From: an uncultured Coriobacteriaceae bacterium
GTDB taxonomy: Bacteria > Actinomycetota > Coriobacteriia > Coriobacteriales > Coriobacteriaceae
Length of the DNA stretch: 49,262 nucleotides
Direction: 5' to 3'
NCBI GenBank assembly: GCA_944319885.1
Contig: CALUFC010000014.1
Coordinates: forward strand, 1-49,262
Below the pieces are notes generated by a model. It worked only from the letters and a program-made list of their open reading frames with translations. It was not told where the DNA came from and searched no databases. This document shows, in pieces, positions 1 through 49,262 of the stretch. Position numbers and translations under genes: made by a program. Positions within the stretch are counted from its first letter, which is position 1. Every line of letters begins with the position of its first letter.

Positions 1-844
<844 letters not shown>

Positions 845-2203
845 ATGCATATCATCCGAAAGATCTGGTGCCGCACGTATCAGACGGCGTTTCGAGCCGT
901 ACTCCCCGTATTGCCGTATCGCGAGCCCAAGCCGCTCGCCTCGTTTGAGGAGGCGGCCGCGATGCTCGTCCGCACAGGCAAGCATCATGCGCTCATCGTG
1001 ACCGATGCGACCATCATGGCGCTCGGTCTTACCCGGGAGCTTGAACGCCAGCTCACAGCGCATGGCGTCGCGTACAGCATCTTCGATGAGGTGGTACCCA
1101 ACCCAACCATCGCCAACGTCGAAGCGGCGCGCGAGCGCTATCTTGCCAACAACTGCGATGCCATCATCGCCTTCGGTGGCGGCTCGGTCATGGATTGCGC
1201 CAAGGTGTGCGGAGCGCGCATCGTCCGTCCGCGCAAGCCGGTGAAGCGCATGCGGGGTATCCTGCGCGTCCTGCTGCCGCTGCCCACGCTCATCGCCGTT
1301 CCCACCACGGCGGGAACGGGATCCGAGACCACGCTCGCCGCCGTCATCACCGATGGCGAGACGCACTATAAATATCCCATCAACGACTTCTGCCTCATCC
1401 CCCACTACGCGGTGCTCGACTACCGCACCACGATTGGACTACCCGCCGCCATCACCGCGACAACCGGCATGGACGCGCTCGTGCATGCCGTGGAAGCCTA
1501 TATCGGCCGCTCCACCACCAAAGAAACCAGGAGCCGTGCCATCGAGGCGGTCTCGCTCATCCATCGCTATCTGCTGCGCGCCTATCGCGACGGGTCCGAC
1601 GCCGAAGCCCGCAAGCACATGCTCCGCGCAGCATATTGCGCAGGCATCGCGTTTACCAAGAGCTATGTGGGCTATGTCCACGCCGTCGCGCACTCGCTGG
1701 GCGGTCAGTACGGTATCGCGCACGGCCTTGCAAACGCCGTGCTGCTTCCCCATTTCCTCGACGTATACGGTTCCAGCTGCCAGCGCCGCCTTGCCGACCT
1801 CGCCAGGCGCGCGGGCGTCGTGGTGCGCAATGCCGACGATGCACGTGCCGCCGCGCAGTTCATCGCATGGGTCCGCGAGATGAATGCAGCCATGGACATT
1901 CCCACCACCCTGCCCGGCATCCGCGATGAGGATATCCCGCTCATGGCAAAGCGCGCCGACGCCGAGGGCAACCCGCTCTATCCTGTACCCCGTCTCATGG
2001 ATGCCCGCGAGCTCGAGCGCATGTACCATCTGGTGCAGGAGCGCGAACCCGCACCCGCAGTCCGCACCATGCGAGCAGCGCGTGAAATCCAACCCGTCCG
2101 CCGCTCGCCGATCCACCTTGCATCCCGCACCGTGCGCATCGCCCGCGTGGCGGCGCACCGCGCCGCCCGTCGCGCCCGCCGTCGCATCCGCGCCCATCGC
2201 TAG
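845..2203 (+). CDS. Iron-containing (group III) alcohol dehydrogenase with Arg-rich C-terminal tail
   Basis: Predicted NAD(P)H-dependent interconversion of alcohols and aldehydes. The family NAD-binding motif GGGSVMDCAKV is present, followed by TTAGTGSE. The metal-binding region TGMDALVHAVEAY and YVHAVAHSLGGQYGIAHGLAN supplies the Asp and His ligands. I chose the ATG at 845 (MHIIRKIWCRTYQ), because homologous proteins in anaerobes begin in this way. An in-frame ATG at 785 would add 20 unconserved residues. The last ~45 residues (from about 2068) form a strongly basic Arg/Ala tail beyond the usual family end. The aldehyde dehydrogenase starts 8 bases after the stop, so the two form an operon and probably act in sequence on an aldehyde. 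The substrate is unknown. Confidence 0.88.
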   Translation: MHIIRKIWCRTYQTAFRAVLPVLPYREPKPLASFEEAAAMLVRTGKHHALIVTDATIMALGLTRELERQLTAHGVAYSIFDEVVPNPTIANVEAARERYLANNCDAIIAFGGGSVMDCAKVCGARIVRPRKPVKRMRGILRVLLPLPTLIAVPTTAGTGSETTLAAVITDGETHYKYPINDFCLIPHYAVLDYRTTIGLPAAITATTGMDALVHAVEAYIGRSTTKETRSRAIEAVSLIHRYLLRAYRDGSDAEARKHMLRAAYCAGIAFTKSYVGYVHAVAHSLGGQYGIAHGLANAVLLPHFLDVYGSSCQRRLADLARRAGVVVRNADDARAAAQFIAWVREMNAAMDIPTTLPGIRDEDIPLMAKRADAEGNPLYPVPRLMDARELERMYHLVQEREPAPAVRTMRAAREIQPVRRSPIHLASRTVRIARVAAHRAARRARRRIRAHR

Positions 2204-2211
2204 GAGCATCT

Positions 2212-3582
2212 ATGTCTATCGCCGAATCCGTCGCCCGCTGCCGCGCCCACTTCCAAACCGGTGCCACCATACCCATCGACGCCCGTATCAACGCGTTGCG
2301 AGCCCTCGAGCAAGCCATACTCGCCCACGAAGCAGATATCTACGACGCGCTGAAGCAGGACCTGGGCAAATCTGCCACCGAATCATATATGTGCGAGGTC
2401 GGCCTCACCCTTGCCGAGCTTCGCCATCAACTCCGCCACGTGCGCCGCTGGGCAGCCCGTCACCGCAAGCGCACCGGACTCGCCAACTTCCATGCTACGA
2501 GCTTCACCATTGCCGAACCCTATGGCTGCGTGCTCATCATGAGCCCGTGGAACTATCCTTTCATGCTCACGATGGAACCGCTCGTGGGCGCGCTTGCCGC
2601 GGGCAACGTATGCGTGGTGAAACCGAGCGCCTACTCGCCCGCCACCTCCGCCGTCATGCGGAAAATCATCGCGTCGTGTTTGCCAGAGGAGCTCGTATGC
2701 GTGGTGGAGGGCGGACGCGCCGAGAACACCGCCCTGCTCGACCAGACCTTCGATTACATCTTCTTTACGGGCGGCACCACGGTGGGCAAGCTCGTCATGC
2801 AGAAGGCCGCCGAGCATCTCACGCCCATCACGCTTGAACTCGGTGGCAAGAGCCCCTGCATCATCGCGAAAGACGCCAACCTCAAGGTCGCAGCCGCACG
2901 CGTGGTCTTCGGAAAATACCTCAACTGCGGTCAGACCTGCGTTGCTCCCGACTACATCCTCGTTGACGAGCAGGTGCACGACGCGTTCCTGCATGAGGTT
3001 CGCACGCAGATCACCTCCATGTACGGCACGCATCCCCTCGACAATCCCGACTGGGGTCATATCGTCAACGAAAAACACCTGAAGCGCCTCATGGGGCTTA
3101 TCGACCCCGCGAAGGTTGTGTTTGGCGGCGACGTGCGCGAAGAGACGCTCCAGATCGCTCCGACCATCATGGACAATGTGACTGCCGAGGATGCCGTCAT
3201 GGGCGAGGAGATCTTCGGCCCCATCATGCCTATCATCACGTACGCCACCATCGGAGAAGCGGAGGCCTTCATCAAGGCCCGTCCCAAACCCTTGGCGCTT
3301 TATCTGTTTACGCGCTCAAAGAATATCGAGCAGCGTTTTCTCACGCATGTGCCCTTTGGCGGCGGCTGCGTGAACGATACCGTGGTGCACCTTGCTACGA
3401 GCGAGATGGGCTTTGGAGGCGTGGGTGCCTCGGGTATGGGAAGCTACCACGGCAAGAAGAGCTTCGACACGTTCAGCCATGAGAAGAGCATCTTGAAGAA
3501 GCACCTCTGGATCGATTTGCCCCTGCGCTACCAGCCATTCAGTGGCTGGAAAGATAACGTAATCCGTCTGTTTTTGCGATAG
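2212..3582 (+). CDS. Aldehyde dehydrogenase, class 3-like
   Basis: NAD(P)-dependent oxidation of aldehydes to acids. The 456-residue length and lack of an N-terminal extension match the class 3/YwdH-type ALDHs. Visible motifs are MSPWNYPFMLTMEPLVGALA (Rossmann entry), VVKPSAYSP (cofactor-binding Lys), FFTGGTTVGKLVM, LELGGKSPCI with the general-base Glu, and NCGQTCVAPDY with the catalytic Cys. The C-terminal hydrophobic and aromatic residues LRYQPFSGWKDNVIRLFLR resemble the tail of class 3 enzymes. GGAG in TAGGAGCATCTATG sets the start right after the alcohol dehydrogenase stop, implying co-transcription. Long-chain or short-chain specificity cannot be read from the sequence. Confidence 0.92.
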   Translation: MSIAESVARCRAHFQTGATIPIDARINALRALEQAILAHEADIYDALKQDLGKSATESYMCEVGLTLAELRHQLRHVRRWAARHRKRTGLANFHATSFTIAEPYGCVLIMSPWNYPFMLTMEPLVGALAAGNVCVVKPSAYSPATSAVMRKIIASCLPEELVCVVEGGRAENTALLDQTFDYIFFTGGTTVGKLVMQKAAEHLTPITLELGGKSPCIIAKDANLKVAAARVVFGKYLNCGQTCVAPDYILVDEQVHDAFLHEVRTQITSMYGTHPLDNPDWGHIVNEKHLKRLMGLIDPAKVVFGGDVREETLQIAPTIMDNVTAEDAVMGEEIFGPIMPIITYATIGEAEAFIKARPKPLALYLFTRSKNIEQRFLTHVPFGGGCVNDTVVHLATSEMGFGGVGASGMGSYHGKKSFDTFSHEKSILKKHLWIDLPLRYQPFSGWKDNVIRLFLR

Positions 3583-3602
3583 GTATCGTCTGGGGCTGCA
3601 AG

Positions 3603-3624
3603 CCGGCAATCTTTTCATTGCCGG
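3603..3624 (+). terminator. Hairpin after the aldehyde dehydrogenase (no T-tract)
   Basis: CCGGCAAT and ATTGCCGG form a perfect 8-bp stem around a cttttc loop, 20 bases after the ALDH stop. No run of T follows, so this could be a weak terminator or an mRNA end. It overlaps the -35 of the tRNA promoter. Confidence 0.4.
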
Positions 3625-3646
3625 ACGGGCAAAATCAACGTATACT
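3618..3646 (+). promoter_or_regulatory. Promoter of the tRNA-Pro/tRNA-Gly unit
   Basis: TTGCCG (3618-3623), a 17-base spacer, then TATACT (3641-3646). The predicted transcription start is about 8 bases before tRNA-Pro. Spacing and -10 match the housekeeping sigma-70 consensus well. Confidence 0.65.
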
Positions 3647-3661
3647 ATCGCTTCAGGACGT

Positions 3662-3738
3662 CGGGACGTGGCGCAGTTTGGTAGCGCGCCTGCTTTGGGA
3701 GCAGGATGTCGCAGGTTCAAATCCTGTCGTCCCGACCA
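3662..3738 (+). tRNA. tRNA-Pro (anticodon TGG)
   Basis: Full cloverleaf. The acceptor stem CGGGACG pairs with CGTCCCG, the anticodon loop reads CTTTGGGA with TGG, and the T-arm has GGTTCAAATCC. The discriminator A is followed by an encoded CCA. 77 bases. Confidence 0.97.
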
Positions 3739-3741
3739 TAT

Positions 3742-3815
3742 GCGGGCGTAGTTCAATGGTAGAACCCCAGCCTTCCAAGCTGATGACGCGGGTTCGATTC
3801 CCGTCGCCCGCTCCA
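3742..3815 (+). tRNA. tRNA-Gly (anticodon TCC)
   Basis: The acceptor GCGGGCG pairs with CGCCCGC, the anticodon loop is CTTCCAA with TCC, and the T-arm is GGGTTCGATTCCC. The discriminator T is followed by an encoded CCA. It lies 3 bases after tRNA-Pro and is transcribed with it. Confidence 0.97.
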
Positions 3816-3824
3816 GAACGCATT

Positions 3825-3860
3825 CGAGCCCGGCGCCTCCGCGCGCCGGGCTCGTTTTTT
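3825..3860 (+). terminator. Strong intrinsic terminator of the tRNA unit
   Basis: A 12-bp perfect GC-rich stem (CGAGCCCGGCGC with GCGCCGGGCTCG), a 6-base loop, then six T. It ends the tRNA-Pro/tRNA-Gly transcript. Confidence 0.93.
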
Positions 3861-3886
3861 ATCAGCTTTGGAGATGGCTGTTTCAT

Positions 3887-4031
3887 TTTTTCAGCTACTC
3901 AATGGTTTAGCGTCTATGACTTCAGCACGAGAGACTCTATACAAAGAACGTGCAGGTAATCATTGCGTCAAAACACTGAAATCGCAAGTCTACTCAAGCC
4001 ACCCGCTCATAACCATTGAATAGTTGAAAAA
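3887..4031. repeat. ~145-bp element bounded by 21-bp imperfect inverted repeats
   Basis: Bases 3887-3907 and 4011-4031 are inverted repeats matching at 19 of 21 positions; the left arm begins TTTTTCAGCTACTC. The inside has no convincing ORF and is more AT-rich than its surroundings. It lies between a terminator and the 3' end of the convergent MFS gene, the rest of the 3816-4100 gap being featureless. It could be a MITE-like remnant or a long-range RNA stem. No target-site duplication is obvious. Confidence 0.5.
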
Positions 4032-4100
4032 GCCGCGAACAATGTCGCGCTAAAAGGGCTGGACTACCGACATCCGAACAAAACCCTGACATCGAAAAGG

Positions 4101-5276
4101 TTATTGCCGGACACGACGCATCACCGTGTTCAGGTGCTCGGCCGCAACGATCATCACGGTAAGGATAACGGCGAGATACAGCGGATACAGCCCGGCACCT
4201 ACCGCCTGCGCGAGCACGCCGAAGAGTGGCGACATGACCAGAGAGCCCACATAGGCAACGGCCATCTGCATGCCCGTGAGCTCGAGGGCGATATCCTCGC
4301 CAAACCGATACGGGGTCGCGTGAATGATCGATGGGTAGATGGGCGCGCAGCCGGCACCGATAAGGAGAAGCCCTGCGATAAGGAGACTATCCCCTGCCGG
4401 CACAAGCACGAGAGCCACGCCGAGCGCAATCAGCACCTGCCCGAGGCGAATCATCGCGTGATCGCGAAGACGCATGGAGATAAACCCGCTCGCAGCGCGA
4501 CCGACCGTGATGCCGATATAAAACAGCGACGCCCAGCTCGCCGCAGTCTCGGCGTCGATGCCGCGTGCCAAGGTGCAAAACGTTGCCGCCCAGTTGCCAC
4601 ACGTACTTTCGAGCGCACAGTAGCAAAAGAAGCAGATAAGGACCGACGGCACACCCGCCACGCGCAAAAGCTCACGTCGGGACCGGCGCGCCGCCGGAGT
4701 ATTGCTTGGGCTCGCCTCAGGGTGTGGCAACGAGCGGTCGCGCCAAAGCGGCAGCGAAAGAGTGAGCACCACCGAAATCGCTACCTGAATACCGCCGAGC
4801 ACGAGAAATCCGAGCGACCACGTACCGCCCGAGATGCACATCGCCATGATGAGAGGACCCGCGCTGGCACCGATGCCCCACATGCAGTGAAGCCAGCTCA
4901 TGTGTTGCGACTCGTAGTGCACCGCCACATAGGTATTAAGCGCCGCATCGACCGCGCCGGCGCCCAATCCGTACGGAATGGCGAGCAGGCACAGCTGCCA
5001 AAACGTATCGGCAAGCGAGAAGCCCACAAGCGCAAGAGCAGTCAGCGCAACGCTCGCGGCGGTCACCTTGCCCGTGCCAAAGCGCTCGACCATGCGCACC
5101 GACAAGAGGCTCGATGTGATGGTGCCGCAGCAGATGATCATGTTCAGGGCGCCAACCCACGATATGCCAGCACCCAGTGCAGGCGACATAACGGGCCACG
5201 CCGACCCAATAGCAGAATCAGGCAGACCAAGGCTTATGAACGCCAGATATATGATGGGCAGCAATCCCGCAGGCAT
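4101..5276 (-). CDS. Major facilitator superfamily permease
   Basis: Polytopic inner-membrane transporter of about 391 residues with roughly 12 hydrophobic segments. It opens MPAGLLPIIYLAFISLGLPD, then SAIGSAWPVM. This N-terminus resembles the FucP/sugar-type MFS branch common in anaerobic Gram-positives. The central cytoplasmic loop is charged (around SLPHPEASPSNTPAARRSRR). I chose the ATG at 5276 because GAGGGGG lies just upstream. An in-frame GTG at 5297 would add 7 residues. The substrate cannot be assigned. The gene is monocistronic, convergent with the tRNA unit and divergent from the membrane protein at 5392. Confidence 0.88.
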   Translation of the reverse strand: MPAGLLPIIYLAFISLGLPDSAIGSAWPVMSPALGAGISWVGALNMIICCGTITSSLLSVRMVERFGTGKVTAASVALTALALVGFSLADTFWQLCLLAIPYGLGAGAVDAALNTYVAVHYESQHMSWLHCMWGIGASAGPLIMAMCISGGTWSLGFLVLGGIQVAISVVLTLSLPLWRDRSLPHPEASPSNTPAARRSRRELLRVAGVPSVLICFFCYCALESTCGNWAATFCTLARGIDAETAASWASLFYIGITVGRAASGFISMRLRDHAMIRLGQVLIALGVALVLVPAGDSLLIAGLLLIGAGCAPIYPSIIHATPYRFGEDIALELTGMQMAVAYVGSLVMSPLFGVLAQAVGAGLYPLYLAVILTVMIVAAEHLNTVMRRVRQ

Positions 5277-5351
5277 GGTACCCCCTCGAGTCGGCACTGG
5301 AACAACCGGGATAGTCTACCGCAAGTCGCAGGCTCAAGGGCCATCGCGCGG

Positions 5352-5357
5352 TATAAT
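5352..5357 (+). promoter_or_regulatory. -10 box upstream of the small membrane protein gene
   Basis: A perfect TATAAT 35 bases before the start at 5392. The -35 region is poor (CAGGCT at the expected distance), so the promoter may need an activator or be weak. Confidence 0.45.
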
Positions 5358-5391
5358 CACGCCAACGTGCGAAGAGAAACGGAAGCATCCG

Positions 5392-5868
5392 ATGAAGAAG
5401 CCCCTCGTTGTAAACCTCATCCTTTGGATTGTGGTCGCCGCCGCGACGATCGCATTCCTGGCGTGGTACCACCTCGCAGGCGGCGACGCATCCGCCGCGA
5501 TGAGCGCAGGCCCGATCATGCTGGGAACCGTGCTCGCCGCCCCGGTGCTGCTCTACGCCATGGGGGCCGTTCTCGGGCTTTTGCTTATCATCTACAAAGA
5601 CGTGCAGATGGGTCGCACGGGCAAGCGCGTCGCACTTGCTTTCGCGCTGCTGGCGCTCGCGCTCATCCTCATTGGGGGCCTGCCCGCGCTGGCACCCGAT
5701 ACCGCGGGAGAGCTCGCGGCCTCGGTTATCATCGTTCATTACGTCACCGCTGCCGCGCCCATCCTCATCATGATGTTCGGCTTCCTCTATGCGCTCGGCT
5801 TCGCACCCACCGACACGAGCAAACGCAGCCGCTTTGCCAAGTACCTGCCGAAGGACCACTTCGAATAA
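5392..5868 (+). CDS. Hypothetical four-TM membrane protein
   Basis: I do not recognise a named family. The 158-residue protein starts MKKPLVVNLILWIVVAAA. It shows four hydrophobic helices at about residues 6-27, 40-66, 78-98 and 108-136, with a short charged loop KDVQMGRTGKR between helices 2 and 3. The basic C-terminus is SKRSRFAKYLPKDHFE. There is no signal-peptide cleavage site and there are no catalytic motifs. ATG 5392 is preferred because it follows the TATAAT at 5352 and a GGAAG sequence; longer in-frame starts would run into the divergent permease. It is followed after 16 bases by the DUF554 gene, so the two are probably co-transcribed. Confidence 0.75.
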   Translation: MKKPLVVNLILWIVVAAATIAFLAWYHLAGGDASAAMSAGPIMLGTVLAAPVLLYAMGAVLGLLLIIYKDVQMGRTGKRVALAFALLALALILIGGLPALAPDTAGELAASVIIVHYVTAAAPILIMMFGFLYALGFAPTDTSKRSRFAKYLPKDHFE

Positions 5869-5884
5869 GCGCCTTTACAGATCC

Positions 5885-6601
5885 ATGGCTGGCTTAGGGA
5901 CAACCATCAACGTCGCGCTCATCGTCGCGGGCGGCGCCTTTGGCCTTGTTGGCGGACGCCTCATCACACCGCGCATCCAAGAGGGCCTTATGAAGGCGAC
6001 CGGTGTTTCCGTCGTATTCATCGGTCTTGCCGGCGCACTGGAGGGCATGCTCACCATCGAGGCTGGCTCCGTCGCCGCAGGCGGCACGATGGTGATCGTC
6101 ACATCGCTTGCCGTCGGCACGCTCATCGGCGAACTTGTCGACCTCGCCTCATGGTTCGAACGCCTCGGCGCATGGCTCAAGCGCATCTCAGGCAACAGCG
6201 ATAACGCCGCGTTCATGGACGGGTTCATAACGGCATCGCTCACCGTGTGCATCGGCGCGATGGCGATCGTGGGCGCCCTGCAAGACGGCCTAACCGGAGA
6301 CTGGTCGATGCTCGCGCTGAAAGGGGCCCTCGATGCCATCATCATCTGCGCGATGGCAGCATCGATGGGAGTTGGCTGCCTGTTTTCCGCCGTACCCGTT
6401 GGTGTCTTGCAGGGCCTCGTCACGCTGTTGGCACGCCTGATTCAGCCCGTCATGACCGATGCCGCCCTCGCCAACCTCTCCATGGTGGGCTCGATCCTCA
6501 TCTTCTGCGTGGGCGTCAACCTCATCCGCGAGCGCACCTTCAATACGGCAAACATGCTTCCCGCGGTTGTCATCGCCGCGACACTCGCATTCGTGCTCTA
6601 G
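5885..6601 (+). CDS. DUF554 family membrane protein (YdfK/YqgA-like)
   Basis: Integral membrane protein of 238 residues with about seven hydrophobic segments. It opens MAGLGTTINVALIVAGGAFG followed by LVGGRLI. The sequences GVSVVFIGLAGALEGML, DGFITASLTVCIGAMAIVGAL and GALDAIIICAMAASMGVGC match the DUF554 pattern, in which GAM.I.G...DG and D......A...G are conserved. The molecular function of this family is not established, although a transport role has been suggested. The start at 5885 follows a weak ribosome site. It lies 16 bases after the preceding membrane protein and converges with modC. Confidence 0.88.
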   Translation: MAGLGTTINVALIVAGGAFGLVGGRLITPRIQEGLMKATGVSVVFIGLAGALEGMLTIEAGSVAAGGTMVIVTSLAVGTLIGELVDLASWFERLGAWLKRISGNSDNAAFMDGFITASLTVCIGAMAIVGALQDGLTGDWSMLALKGALDAIIICAMAASMGVGCLFSAVPVGVLQGLVTLLARLIQPVMTDAALANLSMVGSILIFCVGVNLIRERTFNTANMLPAVVIAATLAFVL

Positions 6602-6609
6602 CATCGGTG

Positions 6610-7680
6610 CTACGCACGGACGAGATGGATGCGCCGCGCATCGAAATGCATGCGCAGCACGTCGCCCTCCCGCGGCAGCTCATGCTCGTCCGAACCTACA
6701 AGGTTGACCTTCCACTGCAGGCGATTCGGTGAATCGGCACGTGGCGGGTCGAGCAGCACGAGCCGCTCGAAGCGGGCATCGCTCACCCGCGCCACATGCA
6801 GATCGTAGGTATTGCGCCCCGGTTCCGCGCGGTTGTCACGATGGAAATAGGAGGCGCGCACGCCCAGATACGCTACGTCGTCGGGCACCTCATAGCCCAC
6901 ATCGAACACCATGCCCCAATCGGTTGCCTCCACCTCGGTGGAAGACACCTTACGCGCGGGCGAGGTGTTCTTGCAACCGGTGAGCCGCAGCGTCGAGAGC
7001 GTCTGGGGTGAGCGCATGAGCTCAATCGGAGCGCCATCCTCCACAACGCGGCCCTCGTGCACCACCACGATGCGGTCGGTGAGCCGGCACGCTTCATCGA
7101 TATCGTGGCTCACGTAAAGCACCGTGGCGTCGAGCACATCAAACAGGTCGAGCAGGTTTTGCTCGAGCGCACTTTTTAGGAACGAATCAAGCGCCGAAAA
7201 GGGCTCATCGAACATGTAGATCCCTGGATGCGCCGCGATCATGCGAGCGAGCGCCACGCGCTGCTGCTGTCCGCCCGACAGGCGAGCTGGAAAGCGCGCT
7301 GCATACGACTCCATGCCGAAGATGGCAAGATAGCGTCGAGCGAGGTGCTGGCGAGCCTCCGCATCAAGCGCAGCATCCATGCCGGCGCACACGTTCTCGA
7401 GCACGGTGAGATTGGGGAACAGCTGATAGTTCTGGAACAGCAGGGCGCACTTGCGCTCCTGCGGGGTGAGGTTGATGCCGCGCGCGGAATCGAAGAACGT
7501 AACACCGTTCACGCGGATCACGCCCTCATCGGGTGTCTCCACACCGGCGATGCACCGCAAGGTACAGCTCTTGCCGCACCCCGAGGCACCGAGCAACGCC
7601 ACGCGCTCCTCCCCCGCCTCGAACTTCATGGCGAGCGTGAACCCCGGATACCGCTTGGTGATGTCCAGCTCGAGCGACAT
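6610..7680 (-). CDS. modC: Molybdate ABC transporter ATP-binding protein
   Basis: Cytoplasmic ATPase energising molybdate uptake. Walker A is GASGCGKS (about residues 30-37), the Q-loop FQNYQLFPNLTV, the signature LSGGQQQR, Walker B YMFDEP and the H-loop VSHDIDEA. After the nucleotide-binding domain (about 1-235) there is a ~120-residue C-terminal domain in the place of the ModC TOBE/MOP oxyanion-sensing domain. Its sequence is divergent, so the molybdate-binding assignment there is weaker. The ATG directly follows the modB TAG stop with no gap, showing translational coupling. The context modA-modB-modC supports molybdate rather than sulfate. Confidence 0.9.
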   Translation of the reverse strand: MSLELDITKRYPGFTLAMKFEAGEERVALLGASGCGKSCTLRCIAGVETPDEGVIRVNGVTFFDSARGINLTPQERKCALLFQNYQLFPNLTVLENVCAGMDAALDAEARQHLARRYLAIFGMESYAARFPARLSGGQQQRVALARMIAAHPGIYMFDEPFSALDSFLKSALEQNLLDLFDVLDATVLYVSHDIDEACRLTDRIVVVHEGRVVEDGAPIELMRSPQTLSTLRLTGCKNTSPARKVSSTEVEATDWGMVFDVGYEVPDDVAYLGVRASYFHRDNRAEPGRNTYDLHVARVSDARFERLVLLDPPRADSPNRLQWKVNLVGSDEHELPREGDVLRMHFDARRIHLVRA

Positions 7681-9246
7681 CTAGCACCTCTTCTCGTCTG
7701 CCGCGAAGTCCGTCTCGGCGATGAGCGCGCGGAGCGCCTCGCGGTCGATACGCAGCGCATCACCGCCCGCCTCGGGTACTGACTCCGATACAGCCCGATG
7801 CCGACCCCGCCCAGAGGCAACGCCGCCGCGCTCGCGATACCGCTGGCTATGCGCGGTATAGAGGTTGATGAAGAGCACGACCACGAAGCTGAAGAGGATG
7901 ACCACGATGACCCAGAACAGGGCGACATCGGTGTTGCCGCTCATCCACTCGAAGTAGATGGCGATCGGAATGGTCTGCGTCACGCCGGCGTAATTGCCCG
8001 CGAAAAACAGCGTGCATCCAAACTCGCCCATGGCGCGCGCGAATGCAAGCACCGTGCCCGCCGCGATCGAGGGCCACGCAAGGGGCAGCATGAGTCGCGC
8101 GAAGATGCGCCCCTCGCTCCACCCGAGCGTGCGCGCGGCATCAAGCATGGCGGCGTCGAGCGATTCGAAGGCACCGAGCGCTGTGCGATACATGAGCGGA
8201 AAGCTCACAACGACCGCCGAGATAACCGCCGCTTCCCACGTGAACACAAGCGAAACGCCATGATCGATGAGCCACTGCCCCACCGGCGTCGACTGACCGA
8301 ATAGCAACAGCAGTAAAAAACCGCACACCGTGGGCGGCAACACCATCGGTATGGTGAAGACCGAGTCGAGCGCGCCCTTGAGTCTGCTCGACGTCCCCAT
8401 CGTGCGCCAGGCCGCAACGAGCCCGAGCACGAACGTGATGACAAGCGCCACGGCGCTTGTTTTGAGCGACACCCAAAACGGCCGATAGTCTACTCCGGAG
8501 AAAAACGTGCCCAGCTGCTGGAGGGGACCTGGGGCCGCCGCCACGGGCACCTCGGATGCCGGAACAAGCCGCGCGCCGTCGCACCAAAGCGCGCCCTCGG
8601 AAAGATCAAGCCCGCTGGCCTCAGCCGCCGTCGTGGGATCCTCTCCCGCGCCGAGCGACGCGGGCTGCACCGCACAGTACCGACCCTCGCCCGCATCGAC
8701 GGCAAATCGGTACGTATACGAGCCGATGGTCATATCCTGGGCATCGGTCACGATAACCTCGCGATCGGCGGCGATGTCCGCGATGAGGGTGCCGCCGCGT
8801 GAGGATTCCTCGTCGAGCTGCTCGACGAGGGCGATGAGCGCATCGCGCTGCACGGCGTCGGTCAGTTCCAGCCCCGCCTCTGCCGCCGCCGCAGCGTCAA
8901 CATAGATCATGATCGCCTCATTGGTGGCAAGTGCGACCAGCGTCGCTTCGCTGGGAAGCGGGTAACGATAGCCCAGATCGACATCGTTAACGGGACGAAG
9001 CGCGCCTTTCTGGTAGCGCTTGAACCCCACAAGGCCGATCCCTACCTCCTCGTTGAGCGCCGCCCCCTCCTCGGCCACCGCCGCCTCGGTCTTCGCCAAC
9101 GCGACCATCGGCACGCTCAGGCACGCGCATGCAACCACCAGCACAGCGATAATCAGCGCGAACGCGCGCGCGGCACACGAGCCGAGCGGCCCCGGCACGA
9201 AACCGGAGCCGCTCTCGGGGCGCGTCTTGATCTTCGAGAAGCGCAT
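7681..9246 (-). CDS. modB: Molybdate ABC transporter permease with large N-terminal extracytoplasmic domain
   Basis: Membrane subunit that passes molybdate. The permease core (from about residue 235) has the ModB pattern: FWVSLKTSAVALVITFVLG, TIPMVLPPTVCGFLLL, the coupling-helix EAA motif in LDAARTLGWSEGRIFARLML, and FARAMGEFGCTLFFAGN. The protein has 521 residues, about twice the usual ~225. Residues 1-55 form a TM/signal anchor. Residues about 56-230 form an Ala/Glu/Asp-rich, probably extracytoplasmic domain that I do not recognise, and a ~50-residue hydrophilic tail follows the last helix. The start at 9246 has GAGGGAAGG upstream. It lies 20 bases after modA. Confidence 0.9.
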   Translation of the reverse strand: MRFSKIKTRPESGSGFVPGPLGSCAARAFALIIAVLVVACACLSVPMVALAKTEAAVAEEGAALNEEVGIGLVGFKRYQKGALRPVNDVDLGYRYPLPSEATLVALATNEAIMIYVDAAAAAEAGLELTDAVQRDALIALVEQLDEESSRGGTLIADIAADREVIVTDAQDMTIGSYTYRFAVDAGEGRYCAVQPASLGAGEDPTTAAEASGLDLSEGALWCDGARLVPASEVPVAAAPGPLQQLGTFFSGVDYRPFWVSLKTSAVALVITFVLGLVAAWRTMGTSSRLKGALDSVFTIPMVLPPTVCGFLLLLLFGQSTPVGQWLIDHGVSLVFTWEAAVISAVVVSFPLMYRTALGAFESLDAAMLDAARTLGWSEGRIFARLMLPLAWPSIAAGTVLAFARAMGEFGCTLFFAGNYAGVTQTIPIAIYFEWMSGNTDVALFWVIVVILFSFVVVLFINLYTAHSQRYRERGGVASGRGRHRAVSESVPEAGGDALRIDREALRALIAETDFAADEKRC

Positions 9247-9266
9247 GGCACCTTCCCTCAGGCGTC

Positions 9267-10133
9267 TTAGGCGAGCTCGAACCCGTATTCAGCCCAGATA
9301 GCGAGCGCGTCCTCATCGGTCATGCAAAACTCGAGGAAGTCTGCCGCCTCCTCGGCATGCTCAGAGCTCGCCGCCACGGCACCGGGGTACACAATGGCCT
9401 TGTGCGACTCCGCCGGCGTGGTGTACGCGACCTCGATGCCATCATAGCGGTACACATCGGAGGTGTACACAAAACCGATGGCACAGTCGCCCGTGGCGAC
9501 ATACTGGGCAGCCGTGCCCACCTTATCGGCCTGAACAACCTTGTCGGCGATTGCAGCATCGTACTCGCCGCCCTCGCCCTCGTCACTTGAGTACAAGCCA
9601 ACGCTCGCAAGCGCCTGGTTGGCGTACTTGCCAGCCGGCACGGCACCGGGCTCACCGATGGCGATGTTGCCATCGACAGACGCGACGTCCTCGAGCGAGG
9701 TGATCTCGATATCGGAACCCTCGGCACGCACGATCACGAGCTCGTTGGTAAACATATCCTGACGCGTATCGGCGTCAACGAGCGAGGCCTCCTCGGCATC
9801 ATCCATGGTGCCCGCGGATGCGGTGATGAGGATATCCACCGGTGCACCGCCGCGCATCTGCTCGACAAGGTCGCCCGAGCCTTTGTACTGGGTGTCGGCA
9901 AAGGTGGTCCCGGTAGCCTCGGTATAGAGCGCCTCGACCTCGGGCATGGCCTTCTCAAGCGAATTCGCCGCAAAGATCTGCAGCTCGACGCCTGGCGTCG
10001 CTGCCGTAGAACCGGCTGCCGCAGGCGCGCTCCCCTGCGCGGTGGTATCGGCGTTGCACCCAGCCAGCACGGCTGCCGCCGCGACGGCACCGGTAGCAGC
10101 AAAGCTACGCCGCGAGATATTCAGATCCATCAT
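9267..10133 (-). CDS. modA: Molybdate-binding lipoprotein (ABC substrate-binding protein)
   Basis: Extracytoplasmic receptor that captures molybdate or tungstate. The N-terminus has a twin-arginine motif (SRRSFAA), a hydrophobic stretch and a lipobox VLAGC, so it is a predicted Tat-exported lipoprotein with the lipid-bearing Cys near residue 26. The mature part shows ModA features: ELQIFAANSLEKAMPEVEAL, YKGSGDLVEQMRGGAPVDI, ASAGTMDDAEEA, NELVIVRAEG, and IGEPGAVPAGKYANQAL. The C-terminus IVYPGAVAASSEHAEEAADF is also typical. AGGAAGG lies 10 bases before the ATG; a second ATG follows immediately. It leads the modABC operon behind a promoter overlapped by a palindrome. Confidence 0.93.
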   Translation of the reverse strand: MMDLNISRRSFAATGAVAAAAVLAGCNADTTAQGSAPAAAGSTAATPGVELQIFAANSLEKAMPEVEALYTEATGTTFADTQYKGSGDLVEQMRGGAPVDILITASAGTMDDAEEASLVDADTRQDMFTNELVIVRAEGSDIEITSLEDVASVDGNIAIGEPGAVPAGKYANQALASVGLYSSDEGEGGEYDAAIADKVVQADKVGTAAQYVATGDCAIGFVYTSDVYRYDGIEVAYTTPAESHKAIVYPGAVAASSEHAEEAADFLEFCMTDEDALAIWAEYGFELA

Positions 10134-10186
10134 CGATCATCTACCTTCCTCATAACGCTCACCAAAGGTGACCTATCCATGAGCGT

Positions 10187-10216
10187 ATTATACTCACTTG
10201 AGAATAATATTCTCAA
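10187..10216 (-). promoter_or_regulatory. modABC promoter
   Basis: On the minus strand, TTGAGA (10216-10211), an 18-base spacer, then TATAAT (10192-10187). The -10 is perfect and the -35 matches at five of six positions. Its predicted start point is about 45-50 bases before the modA ATG. Confidence 0.7.
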
Positions 10217-10217
10217 G
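10197..10217. promoter_or_regulatory. Perfect palindromic operator candidate over the modA promoter
   Basis: CTTGAGAATA and TATTCTCAAG flank a single central A, giving a perfect 21-bp palindrome. It covers the -35 and most of the spacer of the modABC promoter, as a repressor site would. A second short inverted repeat, AAAGA and TCTTT around ATAA, follows at 10218-10231. A half-site TGAGAATA recurs in the moeA leader. The binding protein is not identified; a ModE-like or other metal-responsive regulator is inference. Confidence 0.65.
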
Positions 10218-10264
10218 AAAGAATAATCTTTGATGAGGCATCGGGCGGTACCGGCTACTCATAT

Positions 10265-10744
10265 CTACCGCTCGTGGCCGCCGCCGCGCGACATGGATAC
10301 CGCATGTTCAAGCTGATCGGCAACAGCCTCCCAGTTCTCGGTCGCAGCCTTGGTGGAACCAGGTAGATTGATCACCAGCGTCCGTCCCCGCTGCATCACG
10401 CGTGCACGCGAGAGCATGGCGCGACGCGTCTTGAGCAGCGAATAGGCGCGCATGGCCTCAGCGATGCCCGGAACGTCGCGCTCACACACCGAGGCAGTCG
10501 CCTCAGGCGTCACATCGCGCAGCGACAAGCCCGTGCCGCCGCAGGTAAGCACGATATCCACGCGAAGTTCGTCCACCGCATGCACGATCGCATCCGCGAT
10601 GGCCGGCGCATCGTCTTTTACAACCGCATGGTCGGTGCACGTCCAACCGGCCGCCGCGATGAGGCCCTCCAATGCAGCGCCCGCCTCATCTTGCGCGAGG
10701 GAGCGCGTATCCGAGCAGGTAACGATCGCAAACGTGATATTCAC
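10265..10744 (-). CDS. Molybdenum cofactor biosynthesis protein, MogA/MoaB family
   Basis: Adenylylates molybdopterin before molybdenum insertion. The 159-residue length matches this single-domain family. Motifs are VTCSDTRSLAQDEAG at the N-terminus, LTCGGTGLSLRDVTPEA (the GGTG.s.RD.T molybdopterin-binding motif), VPGIAEAMR, and the C-terminal LVINLPGSTKAATEN. The GTG start overlaps the moeA stop by one base (TAGTG), so translation is coupled. MogA and MoaB cannot be separated from sequence alone, hence no symbol. Confidence 0.93.
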   Translation of the reverse strand: MNITFAIVTCSDTRSLAQDEAGAALEGLIAAAGWTCTDHAVVKDDAPAIADAIVHAVDELRVDIVLTCGGTGLSLRDVTPEATASVCERDVPGIAEAMRAYSLLKTRRAMLSRARVMQRGRTLVINLPGSTKAATENWEAVADQLEHAVSMSRGGGHER

Positions 10745-12006
10745 TACAGCTCCACCCCTTCTGGCACATCGAGGCGCACGACCTCGACCATATCGCCCTC
10801 CGCAAAGCCATCGGGACCATCGGGCACCGTGAGCAGGCAGTTCGCATGGTGCAGCGTACCCAGCAAGGCAGAGTTCTGCGAACGAGCAGAGCGCACCTGG
10901 AGCTCGCCCGTCTGGGCATCGCGCTCCACACGGGCGCGATCGTAGAACCGGCGCGCCTGCGACTTCTTCACGTCATGCAGCACGCGGGCGCGCTGACGCG
11001 GACGCAGGCCCGCAGGGAAACCGAGCATCTTGCGGAGCGCGGGGCGCGCAAGCATCTCGAACCCCACCGATGCCGCCGCCGGATTGCCGGAAAGCCCGAG
11101 GAACGGAACGCCGCGCACCAATCCAAAGGTGATGGCCTTTCCAGGACGCATGGACACCCGGTCGAACAGCACCTCTCCCTCCCGGCGAACGAGCGCCGTG
11201 ACGTAGTCGTAATCGCCCGCGGAGGCGCCGCCGCTCGTCACCACGAAATCGTACGTTGCCACTGCCTGCAACACGAGCTCGCGGATGGCCGCCTCGTCGT
11301 CGGGCGCGATACCCAGGTACGCAGGCTCAGCACCAGCGTCTGCCGCCTGCGCCATGAGGACATATGCATTCGCATCGCGAATCTGGCCGCGCGCGGGCAC
11401 GCAATCGGGCGCGACGAGCTCGGTGCCGAGCGAGATGATGGCAACACGCGGCGCGCGATGCACGCACGCGTTCATATGCCCGGCCGACGCAAGCAACCCG
11501 CAACCGGCAGGCGTGCACACCTCGCCGGCGCGCATGACCGCCTCGCCGGCATGCGCCTCGAGCCCCGCCTCGCGGATGTTCTCCCCCACCTTGGCCGGTG
11601 CGGTAAAACGCACGAGCGAACCCTCGTTGCCATCGCCGGAGATAATATCGACAATTTCGTACTTCACCACGGCATCGGCGCCTACGGGCACCGGCGCTCC
11701 GGTCATGATGCGCACCGCGCAGCCGGGCTCGATCCGCCCTTCGAACACGTGACCCGCCGCTTCATGCCCCACCACCTCAAGTTCAACCGGCGTGGCCGCC
11801 GAGGCGTCGGCAAGGTCCGCGGCGCGCAGGGCATAGCCGTCCATGGCGCTCGAGGCAAACGGCGCAAGGTCGATATCGGTAGCGGCGTCTGTTGCCAACG
11901 GACGCCCCGCCGCCTGCCATACCGGCACCTCGACGATATCGGTAGGATCCACATGCGCGAGGATGATATCCTGCGCCTCCTCGACCAGAATCATATGTTC
12001 ATCCAT
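10744..12006 (-). CDS. moeA: Molybdopterin molybdenumtransferase
   Basis: Inserts molybdate into adenylylated molybdopterin. It opens MDEHMILVEEAQDIILAHV, followed by WQAAGRPLATDAATDIDLAPF and SSAMDGYALRAADL, all typical of MoeA domain I/III. These are followed by GCAVRIMTGAPVPVGADAVVKYE, the MogA-like domain (VAIISLGTELV...GQIRDANAY, TSGGASAGDYDYV), and PGKAITFGLVRGVPFLGLSGNPAA. A C-terminal domain IV ends the 420-residue protein. ATG 12006 is chosen for AGGAAAGGGACG just upstream; an upstream in-frame start at 12063 adds an unlikely 19 residues. It is the first gene of the minus-strand molybdenum block. Confidence 0.95.
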   Translation of the reverse strand: MDEHMILVEEAQDIILAHVDPTDIVEVPVWQAAGRPLATDAATDIDLAPFASSAMDGYALRAADLADASAATPVELEVVGHEAAGHVFEGRIEPGCAVRIMTGAPVPVGADAVVKYEIVDIISGDGNEGSLVRFTAPAKVGENIREAGLEAHAGEAVMRAGEVCTPAGCGLLASAGHMNACVHRAPRVAIISLGTELVAPDCVPARGQIRDANAYVLMAQAADAGAEPAYLGIAPDDEAAIRELVLQAVATYDFVVTSGGASAGDYDYVTALVRREGEVLFDRVSMRPGKAITFGLVRGVPFLGLSGNPAAASVGFEMLARPALRKMLGFPAGLRPRQRARVLHDVKKSQARRFYDRARVERDAQTGELQVRSARSQNSALLGTLHHANCLLTVPDGPDGFAEGDMVEVVRLDVPEGVEL

Positions 12007-12217
12007 GAACGTCCCTTTCCTGCAGCGGATGGAGCGCATCCGCATCAAAATCGAATGAAGCACGCGTCAGCGCGGATGGTTCTCGCACTATTTTATTCTC
12101 ATTTGGCTATAAAGCAGCAACGAATTCATTGTGCATCTTGAATGTGCTCATGGGAGAACGTTTTATGGACGAGTTCCTGACCTGCGCAATTCACAGAATC
12201 CATGGCTCACGCAAAAT

Positions 12218-12281
12218 TGAAACGTTACAAAAAAATGAAACGTTTAAATCGACCGTTTACCGGAAATCGACCGTTTACCGA
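12218..12281 (+). repeat. Iterated direct repeats upstream of adhE
   Basis: TGAAACGTT occurs at 12218-12226 and again at 12236-12244, 18 bases apart. An 18-base unit starting AAATCGACCGTTTACC is then tandemly duplicated (12246-12263 and 12264-12281), differing only at its last base. The shared core CGTTTA recurs at 12241, 12254 and 12272. The last copy reaches the -35 position of the adhE promoter, which fits an activator array. Confidence 0.65.
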
Positions 12282-12290
12282 GAAACCACT

Positions 12291-12299
12291 TGTTAAAAT
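12291..12299 (+). promoter_or_regulatory. adhE extended -10 element
   Basis: TGTTAAAAT reads as TG-N-TAAAAT, an extended -10 about 40 bases before the adhE start. No good -35 is present at the expected position, where the CGTTTA repeat lies instead. That is consistent with activator-dependent initiation. Confidence 0.5.
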
Positions 12300-12339
12300 G
12301 TGACCTGTAGGGTAAGTCACCATTCACAAGGAGAGACAC

Positions 12340-14985
12340 ATGGTGAAAAAACCAACGGCAGCCGCCGCCCCCGAGGTCATCGACTCGGTCGACGCCCTTG
12401 AGGCAAAGCTCGCGCAGATGCGCGAGGCTCAGAAGGTCTTTGCCACCTACACGCAGGAGCAGGTTGACAAGATCTTCTATGAGGCAGCCATGGCTGCCAA
12501 CAAGGCGCGCATCCCGCTCGCCAAGCTCGCGGTCGAGGACACCGGCCGCGGCATCGTGGAAGACAAGGTCATCAAGAACCACTACGCTTCCGAGTACATC
12601 TACAACGCGTACAAGAACACCAAGACCTGCGGCGTCATCGAGCGCGACGATGCCTACGGCATCACCAAGGTCGCCGAGCCCATCGGCATCGTGGGCGCCG
12701 TGATCCCCACCACCAACCCCACCTCCACCGCGATCTTCAAGTGCCTCATCTGCCTGAAGACCCGTAACGCCATCATCATCTCCCCGCACCCCGCAGCGGC
12801 CAAGTGCACCATCGCCGCTGCCAAGCTGGTGCTCGAGGCTGCCGTGAAGGCCGGTGCCCCCGAGGGCATCATCGGCTGGATCGACGTCCCCTCGCTCGAT
12901 CTCACCAACATGCTCATGCGCGAGGTCGACATCATCCTCGCCACCGGCGGCCCCGGCATGGTCAAGGCGGCTTACTCCTCCGGTAAGCCCGCACTCGGCG
13001 TTGGCGCCGGCAACACCCCCGTGGTGATCGACGACACGGCCGACATCAAACTCGCCGTCAACTCCATCATCCACTCCAAGACGTTCGACAACGGCATGAT
13101 CTGCGCCTCCGAGCAGTCCGTCACCGCACTCGACTCCATCTACGATGAGGTCAAGGCCGAGTTCAAGGCCCGCGGCTGCTACTTCGTGAAGAAGGGCAAG
13201 GAACTCGAGGCCCTGCGCGAGGCCATGTTCAAGAACGGCGCACTCGACCACCGCATCCCCGGCATGCCCGCGCCCAAGATCGCCGAGCTCGCCGGCATCA
13301 AGGTTCCGCCCAAGACCAAGATCCTGATCGCCGAGGTCACCTCGACCGATCCCACCAAGGAGGAGTTCTCCCACGAGAAGCTCTCCCCCGTCCTTGCCAT
13401 GTATCACGCCAAGGACTACCAGGAGGCAGTCGACAAGGCCGAGCACCTCGTGCTCGCCGGCGGCCCGGGCCACACCGCCTCGCTCTACGTGCATCCCGCC
13501 GAGCGCGAGAAGATCGCGCTGTTCGAGGACACCATGAAGGCCTGCCGCATCGTCATCAACACGCCCTCCTCGCAGGGTGGCATCGGCGACCTCTACAACT
13601 TCGCCATGAAGCCCTCCCTCACGCTGGGCTGCGGCTCCTGGGGTGGCAACTCCGTCTCCGAGAACGTTGGGGTGAAGCACTTGCTGAACATCAAGACCGT
13701 GGCGGAGCGCCGCGAGAACATGCTGTGGTTCCGCGCTCCCGAGAAGATCTACTTCAAGAAGGGCTGCACGCCCGTCGCCCTCGACGAGCTTGGCCGCGTG
13801 ATGGGCAAGAAGCGCGCCTTCATCGTGACCGACTCCTTCCTGTACAAGAACGGTAACTGCCGCGCCATCGAGGCCAAGCTCGACGAGATGGGCGTTGCAC
13901 ACGATGCGTTCTACGACATCTGCCCCGACCCGCGCCTGCAGGACGCCCAGAAGGGCGCCGAGCGCATGCGCCTGTTCGAGCCCGACGTCATCATCGCCGT
14001 CGGCGGCGGCTCCGCGATGGATGCCGGCAAGATCATGTGGCTCATGTACGAGCATCCCGAGGTCAACTTCGAGGACGCCGCCATGGACTTCATGGACATC
14101 CGCAAGCGCATCTTCACCTTCCCCAAGCTCGGTGAGAAGGCGTACTTCGTCGCCGTCCCGACCTCGTCGGGCACCGGCTCCGAGGTGACCCCGTTCGCGA
14201 TCATCACCGACGCCGAGACCGGCATCAAGTGGCCGATCGCCGATTACGAGCTGCTCCCCAACATGGCTATCGTCGACGTGGACAACGCCATGACCGCTCC
14301 CAAGGGCCTCACCTGCGCCTCCGGTATCGACGTCATGACCCACGCCATCGAGTCCTACGTCTCGATCATGAGCTCCGACTACACGCGCGGCCTCTCCATG
14401 CGCGCCGCGAAGCTCGTATTCGAGAACCTGCCTGCGGCATACGAGAAGGGCGCCGCCGATCCGCACGCTCGCGAGGAGATGCACAACGCCTCCTGCCTCG
14501 CCGGCATGGCCTTCGCCAACGCCTTCCTCGGCGTGAACCACTCCATGGCTCACAAGCTCGGCGCCTTCCATCACCTGCCTCACGGCATCGCCAACGCGGT
14601 CATCCTCACGCGCGTCATGCGCTACAACGCTGCCGAGAAACCCGTTAAGATGGGCACCTTCTCCCAGTATCAGTATCCGCACGCGCTCAAGGACTACGCC
14701 GACCTCGGCCGTTACTGCGGCTGCACCGGCGCCGATGATCGCGAGGTCTTCGAGAACTTCATCACCAAGCTCGAGAACCTCATGGAGACCATCGGCATCA
14801 AGAAGACCATCAAGGAGTACGGCGTCGACGAGCAGTACTTCCTCGATACGCTCGACGAGATGACCGAGCAGGCCTTCAACGACCAGTGCACCGGCGCCAA
14901 CCCGCGCTACCCGCTCATGAGCGAGATCAAGGAGCTCTACCTCGACGCATACTACGGCCGTGAGCCGCAGTCCTACGAGGACTAG
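12340..14985 (+). CDS. adhE: Bifunctional acetaldehyde-CoA/alcohol dehydrogenase
   Basis: Reduces acetyl-CoA to acetaldehyde and then ethanol, reoxidising two NADH in fermentation. The 881-residue length matches the family. The ALDH domain (about 1-440) has VIPTTNPTSTAIFK, LATGGPGMVKAAYSSGKPAL and the catalytic Cys in NGMICASEQS (Cys255). The Fe-ADH domain (about 460-881) has VIAVGGGSAMDAGKIMW, VPTSSGTGSEVTPF and ASGIDVMTHAIESYVS. Metal-ligand His residues lie in GVNHSMAHKLGAFHHLPHG. AAGGAGAG sits upstream of the ATG. AdhE proteins usually polymerise into spirosomes; nothing here argues against that. The gene uses a narrow set of GC-ending codons, suggesting high expression. Confidence 0.97.
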   Translation: MVKKPTAAAAPEVIDSVDALEAKLAQMREAQKVFATYTQEQVDKIFYEAAMAANKARIPLAKLAVEDTGRGIVEDKVIKNHYASEYIYNAYKNTKTCGVIERDDAYGITKVAEPIGIVGAVIPTTNPTSTAIFKCLICLKTRNAIIISPHPAAAKCTIAAAKLVLEAAVKAGAPEGIIGWIDVPSLDLTNMLMREVDIILATGGPGMVKAAYSSGKPALGVGAGNTPVVIDDTADIKLAVNSIIHSKTFDNGMICASEQSVTALDSIYDEVKAEFKARGCYFVKKGKELEALREAMFKNGALDHRIPGMPAPKIAELAGIKVPPKTKILIAEVTSTDPTKEEFSHEKLSPVLAMYHAKDYQEAVDKAEHLVLAGGPGHTASLYVHPAEREKIALFEDTMKACRIVINTPSSQGGIGDLYNFAMKPSLTLGCGSWGGNSVSENVGVKHLLNIKTVAERRENMLWFRAPEKIYFKKGCTPVALDELGRVMGKKRAFIVTDSFLYKNGNCRAIEAKLDEMGVAHDAFYDICPDPRLQDAQKGAERMRLFEPDVIIAVGGGSAMDAGKIMWLMYEHPEVNFEDAAMDFMDIRKRIFTFPKLGEKAYFVAVPTSSGTGSEVTPFAIITDAETGIKWPIADYELLPNMAIVDVDNAMTAPKGLTCASGIDVMTHAIESYVSIMSSDYTRGLSMRAAKLVFENLPAAYEKGAADPHAREEMHNASCLAGMAFANAFLGVNHSMAHKLGAFHHLPHGIANAVILTRVMRYNAAEKPVKMGTFSQYQYPHALKDYADLGRYCGCTGADDREVFENFITKLENLMETIGIKKTIKEYGVDEQYFLDTLDEMTEQAFNDQCTGANPRYPLMSEIKELYLDAYYGREPQSYED

Positions 14986-15004
14986 GCCTTCGCGCTCGTT
15001 CACC

Positions 15005-15050
15005 GTCCGGAACGCGCCGTTCGCCGTGTCTGCGCACGGCGCGCCCGGAC
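15005..15050 (+). other. Long GC-rich stem-loop between adhE and the APH-like gene
   Basis: GTCCGG (15005-15010) pairs with CCGGAC (15045-15050), and CGCGCCGT (15013-15020) pairs with ACGGCGCG (15036-15043). An alternative inner stem, CGCCGTG with CACGGCG, competes with it. No T-tract follows. It could be a partial terminator for adhE or a leader structure controlling the next gene. Confidence 0.5.
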
Positions 15051-15092
15051 GCCGTTAAGATGGAGCAAACCGACAGAAAGGACGGTAGCGCC

Positions 15093-15860
15093 ATGATTCT
15101 TCCCGATTCCAAGGTCGAGCTCGCCCACCGCGGCAACAAGGTCGTCTATGATCTCGGCGATAAGATCGTCAAGGTCTTCAACGAGTCCAAGCCTGTCTCC
15201 GACATCTTCAACGAGGCGCTCAACCTCGCCCGCATCAACGAGGCCGGTATCCGCAGCCCCAAGGCACTCGAGGTCGCACAGGTCGAGGACGCCGACTACG
15301 GTTGGGCGCTCGTCACGAGCAAGGTTCCGGGCGTGACCCTCGCCGAGAAGATGAACGCCGAGCCCCAGCGCTTCGGTGAGTACCTGGAGCAGTTCGTGGA
15401 CTTCCAGATCGAGATCCACGGGTTCACCTGCACCCAGCTCAACCGTCAGTACGACAAGTACCAGCGCATGATCAACTCGATCGATCAGATCAATGCCACC
15501 ACGCGCTACAACCTGCTCGAGCGCCTGAACGGCCTCAAGAGCAAGGGCTTTGTGTGCCACGGTGACTTCAATCCGTCGAACGTGATCGTGGGCGAAGACG
15601 GTCAGCTCTATGCCTGCGACTGGGCGCACGCCACCCAGGGCTCCCCTGCTTCCGACGTGGCCATGACCTACTTGCTGTTCGCCCTGAACAGCAAGGAACA
15701 GGCCGACCAGTACCTCGAGCTGTACTGCGAGCGCGCCGACATGCCCATCCAGCTGCCGCGTCAGTGGATGCCCATCGTTGCCGCCTCCGAGCTTGCACGC
15801 AACCGCAAGAGCGACGAGGACTTCCTCCTCTCCTGGATCGACGTTTTCGATTACCAGTAA
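15093..15860 (+). CDS. Aminoglycoside phosphotransferase/choline kinase-like protein
   Basis: Predicted small-molecule kinase of the protein-kinase-like (APH) fold, 255 residues. Visible features are a nucleotide-binding start (VYDLGDKIVKVFNE, with Lys in the ATP-anchoring position), the catalytic loop GFVCHGDFNPSNVIV (HGDxxxxN) and the metal-binding LYACDWAHA. The phosphate acceptor is unknown; the APH label does not imply antibiotic resistance, and chromosomal copies often act on sugars, amino alcohols or metabolites. ATG 15093 follows AAAGGACGG. It sits 107 bases after adhE and ends at a strong terminator, so it may be partly co-transcribed with adhE. Confidence 0.85.
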   Translation: MILPDSKVELAHRGNKVVYDLGDKIVKVFNESKPVSDIFNEALNLARINEAGIRSPKALEVAQVEDADYGWALVTSKVPGVTLAEKMNAEPQRFGEYLEQFVDFQIEIHGFTCTQLNRQYDKYQRMINSIDQINATTRYNLLERLNGLKSKGFVCHGDFNPSNVIVGEDGQLYACDWAHATQGSPASDVAMTYLLFALNSKEQADQYLELYCERADMPIQLPRQWMPIVAASELARNRKSDEDFLLSWIDVFDYQ

Positions 15861-15905
15861 GGATTTCGATAGGTTCGTACCTGAAGAATCCTCGCTAAGG
15901 CCAAG

Positions 15906-15945
15906 GGGCCTGGTGCTTCAAATAGCACCAGGCCCTTTCTTTCTT
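15906..15945 (+). terminator. Intrinsic terminator after the APH-like gene
   Basis: GGGCCTGGTGCT and AGCACCAGGCCC form a perfect 12-bp stem around tcaaat, followed by the T-rich TTTCTTTCTT. Confidence 0.93.
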
Positions 15946-16033
15946 ACAAGATCTCTTCGAGATGCAACGAAATACGTATCGCAGCGGCGCTTATATCACC
16001 ATCGCCCGATTAGAAATGCTACTCATTTCATAT

Positions 16034-16179
16034 CATATGCGATGTGTGGATGTTTTTCAGAAGCGCACAGGATCGCCAGCGTTATTCGTTATTGCATATA
16101 GTTCTTTACCTGCTGTTTTAGAAAAAGAGAAGCTTCCTCTACTATTCTGACCGCGGAGAACATCCACACTTCGCATATG
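16034..16179. repeat. 146-bp element bounded by 21-bp inverted repeats
   Basis: Bases 16034-16054 (beginning CATATGCGATGTGTGG) and 16159-16179 are inverted repeats matching at 20 of 21 positions. The inside is AT-rich compared with its neighbours and I see no gene in it. It fills the 15946-16239 gap between a terminator and the end of the convergent thiamine pyrophosphokinase gene. It could be a MITE-like remnant or a long-range hairpin RNA; no target-site duplication is clear. The rest of the gap holds nothing I can support. Confidence 0.55.
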
Positions 16180-16239
16180 TTACTAGCATAGTCGCATATC
16201 TTTCACACGAGTTCGGTATCGCATGAAGCGACAATCGAC

Positions 16240-16941
16240 CTAATTTGCAAGCGTGGTACCAAGCGCGCGCTCATTTCGGAACAGGTAAGCCACGATGCAT
16301 CCTTCATGGCATGTGACGCGTGCCGAACTCTCACGAATGATGTTAGAAACACCAAGGTCAGATAGCGCATCGCAGCGGCGATGATCGAGTTCCCATTCCA
16401 TGCCCCGCTCTGAGACAACCGTATCCGGCAGCAACGGCACAAAAGAGAAACCGTCTCCGCTGGCGTCGGCGATATCCCACCGCTCGCCAGCGCGCAGGAT
16501 GCGTCCTGAGAAACCATCTTCCTCGAGCGCAACGGAAAACGGCGCGCGGGCGAGCGTGCCCACAACCGCAAGAAAATGATCGGGTCTACCGCCGGAAAAA
16601 CAGGTGAAGGTTATGCGGGCACCCGACCACCGTTCATGCGTGGCGCGCAGCGCGAGCGCAAGATCGGTGAAGTCCTTATACGGATCATACCGTTCGAGCT
16701 CGCAGGTTCCCGCAGCTACAAGGCAATCCAGATGCAAAGTTGCCGTACGCGACGCCGTATCGCAATCGCCGCAGAACAGATCGGGGTCAACATCCGCAGC
16801 GATGAGCGTATCGAGACCGCGGTCAACCGCCACCACCACATCGGAAGCAGCAGCAAGGCGGCTGACGAGCGCGGGCGAAGAAGGCTCAGGAGATCCGCCG
16901 ACCATCAGCACGCTCGGACGGGGCGTCGCTTCAGAAGACAC
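16240..16941 (-). CDS. Thiamine pyrophosphokinase
   Basis: Transfers pyrophosphate from ATP to thiamine, giving thiamine diphosphate in the cytoplasm. The motifs are VVAVDRGLDTLIAADVDPDLFCGDCDT (the GD.D. substrate loop), YDPYKDFTDLALALRA (D.DKD.TD), FSGGRPDHFLAVVGTL (GGRxDH), and a C-terminal sheet with GMEWELDHRRCDALSDLGVSNI. The 233-residue length fits. The GTG start lies 2 bases after the HAD stop, so the two genes are translated together. No TPP riboswitch is visible upstream. Confidence 0.9.
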   Translation of the reverse strand: MSSEATPRPSVLMVGGSPEPSSPALVSRLAAASDVVVAVDRGLDTLIAADVDPDLFCGDCDTASRTATLHLDCLVAAGTCELERYDPYKDFTDLALALRATHERWSGARITFTCFSGGRPDHFLAVVGTLARAPFSVALEEDGFSGRILRAGERWDIADASGDGFSFVPLLPDTVVSERGMEWELDHRRCDALSDLGVSNIIRESSARVTCHEGCIVAYLFRNERALGTTLAN

Positions 16942-16943
16942 CG

Positions 16944-17651
16944 CTACCCCTCCGCCCGATCATGCACGATATCGTCGAGCGTAAGCTCGGAATACGACTC
17001 GATATAAACATCGGAGAGCGCGCGAACCGTCTCCGCCGTGCCCCGTCCATCGGGATCAAAGATGCCCAGCAGCCGATATCCCGCGCTGCGGGCGCTCCTC
17101 AGCCCGAATTCTGCATCCTCGAATACCCAAACCGCCTCATGATCGGGTACCTCGATCCCGCGCGTGGCGCACAGACGCTCAAGCGCGAGGTTGTAGACAT
17201 CGGGGAACTGCTTGGAGCGACCGGCCTCGGCAGTCGTCACCACGACATCGAAGAACTGCTCCATGCCGTTGTGGCGCAGGCCAGCGCGCACGAGGCGCTC
17301 GGGCGTCGAGGTCGCAATGGCCATCGGAATCCCCGCGGCGCGCGCCTGCTCCAAAAATGCGAGCGCGCCCGGTCGCGCGGGAATGTTCTCTGCGTACTCA
17401 TGCTCCAAGATCTCCATAAGCTCGTGCAGCAGCTCCTCACCCGAAGCGCCCACGCCCCACTTGCGGTGATACCCCTCGCACTCCTCTTCGACCGAAAGGT
17501 GCTCGAACTCGGCGAAATCATCCGCTGTCGCCTGAACGCCATGGCGCGCAAGCAACGCCGGTTGCGTGCGCAACCACACGTCCATCGACAGCAAAAGCGT
17601 ACCGTCGCAGTCGAAGATAAACGCCGCAGGCACAACGGAATCGCAGGTCAT
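16944..17651 (-). CDS. HAD-superfamily phosphatase/phosphomutase-like hydrolase
   Basis: Predicted phosphatase acting on a small phosphorylated metabolite. It has the four HAD motifs: FIFDCDGTLL (nucleophile Asp and acid Asp), IATSTPERL (Thr/Ser motif II), the Lys in AGRSKQFPDVYN, and VFEDAEFGLRSARSAG (motif IV acids). The helical cap between motifs I and II marks subclass I, the beta-phosphoglucomutase/phosphoglycolate-phosphatase group. AAAGGATG precedes the ATG. Its tight coupling to thiamine pyrophosphokinase suggests, but does not prove, a role in thiamine or cofactor phosphate metabolism. Confidence 0.87.
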   Translation of the reverse strand: MTCDSVVPAAFIFDCDGTLLLSMDVWLRTQPALLARHGVQATADDFAEFEHLSVEEECEGYHRKWGVGASGEELLHELMEILEHEYAENIPARPGALAFLEQARAAGIPMAIATSTPERLVRAGLRHNGMEQFFDVVVTTAEAGRSKQFPDVYNLALERLCATRGIEVPDHEAVWVFEDAEFGLRSARSAGYRLLGIFDPDGRGTAETVRALSDVYIESYSELTLDDIVHDRAEG

Positions 17652-17970
17652 GATGCATCCTTTCTCAGTACCACGCCGCAGAACTGCCCCAGGTATCGAA
17701 CCCGCGCACGCCCGAGCGGCATTGCGAACATCCTACCACGGTGTGCAGGGAGCTCGCGCAGCATCTCGCATTTGGGCATACGTCTACCAACAGATAGCTA
17801 CCGTATTCCCGATAGACCTGAAAGAGTGCTGCTGCTCAGTGGTATCCTCGAGATGAGTTATGGCTCAGCCAAAGCGCCGCAACCTTGTGCGGCGTGTCGC
17901 CGTTCGCACAACCGGACGGCATACCTACCGGATGCGGCCGCATGGCCGCCTGTTCGATTGGAAGTGCAGC
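17652..17970. promoter_or_regulatory. Divergent intergenic region HAD gene / glgB
   Basis: This should contain the promoter of the glycogen cluster. The best candidate is TGGTATCCT at 17840-17848, an extended -10 (TG-N-TATCCT), with no convincing -35. Starting there would give an ~115-base leader to the GTG at 17971, or a nearly leaderless message from the ATG at 17860. I see no other structure. Confidence 0.35.
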
Positions 17971-20259
17971 GTGGCTACGTCAACTAACGCGCCCAAGAAG
18001 GCAACGAGACGCACGAAGCCGGCAGCGAAGAAGACGGCGGATCCCTGCCTCATCATCACCGAAGACGATCTGTACATGTTCGCCAACGGCACCTGGCAGC
18101 GCAGCTGGGAGAAGCTCGGCGCGCACAAGGACGTGCAAGACGGGGTCGAAGGCTGGCATTTCGCGGTATGGGCCCCCAAAGTGGCAAGCGTGCACGTGGT
18201 GGGAGATTTCAACGGCTGGGACCCCAAAGCCAACAAGCTGTTCCAAATCAAGCAAAGCGGCGTATGGCAGGGATTCGTCCCCGGTCTCGCCGAGGGCGAT
18301 CTCTATAAGTATGTCATCGAGACCGATGACGGCAGACTCCTCTACAAGGCGGACCCCTATGGGTTCTATGCCGAGAAAAACCCCGGCACCGCCTCGCGCC
18401 TCATGGATATCACCGGCTATACCTGGACCGATGGAGTCTGGATGCGCAAGCGCGGCCGTGCCGACCTCATGGCACAACCGCTCAACATCTACGAGGTTCA
18501 TCTGGGATCGTGGAAGCGCCACGGTAACGAGCCGCAGGGTGAGCCGCGGGAAGACGGCACCTACCCCGGTCCGGGCGATCCGTTCCCCGCGCAGCGCGGT
18601 GTCATGTACAGCTACGACGACCTGTCGACCGAGCTCGTAGACTACGTGAAGGACATGGGCTACTCCCATATCGAGATCATGCCGCTCATGGAGCATCCCT
18701 TCGACGGCTCCTGGGGCTATCAGCCCACCGGCTACTATGCCGCCACCTCGCGCTACGGCGAGCCTAAGCAGCTCATGCACTTCATCGAGTGCTGCCATAA
18801 GGCGGGCATCGGCGTCATCCTCGACTGGGTGCCGGGCGGCTTCTGCGCCAACGACGAGGGACTCGCCACCTTCAACGGCCACATGCTCTACGAGCGCGAG
18901 ATCCATCCCAACTGGGGCACGCATAAGTTCGACTTCGGTCGCGGCGAGGTGCGCAGCTTCCTCGTGTCGAACGCTTTGTTCTGGATCGAGATGTTCCATG
19001 CAGACGGCATCCGCATGGACGGCGTCTCGAGCATGCTGTACCTGAACTTCGGCGTCGATGATCCCGGGCAGAAGAAGTTCAACAAGTACGGCACCGAGGA
19101 GGATCTTGACGCCTCGGCATTCATCCGCCAGGTCAACTGCGCGGTAGGTCGCGAATTCCCTGACGTCATGATGATCGCCGAGGAGTCCACCGCCTGGCCG
19201 CTCGTGACCTATCCACCCGAGGACGGTGGCCTGGGTTTCCACTTCAAGTGGGACATGGGCTGGATGAACGACACTCTGCACTACATGCAGACCGACTTCC
19301 CCTGGCGCCCCGGTGCGCACCGGCTCCTCACCTTCTCGATGATGTATGCCTTCAACGAGAACTTCGTGCTGCCGCTCTCCCACGACGAAGTCGTGAACGG
19401 CAAATGCTCGCTCATGGGCCGCATGCCCGGCGATCAGTGGCGTCAGTTCGCCGGCCTCCGCACGCTCATGATGTACCAGATGGCCCATTCCGGCGCACAG
19501 CTGAACTTCATGGGCAACGAGATCGCGCCCTTCATCGAATGGCGCTATTACGAGTCGCTCGAATGGTTCCTAGCAGATGACTTCGAGGACCATCGCCATC
19601 ACCGCGACTTCGTGAAGGCCTTGAACCACCTTTATCTCGACCAGCCCGCCTTCTGGCAGAAGGCCTATACCGAGGACGGCTTCGACTGGATCGACGCCGA
19701 CAACAACCAGCAGTCGATCATCTCGTTCGCGCGGCACGGCAAGAAGGCCTCGGACGACCTCGCCATCCTCATCAACTTCGACCCCGCGAGCTACGAGACC
19801 TTCCGCATGGGCGTCCCGCGCGAGGGCGACTGGCAGGTCATCTTCGACACCGATCGCCCCGAGTTCGGCGGCTCCGGCTATAAGCTCGACGAGCTCGACG
19901 GCGCGGTTTGCTCGAGCCAGCCGTATCCGTGGAACGGCTGCGATAACTCCATCCAGCTGCCCGTTCCGGGTCTTGCCGGCATCGTCTTGAAGCGCATCGG
20001 CAAGAGCTCGTACGTACCGCCGAAGCCCAAGAAGAAGCCCGCGGCGAAGCGCAGCACGCGCAAGACGTCCGCTGCATCCGCCAAGACGTCCACCGCATCT
20101 GCCGCGTCGAAGACCACGAAAACCGCTGCCGCAACGGCATCGGCAAAAAAGACGGCGACCTCCCGCGCAAAAGCGACCGCGAAATCCACCGCACCAGCAA
20201 AGACATCAGCGAAGAAGAGCCCGACGACCGCCCAGGCAAAATCTACACAATCTGCTTGA
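17971..20259 (+). CDS. glgB: 1,4-alpha-glucan branching enzyme with histone-like C-terminal tail
   Basis: Creates alpha-1,6 branches in glycogen. A CBM48 domain (GVEGWHFAVWAPKVASVHVV, DFNGWDP) precedes a GH13 barrel. Catalytic residues are Asp350 in GIRMDGVSSML, Glu404 in MIAEESTAWP, and the Asp in LPLSHDEVVNGKCSL. The core ends with a beta domain near SYVPPKPKKK. It is followed by an ~80-residue Lys/Ala/Ser/Thr tail (20017-20256) resembling histone H1 repeats, and the N-terminus is also Lys-rich (NAPKKATRRTKPAAKK). I prefer the GTG start at 17971 with GGAAG six bases upstream; an ATG at 17860 would add 37 basic residues and has a poorer ribosome site. It is the first gene of the glycogen cluster; glgP follows. 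Confidence 0.93.
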   Translation: MATSTNAPKKATRRTKPAAKKTADPCLIITEDDLYMFANGTWQRSWEKLGAHKDVQDGVEGWHFAVWAPKVASVHVVGDFNGWDPKANKLFQIKQSGVWQGFVPGLAEGDLYKYVIETDDGRLLYKADPYGFYAEKNPGTASRLMDITGYTWTDGVWMRKRGRADLMAQPLNIYEVHLGSWKRHGNEPQGEPREDGTYPGPGDPFPAQRGVMYSYDDLSTELVDYVKDMGYSHIEIMPLMEHPFDGSWGYQPTGYYAATSRYGEPKQLMHFIECCHKAGIGVILDWVPGGFCANDEGLATFNGHMLYEREIHPNWGTHKFDFGRGEVRSFLVSNALFWIEMFHADGIRMDGVSSMLYLNFGVDDPGQKKFNKYGTEEDLDASAFIRQVNCAVGREFPDVMMIAEESTAWPLVTYPPEDGGLGFHFKWDMGWMNDTLHYMQTDFPWRPGAHRLLTFSMMYAFNENFVLPLSHDEVVNGKCSLMGRMPGDQWRQFAGLRTLMMYQMAHSGAQLNFMGNEIAPFIEWRYYESLEWFLADDFEDHRHHRDFVKALNHLYLDQPAFWQKAYTEDGFDWIDADNNQQSIISFARHGKKASDDLAILINFDPASYETFRMGVPREGDWQVIFDTDRPEFGGSGYKLDELDGAVCSSQPYPWNGCDNSIQLPVPGLAGIVLKRIGKSSYVPPKPKKKPAAKRSTRKTSAASAKTSTASAASKTTKTAAATASAKKTATSRAKATAKSTAPAKTSAKKSPTTAQAKSTQSA

Positions 20260-20325
20260 GACGCGTAAAATAGAGAAGTGTTGACCTGCACCCTATCCGG
20301 GCTAAAACCCGACGGAAAGGAACCC

Positions 20326-22752
20326 ATGAGACAGATCTTCCACGACAAATATGACTTCATCACCCAGTACCGGGCGATGGTTCGCGCCAACACCGGCAAG
20401 GAGTTCGAGGCCTGCGGCTCGCACGACCGCTTCTATGCCCTGGCCGAGCTCATTGCCACGCGTGCGCGCCGCATCGCGAGCGAGAACGAGCTCGAGTTCG
20501 AGCGCACGGGCAAAAAGCGCGTGTACTACTTCTCGCTCGAGTTCCTCATTGGCCGCTTGCTCGACAACTACCTGCTGAACTTCGGTATCCGCGACATGGT
20601 CGAGGAAGCGCTCGAGGAGATGGGCACCACCCTCGAGGAGCTCGAGGTCCGCGAGCCCGATGCCGCACTTGGCAACGGCGGCCTGGGCCGTCTGGCCGCG
20701 TGCTTCCTAGCTTCCGCCGCGCATGAGAACATTGCCTTCTACGGCAACGGCATGCGCTATGAGTACGGCCTCTTCAAGCAGGAGATCGTCAACGGCCGTC
20801 AGGTCGAGGTTGCCGATAACTGGCTCAAGCACGGCTATCCATGGGAGTCGCGTCGCCCCGAGAGCGCGGTCGAGATTGTCTTCGGCGGCAAGAGCGTGGG
20901 CTACGAGAAGGACGGCCGCACCATGTACCGCACCGAGGGCGGCCAGAAGATCCTTGCGGTCCCCTATGACATTCCCGTGGTTGCCTACGGCGGCGGCCTC
21001 GTGAACAAGCTGCGCGTCTGGAAGGCCGAGCCCAACGAGGACCTCTTCGACCTCGACGCCTTCAACAGCGGTAACTATGCCGAGGCGAACGCCGGTCGTG
21101 CCGAGGCCGAAGCCATCTCGACCATCCTCTACCCCGCCGACGGCGGCGAGCATGGCAAGATCTTGCGCCTGAAGCAGGAGTACCTGTTCGTGGCAGCCGG
21201 CATCAACTCCATCCTCAACACGTTCCGCAACGAGCATGGCACCGAGTGGGAGAAACTGCCGCAGTACGTGGCCATTCACACCAACGACACCCATCCGGCC
21301 ATGTGCGGCCCCGAGCTCATGCGCGTTCTCATGGACGAAGAAGGCCTGGAATGGGACGAGGCTTGGGAGATTGTCACCAAGACCGTCTCGTTCACCAACC
21401 ACACCGTCCTGCCCGAGGCGCTCGAGAAGTGGCCCATCACCACGTTCAAGCCGCTCCTTCCCCGCCTCTACCAGATCATCGAGGAGATCGCCCGCCGCTT
21501 CCGCGAGTCCTTCCCCACTGATAACCCCGAGTGGCGCGAGATGTTCCAGAAGACCGCCATCCTGTGGGACGGCGAGGTCCGCATGGCGAACCTCTCGATC
21601 GTGTGCAGCCACTCGGTGAACGGCGTGGCCGAGCTCCACACCAAGATCTTGAAAGAGCAGGTCTTCAAGGAGTTCTACGAGCTCACGCCTGCGAAGTTCA
21701 ACAACAAGACCAACGGCGTGACGCATCGTCGCTTCCTCGCCGAGGCCAACCCCAGCTACGCCAAGCTCATCACCGACACCATTGGCAAGGGCTGGCTTGA
21801 CGACGCCTTCGAGCTCAAAAAGCTCGAGGCCCACGTGGACGACGAGAAGTTCCTGCGCGCCATGGCAGCCTCCAAGCGCGAGAACAAGGTGCGCCTGGCC
21901 AAGTACATCGAAGAGGTCTCCGGCGTCACCGTCGACCCCGATTCGGTCTTCGACGTGCAGGTGAAGCGCTTCCACGCCTACAAGCGCCAGCTGCTCAACA
22001 TCTTCAAGGTGATGGACGTCTACAACCGCCTCATCTCCGATTCCACCTTCACCGTGCGCCCGACGACCTTCATCTTCTCGGGCAAGGCGGCGCAGAGCTA
22101 CTACTTCGCCAAGGAGGTCATCCGCCTCATCAACTCGGTGGCCGATGTGGTGAACAACGACAAGCGCGTGAACGAGCTCATCAAGGTCGCGTTCATCCCC
22201 AACTTCCGCGTTTCGAACGCCCAGCTCATCTACTCCGCCGCCGAGATCTCCGAGCAGATCTCCACGGCCGGCCAGGAGGCGTCGGGCACCTCGAACATGA
22301 AGCTCATGATGAACGGCGCAATCACGCTCGGCACGCTCGACGGCGCGAACATCGAGATCGCCGACCTTGCTGGTCGTGACAACGTCAAGATCTTCGGCCT
22401 CACCGAGCCCGAGGTCGTCGCCCTGCAGCAGAGCGGCCACTACTTCTCGTGGGACGAGTACAACGCCGATCGCGACCGCCTGGGCCGCTGCGTGGACGAG
22501 CTCACCGACTCCACCTTCTCCGCCCTCTCCGGCACGTTCGACTCCATCCGCCGCGAGCTCATGGACAACAACGACCACGACCTTGTGCTCAAGGACTTCC
22601 ATTCCTATGTGAAAGCATGGGAAGAGCTTGTCGAGAGCTACGACGACACGCTCGCGTGGAACCGTATGGCCCTGTACAACACGGCCAATTCGGGACACTT
22701 CTCAAGCGACCGCACCATTCGCGAGTACCGCGACGAGATCTGGGGAGCGTGA
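20326..22752 (+). CDS. glgP: Glycogen/maltodextrin phosphorylase
   Basis: Releases glucose-1-phosphate from glycogen chain ends using pyridoxal phosphate. The 808-residue protein shows YYFSLEFLIGRLLDNYL, EPDAALGNGGLGRLAACFL, AIHTNDTHPAMCGPELMR and VQVKRFHAYKRQLLN. The PLP-Lys region is QEASGTSNMKLMMNGAITLG, followed by TLDGANIEI. The ATG at 20326 has GGAAAGGAA upstream. It lies 66 bases after glgB. Co-location with synthesis genes implies that storage and mobilisation are transcribed together or from nearby promoters. Glycogen versus maltodextrin preference is not readable. Confidence 0.96.
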   Translation: MRQIFHDKYDFITQYRAMVRANTGKEFEACGSHDRFYALAELIATRARRIASENELEFERTGKKRVYYFSLEFLIGRLLDNYLLNFGIRDMVEEALEEMGTTLEELEVREPDAALGNGGLGRLAACFLASAAHENIAFYGNGMRYEYGLFKQEIVNGRQVEVADNWLKHGYPWESRRPESAVEIVFGGKSVGYEKDGRTMYRTEGGQKILAVPYDIPVVAYGGGLVNKLRVWKAEPNEDLFDLDAFNSGNYAEANAGRAEAEAISTILYPADGGEHGKILRLKQEYLFVAAGINSILNTFRNEHGTEWEKLPQYVAIHTNDTHPAMCGPELMRVLMDEEGLEWDEAWEIVTKTVSFTNHTVLPEALEKWPITTFKPLLPRLYQIIEEIARRFRESFPTDNPEWREMFQKTAILWDGEVRMANLSIVCSHSVNGVAELHTKILKEQVFKEFYELTPAKFNNKTNGVTHRRFLAEANPSYAKLITDTIGKGWLDDAFELKKLEAHVDDEKFLRAMAASKRENKVRLAKYIEEVSGVTVDPDSVFDVQVKRFHAYKRQLLNIFKVMDVYNRLISDSTFTVRPTTFIFSGKAAQSYYFAKEVIRLINSVADVVNNDKRVNELIKVAFIPNFRVSNAQLIYSAAEISEQISTAGQEASGTSNMKLMMNGAITLGTLDGANIEIADLAGRDNVKIFGLTEPEVVALQQSGHYFSWDEYNADRDRLGRCVDELTDSTFSALSGTFDSIRRELMDNNDHDLVLKDFHSYVKAWEELVESYDDTLAWNRMALYNTANSGHFSSDRTIREYRDEIWGA

Positions 22753-22864
22753 TCGATACCGGGTAGAGAGACATAGGGGGCATCGCCGGAGCGCACCTGC
22801 CATGCGCATCCGCTCGATAGCAAAACACAGGTATGTTTGGCACGGGTTTTGAAGGAGAACACCG

Positions 22865-24010
22865 ATGAGTAAGAAAGAATGCATCGCAATGCTCCTCGCC
22901 GGAGGACAAGGCAGCAGGCTGGGGGCGCTCACATCGAAGATCGCCAAGCCGGCCGTCTCCTTTGGCGGGAAGTACAGGATCATCGACTTCACGCTGTCGA
23001 ACTGCGCGAATTCGGGTATCGACACGGTGGGCGTACTCACGCAGTACCGCCCCTACCGTCTCCATGCCTACCTTGGTTCCGGCGCTGCATGGGACCTCGA
23101 CGAGCTGGGCGGCGGCGTTTCGATCCTGCCTCCGTACGCGACGCAGGACGGCGGCGCCTGGTACGCCGGCACGGCAGACGCCGTGACCCAAAACCTCGAC
23201 TACATCAAGTCGCATGACCCCAAGTACGTGCTCATTCTTTCCGGCGACGCCCTCTATCGCATGGACTATCGCGCCATGCTCGCCACGCACGTCGATAACA
23301 ACGCCGATCTCACCGTCGCGGTCATGCCCGTGCCCTGGGAGGATGCGAGCCGCTTCGGCATCCTCACCGCCGACGAGGATCAGCGCATCCTGAAGTTCAC
23401 CGAGAAGCCCGAGAAGCCGGATTCGAATCTCGCCTCCATGGGCATCTACATCTTCACCGCCGACTTCCTCATCAAGGCGCTGGAGGAGGACGCCCTCGAC
23501 CAGCGTTCCAGCCACGACTTCGGCGGCGACATCATCCCCAAGGCCCTCGCCGACGGCAAGCGCCTGTTCGTGCATGAGTACCACGGCTTCTGGAAAGACG
23601 TGGGCACCATCGCGAGCTATCACGAAACCTCGATGGACCTGCTCGGCGCCAACCCCTTGTTCGACCTGTACGACAACGAGACGCCCATCATGTCCAACGA
23701 CACGACGCGCCCGCCGCACTACATCGGGCCCGATGGCCGCGTCGATGACTGCCTGATCTCCAACGGCTGCAAGATCATGGGCACCGCACGCCACTCCATC
23801 CTCTCCACCGACGCGGTGGTCGAGGAGCGCGCCATCGTCGAGGACTCCGTCCTTTTGCCGGGCGCTGTCGTTAAGAGCGGCGCACATGTGAGCCGCGCCA
23901 TCTTGGGCGAGAACGCCGTCGTCGAGGAGGGCGTCAAACTCGGAAGCGTCGACAGCACGAAGGACACCGCCGTCGTTGGAAACGACGTCGTCATCGGGAA
24001 GGGGGAATGA
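22865..24010 (+). CDS. glgC: Glucose-1-phosphate adenylyltransferase (catalytic subunit)
   Basis: Makes ADP-glucose from glucose-1-phosphate and ATP, the committed step of glycogen synthesis. It has the nucleotide-binding loop [22 protein letters not shown] and [15 protein letters not shown]. Also present are the [13 protein letters not shown] region, the [11 protein letters not shown] metal site, and a C-terminal left-handed beta-helix from about residue 285. The length (381) is that of the Bacillota-type enzyme. GAAGGAG precedes the ATG. glgD starts 4 bases after its stop, so the two subunits are co-translated, as in the heteromeric GlgC/GlgD enzymes described in bacilli. Confidence 0.96.
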
Positions 24011-24014
24011 ACCG

Positions 24015-25121
24015 ATGATCAACCGCAAGGCCATCGGCTACATCACTGCTAACTATTCCGGCAGCACCCCGAGCAAGCTGCTCGAGGATCGTCCGCTCGC
24101 ATCCGTGCCGTTCATCGGACGCTATCGTCTCATCGATTTCCCGCTGTCCAACATGACCAACGCGGGCATCAAGACCGTCGGCCTCGTCATGCCGGGCAAC
24201 TACCGCTCGATCATCGACCACGTGGGACACGGTAAGGACTGGATGCTCGACCGCAAGAAGGGCGGCCTGTTCCTGCTGCCGGGCAACCCTTACGGCACCA
24301 CGAAGCGCGGCATGCGCTTCCTGCTGCGCGACATCATCTCCAACAAGTCGCTGTTCCAGCGCTCCGATAAGCCCTATGTGGTGATGATGGGCTCCAACAT
24401 CATCTTCAACATGGACCTCAACGCCATCATCGACGCCCATGAGACCTCGGGTGCCGGCATCACGATGATCTACGTGAAGGCCGAGCGCGCGCATAGCGAC
24501 ATCAACGCGCTCAACATCGGCGATCGTGGCCGCGTCCAGTCCATCAAGGTGGGCTGCGAGTACGGCGACAACAAGTTCCTCGATTGCTTCATCATCAACC
24601 GCGAGCTCTTGCTCGAGATCATCGAGAGCTACAAGAGCGCCGACTACCTCGATCTCTTCGAGGCCATCGCGGGCGACTTCGATCGCATCGATGTGTGCAG
24701 CTACGAGTTCAAGGGGCTTGCGGTGGGTATCTTCAACGAGGAGACCTACTACCATCGCAGCATGGAGATGCTCGATCCCGCCACGAACGACCAGCTCTTC
24801 ATGAAGGATCGTCCTATTCGCACCAAGGCGCACGACGCGCCCCCGGCGAAGTACTCCTCGGGCAGCAATGCCACCAACTCCCTCATCTCGGCTGGCTGCC
24901 AGATCGAGGGCACGGTGCGCGGCTCGATCCTGTCGCGCGGCGTCACCGTTGCCAGCGGTGCGAGCGTCACGAACAGCATCATCATGCAGGGCGTGAAGAT
25001 CGAGACCGGCGCGCGCGTCGAGAACGCCATCGTCGACAAGAACAACGTTATCCCTGCCAACACCGAGCTGCGCGGAACGCCCGACTCGATCCTGGTCATC
25101 GGGAAGGCTCCCATCGAGTAA
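24015..25121 (+). CDS. glgD: GlgD, non-catalytic/regulatory subunit of ADP-glucose pyrophosphorylase
   Basis: A GlgC paralogue that keeps the overall nucleotidyltransferase plus beta-helix fold but lacks the GGxGxRL nucleotide loop. The N-terminus is MINRKAIGYITANYSGSTPS where GlgC has LAGGQGSRL. It retains FIGRYRLIDFPLSNMTNAGI and GNPYGTTKRGMRFLLRDI. The metal-site region is altered to MMGSNIIFNMDLN. It is therefore expected to modulate GlgC in a heterotetramer rather than catalyse by itself. GGGGGAA gives the ribosome site. Tight linkage to glgC supports the pairing. Confidence 0.93.
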   Translation: MINRKAIGYITANYSGSTPSKLLEDRPLASVPFIGRYRLIDFPLSNMTNAGIKTVGLVMPGNYRSIIDHVGHGKDWMLDRKKGGLFLLPGNPYGTTKRGMRFLLRDIISNKSLFQRSDKPYVVMMGSNIIFNMDLNAIIDAHETSGAGITMIYVKAERAHSDINALNIGDRGRVQSIKVGCEYGDNKFLDCFIINRELLLEIIESYKSADYLDLFEAIAGDFDRIDVCSYEFKGLAVGIFNEETYYHRSMEMLDPATNDQLFMKDRPIRTKAHDAPPAKYSSGSNATNSLISAGCQIEGTVRGSILSRGVTVASGASVTNSIIMQGVKIETGARVENAIVDKNNVIPANTELRGTPDSILVIGKAPIE

Positions 25122-25183
25122 ATTCTCGGTAAAAGCTTGCGGCGTCTCACCCGTCATGTAGCGGTGAATCGCTCATACTGGAT

Positions 25184-25215
25184 GAATCGCCGCCCGTTCG
25201 CGCGGGCGGCGATTC
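25184..25215 (+). other. Strong hairpin between glgD and glgA
   Basis: GAATCGCCGCCCG (25184-25196) pairs perfectly with CGGGCGGCGATTC (25203-25215) around ttcgcg, giving a 13-bp stem. No T-tract follows, and the glgA ribosome site begins 18 bases later. It may terminate part of the transcripts, stabilise an mRNA end or control glgA translation. Confidence 0.55.
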
Positions 25216-25246
25216 TCGAACATCTATCGTTCAGGGAGAGATGTAC

Positions 25247-27376
25247 ATGTCAAAGAAACTCCAGATTGCGTTCGCCTCGGCCGAGGCGGCACCCTTCGTG
25301 AAAACCGGTGGTTTGGGCGATGTTGCGGGCGAGCTTCCGCGCGCGCTCAAAAAGGCGGGTGCCGACGTCGTGGTGCTCGTGCCGAAGTACTCCACCATTC
25401 CGGCTGAGTACAAAAATCAGATGGAGCACGTGGGCGAGTTCTACGTGAGCCTGGGATGGCGCAACGAGTACTGCGGCCTCGAGCGCCTCATGGTCGACGG
25501 CGTCCCGTATTACTTCCTCGACAACGAGCATTACTTCGACCGCAGCTATCCGTATGGCTTCTTCGATGACGGCGAGCGCTTCGCGTTCTTCTCCAAGGCC
25601 GTCACCGAGTGTCTTCAGTACCTGCCCGGCGACTTCCAGTGCGACGTCCTGCACTGCAACGACTGGCACACCGCCATGGCGCCCGTGTTCCTGCGCGAGT
25701 TCTATCAGGGGCTGCCGCTCTATGAGCGCGTGAAGACCGTCTTCACCATCCACAACATCGCGTTCCAGGGTCAGTTCTCCGACAAGATGCTCAACGACGT
25801 GCTGGGCCTCGCCCACATCCCCGCTGCCGCCGGCCAGCTGCGCTGCGACGCGAGCTCCATCAACTTCATGCAGGGTGCGCTGCGCTACAGCGACGCCATC
25901 ACCACGGTGAGCCCCACCTACGCCTGCGAGATCAAGTCGTCCGATTTCGGCGAGGGTCTCGACTGGGTGCTGCGCCAGCGCTCCGATGTTCTCTCCGGCA
26001 TCCTGAACGGCTGCGACCCCGCGCTCAACGACCCCGAGACTGACACCAAGATCGCCGCGAACTACGGCGTGGGCAACATGGCCGGCAAGGCCGCCTGCAA
26101 GCGCGCCCTGCAGGAAGAGCTCGGCCTCGAGGTGCGCGACGATCGCCCGCTCATGGTCATGGTCACGCGTCTCACCCGCCAAAAGGGCCTCGACCTGGTG
26201 ACCTATTCGCTTGACCGCATCCTCTCCGGCGGCGTGCAGGTTGCCGTTCTGGGCACCGGCGACCGCGCCTACGAGGATGCCATGCATTACTTCGAGAACA
26301 AGTATCGCGGCACCATGGCGGCCCGCATCACCTTCGACTCCGCTCTGTCCCGCCGCATGTACGCCGGTGCCGACATGTTCCTCATGCCGTCGCTCTTCGA
26401 GCCCTGCGGCCTCTCGCAGATCATCGCGATGCGCTACGGCACGCTTCCCATCGTGCGCGAGACCGGCGGTCTGCGCGACACCGTGGTTCCCTACAACTAT
26501 GTCACCGGCGAGGGTACCGGCTTCTCGTTCGCCAACTTCAACGGTGATGAGATGGGCGACGCCGTCTTCCGCGGCGCACGGCTGTTCTGGGACGACCACG
26601 AGGCATGGAACAAGCTCGTCGAGCAGGCCATGAAGGCCGATTTCAGCTGGACGCGCTCCGCAGGCGAGTACATCGACCTTTACCTGCGCCTCCATCCCGA
26701 CACCGAGGTCCAGCCCGAGCCGGAGCCCGCTCCCGAGCCGAAGGCCGAGCCCGAGGTGAAGCCCGAAGCCAAGACCGAGGCCAAGCCCGAACCGAAGGCT
26801 GAACCCGTTGCCAAGGCAGAGCCCGAGGTGAAGCCCGAGCCGAAGCCGGAGCCCAAGCCCGAGCCGAAGCCCGCTGAGAAGCCGACGGAGGCACCGAAGG
26901 CTGCTGCAAAGCCCGCAGCCAAGAAGGCTCCTGCCAAGAAGGCTGCGACCACGAAGACTGTCGCCGCCAAGGCGCCTTCTGCGAAAACCGCTGCCGCGAA
27001 GGCTGCGACTACCAAGAGCGCTGCCGCCAAGACCACCGCGGCAAAGCCGGCTGCAACCAAGACGACTGCGAAGACCACGGCGAAGCCGGCGACCGCTAAG
27101 GCGGCCGCGCCTAAGGCAACCGCGCCTAAGGCTGCGGCAACGAAGACCACCGCGACCAAGACCGCGGCAAAGAAGCCTGCAGCAAAGACCGCGACCGCCG
27201 CGAAGCCGGCGGCAAAGACCACTGCCAAGACCACGGCAAAGGCTGCTGCCACCACAACGGCGACGACCACGGCTGCCAAGGCAAAAACAGCCGCTAAGCC
27301 TGCCGCCAAGGCCGCTCCGGCAAAGCCTGCCACCAAGGCAACGCGCAAGCCGTCTTCGCGCAAGAGCAACGCCTAA
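25247..27376 (+). CDS. glgA: Glycogen synthase (ADP-glucose) with ~220-residue charged, histone-like tail
   Basis: Elongates alpha-1,4 glucan using ADP-glucose. The GT5 core covers about residues 1-485: SAEAAPFVKTGGLGDVAGEL (the KTGGL ADP-glucose site), LHCNDWHTAMAPVF, FTIHNIAFQG, TRLTRQKGLD, and SLFEPCGLSQIIAMRYGT, followed by ETGGLRDTV. A normal GlgA ends here at ~480 residues. This protein continues (26707-27373) with a Pro-Glu-Lys repeat segment (PEPKPEPKPEPKP) and then a long Lys/Ala/Thr segment (PAAKKAPAKKA style). I chose the ATG at 25247 because AGGGAG lies 6-8 bases upstream; the ATG at 25241 is too close. It follows a 13-bp hairpin and ends at a strong terminator. Confidence 0.95.
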   Translation: MSKKLQIAFASAEAAPFVKTGGLGDVAGELPRALKKAGADVVVLVPKYSTIPAEYKNQMEHVGEFYVSLGWRNEYCGLERLMVDGVPYYFLDNEHYFDRSYPYGFFDDGERFAFFSKAVTECLQYLPGDFQCDVLHCNDWHTAMAPVFLREFYQGLPLYERVKTVFTIHNIAFQGQFSDKMLNDVLGLAHIPAAAGQLRCDASSINFMQGALRYSDAITTVSPTYACEIKSSDFGEGLDWVLRQRSDVLSGILNGCDPALNDPETDTKIAANYGVGNMAGKAACKRALQEELGLEVRDDRPLMVMVTRLTRQKGLDLVTYSLDRILSGGVQVAVLGTGDRAYEDAMHYFENKYRGTMAARITFDSALSRRMYAGADMFLMPSLFEPCGLSQIIAMRYGTLPIVRETGGLRDTVVPYNYVTGEGTGFSFANFNGDEMGDAVFRGARLFWDDHEAWNKLVEQAMKADFSWTRSAGEYIDLYLRLHPDTEVQPEPEPAPEPKAEPEVKPEAKTEAKPEPKAEPVAKAEPEVKPEPKPEPKPEPKPAEKPTEAPKAAAKPAAKKAPAKKAATTKTVAAKAPSAKTAAAKAATTKSAAAKTTAAKPAATKTTAKTTAKPATAKAAAPKATAPKAAATKTTATKTAAKKPAAKTATAAKPAAKTTAKTTAKAAATTTATTTAAKAKTAAKPAAKAAPAKPATKATRKPSSRKSNA

Positions 27377-27411
27377 GGCACATGTCGTACAACTCGCACG
27401 CATAAGCGTTT

Positions 27412-27441
27412 CGGGGTCCGGGTAACCGGACCCCGTTTTTT
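27412..27441 (+). terminator. Intrinsic terminator after glgA
   Basis: CGGGGTCCGG and CCGGACCCCG form a perfect 10-bp stem with a GTAA loop, followed by six T. It separates glgA from the debranching gene. Confidence 0.95.
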
Positions 27442-27501
27442 GCGTACGCCGCGCGACATACGATACGCGTAAATCGCTGCAGGTTTCTCCCCCGGTACGC
27501 T

Positions 27502-27529
27502 TTGCGATACTCGCCAGTTTCCTTATACT
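27502..27529 (+). promoter_or_regulatory. Promoter of the GH13-GH77 gene
   Basis: TTGCGA (27502-27507), a 16-base spacer, then TATACT (27524-27529). It lies after the glgA terminator and about 45 bases before the start codon at 27575. Confidence 0.55.
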
Positions 27530-27574
27530 TGTTGATTGCTGTCGAGACACATCGTCATCATAGAGGGAACAACT

Positions 27575-30500
27575 ATGAGATTGATTCATAACAGCAGGCG
27601 GTCCTGCTTCCGCGCGCCGTACGGCGCCGTCGAGACGGGCACCACCGTCACGCTCTCCGTGCGCATGGAGGATGCGCCGGCCGCGTGCACGCTCACGCTG
27701 CGCACGTGGGTCGACGAAGAGGGCGAGCGCCTGCATGAGATGCATCCGGGAACAGATGGCCTGTTCAGCGCTACGATAGACTGCGTACGTCCCGCCATCA
27801 TTTGGTACAGCTTCCATGCAAGCTGGGAGGAAACCGTCGACGGCGAGACCGTAAGCCGCGCGCTTCACCTTGGTGCCCCCGAGGGCCATACCGGCGGCGA
27901 GGGCGTCATGTACGATTACGCCGAGGTCCCATCATTTCAGATCACCGTCTACGAGCACCGCGCAACGCGTCCCTCGTGGTATGAGAACGGTATGGTCTAC
28001 CAGATCTTCCCTGACCGCTACCGTCGCGACGCGGCATGGCGCGAGCGCGCTGAGCGCGTGGTAGCCGAGCCGCGCGCCGGCATTGGCAAGCGTATCGTCG
28101 AAGACTGGAACGAGCCTCCCGTATACGACCGTGCGGAGGACATGTCGATCAAGACCTGGGACTTCTATGGCGGCTCGCTCAAGGGCATCACCGGTGACCT
28201 CGACCGGCTCGCCGAACTCGGCATCACCGCCATCTACCTCAATCCCATCTTCGAAGCTGCGAGCAACCACCGCTATGACACGGGCGATTACATGAAGATC
28301 GACCCCATGCTCGGTACCGAGGACGATTTCCGCGAGCTCTGCCGTGAAGCCGAGCAGCGCGGGATCTCCATCATCCTCGACGGCGTGTTCAACCACACCG
28401 GCGACGACTCGCTCTACTTCAACCGCTACGGCAACTACCCCGGTGAGGGCGCATGGGAGCACCCCGATTCGCCGTGGCGCGATGCGTTCCGGTTCCATGA
28501 GGACGGCACCTACGACTGCTGGTGGGGCATCACCAACATGCCCGCCCTGAACTCGGAGTCGCCGCGTGTACGCGAGCTCTTGCTGGGCGAGGACGGCGTC
28601 ATCCGTCATTGGACGCGCGCCGGCGCCCGCGGCTGGCGCCTCGATGTGGCCGACGAGCTTACCGACGACCTCATCGAGCAGATCAAGGCAACGCTCATAG
28701 ACGAGCGCCCCGATGGCCTGCTGCTGGGCGAGGTCTGGGAGGACGCGTCGAACAAGATCAGCTATAGCAAGCTTCGTCGCTATTTGCTGGGCAGCGAGCT
28801 CGACTCGGCGATGAACTATCCGTTCCGCGACATGGTCATCGGTTTTCTCATGGGCACGATGTCGGCCGCCGATGCCGCCGAGGTCATTGAGTCGCTCAGC
28901 GAGAACTACCCGCCCGAAGCGCTCGCCTGCTGCCTCAATCTGCTGGGAAGCCACGACCGGCCCCGCATTGCGTCGCTGCTTGGTGGCGGCCCCGATGAGT
29001 CGAAGCTTCCCGAGGAAGAGCGCGGCCGGTGGCGTCTCTCGCCCGAGGCCATGGGTCTTGCAAAGGGCCGCTTCTGGCTTGCCAGCCTCATGCAGATGAC
29101 GTTCCCGGGCGTGCCTTCCATCTACTACGGCGATGAGTACTGCTTGGAGGGCCTCTCCGATCCAGGCAACCGCCGCACCCTGCCGCTTGAGGAGGATATC
29201 CGCGACCGCGATATGCTCACCATCGTGAAGAACGCCGCCGCGGTGCGCCGCGCGCTCCCCTTCATGATCAACGGCACCATCCAGGCGCAGGCGCTCGGCA
29301 AGCACGTGCTTGCCTATACGCGGCGTGGTGAGAACGGCGAGGCTGCAACGGTCATCATCAACCGCAGCAACACCGAGGGCGCCTGCGTGTGCATTCCCTG
29401 CCTTGGCGAGGCGGCCACCGACATCGTCTCGGGCAACGAGCTCCCGGTGCGCGACGACGGTACCGTCGAGGTGCAGCTCTGGCCCTTTGGCTCGGCGGTC
29501 ATCTACTTCCATGCGCTCGACCGCCTGCAAAAGCCGCTCGAGCGCGGTGCCGGCGTCGTATGCCACATCACCTCGGTTCCCAACGGCGACAAGCCGGGCA
29601 CCTTAGGGGAGCCGTCCAAGCGCTTCATCGACCACCTCGCTGCCATGGGCATGCGCTACTGGCAGGTCCTTCCGGTGAACCCCACCGATATGTACGGCTC
29701 GCCCTACTCGGGTCCGTCTGCATTCGCGGGCAACATCGCGCTCTTGCCACAATCCGAGGAGGAGCTGCGCGCCGCCTATGCGGCATGGGTTGCCGAGGGT
29801 GGCCCCGCGCAAGACGACGGCTACCGCATCTTCGTGCGCGAGCAGCGCGACTGGCTTGAGCCCTACTGCGCTTTCATGGCGATCAAAAAGCTTGAAGACG
29901 GCGTCTCGCGCCACGAATGGCCCGAGGAGTTCGCCACCTATCGCCGCGAGCTGCTCAACGACCCCCGCCTCGCCAAGGAGGCGGCCGTCCAGGCGTACCT
30001 ACAGTATCGCTTCGAGCTCGCCTGGCAAGATGTCGCGGCATATGCCAACTACCGCAACATCTCGATCATCGGCGACATCCCCATGTACGTCTCCGATGAC
30101 TCCTCCGATGCATGGAGCTCGCCCGAGCTCTTCAACCTCGACCGCGACGGCAGACCTACCGAAATCGCCGGTGCGCCGCCCGATGGCTTCGCGCCCGAGG
30201 GCCAGGTGTGGGGCAATCCCACGTTCCGTTGGGACCGCATGCGCAAAACCGGGTACGCGTGGTGGCTGGGACGCCTCCGCCGTGTGTGCTCCCTCTACGA
30301 CCGCGTGCGCCTCGATCACTTCCTGGGCTTCCACAACTACTTCAGCATTCCGGCAGGCCACCCCGGATCCGACGGTCGCTGGCTTCCCGGTCCGGGCAAG
30401 GAACTCTTTGAGGCGGCGTATCGCGAGATGGGGCCGCTCCCCTTCATCGCCGAGGATCTGGGCGTACTCACCCCCGGCGTGCGCACCCTGCTCGCCTCCT

Positions 30501-30880
30501 GCGGCTTCCTCGGTATGGATGTGCTCGAATTCTCGGACTACGACGTGCGCTGCGGCCTGCATCCCCATGAGGGCAAGATCTTCTACACCTCTACGCACGA
30601 TACCTCAACACTGGCCGGTTTCTGCGAGCGCTCGTTTGTGGAGCCCGGTGATGTGCGTGGTGCGCGCGAGCTTGCCGCAAAGCTGGCACGCGATGCGCTC
30701 GAGAGCCCTGCCGAGCTCGTCATGATGCCGCTGCAGGACATCTTGGGCCTCAACGACGATGCACGCATGAACGTACCGGGCGTGGCCGAGGGCAACTGGG
30801 CATGGCAGGCCCGCGAGGAAGACATCGTTGCCGCGGAGGCTCCAGTCGCCGCGCTCATGCACGAAACCCATCGCGCCTGA
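27575..30880 (+). CDS. Fused GH13 alpha-glucosidase/neopullulanase-type and GH77 4-alpha-glucanotransferase
   Basis: A 1101-residue two-enzyme fusion for breaking down and recycling glucan chains. The N-terminal beta domain (about 1-125) and GH13 barrel (about 130-640) have NGMVYQIFPDRYRR, ILDGVFNHTGDDS, nucleophile Asp357 in GWRLDVADEL, acid Glu386 in LLLGEVWED, and SHDRPR. The GH77 (MalQ-type) part (about 655-1101) opens GVVCHITSVPN, then LPVNPTDMYGSPYSGPSAF. It has nucleophile Asp914 in RLDHFLGFHNYF, acid Glu960 in FIAEDLGVLTPGV, and STHDTSTLAGF. Both active sites look intact. It probably removes and transfers limit-dextrin branches left by GlgP, replacing separate GlgX and MalQ. GAGGGA precedes the ATG. 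Confidence 0.93.
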   Translation: MRLIHNSRRSCFRAPYGAVETGTTVTLSVRMEDAPAACTLTLRTWVDEEGERLHEMHPGTDGLFSATIDCVRPAIIWYSFHASWEETVDGETVSRALHLGAPEGHTGGEGVMYDYAEVPSFQITVYEHRATRPSWYENGMVYQIFPDRYRRDAAWRERAERVVAEPRAGIGKRIVEDWNEPPVYDRAEDMSIKTWDFYGGSLKGITGDLDRLAELGITAIYLNPIFEAASNHRYDTGDYMKIDPMLGTEDDFRELCREAEQRGISIILDGVFNHTGDDSLYFNRYGNYPGEGAWEHPDSPWRDAFRFHEDGTYDCWWGITNMPALNSESPRVRELLLGEDGVIRHWTRAGARGWRLDVADELTDDLIEQIKATLIDERPDGLLLGEVWEDASNKISYSKLRRYLLGSELDSAMNYPFRDMVIGFLMGTMSAADAAEVIESLSENYPPEALACCLNLLGSHDRPRIASLLGGGPDESKLPEEERGRWRLSPEAMGLAKGRFWLASLMQMTFPGVPSIYYGDEYCLEGLSDPGNRRTLPLEEDIRDRDMLTIVKNAAAVRRALPFMINGTIQAQALGKHVLAYTRRGENGEAATVIINRSNTEGACVCIPCLGEAATDIVSGNELPVRDDGTVEVQLWPFGSAVIYFHALDRLQKPLERGAGVVCHITSVPNGDKPGTLGEPSKRFIDHLAAMGMRYWQVLPVNPTDMYGSPYSGPSAFAGNIALLPQSEEELRAAYAAWVAEGGPAQDDGYRIFVREQRDWLEPYCAFMAIKKLEDGVSRHEWPEEFATYRRELLNDPRLAKEAAVQAYLQYRFELAWQDVAAYANYRNISIIGDIPMYVSDDSSDAWSSPELFNLDRDGRPTEIAGAPPDGFAPEGQVWGNPTFRWDRMRKTGYAWWLGRLRRVCSLYDRVRLDHFLGFHNYFSIPAGHPGSDGRWLPGPGKELFEAAYREMGPLPFIAEDLGVLTPGVRTLLASCGFLGMDVLEFSDYDVRCGLHPHEGKIFYTSTHDTSTLAGFCERSFVEPGDVRGARELAAKLARDALESPAELVMMPLQDILGLNDDARMNVPGVAEGNWAWQAREEDIVAAEAPVAALMHETHRA

Positions 30881-30923
30881 TTCGCCCACGGTGACTCAAG
30901 ACGTGTGGAGCATGCAAGATGCC

Positions 30924-30953
30924 TTGCCATGCCGCCGCGCTTTTGGGTACAGT
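30924..30953 (+). promoter_or_regulatory. Promoter of the FmdB-type gene
   Basis: TTGCCA (30924-30929), an 18-base spacer, then TACAGT (30948-30953). It lies after the debranching gene and before the leader hairpin. Confidence 0.5.
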
Positions 30954-30970
30954 ACGTAAGGTCAAACTGA

Positions 30971-30994
30971 AAGCGGCGCCCGCGCGCGCCGCTT
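30971..30994 (+). other. Leader hairpin upstream of the FmdB-type gene
   Basis: AAGCGGCGC (30971-30979) pairs with GCGCCGCTT (30986-30994) around ccgcgc, followed by CTTCCT. It could be a weak terminator of the upstream gene or a leader stem directly before the ribosome site GAGGAG. Confidence 0.5.
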
Positions 30995-31012
30995 CTTCCT
31001 GAGGAGATGTAC

Positions 31013-31288
31013 ATGGCACGTTATGACTATCGTTGCACAGCCTGCAACAAGGTGTTCGAGGTTGAGCACGGCATGACCGAGCATCCGGAGATCACCTGCC
31101 CGGACTGCGGCGGCGCCGCCACGAAGGTATTCAACGCAAGCGGCATCCGCTTCGAGGGCAGCGGTTTCTACAATACCGATCAGCGCGGTGGCAGCTCGTC
31201 CACCGAGGCTACCTCCGGTTCGACCGAAAGCGCAAGCTCATCTGAGAGCCATAGCTGCGAGAACTGCCCGCATCGCAACGCGGAGTAG
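31013..31288 (+). CDS. FmdB-family zinc-ribbon regulatory protein
   Basis: Small putative regulator of 91 residues. It opens MARYDYRCTACNKVFEVEHG, followed by ITCPDCGGAATKVFNASGIRFEGSGFY. The two CxxC pairs (about residues 8-11 and 29-32) form the zinc ribbon, and GIRFEGSGFY is the family's conserved turn. The rest is a Ser/Thr/Glu-rich linker ending in SHSCENCPHRNAE, which could form a further metal site (H-x-C-x2-C-x-H). I chose ATG 31013 because GAGGAG lies 6 bases upstream; the ATG at 31007 is too close. It ends 3 bases before rsmB, which is convergent. The family's function is largely unknown. Confidence 0.9.
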   Translation: MARYDYRCTACNKVFEVEHGMTEHPEITCPDCGGAATKVFNASGIRFEGSGFYNTDQRGGSSSTEATSGSTESASSSESHSCENCPHRNAE

Positions 31289-31291
31289 CGC

Positions 31292-32674
31292 TTACGCGCG
31301 CACCAACCGGGCGCAAAAGTGCCCGTCAAACCCATCGATGCACGGCACCGTCTGCACGGTGCCGTTGTTGTTTTGGAGCCCCTCGCACCAGGCGCGCGCC
31401 CTCTCGAACCCCGCGCGGGCAAAGATCGGCGCGGCAGCAACCGGCTCCAGGCGAAACGCCTGCCCCGCCTCGTGCGCGAGAAACGCACGCACCACATCCT
31501 CGTTTTCTGCACGCAGCACCGAGCAGGTGGCATAGATGAGCACACCTCCCGGCGCCACCCGCTGCGCCGCCTCGCACAACAGCGCAAGCTGCAGCGCGGG
31601 AAGCTCCTCGAGCGCATCGGACGCGGTGAGGCGCCACGGAATCTCGGGGTGACGGCGCATCGTACCAGTGCCCGAGCAGGGCGCATCCACTAGCACGGTA
31701 TCAAAGACGCGAGACAAGCCCGTATCCTCAAGGGGTCGCAGCACCTCATCGAGATGGCGCGCATCGCCGGTGGCAAACGAGATACCCGTCGCGAGCCCCG
31801 CACGTTCTAAGCGCTCACGGTTCGCCTTGGCCTTACCCGGATAGAGGTCAACCGCAACGTGCGCGCGCGTAATCCCCGCGCAGCGCGCAAGCGCAGCCAT
31901 GACATAGGTCTTGGTGCCGCGTCCGGCACCAATCTCTAAACAGCTCCCCGCTGCTAGTGCTGCGGTGGCAACAAGCTGGGCATGCAGGTCAGATGCCGCA
32001 GCGGCACCAGATGCCAACGCCGCCCGCACCTGCTCATCGTGGAGCGAGGCGTATACCTCGCTGCCGGGTATCGGCCCCGCTAACGTGTCTGAGAAACCAG
32101 GCGCCTCGTGCTCCCCCAACACCTGGCCTCGATGCAGCGCAAGCGGCGCAGGTTCAAGTTGTGCGGCACACAGGCTTCGCGCACGATCGGATCCGAGTGA
32201 TTCCCTGACCGCATCTGCAAGCCAGGACGGCATACCCGCCGCGCGCGCTTCTTGCAACGCTGCGTCACCTTCTGTGAAATATGCCGTACGGGCATCTGCT
32301 ACGCGGCGCAGCACCGCATTCGCCAGACCGGAGGCGCTCCGCGCACGCGAACGCACCAGCTCAACACCCTGGCTCACCGCCACGCGCGGCTCGCGCTCCA
32401 AATACATGAGTTCAAACGCCGCGATGCGCAATGCCCAGCGCACCGGCGCAGCTACGCGCTGCGGCTTATCGAGAAACCGGTTGAGCACCTCGTCTAAACA
32501 GCCCCGCGTAGCCGTGGCCCCCAGCGCAAGGCGCGTGGCAAATGCACCGTCACGGGCATCAAGGGACGCACGTTCCACGACTCCGGGCAACACCTCGCGC
32601 ACATACCCATGCGTACGCTCCGCCTCAAGCAGCGCCTCGAGCGCACAAGCACGCGCCGGCGAGAGCCTGCTCAC
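31292..32674 (-). CDS. rsmB: 16S rRNA (cytosine-C5) methyltransferase, RsmB/NOL1-NOP2-Sun family
   Basis: Methylates a 16S rRNA cytosine (C967 in E. coli) using S-adenosylmethionine. The N-terminal NusB-like helical domain (about 1-150) contains LALGATATRGCLDEVLNRFL. The methyltransferase part has LEIGAGRGTKTYVMAALA (motif I), VDAPCSGTGTMRRHPEIPWR (motif IV) and YATCSVLRAENEDVV with the catalytic Cys (motif VI). The GTG start at 32674 overlaps the fmt stop as GTGA, which is why I reject the longer reading frame. The 460-residue length fits. It is the last gene of the metK-priA-def-fmt-rsmB operon. Confidence 0.92.
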   Translation of the reverse strand: MSRLSPARACALEALLEAERTHGYVREVLPGVVERASLDARDGAFATRLALGATATRGCLDEVLNRFLDKPQRVAAPVRWALRIAAFELMYLEREPRVAVSQGVELVRSRARSASGLANAVLRRVADARTAYFTEGDAALQEARAAGMPSWLADAVRESLGSDRARSLCAAQLEPAPLALHRGQVLGEHEAPGFSDTLAGPIPGSEVYASLHDEQVRAALASGAAAASDLHAQLVATAALAAGSCLEIGAGRGTKTYVMAALARCAGITRAHVAVDLYPGKAKANRERLERAGLATGISFATGDARHLDEVLRPLEDTGLSRVFDTVLVDAPCSGTGTMRRHPEIPWRLTASDALEELPALQLALLCEAAQRVAPGGVLIYATCSVLRAENEDVVRAFLAHEAGQAFRLEPVAAAPIFARAGFERARAWCEGLQNNNGTVQTVPCIDGFDGHFCARLVRA

Positions 32675-33591
32675 GAGAGCCGATCCCACGTGAGCTCGTG
32701 CTCGCGCTGGCCGGCCGCCCAAGCAGCCGCCTCCATCTCGCGCTTGCCATCGGGCTTCACAGCATTGAGCTCGAGCACACCGTCGGCACACCCCAGATAC
32801 ACGCGCTTGCCCTCAATACGAAGGCTCCCCGCCTCAACGTCACATCCCGTAGCAAGTACGGCACGCATCACGCGCGCCGGCTTCCCGGCAAGCACGCAGC
32901 GCGCCGGCGCGGCATTCGAGGAGGCAAGCACGCGCCGCTCGTTCACCAAGGCCGACACCGCAGGATCGAGCCACAGCTCGTTCTTCTCGATCTTGGCCGC
33001 ATGCGTAACGAGCGACTCGTCCTGCACCGTCCATGTAACGCTCCCGTTGGCAAGCGTGGGCAGCACGCGTGCCAGCAGCTCGCCGCCCAACTGCGCAAGC
33101 TCGGCGGTGAGCTCGTCGGCGGTCTTGCCGGCAACCGAGCACGACGCCTGAGCGCAGTAGTCGCCCGTATCGACCCCATGGCCAATCCGCATGATCGATA
33201 CGCCGGTCTCCGCGTCACCCGCAAGGATGCAGCGCTGAATGGGTGCGGCACCGCGCCAGCGCGGCAACAACGATGCATGCACGTTCACGCAGCCCAGCGG
33301 TGCCATGGTAAGCACCTCGTCGGGCAAGATGCATCCGTATGCGGCAACGCAGAAAACATCGGCCGCAGCCTCATGCAGCGCCTCGAGCACCTCGGGCGTC
33401 ATGCGACGCGCCTCGAGCACCGGAAGCCCCAGCTCACGCGCAGCCTCTTTCACCGGCGAGGGCTCGAGCTTCTTGCCGCGCGAGCGCACGGCATCGGGAC
33501 GCGTAAGAACCAGCACCACCTCATGCTCGGCAGCAAGCGCTCGCAGCGACGGAACGGAAAACGAGGGCGTACCCATGAAAACAACGCGCAT
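32671..33591 (-). CDS. fmt: Methionyl-tRNA formyltransferase
   Basis: Formylates initiator Met-tRNA using 10-formyl-THF. The 306-residue protein starts MRVVFMGTPSFSVPSLRALA. It contains CVNVHASLLPRWRGAAPIQ with the catalytic Asn-His, then GVSIMRIGHGVDTGDYCAQ, and a C-terminal OB-like tRNA-binding domain. AAGGAGG lies upstream of the ATG. It sits 15 bases after def, the classical def-fmt pair, and its TGA overlaps the rsmB GTG. Confidence 0.97.
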   Translation of the reverse strand: MRVVFMGTPSFSVPSLRALAAEHEVVLVLTRPDAVRSRGKKLEPSPVKEAARELGLPVLEARRMTPEVLEALHEAAADVFCVAAYGCILPDEVLTMAPLGCVNVHASLLPRWRGAAPIQRCILAGDAETGVSIMRIGHGVDTGDYCAQASCSVAGKTADELTAELAQLGGELLARVLPTLANGSVTWTVQDESLVTHAAKIEKNELWLDPAVSALVNERRVLASSNAAPARCVLAGKPARVMRAVLATGCDVEAGSLRIEGKRVYLGCADGVLELNAVKPDGKREMEAAAWAAGQREHELTWDRLS

Positions 33592-33606
33592 GGCGGCCTC
33601 CTTATC

Positions 33607-34143
33607 CTACTCGGTGTCGCCCGGCTTCGCGCCGCGGGCGAGCGCCTCCTGATACTGGCGCATAGCATGCACGCGCTGAGCGGGCTTCAGGCGCTCAAAC
33701 ATCGTCATGCCATGCAAGTGGTCGATCTCGTGCTGCAGGCACACGCAAAACAGGTCGCCCTCCGCCTCATAGCGCATGAGGTTGGCATCGAGGTCATAAG
33801 CCTCCACCACCACGCGATTGGGGCGCTCGATCTCGCAGCTGATGCCGGGAATCGACAGGCAGCCCTCGGAGGACGGCACAAGCGTATCCGATTGCTCCAC
33901 GATCACCGGATTGATGAGCACGAACGGATCGTAATCCTCGCGCGAGGTATACGAGACGTCGATCACCACGAGCTGCACGAGCTCGCCAATCTGCGGGGCC
34001 GCAAGACCGCAACCGCCGTTTGCGAACATCTCGTCCTTCATGCGCTGCGCCAGCTGCTCGATCTGAGGCGTGATCTCTTCGATGGGCGCGCACTCCTGCC
34101 GCAGGCGCGGATCGGGCGAGAGCACAATGCTGTTGACTTCCAT
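33607..34143 (-). CDS. def: Peptide deformylase
   Basis: Removes the formyl group from nascent proteins using a bound metal. All three motifs are present: GGCGLAAPQIG (motif 1), EGCLSIPG with the metal-binding Cys (motif 2), and LQHEIDHLHG with two His ligands and the catalytic Glu (motif 3). ATG 34143 (MEVNSIVLSPDPRLR) is preferred because GAAAGGACG lies upstream; the ATG at 34173 would add 10 residues. The 178-residue length fits a type I enzyme. It lies between priA and fmt. Confidence 0.97.
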   Translation of the reverse strand: MEVNSIVLSPDPRLRQECAPIEEITPQIEQLAQRMKDEMFANGGCGLAAPQIGELVQLVVIDVSYTSREDYDPFVLINPVIVEQSDTLVPSSEGCLSIPGISCEIERPNRVVVEAYDLDANLMRYEAEGDLFCVCLQHEIDHLHGMTMFERLKPAQRVHAMRQYQEALARGAKPGDTE

Positions 34144-34181
34144 GTTCGTCCTTTCATATTCGCTACCAGGCACCGGGTGGG

Positions 34182-36716
34182 CTACATGAGGTCGTAGGCG
34201 TCGATATCGACGCTCACACTTACGCCCTTCTGTGCGCCGGCGCGCTGCAACGCATGGGAAATGGTATCTGAGATATGGTACCCCAGCGGGCTCTTTACCA
34301 TCACGTGGAAGCGCCAGCGGTCCTTGGCGCGCTCGATCACGCAGCTCGACGGCCCCAGCACCACCGGTGTGCGCGTGGGATCGGACGCATCGCTCATAGC
34401 AGCAATCGAAGGAAGCTCATCTGCGATGCTGCGCGCCGACCCGCCTGCCATGCCCGCTACCTGCGCCTCCTCGGCAATCGCACGCCGTAGCTCGCCCGCA
34501 AACCGCGCGGCTGCCTGGCTCACCTCGTCTTTGCGCGCTCCCCAGAACAGCACATTGGCGAGACGCACGAAAGGCGGGTACGCGGCGTCGGCACGCTGGG
34601 CGAAATCATGCTCGGTAAAGATCGCGCGATCGTGCGCCGCCACCGCGCGCATCACCGGATCGTGGGGCACATAGGTCTGGATGATCACCCGGCCCGGGCG
34701 GTCGCCACGACCCGCGCGGCCCGCCACCTGCTCGAGCAGGTCGTAGGCGCGCTCTTGGGCGCGAAAATCGGGCATCTTGAGCGCGTAATCGGCCATCACA
34801 ACACCCACGAGCGTCACCTCGGGAAAGTCGAGCCCTTTGGCGATCATCTGCGTGCCCAACAGCACCGCACACGGTGCGGCATCGAACTGCTCAAGCAGAC
34901 GTTTATGGCCGTCCTTGCCGCGCGTAGAATCGGCATCCATGCGGATGACCTCCACATGCGGCGGCAGCAGCTCAACGAGCGCGTCTTCCACCTGCTGCGT
35001 GCCGAGCCCCATCTTGGCGAGATACGGGCTTCCACACTCAGGGCACCGCGCGCTGGGAGAGGGATAGGCCTGCACACGGTACTGCGTGCCGCAGGTATGG
35101 CATGCGAGCGTATGCGTGCGCTCGTGATAGGTAAGCGCCGTCGAACAATGCGCGCAGGTGGGCACGCAGCCGCATTCTCGGCACATGAGAAACGGCGCGA
35201 AACCGCGACGGTTGTGCAGCAGCACCGCCTTCTCGCCGCGCTCCGCGACCTCGAGCAGCGCCTCGCGCAGCGGCCGCGAGAACATCGAACGGCTTCCCGA
35301 AGTAAAATCACGACGCAGATCGGCAATGTGAATGGTGGGCAACACCGCATTGCCCGGACGCTCGGGCATCTCGACCCGCTCCCAGCGCTGGCCGGCGACC
35401 TCGCCCTCGCGGCAGCGAAACAGCGCCTCGGCAGACGGTGTGGCAGACCCGAGCACCAGCGGAATGCCGTGCATGCGCGCCATGCGCGCCGCCACCTCGC
35501 GCGCATGATAGCGAGGACTCGATCCCTGCTTATAGCTTTGCTCGTGCTCCTCGTCGATGATGATGATGCCGAGGTTGCAAAACGGACAGAACAGCGCGGA
35601 GCGTGCGCCCACCACCACCCGCGCCGCACCGGTGCGCACCATATCCCACTGGTCGAGCCGCTCGCCTGCCGACAAGCGCGAATGGAACACGGCGACGGTC
35701 TCGCCAAAGCGCGAACGGAAGCGCCCAACCGTCTGGGCGGTCAGCGAGATCTCGGGCACGAGCACGCAGGCCGAGCGCCCAGCGGCAAGCGTGCGCTCGA
35801 TGGCGGCGAGATATACCTCGGTCTTGCCCGAGCCCGTCACACCGTCAACCACCACGACATCGCCCGCGCCGCGCGCACGCGCCCGTTCGATGGCGTCAAG
35901 CGCGGCAACCTGCCCGCGTGTGAGCTCTTTTGGTGCGGTGGCACGTGCCGACGAAAGCGTGGTGGTATCGCTCGTGCCGCGCCAGGCACGGCGCTCATCG
36001 ACCCGTACCACACCGCGCTTCGCAAGTGCGCGGATGGCGGCCGACATATCGGTGTAGAGCAGGTTGAGCTCGCGCGTGGTCACCGGACCACAGGAGAGCG
36101 CCTCAATGAGCTGACGCTGCCGCGAGGCATGTGCCGCCGGCACGAAGTCGCGCCCCTCAGGCGTCAGCGAAACCACGCGCTCATGGATCTCGGGCACCGC
36201 GGGACGCTCCACATGGTAGCCATGCTCGTCGCGGCGCAGACGAGGTGTGCCGCCCGGCGGCAGAAACAGCCGCAGCACCTCGGCAAGAGACGCCACGTAT
36301 TCCGAGCTCATCCATGCGGCGAGCTGTGCCGCCTCGGGCGAGAACTCGGCTGCAGTCAGGCGCTGCGCGATCGGGCGGATGCGCCGTGCATCCAACCCAT
36401 CGGTACCCGGCAGATCCGAGAGCGCGCCGGCGAGCGCCACCACGTACCCCAGAGCGTGCCGCGCGCCAAATCGCACGAGCACGATGCACCCCACCTCGAT
36501 ATCCTCGGCCATATGCGCAGGCACGGCGTAGGCAAACGGCTCGGACAGCGCGCGCGATGCGATATCGACGATCACCGAGGCAAAGCCCGCCCATGGCTCG
36601 GGAGCGTTGACCGCCGCAGCGTCGGGAGCCCCGTCATCCGGGGCTCCCCTATCGAGCGCCGCATCGCGCGGACGCCCGTCATCAAATAACGTGAGCTGTT
36701 GGGGGTGGCGCGCCAT
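34182..36716 (-). CDS. priA: Primosomal protein N', replication restart helicase
   Basis: 3'-5' DNA helicase that reloads the replisome at stalled forks. An N-terminal DNA-binding domain (about 40-150) precedes the helicase. Walker A is VTGSGKTEVYLAAIE, motif II IIIDEEHEQSYKQGSSPRYHARE, and the zinc-binding insertion has paired Cys (CRECGCVPTCAHC, CHTCGTQY, CPECGSPYL). These are followed by LGTQMIAKGLDFPEVTLVGV and QVAGRAGRGDRPG. The 844-residue length is slightly longer than usual owing to an N-terminal Asp/Ala-rich stretch (residues 10-38). ATG 36716 starts 12 bases after metK, and def follows after 38 bases. Confidence 0.96.
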   Translation of the reverse strand: MARHPQQLTLFDDGRPRDAALDRGAPDDGAPDAAAVNAPEPWAGFASVIVDIASRALSEPFAYAVPAHMAEDIEVGCIVLVRFGARHALGYVVALAGALSDLPGTDGLDARRIRPIAQRLTAAEFSPEAAQLAAWMSSEYVASLAEVLRLFLPPGGTPRLRRDEHGYHVERPAVPEIHERVVSLTPEGRDFVPAAHASRQRQLIEALSCGPVTTRELNLLYTDMSAAIRALAKRGVVRVDERRAWRGTSDTTTLSSARATAPKELTRGQVAALDAIERARARGAGDVVVVDGVTGSGKTEVYLAAIERTLAAGRSACVLVPEISLTAQTVGRFRSRFGETVAVFHSRLSAGERLDQWDMVRTGAARVVVGARSALFCPFCNLGIIIIDEEHEQSYKQGSSPRYHAREVAARMARMHGIPLVLGSATPSAEALFRCREGEVAGQRWERVEMPERPGNAVLPTIHIADLRRDFTSGSRSMFSRPLREALLEVAERGEKAVLLHNRRGFAPFLMCRECGCVPTCAHCSTALTYHERTHTLACHTCGTQYRVQAYPSPSARCPECGSPYLAKMGLGTQQVEDALVELLPPHVEVIRMDADSTRGKDGHKRLLEQFDAAPCAVLLGTQMIAKGLDFPEVTLVGVVMADYALKMPDFRAQERAYDLLEQVAGRAGRGDRPGRVIIQTYVPHDPVMRAVAAHDRAIFTEHDFAQRADAAYPPFVRLANVLFWGARKDEVSQAAARFAGELRRAIAEEAQVAGMAGGSARSIADELPSIAAMSDASDPTRTPVVLGPSSCVIERAKDRWRFHVMVKSPLGYHISDTISHALQRAGAQKGVSVSVDIDAYDLM

Positions 36717-36728
36717 CAAACGACAAAC

Positions 36729-38009
36729 CTACGCCTTGATGCCGCAGGCATCGCGAAGCTCGTCCACACGGTTCGTGCGTTCCCAGGTGAAATCGGAGTC
36801 CTCACGGCCAAAGTGACCATAGGCTGCCGTCTTCTCATAGATGGGACGGCGCAGGTCGAGGTCGCGAATAATCGCACCGGGACGCAGGTCGAATACCTGC
36901 TCGACCGCCTGCTCGATGGTTGTTTCGGCAACGTGCGCGGTACCGAACGTATCAATCATGATGGACAGCGGGCGCGCCACGCCAATGGCGTAGGCCAGCT
37001 GCACCTCGCAGCGATCGGCCAGGCCGGCGGCAACCACGTTCTTCGCCACCCAGCGCGCGGCGTACGCGGCGGAGCGATCGACCTTCGTGCAGTCCTTGCC
37101 CGAGAATGCGCCGCCGCCATGGCGACCCATGCCGCCATAGGTATCGACGATGATCTTGCGGCCGGTAAGACCCGTGTCGCCCATAGGACCGCCCACCACG
37201 AAGCGCCCGGTGGGGTTCACGTACAACGCAGCATCGCGCCACGGAATATCAACCGACGCCATGACCGGCGCGATCACGTGCTCGACCATATCGCGCTCGA
37301 TGATACTCATATCCTCGATCTCGGGAGCATGCTGCGTGGAGATCACGATCGTCTCGACGCTCACCGGAGCCTCGTCCTCGTAGCGCACGGTGACCTGCGT
37401 CTTGCCATCGGGCCGCAGATACGCAAGCGTGCCGTTGTGACGCACCTCGGCCAGGCGCTCGGCCAGGCGGCTCGCGATGTAGTGCGCCATGGGCATATAG
37501 GATGCGGTCTCGTTGGTGGCATAGCCAAACATCATGCCCTGATCGCCGGCACCGATCTTCTCGAGCGAATCGACGTCCGTCTCACCGCGCACATCGTAGC
37601 TCTCATCGACGCCCTGAGCGATATCGGGGCTCTGACCGTGAATCATGTTGATAACGCCGCAGGTGGTGCCATCGAATCCGTATTTAGCGCGGTCGTAGCC
37701 AATGCGGCAGATTACGCGGCGCGCAATCTCCTGAACGTCAACGTATGCCTGCGTGCGAATCTCGCCCGAGATCATCACCATGCCGGTGGTGAGCATCGTC
37801 TCGCAAGCGCAGCGCACGTTCTCAAGCTTGGCGGGCACGCCGTCGGTATCTACATAGCCCTGTTGCTCGAGCACCGCCTCCTTGGCGATGATGGCATCGA
37901 GCACAGCATCGGAAATCTGATCGGCAATCTTGTCGGGATGTCCCTCAGTCACCGACTCCGATGTGAACAGATACGTACGAGCGTGGTTGGTGGAACGATC
38001 ATCTGGCAT
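36729..38009 (-). CDS. metK: S-adenosylmethionine synthetase
   Basis: Makes S-adenosylmethionine from methionine and ATP. It shows [55 protein letters not shown] and the P-loop-like [18 protein letters not shown]. It is somewhat longer (426 residues) than the common ~390, partly through a short N-terminal [11 protein letters not shown] segment. AAAGGGG precedes the ATG. It leads an operon with priA, def, fmt and rsmB; the last of these uses its product. No SAM riboswitch is recognisable upstream. Confidence 0.97.
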
Positions 38010-38032
38010 GTCATGCCCCTTTCAGTGATGCA

Positions 38033-38059
38033 CCCAGCGGCCGTTACCATTCCGCTGGG
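38033..38059 (-). other. Leader hairpin upstream of metK
   Basis: CCCAGCGG and CCGCTGGG form a perfect 8-bp stem with an 11-base loop, about 23 bases before the metK ATG. It does not match any SAM riboswitch class that I know. It could be a stability or attenuation element. Confidence 0.45.
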
Positions 38060-38114
38060 CGTGTACCGTCATCGCGCGGCCATAAACCCACCTGTCGGCA
38101 GCGCCGCGCTCTCC

Positions 38115-38120
38115 ACTATA
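38115..38120 (-). promoter_or_regulatory. Possible metK -10 box
   Basis: TATAGT on the minus strand, about 105 bases before the metK ATG. No clear -35 lies 16-18 bases upstream, so the call is tentative. Confidence 0.35.
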
Positions 38121-38207
38121 GTACCCGTACGAACCTGCCGTTTGAGAGCGAATCTTTTGCCCCATCTATCCTGCAAACCACGGCACGACGCGCATGGTGC
38201 GGGACAT

Positions 38208-40844
38208 CTACGCTGCCACGCGCTCCGGCCGCACGGAGGGACCGCGAAGCACGTGGCCGAGAACGAACACGATCGGCAGCACGAGAGCAACAAGCAGCGC
38301 ACCCATCGCGGCGGCAACACCCGACGCTTGTCCCGCCATCGCCGAGCGCAACGCCTCAGCAAGAACCGGAAGCGGAAGGATACTACCTAGCGCGCTCGAG
38401 AAGCTGTTGGAGAAATACGCAGGCAGAATGGCACCCGCAACGAGCAGCTGGATACCCAGCGCGCCGAGCATGATGGGCACGGCTGCGCGCGGCGCGATCG
38501 TGCGAACAGCGAAAGCGATGCTTGCCGCGGCAAGTGAGCCGCCTGCGAGCAGCGCCCAGAAGAGCACGGGGTCTTCGACCGGCAGGCTCAGCACCCCGAT
38601 GCAGACGGCACCCAGCACCACAGTCTGCGCCAACGCGAACACGGCGAACACCGCGCCCGTCGATATCGCCGCAACAAGCCCGCGACCCATCCATGCGGCG
38701 CGCGCATCGAGCGCAGGGATCATGCACATCGCGAGCATCGCGCCCACCCACACGGCAACCGCAAGGCACGCCGGCGCCAGGGCCGCCGGGGCCGATGCCA
38801 CCTTCGCATCACCCATGCGGAAGCGCACCGGGTTGGCGGCCACATCCGCCCGCTCATCATAGTTCGAACTTGCCGATCCCAGCACATCGGCTGCGTCCGA
38901 CATTGTATCGGTCACGCCCTGCGAGGCCTCGCTCAGCTGATCGATGCCCGCGGCGATCTGACCCTGCGCGCCAGCCATCGCGGAAAGCCCGGTCCCCAAA
39001 CCCGACGCGCCCTGGCTCACCGCCGAAAGGGCCTGGCCGAGGGTCCGATTACCCGAGCCGATGGTCGACGACGCCTCGGAGAGCACGTCGAGCGCCTGAC
39101 CGAGCGACCCGGCCCCGGTCGCGATACCGGCCGCGCCACCGCCGATGGCGCCATCGGCACCCAGCTGCTCGCCGACGGTCGTCACGCCCTTCCCAAGCTC
39201 ACGGGCTTGCATCGCAAGCACGGGCAGGGTCGCCATGGGGTCGGTCTCGTTGGTAAGCACGCCGGCGACATCACCGGCCGCAGTGGCACCTGCTTCTCCC
39301 ATCGAAGCCGCCGTCGAGGCGATGGTTCCCGCGGACTGCTCCACCTCCGCCAACGCCTCATCGAAGCCGCCCTCGGCATCCGTTCCCGCAAGCGCCTGCG
39401 CAAGGTTCTCGCGCGCGGTTACAACGCTCGCCAGCCCCTCGCTCGCGCTCGATGCAGAGGAGCTCAGGGTCTCCGCCGTCTCTGCAGCGGCATCGACACG
39501 CTCGACGAGCGCCGTGCGATCTTTATCAAGTTGTGCGAGCTGCTGCTGTGCCTCGGAAATCTCCGTTGAAAGCGCTGCAAGCTCATCGGCTGCAGCAGCC
39601 GTATCAGACCCAGCAGCGAGCTCGGAGACGAGTGCATCCAACCGATCCATCAACGTCCCAAGGCGCTCCGACAGCGCTGCCGTTTGCTCGTCAATCTGCG
39701 CGAGCTGCTGCTTGATGCCCGGCGTCTCGGGCGCGTCGCTCGAGAGCTCGGTCGCGAGCGTGCCGGCATCGCTCGCCACGGACGCCACGCCGTCTGTGGC
39801 CGCCGTTGCGCCCCGCACCATGGCATCGGCCTGCGTGCGGATATCTCCGCCCACGCCGCGCACCCGCTCAAGCGACGCAGCAAGCGACTGCTGCTGCCCG
39901 GCGATGGTAAGCGCATCCTTGCCGAGCAATCCCAGATCCTGCGCAGATGCACTCAGCGTACCGGTGAGCTCCATGAGCGTGTCACCCATGCCGCTCACCT
40001 GAGCACCGAGCGTCGTCGTTGCCGTCGAGACCCCGTCGAGCCCCTCCGCGAGCGCGGTCGCACCCTGTGCGAGTAACTCTACGCCCTGCTCGGAGGTGGC
40101 GTCGATGCCAGCCGCCACGGCATCGGCACCTGTCCCGGCAGCCGTGACGCCCTGTGCGATCTGGTCGAGCCCGCTCGTGAGCGCGCCCGCGCCCGACGCC
40201 GTCTCACCCAGGGCATCGCCCACCGCACGCGTCCCATCAGAAAGCGCCGTGTAGGCGTCGTCGAGCATCACCGCGCCGTCCGAGGCAAGCGTGAGCTTCG
40301 ATGCCTGCCCGCGCACATCCGAGAGCACCGATACGATATAGTGCTCGCCCAGATCGCTCTTGAGCCGCGATTGCACCTGCCGCAGTGCCGCCGATGCGGT
40401 CTCGGTGGCAAGCACGTTGCCTGCGCCACTCGACGTAATGGCGATATCCGCCTGTTGGGGATCGTCCGTACCTGCACTCGCAACCTTCTCCGAGTAATCG
40501 GCCGGAATGGTGAGCACGAGCGCATAGGCGCCGTCGGCGAGTCCCGCCGCGGCCTCATCCTCCCCAACAGCGTGCCAGGCAAGATCGGCCGTGTCGAGCA
40601 GCGACTCGACAAGGTCCTCGCCATGGGCAACCTTGCGACCGGATGCGTCACGCGCCCCCTCGTCGAGATTCACCACGGCTACCGGCACGCGGTTTGCCGC
40701 GTCGATGGCGGGCGAAAACGCCAGCACGAGCGCCAGGCACACCGCAAGCGGCACCATAAGGGCAAGCGCCACGAAGGGCCAGGCGTGGCGGTTACGCATA
40801 AGCGATGAGAACGCAAGCCGCACCGACGCGGCGATATCGGTCAT
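38208..40844 (-). CDS. YhgE/Pip family membrane protein
   Basis: Large membrane protein of 878 residues. One N-terminal TM (about 21-46) is followed by a conserved YhgE region (VPVAVVNLDEGARDASGRKVAHGEDL). Then come ~500 residues of Ala/Gly/Ser-rich helical repeats (ALTSGLDQIAQGVTAAGTG, with Leu/Ala heptad-like spacing), probably an extracytoplasmic coiled-coil stalk. Six or so C-terminal TM helices (about 680-865) have an ABC-2-permease-like layout. The family includes the phage-infection protein Pip and the type VII secretion-associated EsaA. Its ATG overlaps the stop of the ABC-like gene as ATGA, so they are made together. The function here is unknown; export or cell-envelope assembly is inference. 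Confidence 0.88.
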   Translation of the reverse strand: MTDIAASVRLAFSSLMRNRHAWPFVALALMVPLAVCLALVLAFSPAIDAANRVPVAVVNLDEGARDASGRKVAHGEDLVESLLDTADLAWHAVGEDEAAAGLADGAYALVLTIPADYSEKVASAGTDDPQQADIAITSSGAGNVLATETASAALRQVQSRLKSDLGEHYIVSVLSDVRGQASKLTLASDGAVMLDDAYTALSDGTRAVGDALGETASGAGALTSGLDQIAQGVTAAGTGADAVAAGIDATSEQGVELLAQGATALAEGLDGVSTATTTLGAQVSGMGDTLMELTGTLSASAQDLGLLGKDALTIAGQQQSLAASLERVRGVGGDIRTQADAMVRGATAATDGVASVASDAGTLATELSSDAPETPGIKQQLAQIDEQTAALSERLGTLMDRLDALVSELAAGSDTAAAADELAALSTEISEAQQQLAQLDKDRTALVERVDAAAETAETLSSSASSASEGLASVVTARENLAQALAGTDAEGGFDEALAEVEQSAGTIASTAASMGEAGATAAGDVAGVLTNETDPMATLPVLAMQARELGKGVTTVGEQLGADGAIGGGAAGIATGAGSLGQALDVLSEASSTIGSGNRTLGQALSAVSQGASGLGTGLSAMAGAQGQIAAGIDQLSEASQGVTDTMSDAADVLGSASSNYDERADVAANPVRFRMGDAKVASAPAALAPACLAVAVWVGAMLAMCMIPALDARAAWMGRGLVAAISTGAVFAVFALAQTVVLGAVCIGVLSLPVEDPVLFWALLAGGSLAAASIAFAVRTIAPRAAVPIMLGALGIQLLVAGAILPAYFSNSFSSALGSILPLPVLAEALRSAMAGQASGVAAAMGALLVALVLPIVFVLGHVLRGPSVRPERVAA

Positions 40845-41623
40845 CGGACATCATCTCCCACAGCGGGCGAGGCACATGATGGCGAGGCGACACCAACCGC
40901 AGCCGCACCATTCAGCGCCTCGGTAGATTCAAGATCAAGACCAACCGCGGTATCCGCCGCACGTGCGAGCGCGGGCTCGCACGTTCCCACGATCGCAGCG
41001 GTGTCGTCTTCATGCGCGAGCGCCGAGAGCAGACGAACGATTGCTTCGCCCTCGACCACCGAAAGCCCGGCCGCAAACGGATCGGCAAGATCCACGACCG
41101 CGATGTCGCTCGATCCTGCCAGCGCCAGCGCACAGGAAAGCCGTGCGCGCGCAGCAGCGGGAATCTGCTCGATGTGCTGCGCGGCAAACGTCGCAATCTC
41201 GAAGCGCGCGAGATGCTCCAAAGGATCTATCTTCGCACGCGCCAGCCGCAGCGCATGCGCTACCGCCTCTTCGACCGTCTGCTGGCAATCTTGGTCGAGC
41301 ACGCCGGACATCACACCGATGCCCACATACCGGTGCCCGCGACGCCCCATGCGCGACCGAGCGGCGCGCTCCTCCCCTGCCACCACAAGCGATCCCGCCG
41401 ATGGCCGCACGGCACCGGCGATGGCAAGCAGCGCATCGCGCTCGCACGCATGATCGCGCGAGAGCAGCGCACAGCAGTGACCATATGCCGCCTCGAAGGT
41501 TGCGAATTCAAACGAGCGGTACCCGCGCTGCACATAGGACGCATCGCGCGCCACCACCGCGGGCGCATCCTTCCCCTCAGGTATATGCTGCGCACCCAGG
41601 CGAGCGCGATCACGTTGAGACAC
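40841..41623 (-). CDS. Degenerate ABC-ATPase-like protein partnered with YhgE/Pip
   Basis: 260 residues that align without gaps to an ABC nucleotide-binding domain but have lost its catalytic motifs. The segment CALLSRDHACERDALLAIAG (residues 51-70) sits where ABC proteins read ALLGPNGAGKSTLLRLLAG, so the Walker A Lys is Glu61 and the Ser/Thr pair is Arg-Asp. RPSAGSLVVAGE then matches RPTSGxVxVDGE. The signature LSGGQ is IPAAA, and Walker B is IAVVDLADPF without the catalytic Glu. I chose the GTG at 41623 because GGAAGGA lies 5 bases upstream. It is probably a non-hydrolysing partner or scaffold of the coupled YhgE protein. The open frame is intact, so it does not look like a pseudogene. Confidence 0.75.
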   Translation of the reverse strand: MSQRDRARLGAQHIPEGKDAPAVVARDASYVQRGYRSFEFATFEAAYGHCCALLSRDHACERDALLAIAGAVRPSAGSLVVAGEERAARSRMGRRGHRYVGIGVMSGVLDQDCQQTVEEAVAHALRLARAKIDPLEHLARFEIATFAAQHIEQIPAAARARLSCALALAGSSDIAVVDLADPFAAGLSVVEGEAIVRLLSALAHEDDTAAIVGTCEPALARAADTAVGLDLESTEALNGAAAVGVASPSCASPAVGDDVR

Positions 41624-41748
41624 GGAAATCCTTCCACAGAGCTTGCATAGCGGCGCGGACGCACGCACCATTCGTTACCTGATACCCATTTCGCGCAGAT
41701 TTTGCACGGTCATGGGCCATGTGCAGCCGCCATGTCTGGCCGATGCCC

Positions 41749-41754
41749 TATAAT
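41749..41754 (+). promoter_or_regulatory. gltX -10 box
   Basis: A perfect TATAAT 47 bases before the gltX start. No good -35 is visible at 16-18 bases upstream. Confidence 0.5.
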
Positions 41755-41801
41755 GCTGGACGCATATGAACACGCAACCCAAGGTACACCGAGGAGTTTC
41801 C

Positions 41802-43289
41802 ATGAGCCAGAACGTACGCGTTCGCTTCGCCCCGTCGCCCACTGGCAAGCTGCATATTGGCGGCGCCCGCACGGCCATCTACAACTGGGCGTTCGCCCGC
41901 GCCAACGGCGGCACCTTCATCTTGCGCATCGATGATACCGACCCCACCCGCTCCACCGAAGAGAACACCCAGATCATCCTGCGCGCCATGCGCTGGCTGG
42001 GCCTCGACTGGGACGAGGGTCCCGAGGTTGGTGGCGCGGCTGGCCCCTACGCTCAGACCGAGCGCCTACCGCTTTACCGCGAGGCCGCCGAGCGCCTACT
42101 CGCCGAGGGCAAGGCTTATCCGTGCTTCTGCACGCCCGAAGAGCTCGAGGCTGATCGTCGCGCCGCCAAGGAGCGCAAGGATCCTTTCCAGGGCTACCAG
42201 CGCCGCTGCCGCAACATTCCCGCCGATGAGGCCCGAGCCCGCATGGAGGCCGGCGAGCCCTATACCATCCGTATCAAGGTGCCCGAGGACCGTGGCGACG
42301 TGGTCATTAACGACGCGGTGCATGGCACGGTAACCTTCGCCGCCAAGGAGCTCGACGACTTCGTGATCTTCCGCTCCGACGGCACCCCCACCTATAACTT
42401 CGCCACCGTGGTCGACGACGCTGCGATGGGCATCACGCACGTCATCCGCGGCGACGACCACCTCTCCAACACGCCGCGCCAGGTTATGGTCTACGAGGCA
42501 CTCGGCGCACCGGTGCCCGTCTTCGCCCACATCTCCATGATTCTGGGCACCGACGGCAAGAAGCTCTCCAAGCGCCACGGCGCCACGAGTGTCGAAGAGT
42601 ACCGCGACGCTGGCTACCTCTCCGATGCCTTCGTGAACTACCTGTCGCTTCTGGGCTGGTCGCTCGACGGCGAGACCACCATCATCCCGCGTGACGTACT
42701 GGCGAGCCGTTTCTCGCTCGACCGCATCTCCAAGAACCCGGCAACCTTCGACCCCAAGAAGCTCGATTGGATGAATGCCGAGTACATCAACACGATGACG
42801 AACGACGAGTTCATTGAGAAGCTGCTGCTGCCCGCCCTCGTGCAGCAGGGCCTCATGGACGCCGACCCGGCCGTGGGCGTCGACGGCGCCTGGATGGACA
42901 AACTCGCCGCCATCGTGAAGCCCCGCACCAAGCTCGCCGGCGACATCGCCGGTATCTGCGCGCCCATCTTCGCCACGGCCTCGAGCCTGGTCTACGATGA
43001 GAAATCGGTGGCCAAGGGTCTTGCCAAGGACGGCATGGGCACCATCCTCGATGCCGCGCGCGTGGCACTTGGCACGCTGCCGGCCGATGAATGGGAGGCG
43101 GCCAAGATCGATGCCGCCCTGGAACCCCTGCCCGATGCCCTCGAGCTCAAGAAGCGCGTGGTTTTCCAGGCAGTGCGCGTGGCGGTGTGCGGCAACCTCG
43201 TGAGCCCGCCGCTCGGCGAAACCATGGAGCTCATCGGTCGCGACGACTGCATGGCCCGCATCGAGCGCGCACGCACCATGGCGCTCTAG
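41802..43289 (+). CDS. gltX: Glutamyl-tRNA synthetase
   Basis: Charges tRNA-Glu. This class I enzyme has RFAPSPTGKLHIGGARTAIYN (HIGH-like HIGG), then FILRIDDTDPTRSTEEN, the anticodon-linked catalytic insertion, IRGDDHLSNTPRQ, and GKKLSKRHGATSV (KMSKS-like). The C-terminal helical cage binds the anticodon. ATG 41802 (MSQNVRVRFAPSP) is preferred with GAGGAG upstream; an ATG at 41766 would add 12 residues. The 495-residue length is normal. Its stop is followed 3 bases later by the serine dehydratase. I cannot tell whether it is discriminating or also charges tRNA-Gln. Confidence 0.97.
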   Translation: MSQNVRVRFAPSPTGKLHIGGARTAIYNWAFARANGGTFILRIDDTDPTRSTEENTQIILRAMRWLGLDWDEGPEVGGAAGPYAQTERLPLYREAAERLLAEGKAYPCFCTPEELEADRRAAKERKDPFQGYQRRCRNIPADEARARMEAGEPYTIRIKVPEDRGDVVINDAVHGTVTFAAKELDDFVIFRSDGTPTYNFATVVDDAAMGITHVIRGDDHLSNTPRQVMVYEALGAPVPVFAHISMILGTDGKKLSKRHGATSVEEYRDAGYLSDAFVNYLSLLGWSLDGETTIIPRDVLASRFSLDRISKNPATFDPKKLDWMNAEYINTMTNDEFIEKLLLPALVQQGLMDADPAVGVDGAWMDKLAAIVKPRTKLAGDIAGICAPIFATASSLVYDEKSVAKGLAKDGMGTILDAARVALGTLPADEWEAAKIDAALEPLPDALELKKRVVFQAVRVAVCGNLVSPPLGETMELIGRDDCMARIERARTMAL

Positions 43290-43292
43290 CCC

Positions 43293-44882
43293 ATGCCCGC
43301 GCTCTCCGTATTCGAGATATTGGGCCCCATCATGGTGGGGCCCTCCAGCTCGCACACCGCAGGTGCCCTGCGCTGCGCCCGCGTTGCCGCCTCGCTCATG
43401 GAGGGGCAGATCGTGCGCGTGCGCTTCACGCTGCACAACAGCTTCGCACATACCTATCGCGGCCACGGTACCGACCGCGCGCTCGTGGCGGGCATCCTCG
43501 GGCTCGACACCAACGACGAGCGCATTCGCGATGCCTTCGCACTCGCTCGCGAGCGCAATCTCTCCTACACGTTCGAGATTGCCGGCGATAACGAACACCT
43601 ACACCCCAACACCGTCGATATCGAGATGGAAGATGCCGGCGGCATGCACTGCTCGGTGCGCGGCGAGAGCCTAGGCGGAGGACGGGTGCGCGTAAGCCGC
43701 GTGGGCGGCGTTGCCGTCGACATCTCGGGCGACTACGACACGCTCTTCGTAGCCCATCGCGACGCTCCCGGCGTGCTCGCCAACCTCACGCTGCTGCTTG
43801 CGCAGTGCGGCATCAACATCGCCTTCATGCGCACCTACCGCACCGAACGCGGCGGAAACGCCTACACGGTCTTCGAGCTCGACGAGCTGCCGCCCGCCAC
43901 ACTCCTCGACGAGCTGCGCGATAACGCTGCCATCTTCACCGCAACCTACGTGCGCGTTCCCGGTTCCACCCCAGCCAACGTGGCCGATGAGGGCGATGAG
44001 TTTTTCGAGACTGCCGAGCAGCTCCTCGAGCGCTGCCGCCGCCTCAAGATGAACATCGGCGCCGTCATGGCCGTACGCGAGGCGCAGCTCACCGGCGAGG
44101 CCGAGACGGTTGCCGCCATGGAGCGCGTCATCGCGGTCATGCAGGCCGAGACACGCGATCCCATCGAGCACCCGCGACGGTCGCTGGGCGGGCTCATCGG
44201 CGGCGAGGCGCAGCGCGTTGCACAGGCGGCCGCGACGTACGGCCCGGCACTCACCGGGGCGGTGCAGACCCAAGCGATGGCACGCGCCCTCGCCGTGCTC
44301 GAGCGCTCCGCCTCCATGGGCGTGATCGTGGCAGCCCCCACCGCGGGCTCTGCCGGCGTGGTGCCAGGATGCATACTTGCCGCAGCCGAACATCTCGGCC
44401 TCGACGATGCCCAAATTGGCGATGCGCTCTTTTGTGCCGCCGCCATCGGCATGCTGCTTTCAAGCAATGCGTGCGTGGCGGGCGCTGAAGGCGGATGCCA
44501 GGCCGAGGTGGGAAGCGCTGCTGCGATGGCAGCTGCGGCGCTCGTTCAGATGCTTGGCGGCACGCCCGCGCAGGCACTCGATGCCGCATCGCTTGCCCTG
44601 GCAAACCTGCTGGGGCTGGTGTGCGACCCCGTGGGCGGCCTTGTGGAGGTACCCTGCCAGACGCGCAACGCCATCGGTGTGGCCAATGCCTTCTCGGCCG
44701 CGCAGCTTGCGCTCTCGGGCATCACGAGCCTCGTCCCCTTCGACGAGATGGCCCGCACCATGCTCGAGGTGGGCCGCGCCCTGCCGCCTAGCCTGCGCGA
44801 GACGGCGCGCGGTGGCATCGCTCAAGCACCAAGTGCGCAAGCTGCATGTTCTTCCTGCAGCGCCTGCACAAAGCATGTATAA
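43293..44882 (+). CDS. L-serine dehydratase, fused beta and alpha subunits (Fe-S type)
   Basis: Deaminates L-serine to pyruvate and ammonia using a [4Fe-4S] cluster. The N-terminal beta half (about 1-220) has FEILGPIMVGPSSSHTAGALR and an ACT-like domain (YDTLFVAHRDAPGVLANLTLLLA). The alpha half (about 235-515) has LGGLIGGEAQRVAQAA, APTAGSAGVVPG, CVAGAEGGCQAEVGSAAAMAA and CDPVGGLVEVPCQTRNAIG, whose Cys residues are cluster ligands. Many anaerobes encode these halves as separate sdaAB and sdaAA genes; here they are one 529-residue chain. The protein ends in an unusual Cys-rich segment (ACSSCSACTKHV). The start follows the gltX stop by 3 bases with little ribosome site, suggesting coupling. Confidence 0.93.
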   Translation: MPALSVFEILGPIMVGPSSSHTAGALRCARVAASLMEGQIVRVRFTLHNSFAHTYRGHGTDRALVAGILGLDTNDERIRDAFALARERNLSYTFEIAGDNEHLHPNTVDIEMEDAGGMHCSVRGESLGGGRVRVSRVGGVAVDISGDYDTLFVAHRDAPGVLANLTLLLAQCGINIAFMRTYRTERGGNAYTVFELDELPPATLLDELRDNAAIFTATYVRVPGSTPANVADEGDEFFETAEQLLERCRRLKMNIGAVMAVREAQLTGEAETVAAMERVIAVMQAETRDPIEHPRRSLGGLIGGEAQRVAQAAATYGPALTGAVQTQAMARALAVLERSASMGVIVAAPTAGSAGVVPGCILAAAEHLGLDDAQIGDALFCAAAIGMLLSSNACVAGAEGGCQAEVGSAAAMAAAALVQMLGGTPAQALDAASLALANLLGLVCDPVGGLVEVPCQTRNAIGVANAFSAAQLALSGITSLVPFDEMARTMLEVGRALPPSLRETARGGIAQAPSAQAACSSCSACTKHV

Positions 44883-44883
44883 T
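44878..44883 (+). promoter_or_regulatory. -10 box for the L,D-transpeptidase gene
   Basis: A perfect TATAAT overlapping the serine dehydratase stop codon, about 50 bases before the transpeptidase start. The -35 region is weak. Confidence 0.5.
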
Positions 44884-44933
44884 CGCCCTGACTGTCTATC
44901 GTATACGTACCAGAAACGCACAACAAAGGAATC

Positions 44934-46751
44934 GTGAGCACGATGCCAGACAACGATTTGCAGAACACCGGTCAGCGCAATCCGCTTGACGCCAACCGGA
45001 TCCCCTCGCTCGATACCCAAGCCACCCGCGCGCAGGCGCCCACAGGCGCCCCGGCCGGCTCCAGCTCGCCCCAGGCAACGGGAGCTCAACCGCCGCTTCA
45101 GGCCACGCAGGTCCAGGCACGCCCCGTGGACACCGAGCAGACGTCCGGCGCCCCGGGCGCTACCGGTGTGACCGGCGCGCTTCCTGTCGACCGCAAGGCG
45201 CGTCGCTCGGCAGAAGAGCATGCCAACCTCGCTCAGGCGGCGAGCGGCAAGCAGCCCAGAAAATCGCATCGCGGCATCAAGATCGCCGCTGCCCTCATCG
45301 TGCTCGCCCTCATCGGTGCCTACGCCGGTGGCGTGGTGTACTTCACCAATTACTTTTATCCCAAAACCGAAGTCGCCGGCATCGACGTCTCGCTCGTGAA
45401 CGCAGAGACCGCAACCGAGCGCCTGCGCGGCAAGACCGATGCCTACACGCTCACCGTTTCCGGCGGTGACTTCACCTGGACGTTCACGCCCGATCCCGCT
45501 ACGCCGGTCTATGATGCCGAGGCCGCCGTCACCTCGGTGCTCCATCGCAACAATGCCATGCTGTGGCCGGTGCACCTGTACGAGCGCATGACCGGCCAGA
45601 CTGTCTTGCCCGAGACCCAAGAGCTTACGGTCGAGACACCCGAGGGCGATATCGACCGTTCGCTGCTCTCGAGCGACTTCAACCAGCAGGCGTTCTGCGA
45701 CAACATCGGTGCCGCGGTCGATGCCTATAACGCCAACCGCTCGGGCGTCTTCGACAAAGCAACCGCCTGGGATGAGACCACGGCGAGTTTCTCGGCCGAT
45801 AAGGTGCTTGCCAACCGCAAGCTCAACCGCGACTACATCGTCAATCTTGCGCTGCAGGCCCTCTCTAACCTCGAAAGCGAGGTCACGTTCGACCCCGCCA
45901 GCGACGAGGCACTCGAGCCCCTAGCCGGCGACATCACCGTCGAGCAGATTCAGACCGCCTGCACCACCGCCAACGAGATGCTCGCCACCAACGTGACGTT
46001 CAAGCTGGGTGACTCGGTTGCCGGCACGCTCGACGCCTCCACGCTCTCGCAGTGGCTCTCGTTCGACGAGACCCTCTCCCCTGTGCTTGACGACAACGCC
46101 GTCACCACCTGGGCACGCCAGCTTGCAAGCAATATGAACACCGTGGGCACCACGCGCACCTACACCCGCCCCGACGGCAAGCAGATCACCGTGGGCGGCG
46201 GCACCTTTGGCTGGACGGTCGACGAGGACGCGCTGGTGAGCACGGTGCGCGATGCCGTGGCCAACAAGCAGACCGGCGACATCCAGGTCCCCACCTCCAC
46301 CGAGGGCGATACCTATGCCGGCCCCGGACAGCGCGACTGGGGTGCGTGGCTTGAGGCCGACCTCACCGAGCAGATGGCGCGCTACTACGACGCCAACGGC
46401 AATCTCCTGTGGGAGTCGCACATCATCACCGGCCTGCCCAACGGCGAGCGCGACACCCCCACGGGCGTCTTCAAGGTGAACGGCAAGGCGCGCAACATCA
46501 CGCTCGTGAGCCGCAATATCGATCCCGAGACCGGCGAGCCCGAGTACGAGAGCCCCGTGGACTACTGGATCGCGTTCAAGGGCAGCTCGTATGGCTTCCA
46601 CGACGCCTCATGGCAGTCGGCCGCAAGCTTCGCCAACCCCAACGCCTACAAGAGCGTGGGCAGCCACGGCTGCATCAACACCCCGCACGATAAGGTCGAA
46701 CAGCTCTACAACATGATCAGCGTTGGCACCTGCGTCATCGTGCACAAGTAG
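44934..46751 (+). CDS. L,D-transpeptidase (YkuD) with PG-binding domain and cytoplasmic disordered N-terminus
   Basis: Cell-wall enzyme predicted to form 3-3 peptidoglycan cross-links or attach proteins to the wall. Residues 1-118 are Pro/Gln/Ala/Thr-rich, ending in a basic stretch (GKQPRKSHRGIK). A TM helix (about 120-142) anchors it in the membrane. Residues about 150-450 form peptidoglycan-binding-4-type repeats (TLTVSGGDFTWTF, QITVGGGTFGWTVDEDAL). The C-terminal YkuD domain has HDASWQSAASF and the catalytic SHGCINTP with the nucleophile Cys. The GTG at 44934 has AAAGGA 3 bases away; the ATG at 44943 is an alternative. It is followed after 9 bases by the response regulator, suggesting a wall-stress operon. 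Confidence 0.92.
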   Translation: MSTMPDNDLQNTGQRNPLDANRIPSLDTQATRAQAPTGAPAGSSSPQATGAQPPLQATQVQARPVDTEQTSGAPGATGVTGALPVDRKARRSAEEHANLAQAASGKQPRKSHRGIKIAAALIVLALIGAYAGGVVYFTNYFYPKTEVAGIDVSLVNAETATERLRGKTDAYTLTVSGGDFTWTFTPDPATPVYDAEAAVTSVLHRNNAMLWPVHLYERMTGQTVLPETQELTVETPEGDIDRSLLSSDFNQQAFCDNIGAAVDAYNANRSGVFDKATAWDETTASFSADKVLANRKLNRDYIVNLALQALSNLESEVTFDPASDEALEPLAGDITVEQIQTACTTANEMLATNVTFKLGDSVAGTLDASTLSQWLSFDETLSPVLDDNAVTTWARQLASNMNTVGTTRTYTRPDGKQITVGGGTFGWTVDEDALVSTVRDAVANKQTGDIQVPTSTEGDTYAGPGQRDWGAWLEADLTEQMARYYDANGNLLWESHIITGLPNGERDTPTGVFKVNGKARNITLVSRNIDPETGEPEYESPVDYWIAFKGSSYGFHDASWQSAASFANPNAYKSVGSHGCINTPHDKVEQLYNMISVGTCVIVHK

Positions 46752-46760
46752 GCACAGCAG

Positions 46761-47456
46761 ATGAGTAACCGGCCGCGCATCCTGCTTGTAGAAGACGATC
46801 CCGCCATCGTCGAGGCGTTGAGCGAGCTCCTCGCCAGCGAGGGCTATGCTGTCGAGACCGTCTCTACGCAGCGTGCGGCCATTGCCGCCGTGGGAGATGC
46901 CACGGCCCATGCGCCCTACTCGCTCGTGCTGCTCGACGTAACCCTTGCCGAGGGCAACGGGCTCGCCGTCTGCAGCGCCATCAAGCAAACCGCGCCCGCC
47001 TTGCCGGTGATCTTCCTCACCGCGTCCGACGACGAGTTCACCTGCGTAACCGGTTTCGAGCTAGGCGCTGACGACTACATCGCCAAGCCCTTCCGCCCAC
47101 GCGAACTCATGGCCCGCATCGCCGCGGTCATCCGCCGCGCGCAGCCTGCAACGCGCACCATCTCGTTCGGCCCGCTCACCATCGATCCCGATCGCGCCCA
47201 TGTGGCACGCGACGGTCGCGAGATCGTTCTTTCGGCACTTGAATATCGCCTGCTCATGCTCTTTGCCACCAACCAGGGCAAGCTCGTCACGCGCGAGCAG
47301 ATCCGCGACGCGCTTTGGGATGACGCCGGCACCTACATCGAGGAGAACACACTCTCGGTTTACATCAAGCGCCTGCGAGACAAGATCGAAGACGATCCAG
47401 CCCGCCCCGCGCTCATCACCACCGTGCGCGGCCTGGGCTACAAGGCGCTTGGATAG
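46761..47456 (+). CDS. OmpR-family response regulator
   Basis: DNA-binding transcription factor of 231 residues. The receiver domain (about 1-122) has ILLVEDDPAIVEAL (acidic pocket), VLLDVTLAEGNG with the phospho-acceptor Asp, FLTAS and DYIAKPFRPREL with the conserved Lys. The C-terminal winged helix (about 130-231) has LSALEYRLLMLFATNQGKLVTREQI and YIKRLRDKIEDD, ending in TTVRGLGYKAL. It lies between the L,D-transpeptidase and its histidine kinase with gaps of 9 and 4 bases. Targets probably include the palindrome region before the downstream ABC gene, which is inference. Confidence 0.95.
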   Translation: MSNRPRILLVEDDPAIVEALSELLASEGYAVETVSTQRAAIAAVGDATAHAPYSLVLLDVTLAEGNGLAVCSAIKQTAPALPVIFLTASDDEFTCVTGFELGADDYIAKPFRPRELMARIAAVIRRAQPATRTISFGPLTIDPDRAHVARDGREIVLSALEYRLLMLFATNQGKLVTREQIRDALWDDAGTYIEENTLSVYIKRLRDKIEDDPARPALITTVRGLGYKALG

Positions 47457-47460
47457 CACC

Positions 47461-48567
47461 ATGTTGCTGAGAAACCGTCCTCTCGCGCGCACCGTGTGCG
47501 CCTGGCTCATCATCGCCGCCGCGCTTACGGCCCTCGCTGCTGCGTTGTTTTCGCCGCGCGTGGCGCTTGTTGTTGGCGGCGCGGCGCTGCTTGGCGGCAT
47601 CCCCTTCCTCGTCCATACCTACCGGCGCTACCGCGACCTTGCCCGCCTGGCCGAGCGCCTCGACGCCGTGCTCCACGGCGAGCGCGAGCTGGCGTTCGAG
47701 CGCATGAACGAAGGCGAGCTCGCCATCCTTGCCAGCGAGCTCGACAAGATGGTGCTGCGCCTCACCCTCACGGCCGATGACCTCGCCCGCGAGCGCCAGC
47801 AGCTTGCCGACGCACTCGCCGACATCTCGCATCAGCTCAAGACGCCGCTCACCGCGCTGTCGCTCACTACCGAGCTCGTGCGCAAGGACCTCGTACGGCG
47901 GAGCGACTGCGCGCCCGAGGTGGAACGCTTGCGGCGCATCGAACAGATCGAGGTGCACGTGCAGGAGCTCGTGGCTCAGTTGCTGCGCCTTGCCCGTCTT
48001 GATGCCGGTGTCCTTGCCTTTGCCCATGCGCCGGTTGAGGTGAGCGAGCTCGTTGATCGAGCGGCGCGTCCGCACGCCATCGCATATGATCTCGCCGATG
48101 TCGCGCTAGCCACTCATATCGACGATGCCTGCAGCTTCATCGGCGATATCGCTTGGACGGCCGAGGCACTCGGCAACATCCTCAAGAACTGCCTTGAGGC
48201 GACGCCCGCGGGCGGCACGGTCACCGTGAGCGCGCACGAGGATCTCGTCGCCTGCCGCATCCGCATCACCGACACCGGTCCTGGTATCGCCGATACCGAT
48301 CTGCCCCATATCTTCGAGCGCTTCTATCGCGGCACGCGCACCGGCAACGGCGAGGATGCCGCTGCGTCGCAGGACGCCGCCTGCGAACCTACCGGCACAG
48401 CCTCCAGCCCAGTCAATCCCTCGGGCATCGGCATCGGCCTTTCGCTCGCCCGCGCCCTCATTTCCGCGCAGGGCGGCACCCTCACCGCCGGCAACGCCCG
48501 CGACGCGGCAGGCAACGTCACGGGCGCATGCTTCGACATCACCTTCTTCAAAGACGTTGCCGTCTAA
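47461..48567 (+). CDS. Sensor histidine kinase, short-loop (intramembrane-sensing-like)
   Basis: Membrane kinase of 368 residues. Two TM helices (about 9-27 and 30-47) are joined by only a few residues, so there is almost no extracytoplasmic sensor. This layout is typical of kinases that sense through a partner ABC transporter. A HAMP-like stretch follows. The H-box is DISHQLKTPLTAL, the N-box NILKNCLEATP, the G1 box DTGPGIADTDLPHIFERFYRG, and the G2 box GIGIGLSLARALI. Between the F-box and G2 there is an insertion of about 25 residues rich in Ala, Ser and Pro, which is odd for the ATP lid. It starts 4 bases after the response regulator. Confidence 0.93.
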   Translation: MLLRNRPLARTVCAWLIIAAALTALAAALFSPRVALVVGGAALLGGIPFLVHTYRRYRDLARLAERLDAVLHGERELAFERMNEGELAILASELDKMVLRLTLTADDLARERQQLADALADISHQLKTPLTALSLTTELVRKDLVRRSDCAPEVERLRRIEQIEVHVQELVAQLLRLARLDAGVLAFAHAPVEVSELVDRAARPHAIAYDLADVALATHIDDACSFIGDIAWTAEALGNILKNCLEATPAGGTVTVSAHEDLVACRIRITDTGPGIADTDLPHIFERFYRGTRTGNGEDAAASQDAACEPTGTASSPVNPSGIGIGLSLARALISAQGGTLTAGNARDAAGNVTGACFDITFFKDVAV

Positions 48568-48894
48568 TCGCCACCTCCCCTCTCCAACCACCACTACGCG
48601 ATTTATCACGCATTGGGCGCCAGCTGACTCACGAGTACGCGATTATTCGCGTAGTAGGTTCCACCCGTCCGCGAGTACGCGATTATTCGCGTAGTGGCAC
48701 CGCACCGCCACGCGCGTACGCGATATGGCGCGTATTCGCGCACGGGGGGGTTAGCGCTGCTCGGGGGCAAGGGCACGGGCGCACAGCAACGGCAAACGCG
48801 CCCGTGACAGATGTGTCACACAGCGGTCATCTGGCTGCAAGGTGGCAGGTCCAGTATCGTAGATGACATATCCCTCGTGCGAGAAGGGCCATCC
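48568..48894. repeat. Intergenic array of four 18-bp palindromes, then a promoter region
   Basis: TACGCGATTATTCGCGTA occurs exactly at 48636-48653 and 48676-48693, with degenerate copies at 48595-48612 and 48717-48734. The starts are 41, 40 and 41 bases apart. Each is a perfect or near-perfect stem (TACGCGA/TCGCGTA) around four bases. Spacer sequences are unrelated. A separate perfect palindrome, GTGACA-gatg-TGTCAC, lies at 48804-48819. A weak -10 (TATCGT, 48855-48860) precedes the ABC gene. The array may be operators, transcript-end stems or a genome-wide repeat. Confidence 0.75.
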
Positions 48895-49262
48895 ATGAAC
48901 ATCCTCACGGTCGAGCATCTCACCAAAGTCTACGGGTCGGGCGACACCGCCGTCACCGCGCTCAACGACGTTTCATTCACCGTTGAAGCGGGCGAGTTCA
49001 TCGCCATCATCGGTAGCTCGGGTTCGGGCAAGTCGACGCTGCTGCACCTCATCGGCGGCGTGGATCGCCCCACCTCGGGCACCGTAAAACTCCAGGGACA
49101 GAACATCTTCGACCGCTCCGACGAACAGCTGGCGGTGTTTCGTCGGCGCGAGGTGGGCCTGGTCTACCAGTTCTACAACCTCATCCCCGTGCTCGACGTG
49201 GTGGAGAACATGACGCTGCCGGTGCGCATGGATGGCCGCGCCGTTAACGAGCGGCGCCTTGC
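48895..49262 (+). CDS. ABC transporter ATP-binding protein, LolD/MacB-type, 5' part
   Basis: ATPase of an export or lipid-extrusion ABC system, cut by the window end after ~122 residues. Walker A is GSSGSGKSTLLHLIGGVD, preceded by AVTALNDVSFTVEAGEFIAI and followed by RPTSGTVKLQGQNIF. The Q-loop region RREVGLVYQFYNLIPVLDVVENMTLP is typical of the MacB/BceA/LolD group, whose permease (FtsX-like) usually follows. GAAGGG precedes the ATG. With the two-component genes just upstream it forms the usual layout of antimicrobial-peptide sensing and detoxification modules; the function is inferred from this context. Confidence 0.93.
   Translation, partial: MNILTVEHLTKVYGSGDTAVTALNDVSFTVEAGEFIAIIGSSGSGKSTLLHLIGGVDRPTSGTVKLQGQNIFDRSDEQLAVFRRREVGLVYQFYNLIPVLDVVENMTLPVRMDGRAVNERRL

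Follow-up and report, generated by a model that had tools for sequence, protein, structure and literature searches.

A histone H1-like basic tail on the glycogen branching enzyme of Coriobacteriales and its possible role as a tether to the nucleoid

Introduction

The position of glycogen within bacterial cells and its sharing at division are hardly known. In Escherichia coli, glycogen is described as collecting at the old poles; when csrA is mutated, the heavy glycogen load goes with chromosome-less old-pole cells, presumably by spatial exclusion (available text of PMC4836754). Such exclusion would naturally be remedied by a tail that anchors glycogen enzymes to the DNA.

The window analyzed here, a stretch of 49,262 nucleotides from an uncultured Coriobacteriaceae bacterium, lies within contig C14 of a 2.02-Mb genome in 29 contigs. 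It carries a glycogen gene cluster in the order glgB, glgP, glgC, glgD, glgA, and a GH13-GH77 fusion gene, all on the + strand. A preliminary description of this DNA remarked that the branching enzyme (GlgB) ends in a lysine- and alanine-rich stretch like that of GlgA, and proposed that the two enzymes share a scaffold or co-assemble through their tails. The locus raises the questions of what a polycationic tail does on a glycogen enzyme, and whether the two tails work as a pair.

Results

The branching enzyme and its C-terminal tail

The GlgB reading frame occupies positions 17860-20259 (+), with its stop codon at 20257-20259. Judged from the sequence, GTG 17971 is a likelier start than ATG 17860, and the gene would then span 17971-20259; a GGAAG lies six bases upstream of this GTG, and the frame is alignable from it onward in five genomes of the window's genus. 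The first 22 codons (17971-18036, +) encode a Lys/Arg-rich N-terminal extension of about 21 residues, ATSTNAPKKATRRTKPAAKKT, which is probably disordered, with a model pLDDT of about 33 for residues 1-20. The lysine-rich N-terminus noted in the preliminary description is basic in the window's genus and not consistently so in the neighboring genera shown, and a conserved basic N-terminus was accordingly rejected.

The catalytic part (18037-20013, +), comprising CBM48, GH13, and C-terminal beta domains, is supported by profile matches and conserved residues. GlgB scores above the NCBIfam equivalog cut-offs of both NF008967 (798.7 bits, cut-off 577) and TIGR01515 (715.9 bits, cut-off 463.95). Residues D328, E382/E383, H449, and D450, which we take to include the GH13 catalytic triad, are invariant in 12 sequences of relatives. 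Pfam searches with GlgB returned only CBM48, alpha-amylase, and GlgB_N, with no Phasin or PhaM domain. The closest named relative in the collection searched is an uncultured Collinsella (86% GlgB identity), and Collinsella sp. BG-O-102 shares 74%.

Following the C-terminal beta domain is a tail of 81 residues (20014-20256, +) that begins VPPKPKKKPAAKRSTRKTSAASAKTSTASAASK, carries a net charge of +20, and contains no aspartate or glutamate. This bears out the earlier report of about 80 residues resembling the end of GlgA; the span given there, 20017-20256, is the same tail minus its first valine. The tail consists of 21% lysine, 28% alanine, 20% threonine, and 16% serine, and answers to the definition of a histone H1-like tail used here, a long C-terminal run of lysine with alanine, proline, threonine, or serine that is net positive and has few acidic or aromatic residues. 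Lys/Arg spacings of 1, 4, and 5 exceed the geometric expectation, a pattern that repeats of the AAKP and PAKKA types would produce. Intrinsic disorder is predicted for the tail: in an AlphaFold2 model built from a shallow alignment of 13 sequences, in which confidence is also poor in parts of the GlgB core, residues 691-762 have pLDDT values of 24-37 and no secondary structure.

Only one other enzyme of the cluster carries such a tail

The GlgA frame (25241-27376, +) begins with a catalytic part (25241-26695) whose Pfam matches are glycosyltransferase domains. Beyond this core lie 226 residues, first a Glu/Pro/Lys-rich repeat spacer (26696-26893, net charge -7) and then a Lys/Ala/Thr-rich, histone H1-like basic tail (26894-27373, net charge +38). 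In many relatives the GlgA tail ends in a common basic motif, e.g., SVSAARK followed by TTRKR. A search of the genome of the window with the Pfam HC2 profile gave a single weak match, to the GlgA tail, which scores 13.2 bits where the cut-off is 40; the GlgB tail gave none and is thus not filed as HC2.

The remaining products of the cluster stop at their domains in the window: glycogen phosphorylase GlgP (20326-22752, +, with the start at ATG 20326 judged from the sequence), GlgC (22865-24010, +, profile match), GlgD (24015-25121, +, with the start at ATG 24015 likewise judged), and a GH13-GH77 fusion of the debranching enzyme/4-alpha-glucanotransferase type (27536-30880, +, profile matches). 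This fusion scores below the cut-off of the NCBIfam GlgX/MalQ fusion model. That these four lack tails, as first described, is confirmed in the window, and for the first three also in the loci of families f1 and f2 (see below), where C-terminal extensions of at least 20 residues occur in 0 of 79 GlgPs, 1 of 79 GlgCs, and 1 of 81 GlgDs, none of them both lysine-rich and basic.

Since the bias corrections of profile scoring mask such tails in the genome of the window, we wrote a composition scan in which the last 50 residues must hold at least nine lysines, a net charge of at least +8, and at least 72% K, R, A, T, P, S, or G. It was applied to 529,262 bases of the same genome, made up of the window and 24 further 20-kb stretches, and among the 3133 open reading frames (ORFs) of at least 80 residues in all frames only GlgB and GlgA passed. 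The refuting observation named in the preliminary description, tails turning up on arbitrary proteins of these genomes as composition drift would give, was therefore not made. A looser and different criterion applied to 20 of the 20-kb stretches flagged one extra ORF, presumably ribosomal protein L31. Outside the sample, TopA of this genome (G000:C2:100737-101960, L247) has a similar Lys/Ala/Thr/Ser C-terminal tail, so the tails of GlgA and GlgB are rare rather than unique in the genome. Across 83 glg loci (881 kb), 99 ORFs passed the last-50 criterion, 32 of them GlgA and 67 GlgB, with no other protein; as these loci hold mainly glg genes, the sample from the genome itself is the fairer control.

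Distribution in Coriobacteriales and beyond

In a class-wide draw of 197 genomes, GlgB was found in 85 and GlgA in 84. The family codes used here, f1, f2, and f3, probably correspond to Coriobacteriaceae, Atopobiaceae, and Eggerthellaceae. In four genomes (G189, G190, G191, and G011) the best GlgB belongs to a different type or family and has no lysine-rich tail, leaving 81 main-type GlgBs in f1 and f2. All 81 have a net-positive C-terminal extension (+2 to +37, median +20), which is at least 20 residues long in 77. A strict whole-tail H1-like criterion is satisfied by 73 of the 81 (36/41 in f1 and 37/40 in f2), or 73 of 85 when the other four are counted. Tail lengths vary widely, from 10 to 266 residues; the four shortest tails (G185, G068, G082, and G181) have 10-17 residues and net charges of +4 to +6. 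A second, distant GlgB type of the same order has a basic tail in none of 16 loci, three fragments (G114 twice and G193:C122) having been left out.

The GlgA tail is distributed differently. In f1, 39 of 41 GlgAs carry extensions of 101-335 residues, and both members of genus g5 have none. In f2, 39 of 40 GlgAs extend only 5-12 residues beyond the catalytic core and one reaches 20 residues, and all 40 GlgBs there have a basic extension. The GlgB tail is thus present where GlgA is tail-less (f2 and g5) and is independent of a tailed GlgA. Mapped on the GlgB tree, the GlgA tail requires two changes, one at the base of a 39-genome clade and one in G092. The GlgB tail is the wider and probably the older trait.

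Outside the class, the strict tail occurs in 0 of 36 GlgBs from other Actinomycetota. Among 78 named loci it is found in 10 of 78 GlgBs and 0 of 25 GlgAs, a difference that is not significant (p=0.11). The bearers include Fournierella massiliensis, Eubacterium aggregans, Paenibacillus illinoisensis, Phaeodactylibacter xiamenensis, a Bacteroidetes bin, and an Anaerolineae bin. By the last-50 criterion, these loci yield 4 of 78 GlgBs, one GlgA, and one other ORF (GlgB versus the rest, p=0.0005, with a denominator of 980 roughly called proteins). The GlgA (L168:6525-8366) is from an uncultured Clostridia bacterium whose GlgB at the same locus has no tail, and its H1-like tail apparently arose independently of those in Coriobacteriales. 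The other ORF (L152:4706-5788), from an uncultured Clostridiales bacterium in which it lies some 4 kb upstream of glgB, encodes 360 residues with an AAKKA-type end and has no Pfam match.

A wider GlgB tree of 135 rows was built with FastTree, with 19 genomes chosen to represent Coriobacteriales; GlgBs below 400 bits were left out (below 550 bits for the chosen genomes, by which G189 was kept). On this tree the tailed rows belong to Bacillota, Bacteroidota, Chloroflexota, and Coriobacteriales, and the trait shows 12 changes by parsimony, which cannot separate gain from loss. The Coriobacteriales GlgBs nest inside those of Bacillota, close to a Eubacteriaceae bin (L148) whose GlgB ends in a short basic stretch. 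Together with the adjoining glgC and glgD in the region 17971-25121 of the window, this nesting suggests that the glg operon came from Firmicutes.

Positive charge appears to be kept by selection

In 15 close species of group g3, variable columns of the GlgB tail comprise 5 of 21 lysine columns versus 30 of 35 alanine, threonine, or serine columns (p=7e-6). Changes from lysine to glutamate and from threonine to alanine need the same A-to-G substitution at codon position 1; in the GlgB tail, none of the 21 lysine columns shows the former, and the latter is seen in 4 of 4 columns. The GlgA tail behaves likewise in these species, with 11 of 52 lysine columns variable versus 95 of 126 for alanine, threonine, and serine (p=2.5e-11), and with lysine-to-glutamate changes in 2 of 52 columns versus threonine-to-alanine in 25 of 45. 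Acidic positions in the GlgA spacer and tail are more variable than the lysines. The GlgB core of the same species shows no such contrast (3/21 versus 7/101, p=0.37). Across g11, with 12 species, the direction is the same and the difference is not significant (12/17 lysine versus 20/21 alanine, threonine, or serine columns, p=0.07). The test assumes independence between columns, and low-complexity sequence of this kind aligns imperfectly. Taken at face value, these alignments indicate that, in one species cluster, selection keeps the positive charge while the filler residues, and with them the sequence, drift.

Little support for a pairing of the two tails

What stands of the earlier reading is that GlgA and GlgB alone among the pathway enzymes examined are tailed, and that selection maintains the charge of both in the 15-species cluster. 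Three findings weaken the proposal that the enzymes share a scaffold or co-assemble through paired tails. First, co-occurrence fails in f2 (39 of 40 GlgAs tail-less) and in g5 (2 of 2). Second, tail sizes do not co-vary: when the 39 genomes that carry both are compared by phylogenetic contrasts, no correlation is seen for length (r=0.15, p=0.35), lysine count (0.13, p=0.44), or net charge (-0.04, p=0.81). Without correction for kinship, the lengths have a rank correlation of 0.44 (p=0.005). Third, there is no sign of DNA exchange. The glgA and glgB tails share a 16-base string beyond what codon shuffles produce (0/100 as long), and their local alignment score falls within the shuffles (38/500 as high). 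Pairing tail DNA of the same genome versus different genomes gave a significant excess of similarity within one genome, which vanishes under a null that preserves both proteins and each one's own codons; this null leaves p<0.05 in 2 of 38 genomes, the number that chance would give. No recombination is thus seen between the tails, and this candidate was rejected.

Discussion

Our tentative answer, to which we give slightly less than even credence, is that the GlgB tail is a disordered polycation of the histone H1, AlgP, PhaF, and HupB type that serves as an electrostatic tether to chromosomal DNA and places glycogen at the nucleoid. The catalytic and CBM48 parts would hold the glycogen particle and the tail would bind chromosomal DNA non-specifically, such that nascent glycogen might stay dispersed within the region of the nucleoid and be divided between the daughters rather than pushed to the poles. 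In the clade of the window, GlgA would later have gained a second tail, on an acidic spacer, adding contacts. The predicted disorder of the tail, the precedents for DNA binding and granule placement by similar tails, and the polar glycogen of E. coli are together what leads us to a nucleoid tie of glycogen enzymes. The breadth of the GlgB tail in f1 and f2, its confinement to the main GlgB type and GlgA in the glg loci, the selection on its charge, the similar tail on the DNA enzyme TopA, the Lys/Arg spacings, and the recurrence of GlgB tails in other phyla also count in its favor. The tail, its distribution, the selection on charge, and the predicted disorder are results of this analysis; DNA as the partner, the nucleoid as the location, and partition as the outcome are what we infer. 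Several considerations temper this reading. Most GlgBs elsewhere are tail-less, so glycogen can do without the tail, and polycations bind any polyanion, including RNA, polyphosphate (for which the genome has a kinase), and membranes, which counts against a DNA-specific reading. The lysine contrast in g11 falls short of significance, and the structural model is of poor confidence in parts of the core too. The shortest tails (10-17 residues) would hardly suffice to tether.

Literature searches on lysine-rich tails of glycogen enzymes, on glycogen granules and the nucleoid, and on Collinsella glycogen found no report among open-licence papers, a limit that makes this weak evidence of novelty. The available text of a review of prokaryotic alpha-glucan enzymes (PMC11046441) does not contain the terms "lysine-rich", "nucleoid", or "Collinsella". 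A lack of HU was considered as a reason for the H1-like tails and was not adopted. The HU profile PF00216 matched a single genome among the 197 drawn from the class, and it did not match that of the window, which may reflect either a miss of the search or a true absence; Coriobacteriia are stated to have HU, of clade HU_acti_0, in the accessible portion of a 2017 paper (PMC5683647).

The closest surviving form of the co-assembly idea is that basic tails bind a polyanion (RNA, polyphosphate, or GlgA's own Glu-rich spacer) and thereby concentrate the enzymes of glycogen synthesis in a condensate or scaffold, with no role for the chromosome. The genome encodes polyphosphate kinase, the GlgA of the window does have a Glu-rich segment, and polyphosphate with polycations is described as forming condensates (in the text available of PMC9239181). 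We nonetheless consider this unlikely: f2 keeps the GlgB tail although 39 of 40 of its GlgAs have neither an acidic nor a basic extension, the sizes of the two tails do not co-vary, the acidic positions of GlgA are less conserved than its lysines, and GlgC, GlgD, and GlgP have no tail by which to be recruited.

Less probable still is that the tail retains the enzyme on its substrate, either by holding glycogen through phosphate groups or by clamping as the TopA repeats do on DNA. Glycogen is nearly neutral, CBM48 already binds it, and GlgP also works on the polymer yet is tail-less. In favor of retention, the tailed enzymes are those that touch the polymer, and the tail-dependent processivity of TopA offers a precedent (PMC7398561, in part).

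A general aid to solubility, by which charge prevents aggregation of crowded, particle-bound enzymes with no specific partner, seems improbable. Such a role would suit a soluble tail of low complexity whose charge is under selection, but the charge is positive in every case, where a negative one would serve equally, and the second-type GlgBs do without any tail. We give very little weight to composition drift, in which GC-rich codon repeats would expand neutrally at C-termini that tolerate them. Lengths do vary widely and alanine, threonine, and serine change freely, as drift would have it, but lysine is conserved relative to a matched class of mutation, all 81 main-type GlgBs are net positive, and neither the 16 second-type GlgBs nor the other ORFs sampled have the tail; for the 15-species cluster, where the matched-substitution test rejects it, drift is strongly disfavored. 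Finally, that released GlgB moonlights at the surface and binds anionic host or bacterial polymers, as mycobacterial HBHA binds heparin by its lysine-rich end, can nearly be set aside despite that precedent and the gut habitat given in the record titles of relatives, since no signal peptide is apparent by eye in the GlgB frame, similar GlgB tails occur in organisms of other habitats, and two enzymes of one cytosolic pathway are tailed.

Returning to the nucleoid tether, a broader claim would be that the glycogen of Coriobacteriales is a nucleoid-tethered store, laid on and inherited with the chromosome, and that the same device was gained independently in other phyla. We regard this as possible and hold it with more reserve. 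If true, H1-like tethers would be a general solution for storage granules of PHA, PHB, polyphosphate, and glycogen, and the principle would extend from accessory proteins to the synthesizing enzymes themselves.

Comparison with known systems shows where the analogy holds. In Pseudomonas putida, PhaF has an AAKP-type basic C-terminus that binds DNA, and it places PHA granules (as described in part of PMC5658603), while PhaM of Ralstonia eutropha, cited here as a bearer of granule placement and not for the make-up of its tail, places PHB granules (PMC3556143, partial text). Like these proteins, GlgB combines a part that holds a storage polymer with a storage-granule setting, and with PhaF it also shares the basic C-terminus. 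Unlike PhaF and PhaM, which are separate granule proteins, the tail here sits on biosynthetic enzymes, the polymer is glycogen, and DNA binding is a deduction; as GlgB has no Phasin or PhaM domain, the proposed likeness to a phasin-type tether is one of working only. AlgP of Pseudomonas aeruginosa likewise has an H1-like C-terminal domain in a storage-granule setting; this KPAA-type domain is required for the spacing of polyphosphate granules, and AlgP fragments with such a tail bind DNA (sections available of PMC9239181). Unlike GlgB, AlgP is not described in those sections as an enzyme of polymer synthesis, its N-terminal part is unrelated, and polyphosphate is itself an anion. The lysine repeats of actinobacterial TopA, which are reported to stabilize its complex with DNA and to underlie its processivity (PMC7398561, in part), and the PAKKA tail of HupB are of the same kind in composition and position as the tail of GlgB, and the TopA of this genome has one; unlike GlgB, both TopA and HupB act on DNA. 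Ordinary bacterial GlgBs share the same catalytic part, and the strict tail is lacking in all 36 from other Actinomycetota and in 68 of the 78 named loci outside the class.

Follow-up and report, generated by a model that had tools for sequence, protein, structure and literature searches.

Cooperative operator arrays of dimeric regulators carry dyad sites that are phased by integral helical turns. Regular clusters of palindromes are also characteristic of the REP/BIME elements associated with RAYT transposases; these elements are short, extragenic and species-specific, they undergo fast turnover and they are present at more than 100 copies per genome (PMC2817692). REP elements are in turn known targets of insertion sequences (IS), e.g. 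ISPsy8, ISPa11 and ISPpu9, copies of which lie at or beside copies of the palindrome (PMC1525189). The array described here has likenesses to each of these systems, and among the papers covered by a literature search none dealt with such repeats in Coriobacteriia.

The window analysed is a stretch of 49,262 nucleotides from an uncultured Coriobacteriaceae bacterium (genome G000), in which four 18-bp palindromes, with start-to-start distances of 41, 40 and 41 bp, occupy the gap between a histidine kinase gene and an ABC transporter ATPase gene. The features of the region are as follows.

46761 to 47456, plus strand: OmpR-type response regulator (PF00072, PF00486)
47461 to 48567, plus strand: histidine kinase (PF00512, PF02518), the stop codon ending at 48567
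48588 to 48741, no strand: whole array, inside about 190 bp that are extra relative to the gap of the sister species
48595 to 48612, no strand: palindrome unit 1, degenerate, TACGCGATTTATCACGCA, two mismatches to TACGCGA-N4-TCGCGTA
48636 to 48653, no strand: palindrome unit 2, TACGCGATTATTCGCGTA, exact match to the core
48676 to 48693, no strand: palindrome unit 3, TACGCGATTATTCGCGTA, identical to unit 2
48717 to 48734, no strand: palindrome unit 4, degenerate, TACGCGATATGGCGCGTA, one mismatch
48804 to 48831, plus strand: conserved block upstream of the ABC gene, GTGACAGATGTGTCAC-ACAGC-GGTCATC, candidate response-regulator site
48837 to 48873, plus strand: core-promoter-like block, GCAAGG ... 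CAGTATCGTAGATGACATATC, conserved across the gaps compared
48895 to 49260, plus strand: ABC transporter ATPase gene, running past the contig end

The array is well outside chance expectation. At up to three mismatches the only window matches to the 18-mer were units 2 and 3; as both strands of each were matched, the total was four, where shuffles averaged 0.04 and none reached four. No pair of similar palindromes 40-41 bp apart arose in 60 order-1 Markov windows, and under the same rule the window itself contains a chain of three. The degenerate unit 1 scores 33.7 bits with a covariance model of which it is itself a training member, and the core of unit 4 is the reverse complement of that of a copy in a sister species (G003:C12:74234). 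The spacers bear no relation to one another. Pattern scan, shuffles and Markov windows thus bear out the four phased palindromes and their coordinates as given by the first-pass annotation, and the gene order that it described, a kinase followed by an ABC transporter gene, is also correct. A CRISPR array, judged on the repeats alone, was rejected, as the units differ in core and flanks, number no more than four and belong to a family with many dispersed loci. Elsewhere in the window, positions 26712-27270 hold degenerate tandem repeats of 12-36 bp (consensus such as AGCCCGAGCCGA) and other short repeats, which are probably a low-complexity Lys/Pro/Ala-rich region of a protein.

The explanation that we consider probable is that the array is one member of a low-copy, lineage-specific, REP-like family of extragenic tandem palindromes that acts as a landing pad for IS, and is not an operator of the neighbouring two-component system. 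Genome-wide pattern and covariance-model searches, the model being built from the very copies that it recovers best, found five copies at two loci in the window genome (the array and C4:3116) and at least 13 copies at seven places in its closest relative, G003, in which the response regulator is 99.6% and the kinase 94% identical. The copies in G003 start as follows.

C11: three copies, 93214, 93255 and 93295
C12: three copies, 74152, 74193 and 74234
C2: two copies, 166954 and 166994
C13: two copies, 28052 and 28092
Single copies: C16:131, C16:82725 and C4:64511

At up to two mismatches none of 63 other genomes in the host family had a match. Several further matches were set aside. The one at G003:C2:166907 corresponds to the terminator hairpin of htpG, which has a counterpart in G000, and weak covariance-model matches in other members of the genus (E values of 0.0003-1), mostly lacking partners at 40 bp, were judged to be due to chance. 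The exact 18-mer occurred once each in genome contigs of four unrelated organisms, and viral contigs gave the 18-mer, exact or nearly so, as single matches that formed no arrays, the two read in detail lying inside a coding frame of an apparent RNA phage; blastn of the gap against phages gave zero matches.

Wherever gene context was read (neighbouring genes being named from translations read by eye), all copies proved to be extragenic, and arrays usually follow a stop codon and precede the promoter region of the next gene. Comparison of the two sister species revealed unequal copy numbers at all four shared gaps checked: four copies in G000 versus none in G003 between the kinase and ABC genes, one versus three between dihydropyrimidinase and rplE, none versus three between ftsZ and yfiH, and none versus two on the 3' side of htpG, where a terminator-like hairpin is present in both species and is followed by palindromes in G003 only. 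The case shows that what passes for a tidy "operator array" in a single genome can, after orthologous gaps are examined side by side, turn out to be an extragenic repeat of mobile-like character. What is constant is the phase. Within the five arrays that hold more than one copy, successive copies are spaced at 41, 40 and 41; 41 and 40; 41 and 41; 40; and 40 bp (9/9 at 40-41 bp) and spacers are unrelated across arrays, so that it is the distance and not the spacer sequence that is kept. Tandem duplication would not be expected to yield unrelated spacers with the phase held at several loci; the pattern suggests instead that a fixed helical distance is either selected for or imposed when copies are placed. 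The first-pass annotation had taken the regular spacing to suggest binding on one face of the DNA; the phasing is real and recurs with unrelated spacers at four other loci in G003, and on the evidence of sequence a protein binding one face is still plausible.

The family has in common with REP/BIME elements that each copy is a short imperfect palindrome in extragenic DNA. It differs in having about 5-13 copies (five in G000, at least 13 in G003) and not more than 100, in spacers that are unrelated yet fixed at 40-41 bp, and in lacking a RAYT beside the palindromes, none being detected in the window genome. Thus the array behaves like a REP but is not filed as one, because two defining RAYT-associated features, copy number and a linked rayt gene, fail. 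It had been noted at first that hundreds of copies at gene ends would make the 18-mer a REP-like repeat unrelated to the operon; the genome-wide count supports this in kind but not in number, there being only a handful of copies. A Y1 transposase or RAYT as mobiliser was dropped from consideration, as Y1_Tnp had no match in G000 and a search extending 1.5 kb from the G003 Y1 gene showed no family palindrome. A longer Y1_Tnp-type gene (matches of about 45 bits) occurs in G001, G002 and G004-G007, and was detected neither in G000 nor, in this longer form, in G003.

An association with IS was observed in G003, where an element that appears IS3-like from the orfA-like translation read by eye has three visible ends. 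At C16:1-127 a family palindrome starts 3 bp beyond the IS, and at C16:82764 and the terminus of C4 one starts 39 bp and 30 bp ahead of it, respectively, so that 3/3 ends have a copy within 40 bp, whilst the single IS seen in G000 has no palindrome in its flanks; the tests of IS adjacency and of arrays were made by eye on few events. Here the insertion point varies (about 3, 30 and 39 bp) and copies are few, in which the family departs from the REP-targeting IS; the variable insertion point resembles the looser "type 2" association (PMC1525189).

According to the preferred explanation, the family would be defined by the core TACGCGA-N4-TCGCGTA with looser flanks, CSAN/NTSG, and would be gained and lost in intergenic gaps, its members holding a phase of 40-41 bp, or four turns. 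The array would work as a REP/BIME-type element and as a landing pad for IS, and the phase may be kept because a dimeric protein, either a host protein or a transposase, occupies palindrome after palindrome along the same face of the DNA. Against this explanation, the copies are far fewer than those of classical REPs, no transposase is linked to the palindromes in either of the genomes searched, G000 and G003, and a fast-evolving small regulon of some regulator could give an equal pattern.

An important consideration in weighing regulatory explanations is what is conserved in orthologous gaps. All 60 genomes searched proved to contain an ortholog or paralog of the response regulator, and about 30 of these loci were extended for comparison of the kinase-to-ABC gap. 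From kinase stop to ABC start codon there are 144 bases in G003 compared with 334 in the window, and the G003 gap contains no palindromes. The same is true of all 16 comparable orthologous gaps, none of which has a sequence under four mismatches to TACGCGA-N4-TCGCGTA. What is kept in almost all the gaps compared is a block, GTGAC-N6-GTCAC-N5-GGTCA, directly upstream of the ABC gene, with the consensus gTgAC.gA..tGTCAc.c...gGTCA over 19 gaps (18 relatives and the window). In the window this block (48804-48831) separates the array from the ABC start and, because it is conserved across gaps, it seems a likelier candidate than the array for the site of the response regulator. The initial suggestion that the array controls the adjacent transporter is thus not supported, in view both of its absence from every comparable gap, including that of G003, and of the separate block and the occurrence of palindromes at unrelated genes. 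Other inverted repeats were encountered in these gaps. L054, L055 and L060 have unrelated long perfect inverted repeats with arms of 50, 43 and 31 bp, and another unrelated one follows the kinase stop codon at L050. The gap inverted repeats of G034 and G015 differ by one pair that is changed on both sides (C..G to T..A), and in each genome the sequence is found at this gap only.

The strongest of the alternatives, although unlikely, is that the palindromes are operators bound cooperatively on one face by a dimeric transcription factor resembling TetR, LacI or Xre, with the ABC gene belonging to its small regulon. Perfect dyads with A/T-rich centres, the constant phase of 40-41 bp at integral helical turns and flanks that resemble half-sites, with pairing inside a unit not required, would all suit such a factor. 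In contrast to expectation for operators, position is not conserved in orthologs, the genes beside other arrays (rplE, ftsZ/yfiH, htpG and tRNA-Glu) have no common theme, and arrays lie mostly after a stop codon, upstream of the promoter region of the next gene.

Somewhat less probable again is an RNA-level element, with a row of hairpins in the kinase 3' UTR that would stabilise or terminate the transcript. On both strands the array has a modest advantage in folding over shuffles (z -3.2 and -2.8), other species carry unrelated long hairpins in the same gap and, in a comparison of 15 copies in which the inner core is nearly invariant, the flanks are variable and 88.5% of cells pair, the outer stem pairs covary somewhat (a score attained in 1/500 shuffles). 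However, the best fold pairs across units and does not form four hairpins, flanking pairs are broken in several units, including units 2 and 3, and there is no such hairpin in the sister species or in most orthologs. A search for T-tract terminators (a G+C-rich hairpin followed by a T run) gave no sites in 48400-48960. The constant phase somewhat favours a role at the level of DNA over a hairpin. The units are near-symmetric, and asymmetry of the loop hints at mixed orientation in G003:C12 only. The sole Rfam match, a sub-threshold one to a miRNA, was taken as chance. That the operon's response regulator binds the array itself and thereby controls the ABC gene has in its favour the position between kinase and ABC genes. 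This reading is very improbable and is contradicted by the comparative data, in line with the first suggestion that a protein other than an OmpR-type regulator may bind, given that the array is not conserved even alongside a 99.6% identical regulator, that the conserved block at 48804-48831 is separate and that the same palindromes occur at unrelated genes.

The dispersed families of related species provide independent replicates for the question of phasing. Three congeners (G001, G002 and G007) have an unrelated family, GTGCA-N4-GCAC, which occurs at many loci phased at exactly 20 bp, with 0-1 matches in controls, and which is absent from G000 and G003. Its arrays consist of plus- and then minus-orientation blocks, producing large inverted repeats, and examples are as follows.

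G002:C4:46920-47064
G002:C14:131962-132145
G007:C12:27798-28002

In G002 a related IS adjoins these arrays at three of eight visible ends. It is possible, and is put forward tentatively as a generalisation that may well fail, that each species of the genus carries its own fast-replaced extragenic palindrome arrays whose units stand an integral number of turns apart (40-41 bp in the present family and exactly 20 bp in that of the three congeners), with no adjacent RAYT and serving as landing pads for related IS. In the same scheme a protein complex that senses the phase, possibly the enzyme that mobilises the palindromes, would set or hold each new palindrome at a constant distance from those already present. 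Related IS in other species are also preceded by recurring motifs (IS flanks L146, L151, L153, L148 and L147), namely CCCGTGTGCGG..GCCACTTTT in G005, GTATACGCAAA..TTTGCGTATAC in G006 and repeats of GAATCGGAC in G004, which are possibly further species-specific repeat families. Downstream of a gene in G001 (L141, C31 near 4690) there are two GTCGAGTACTCGA-type palindromes close together, and these could represent either an operator or a further family of arrays.
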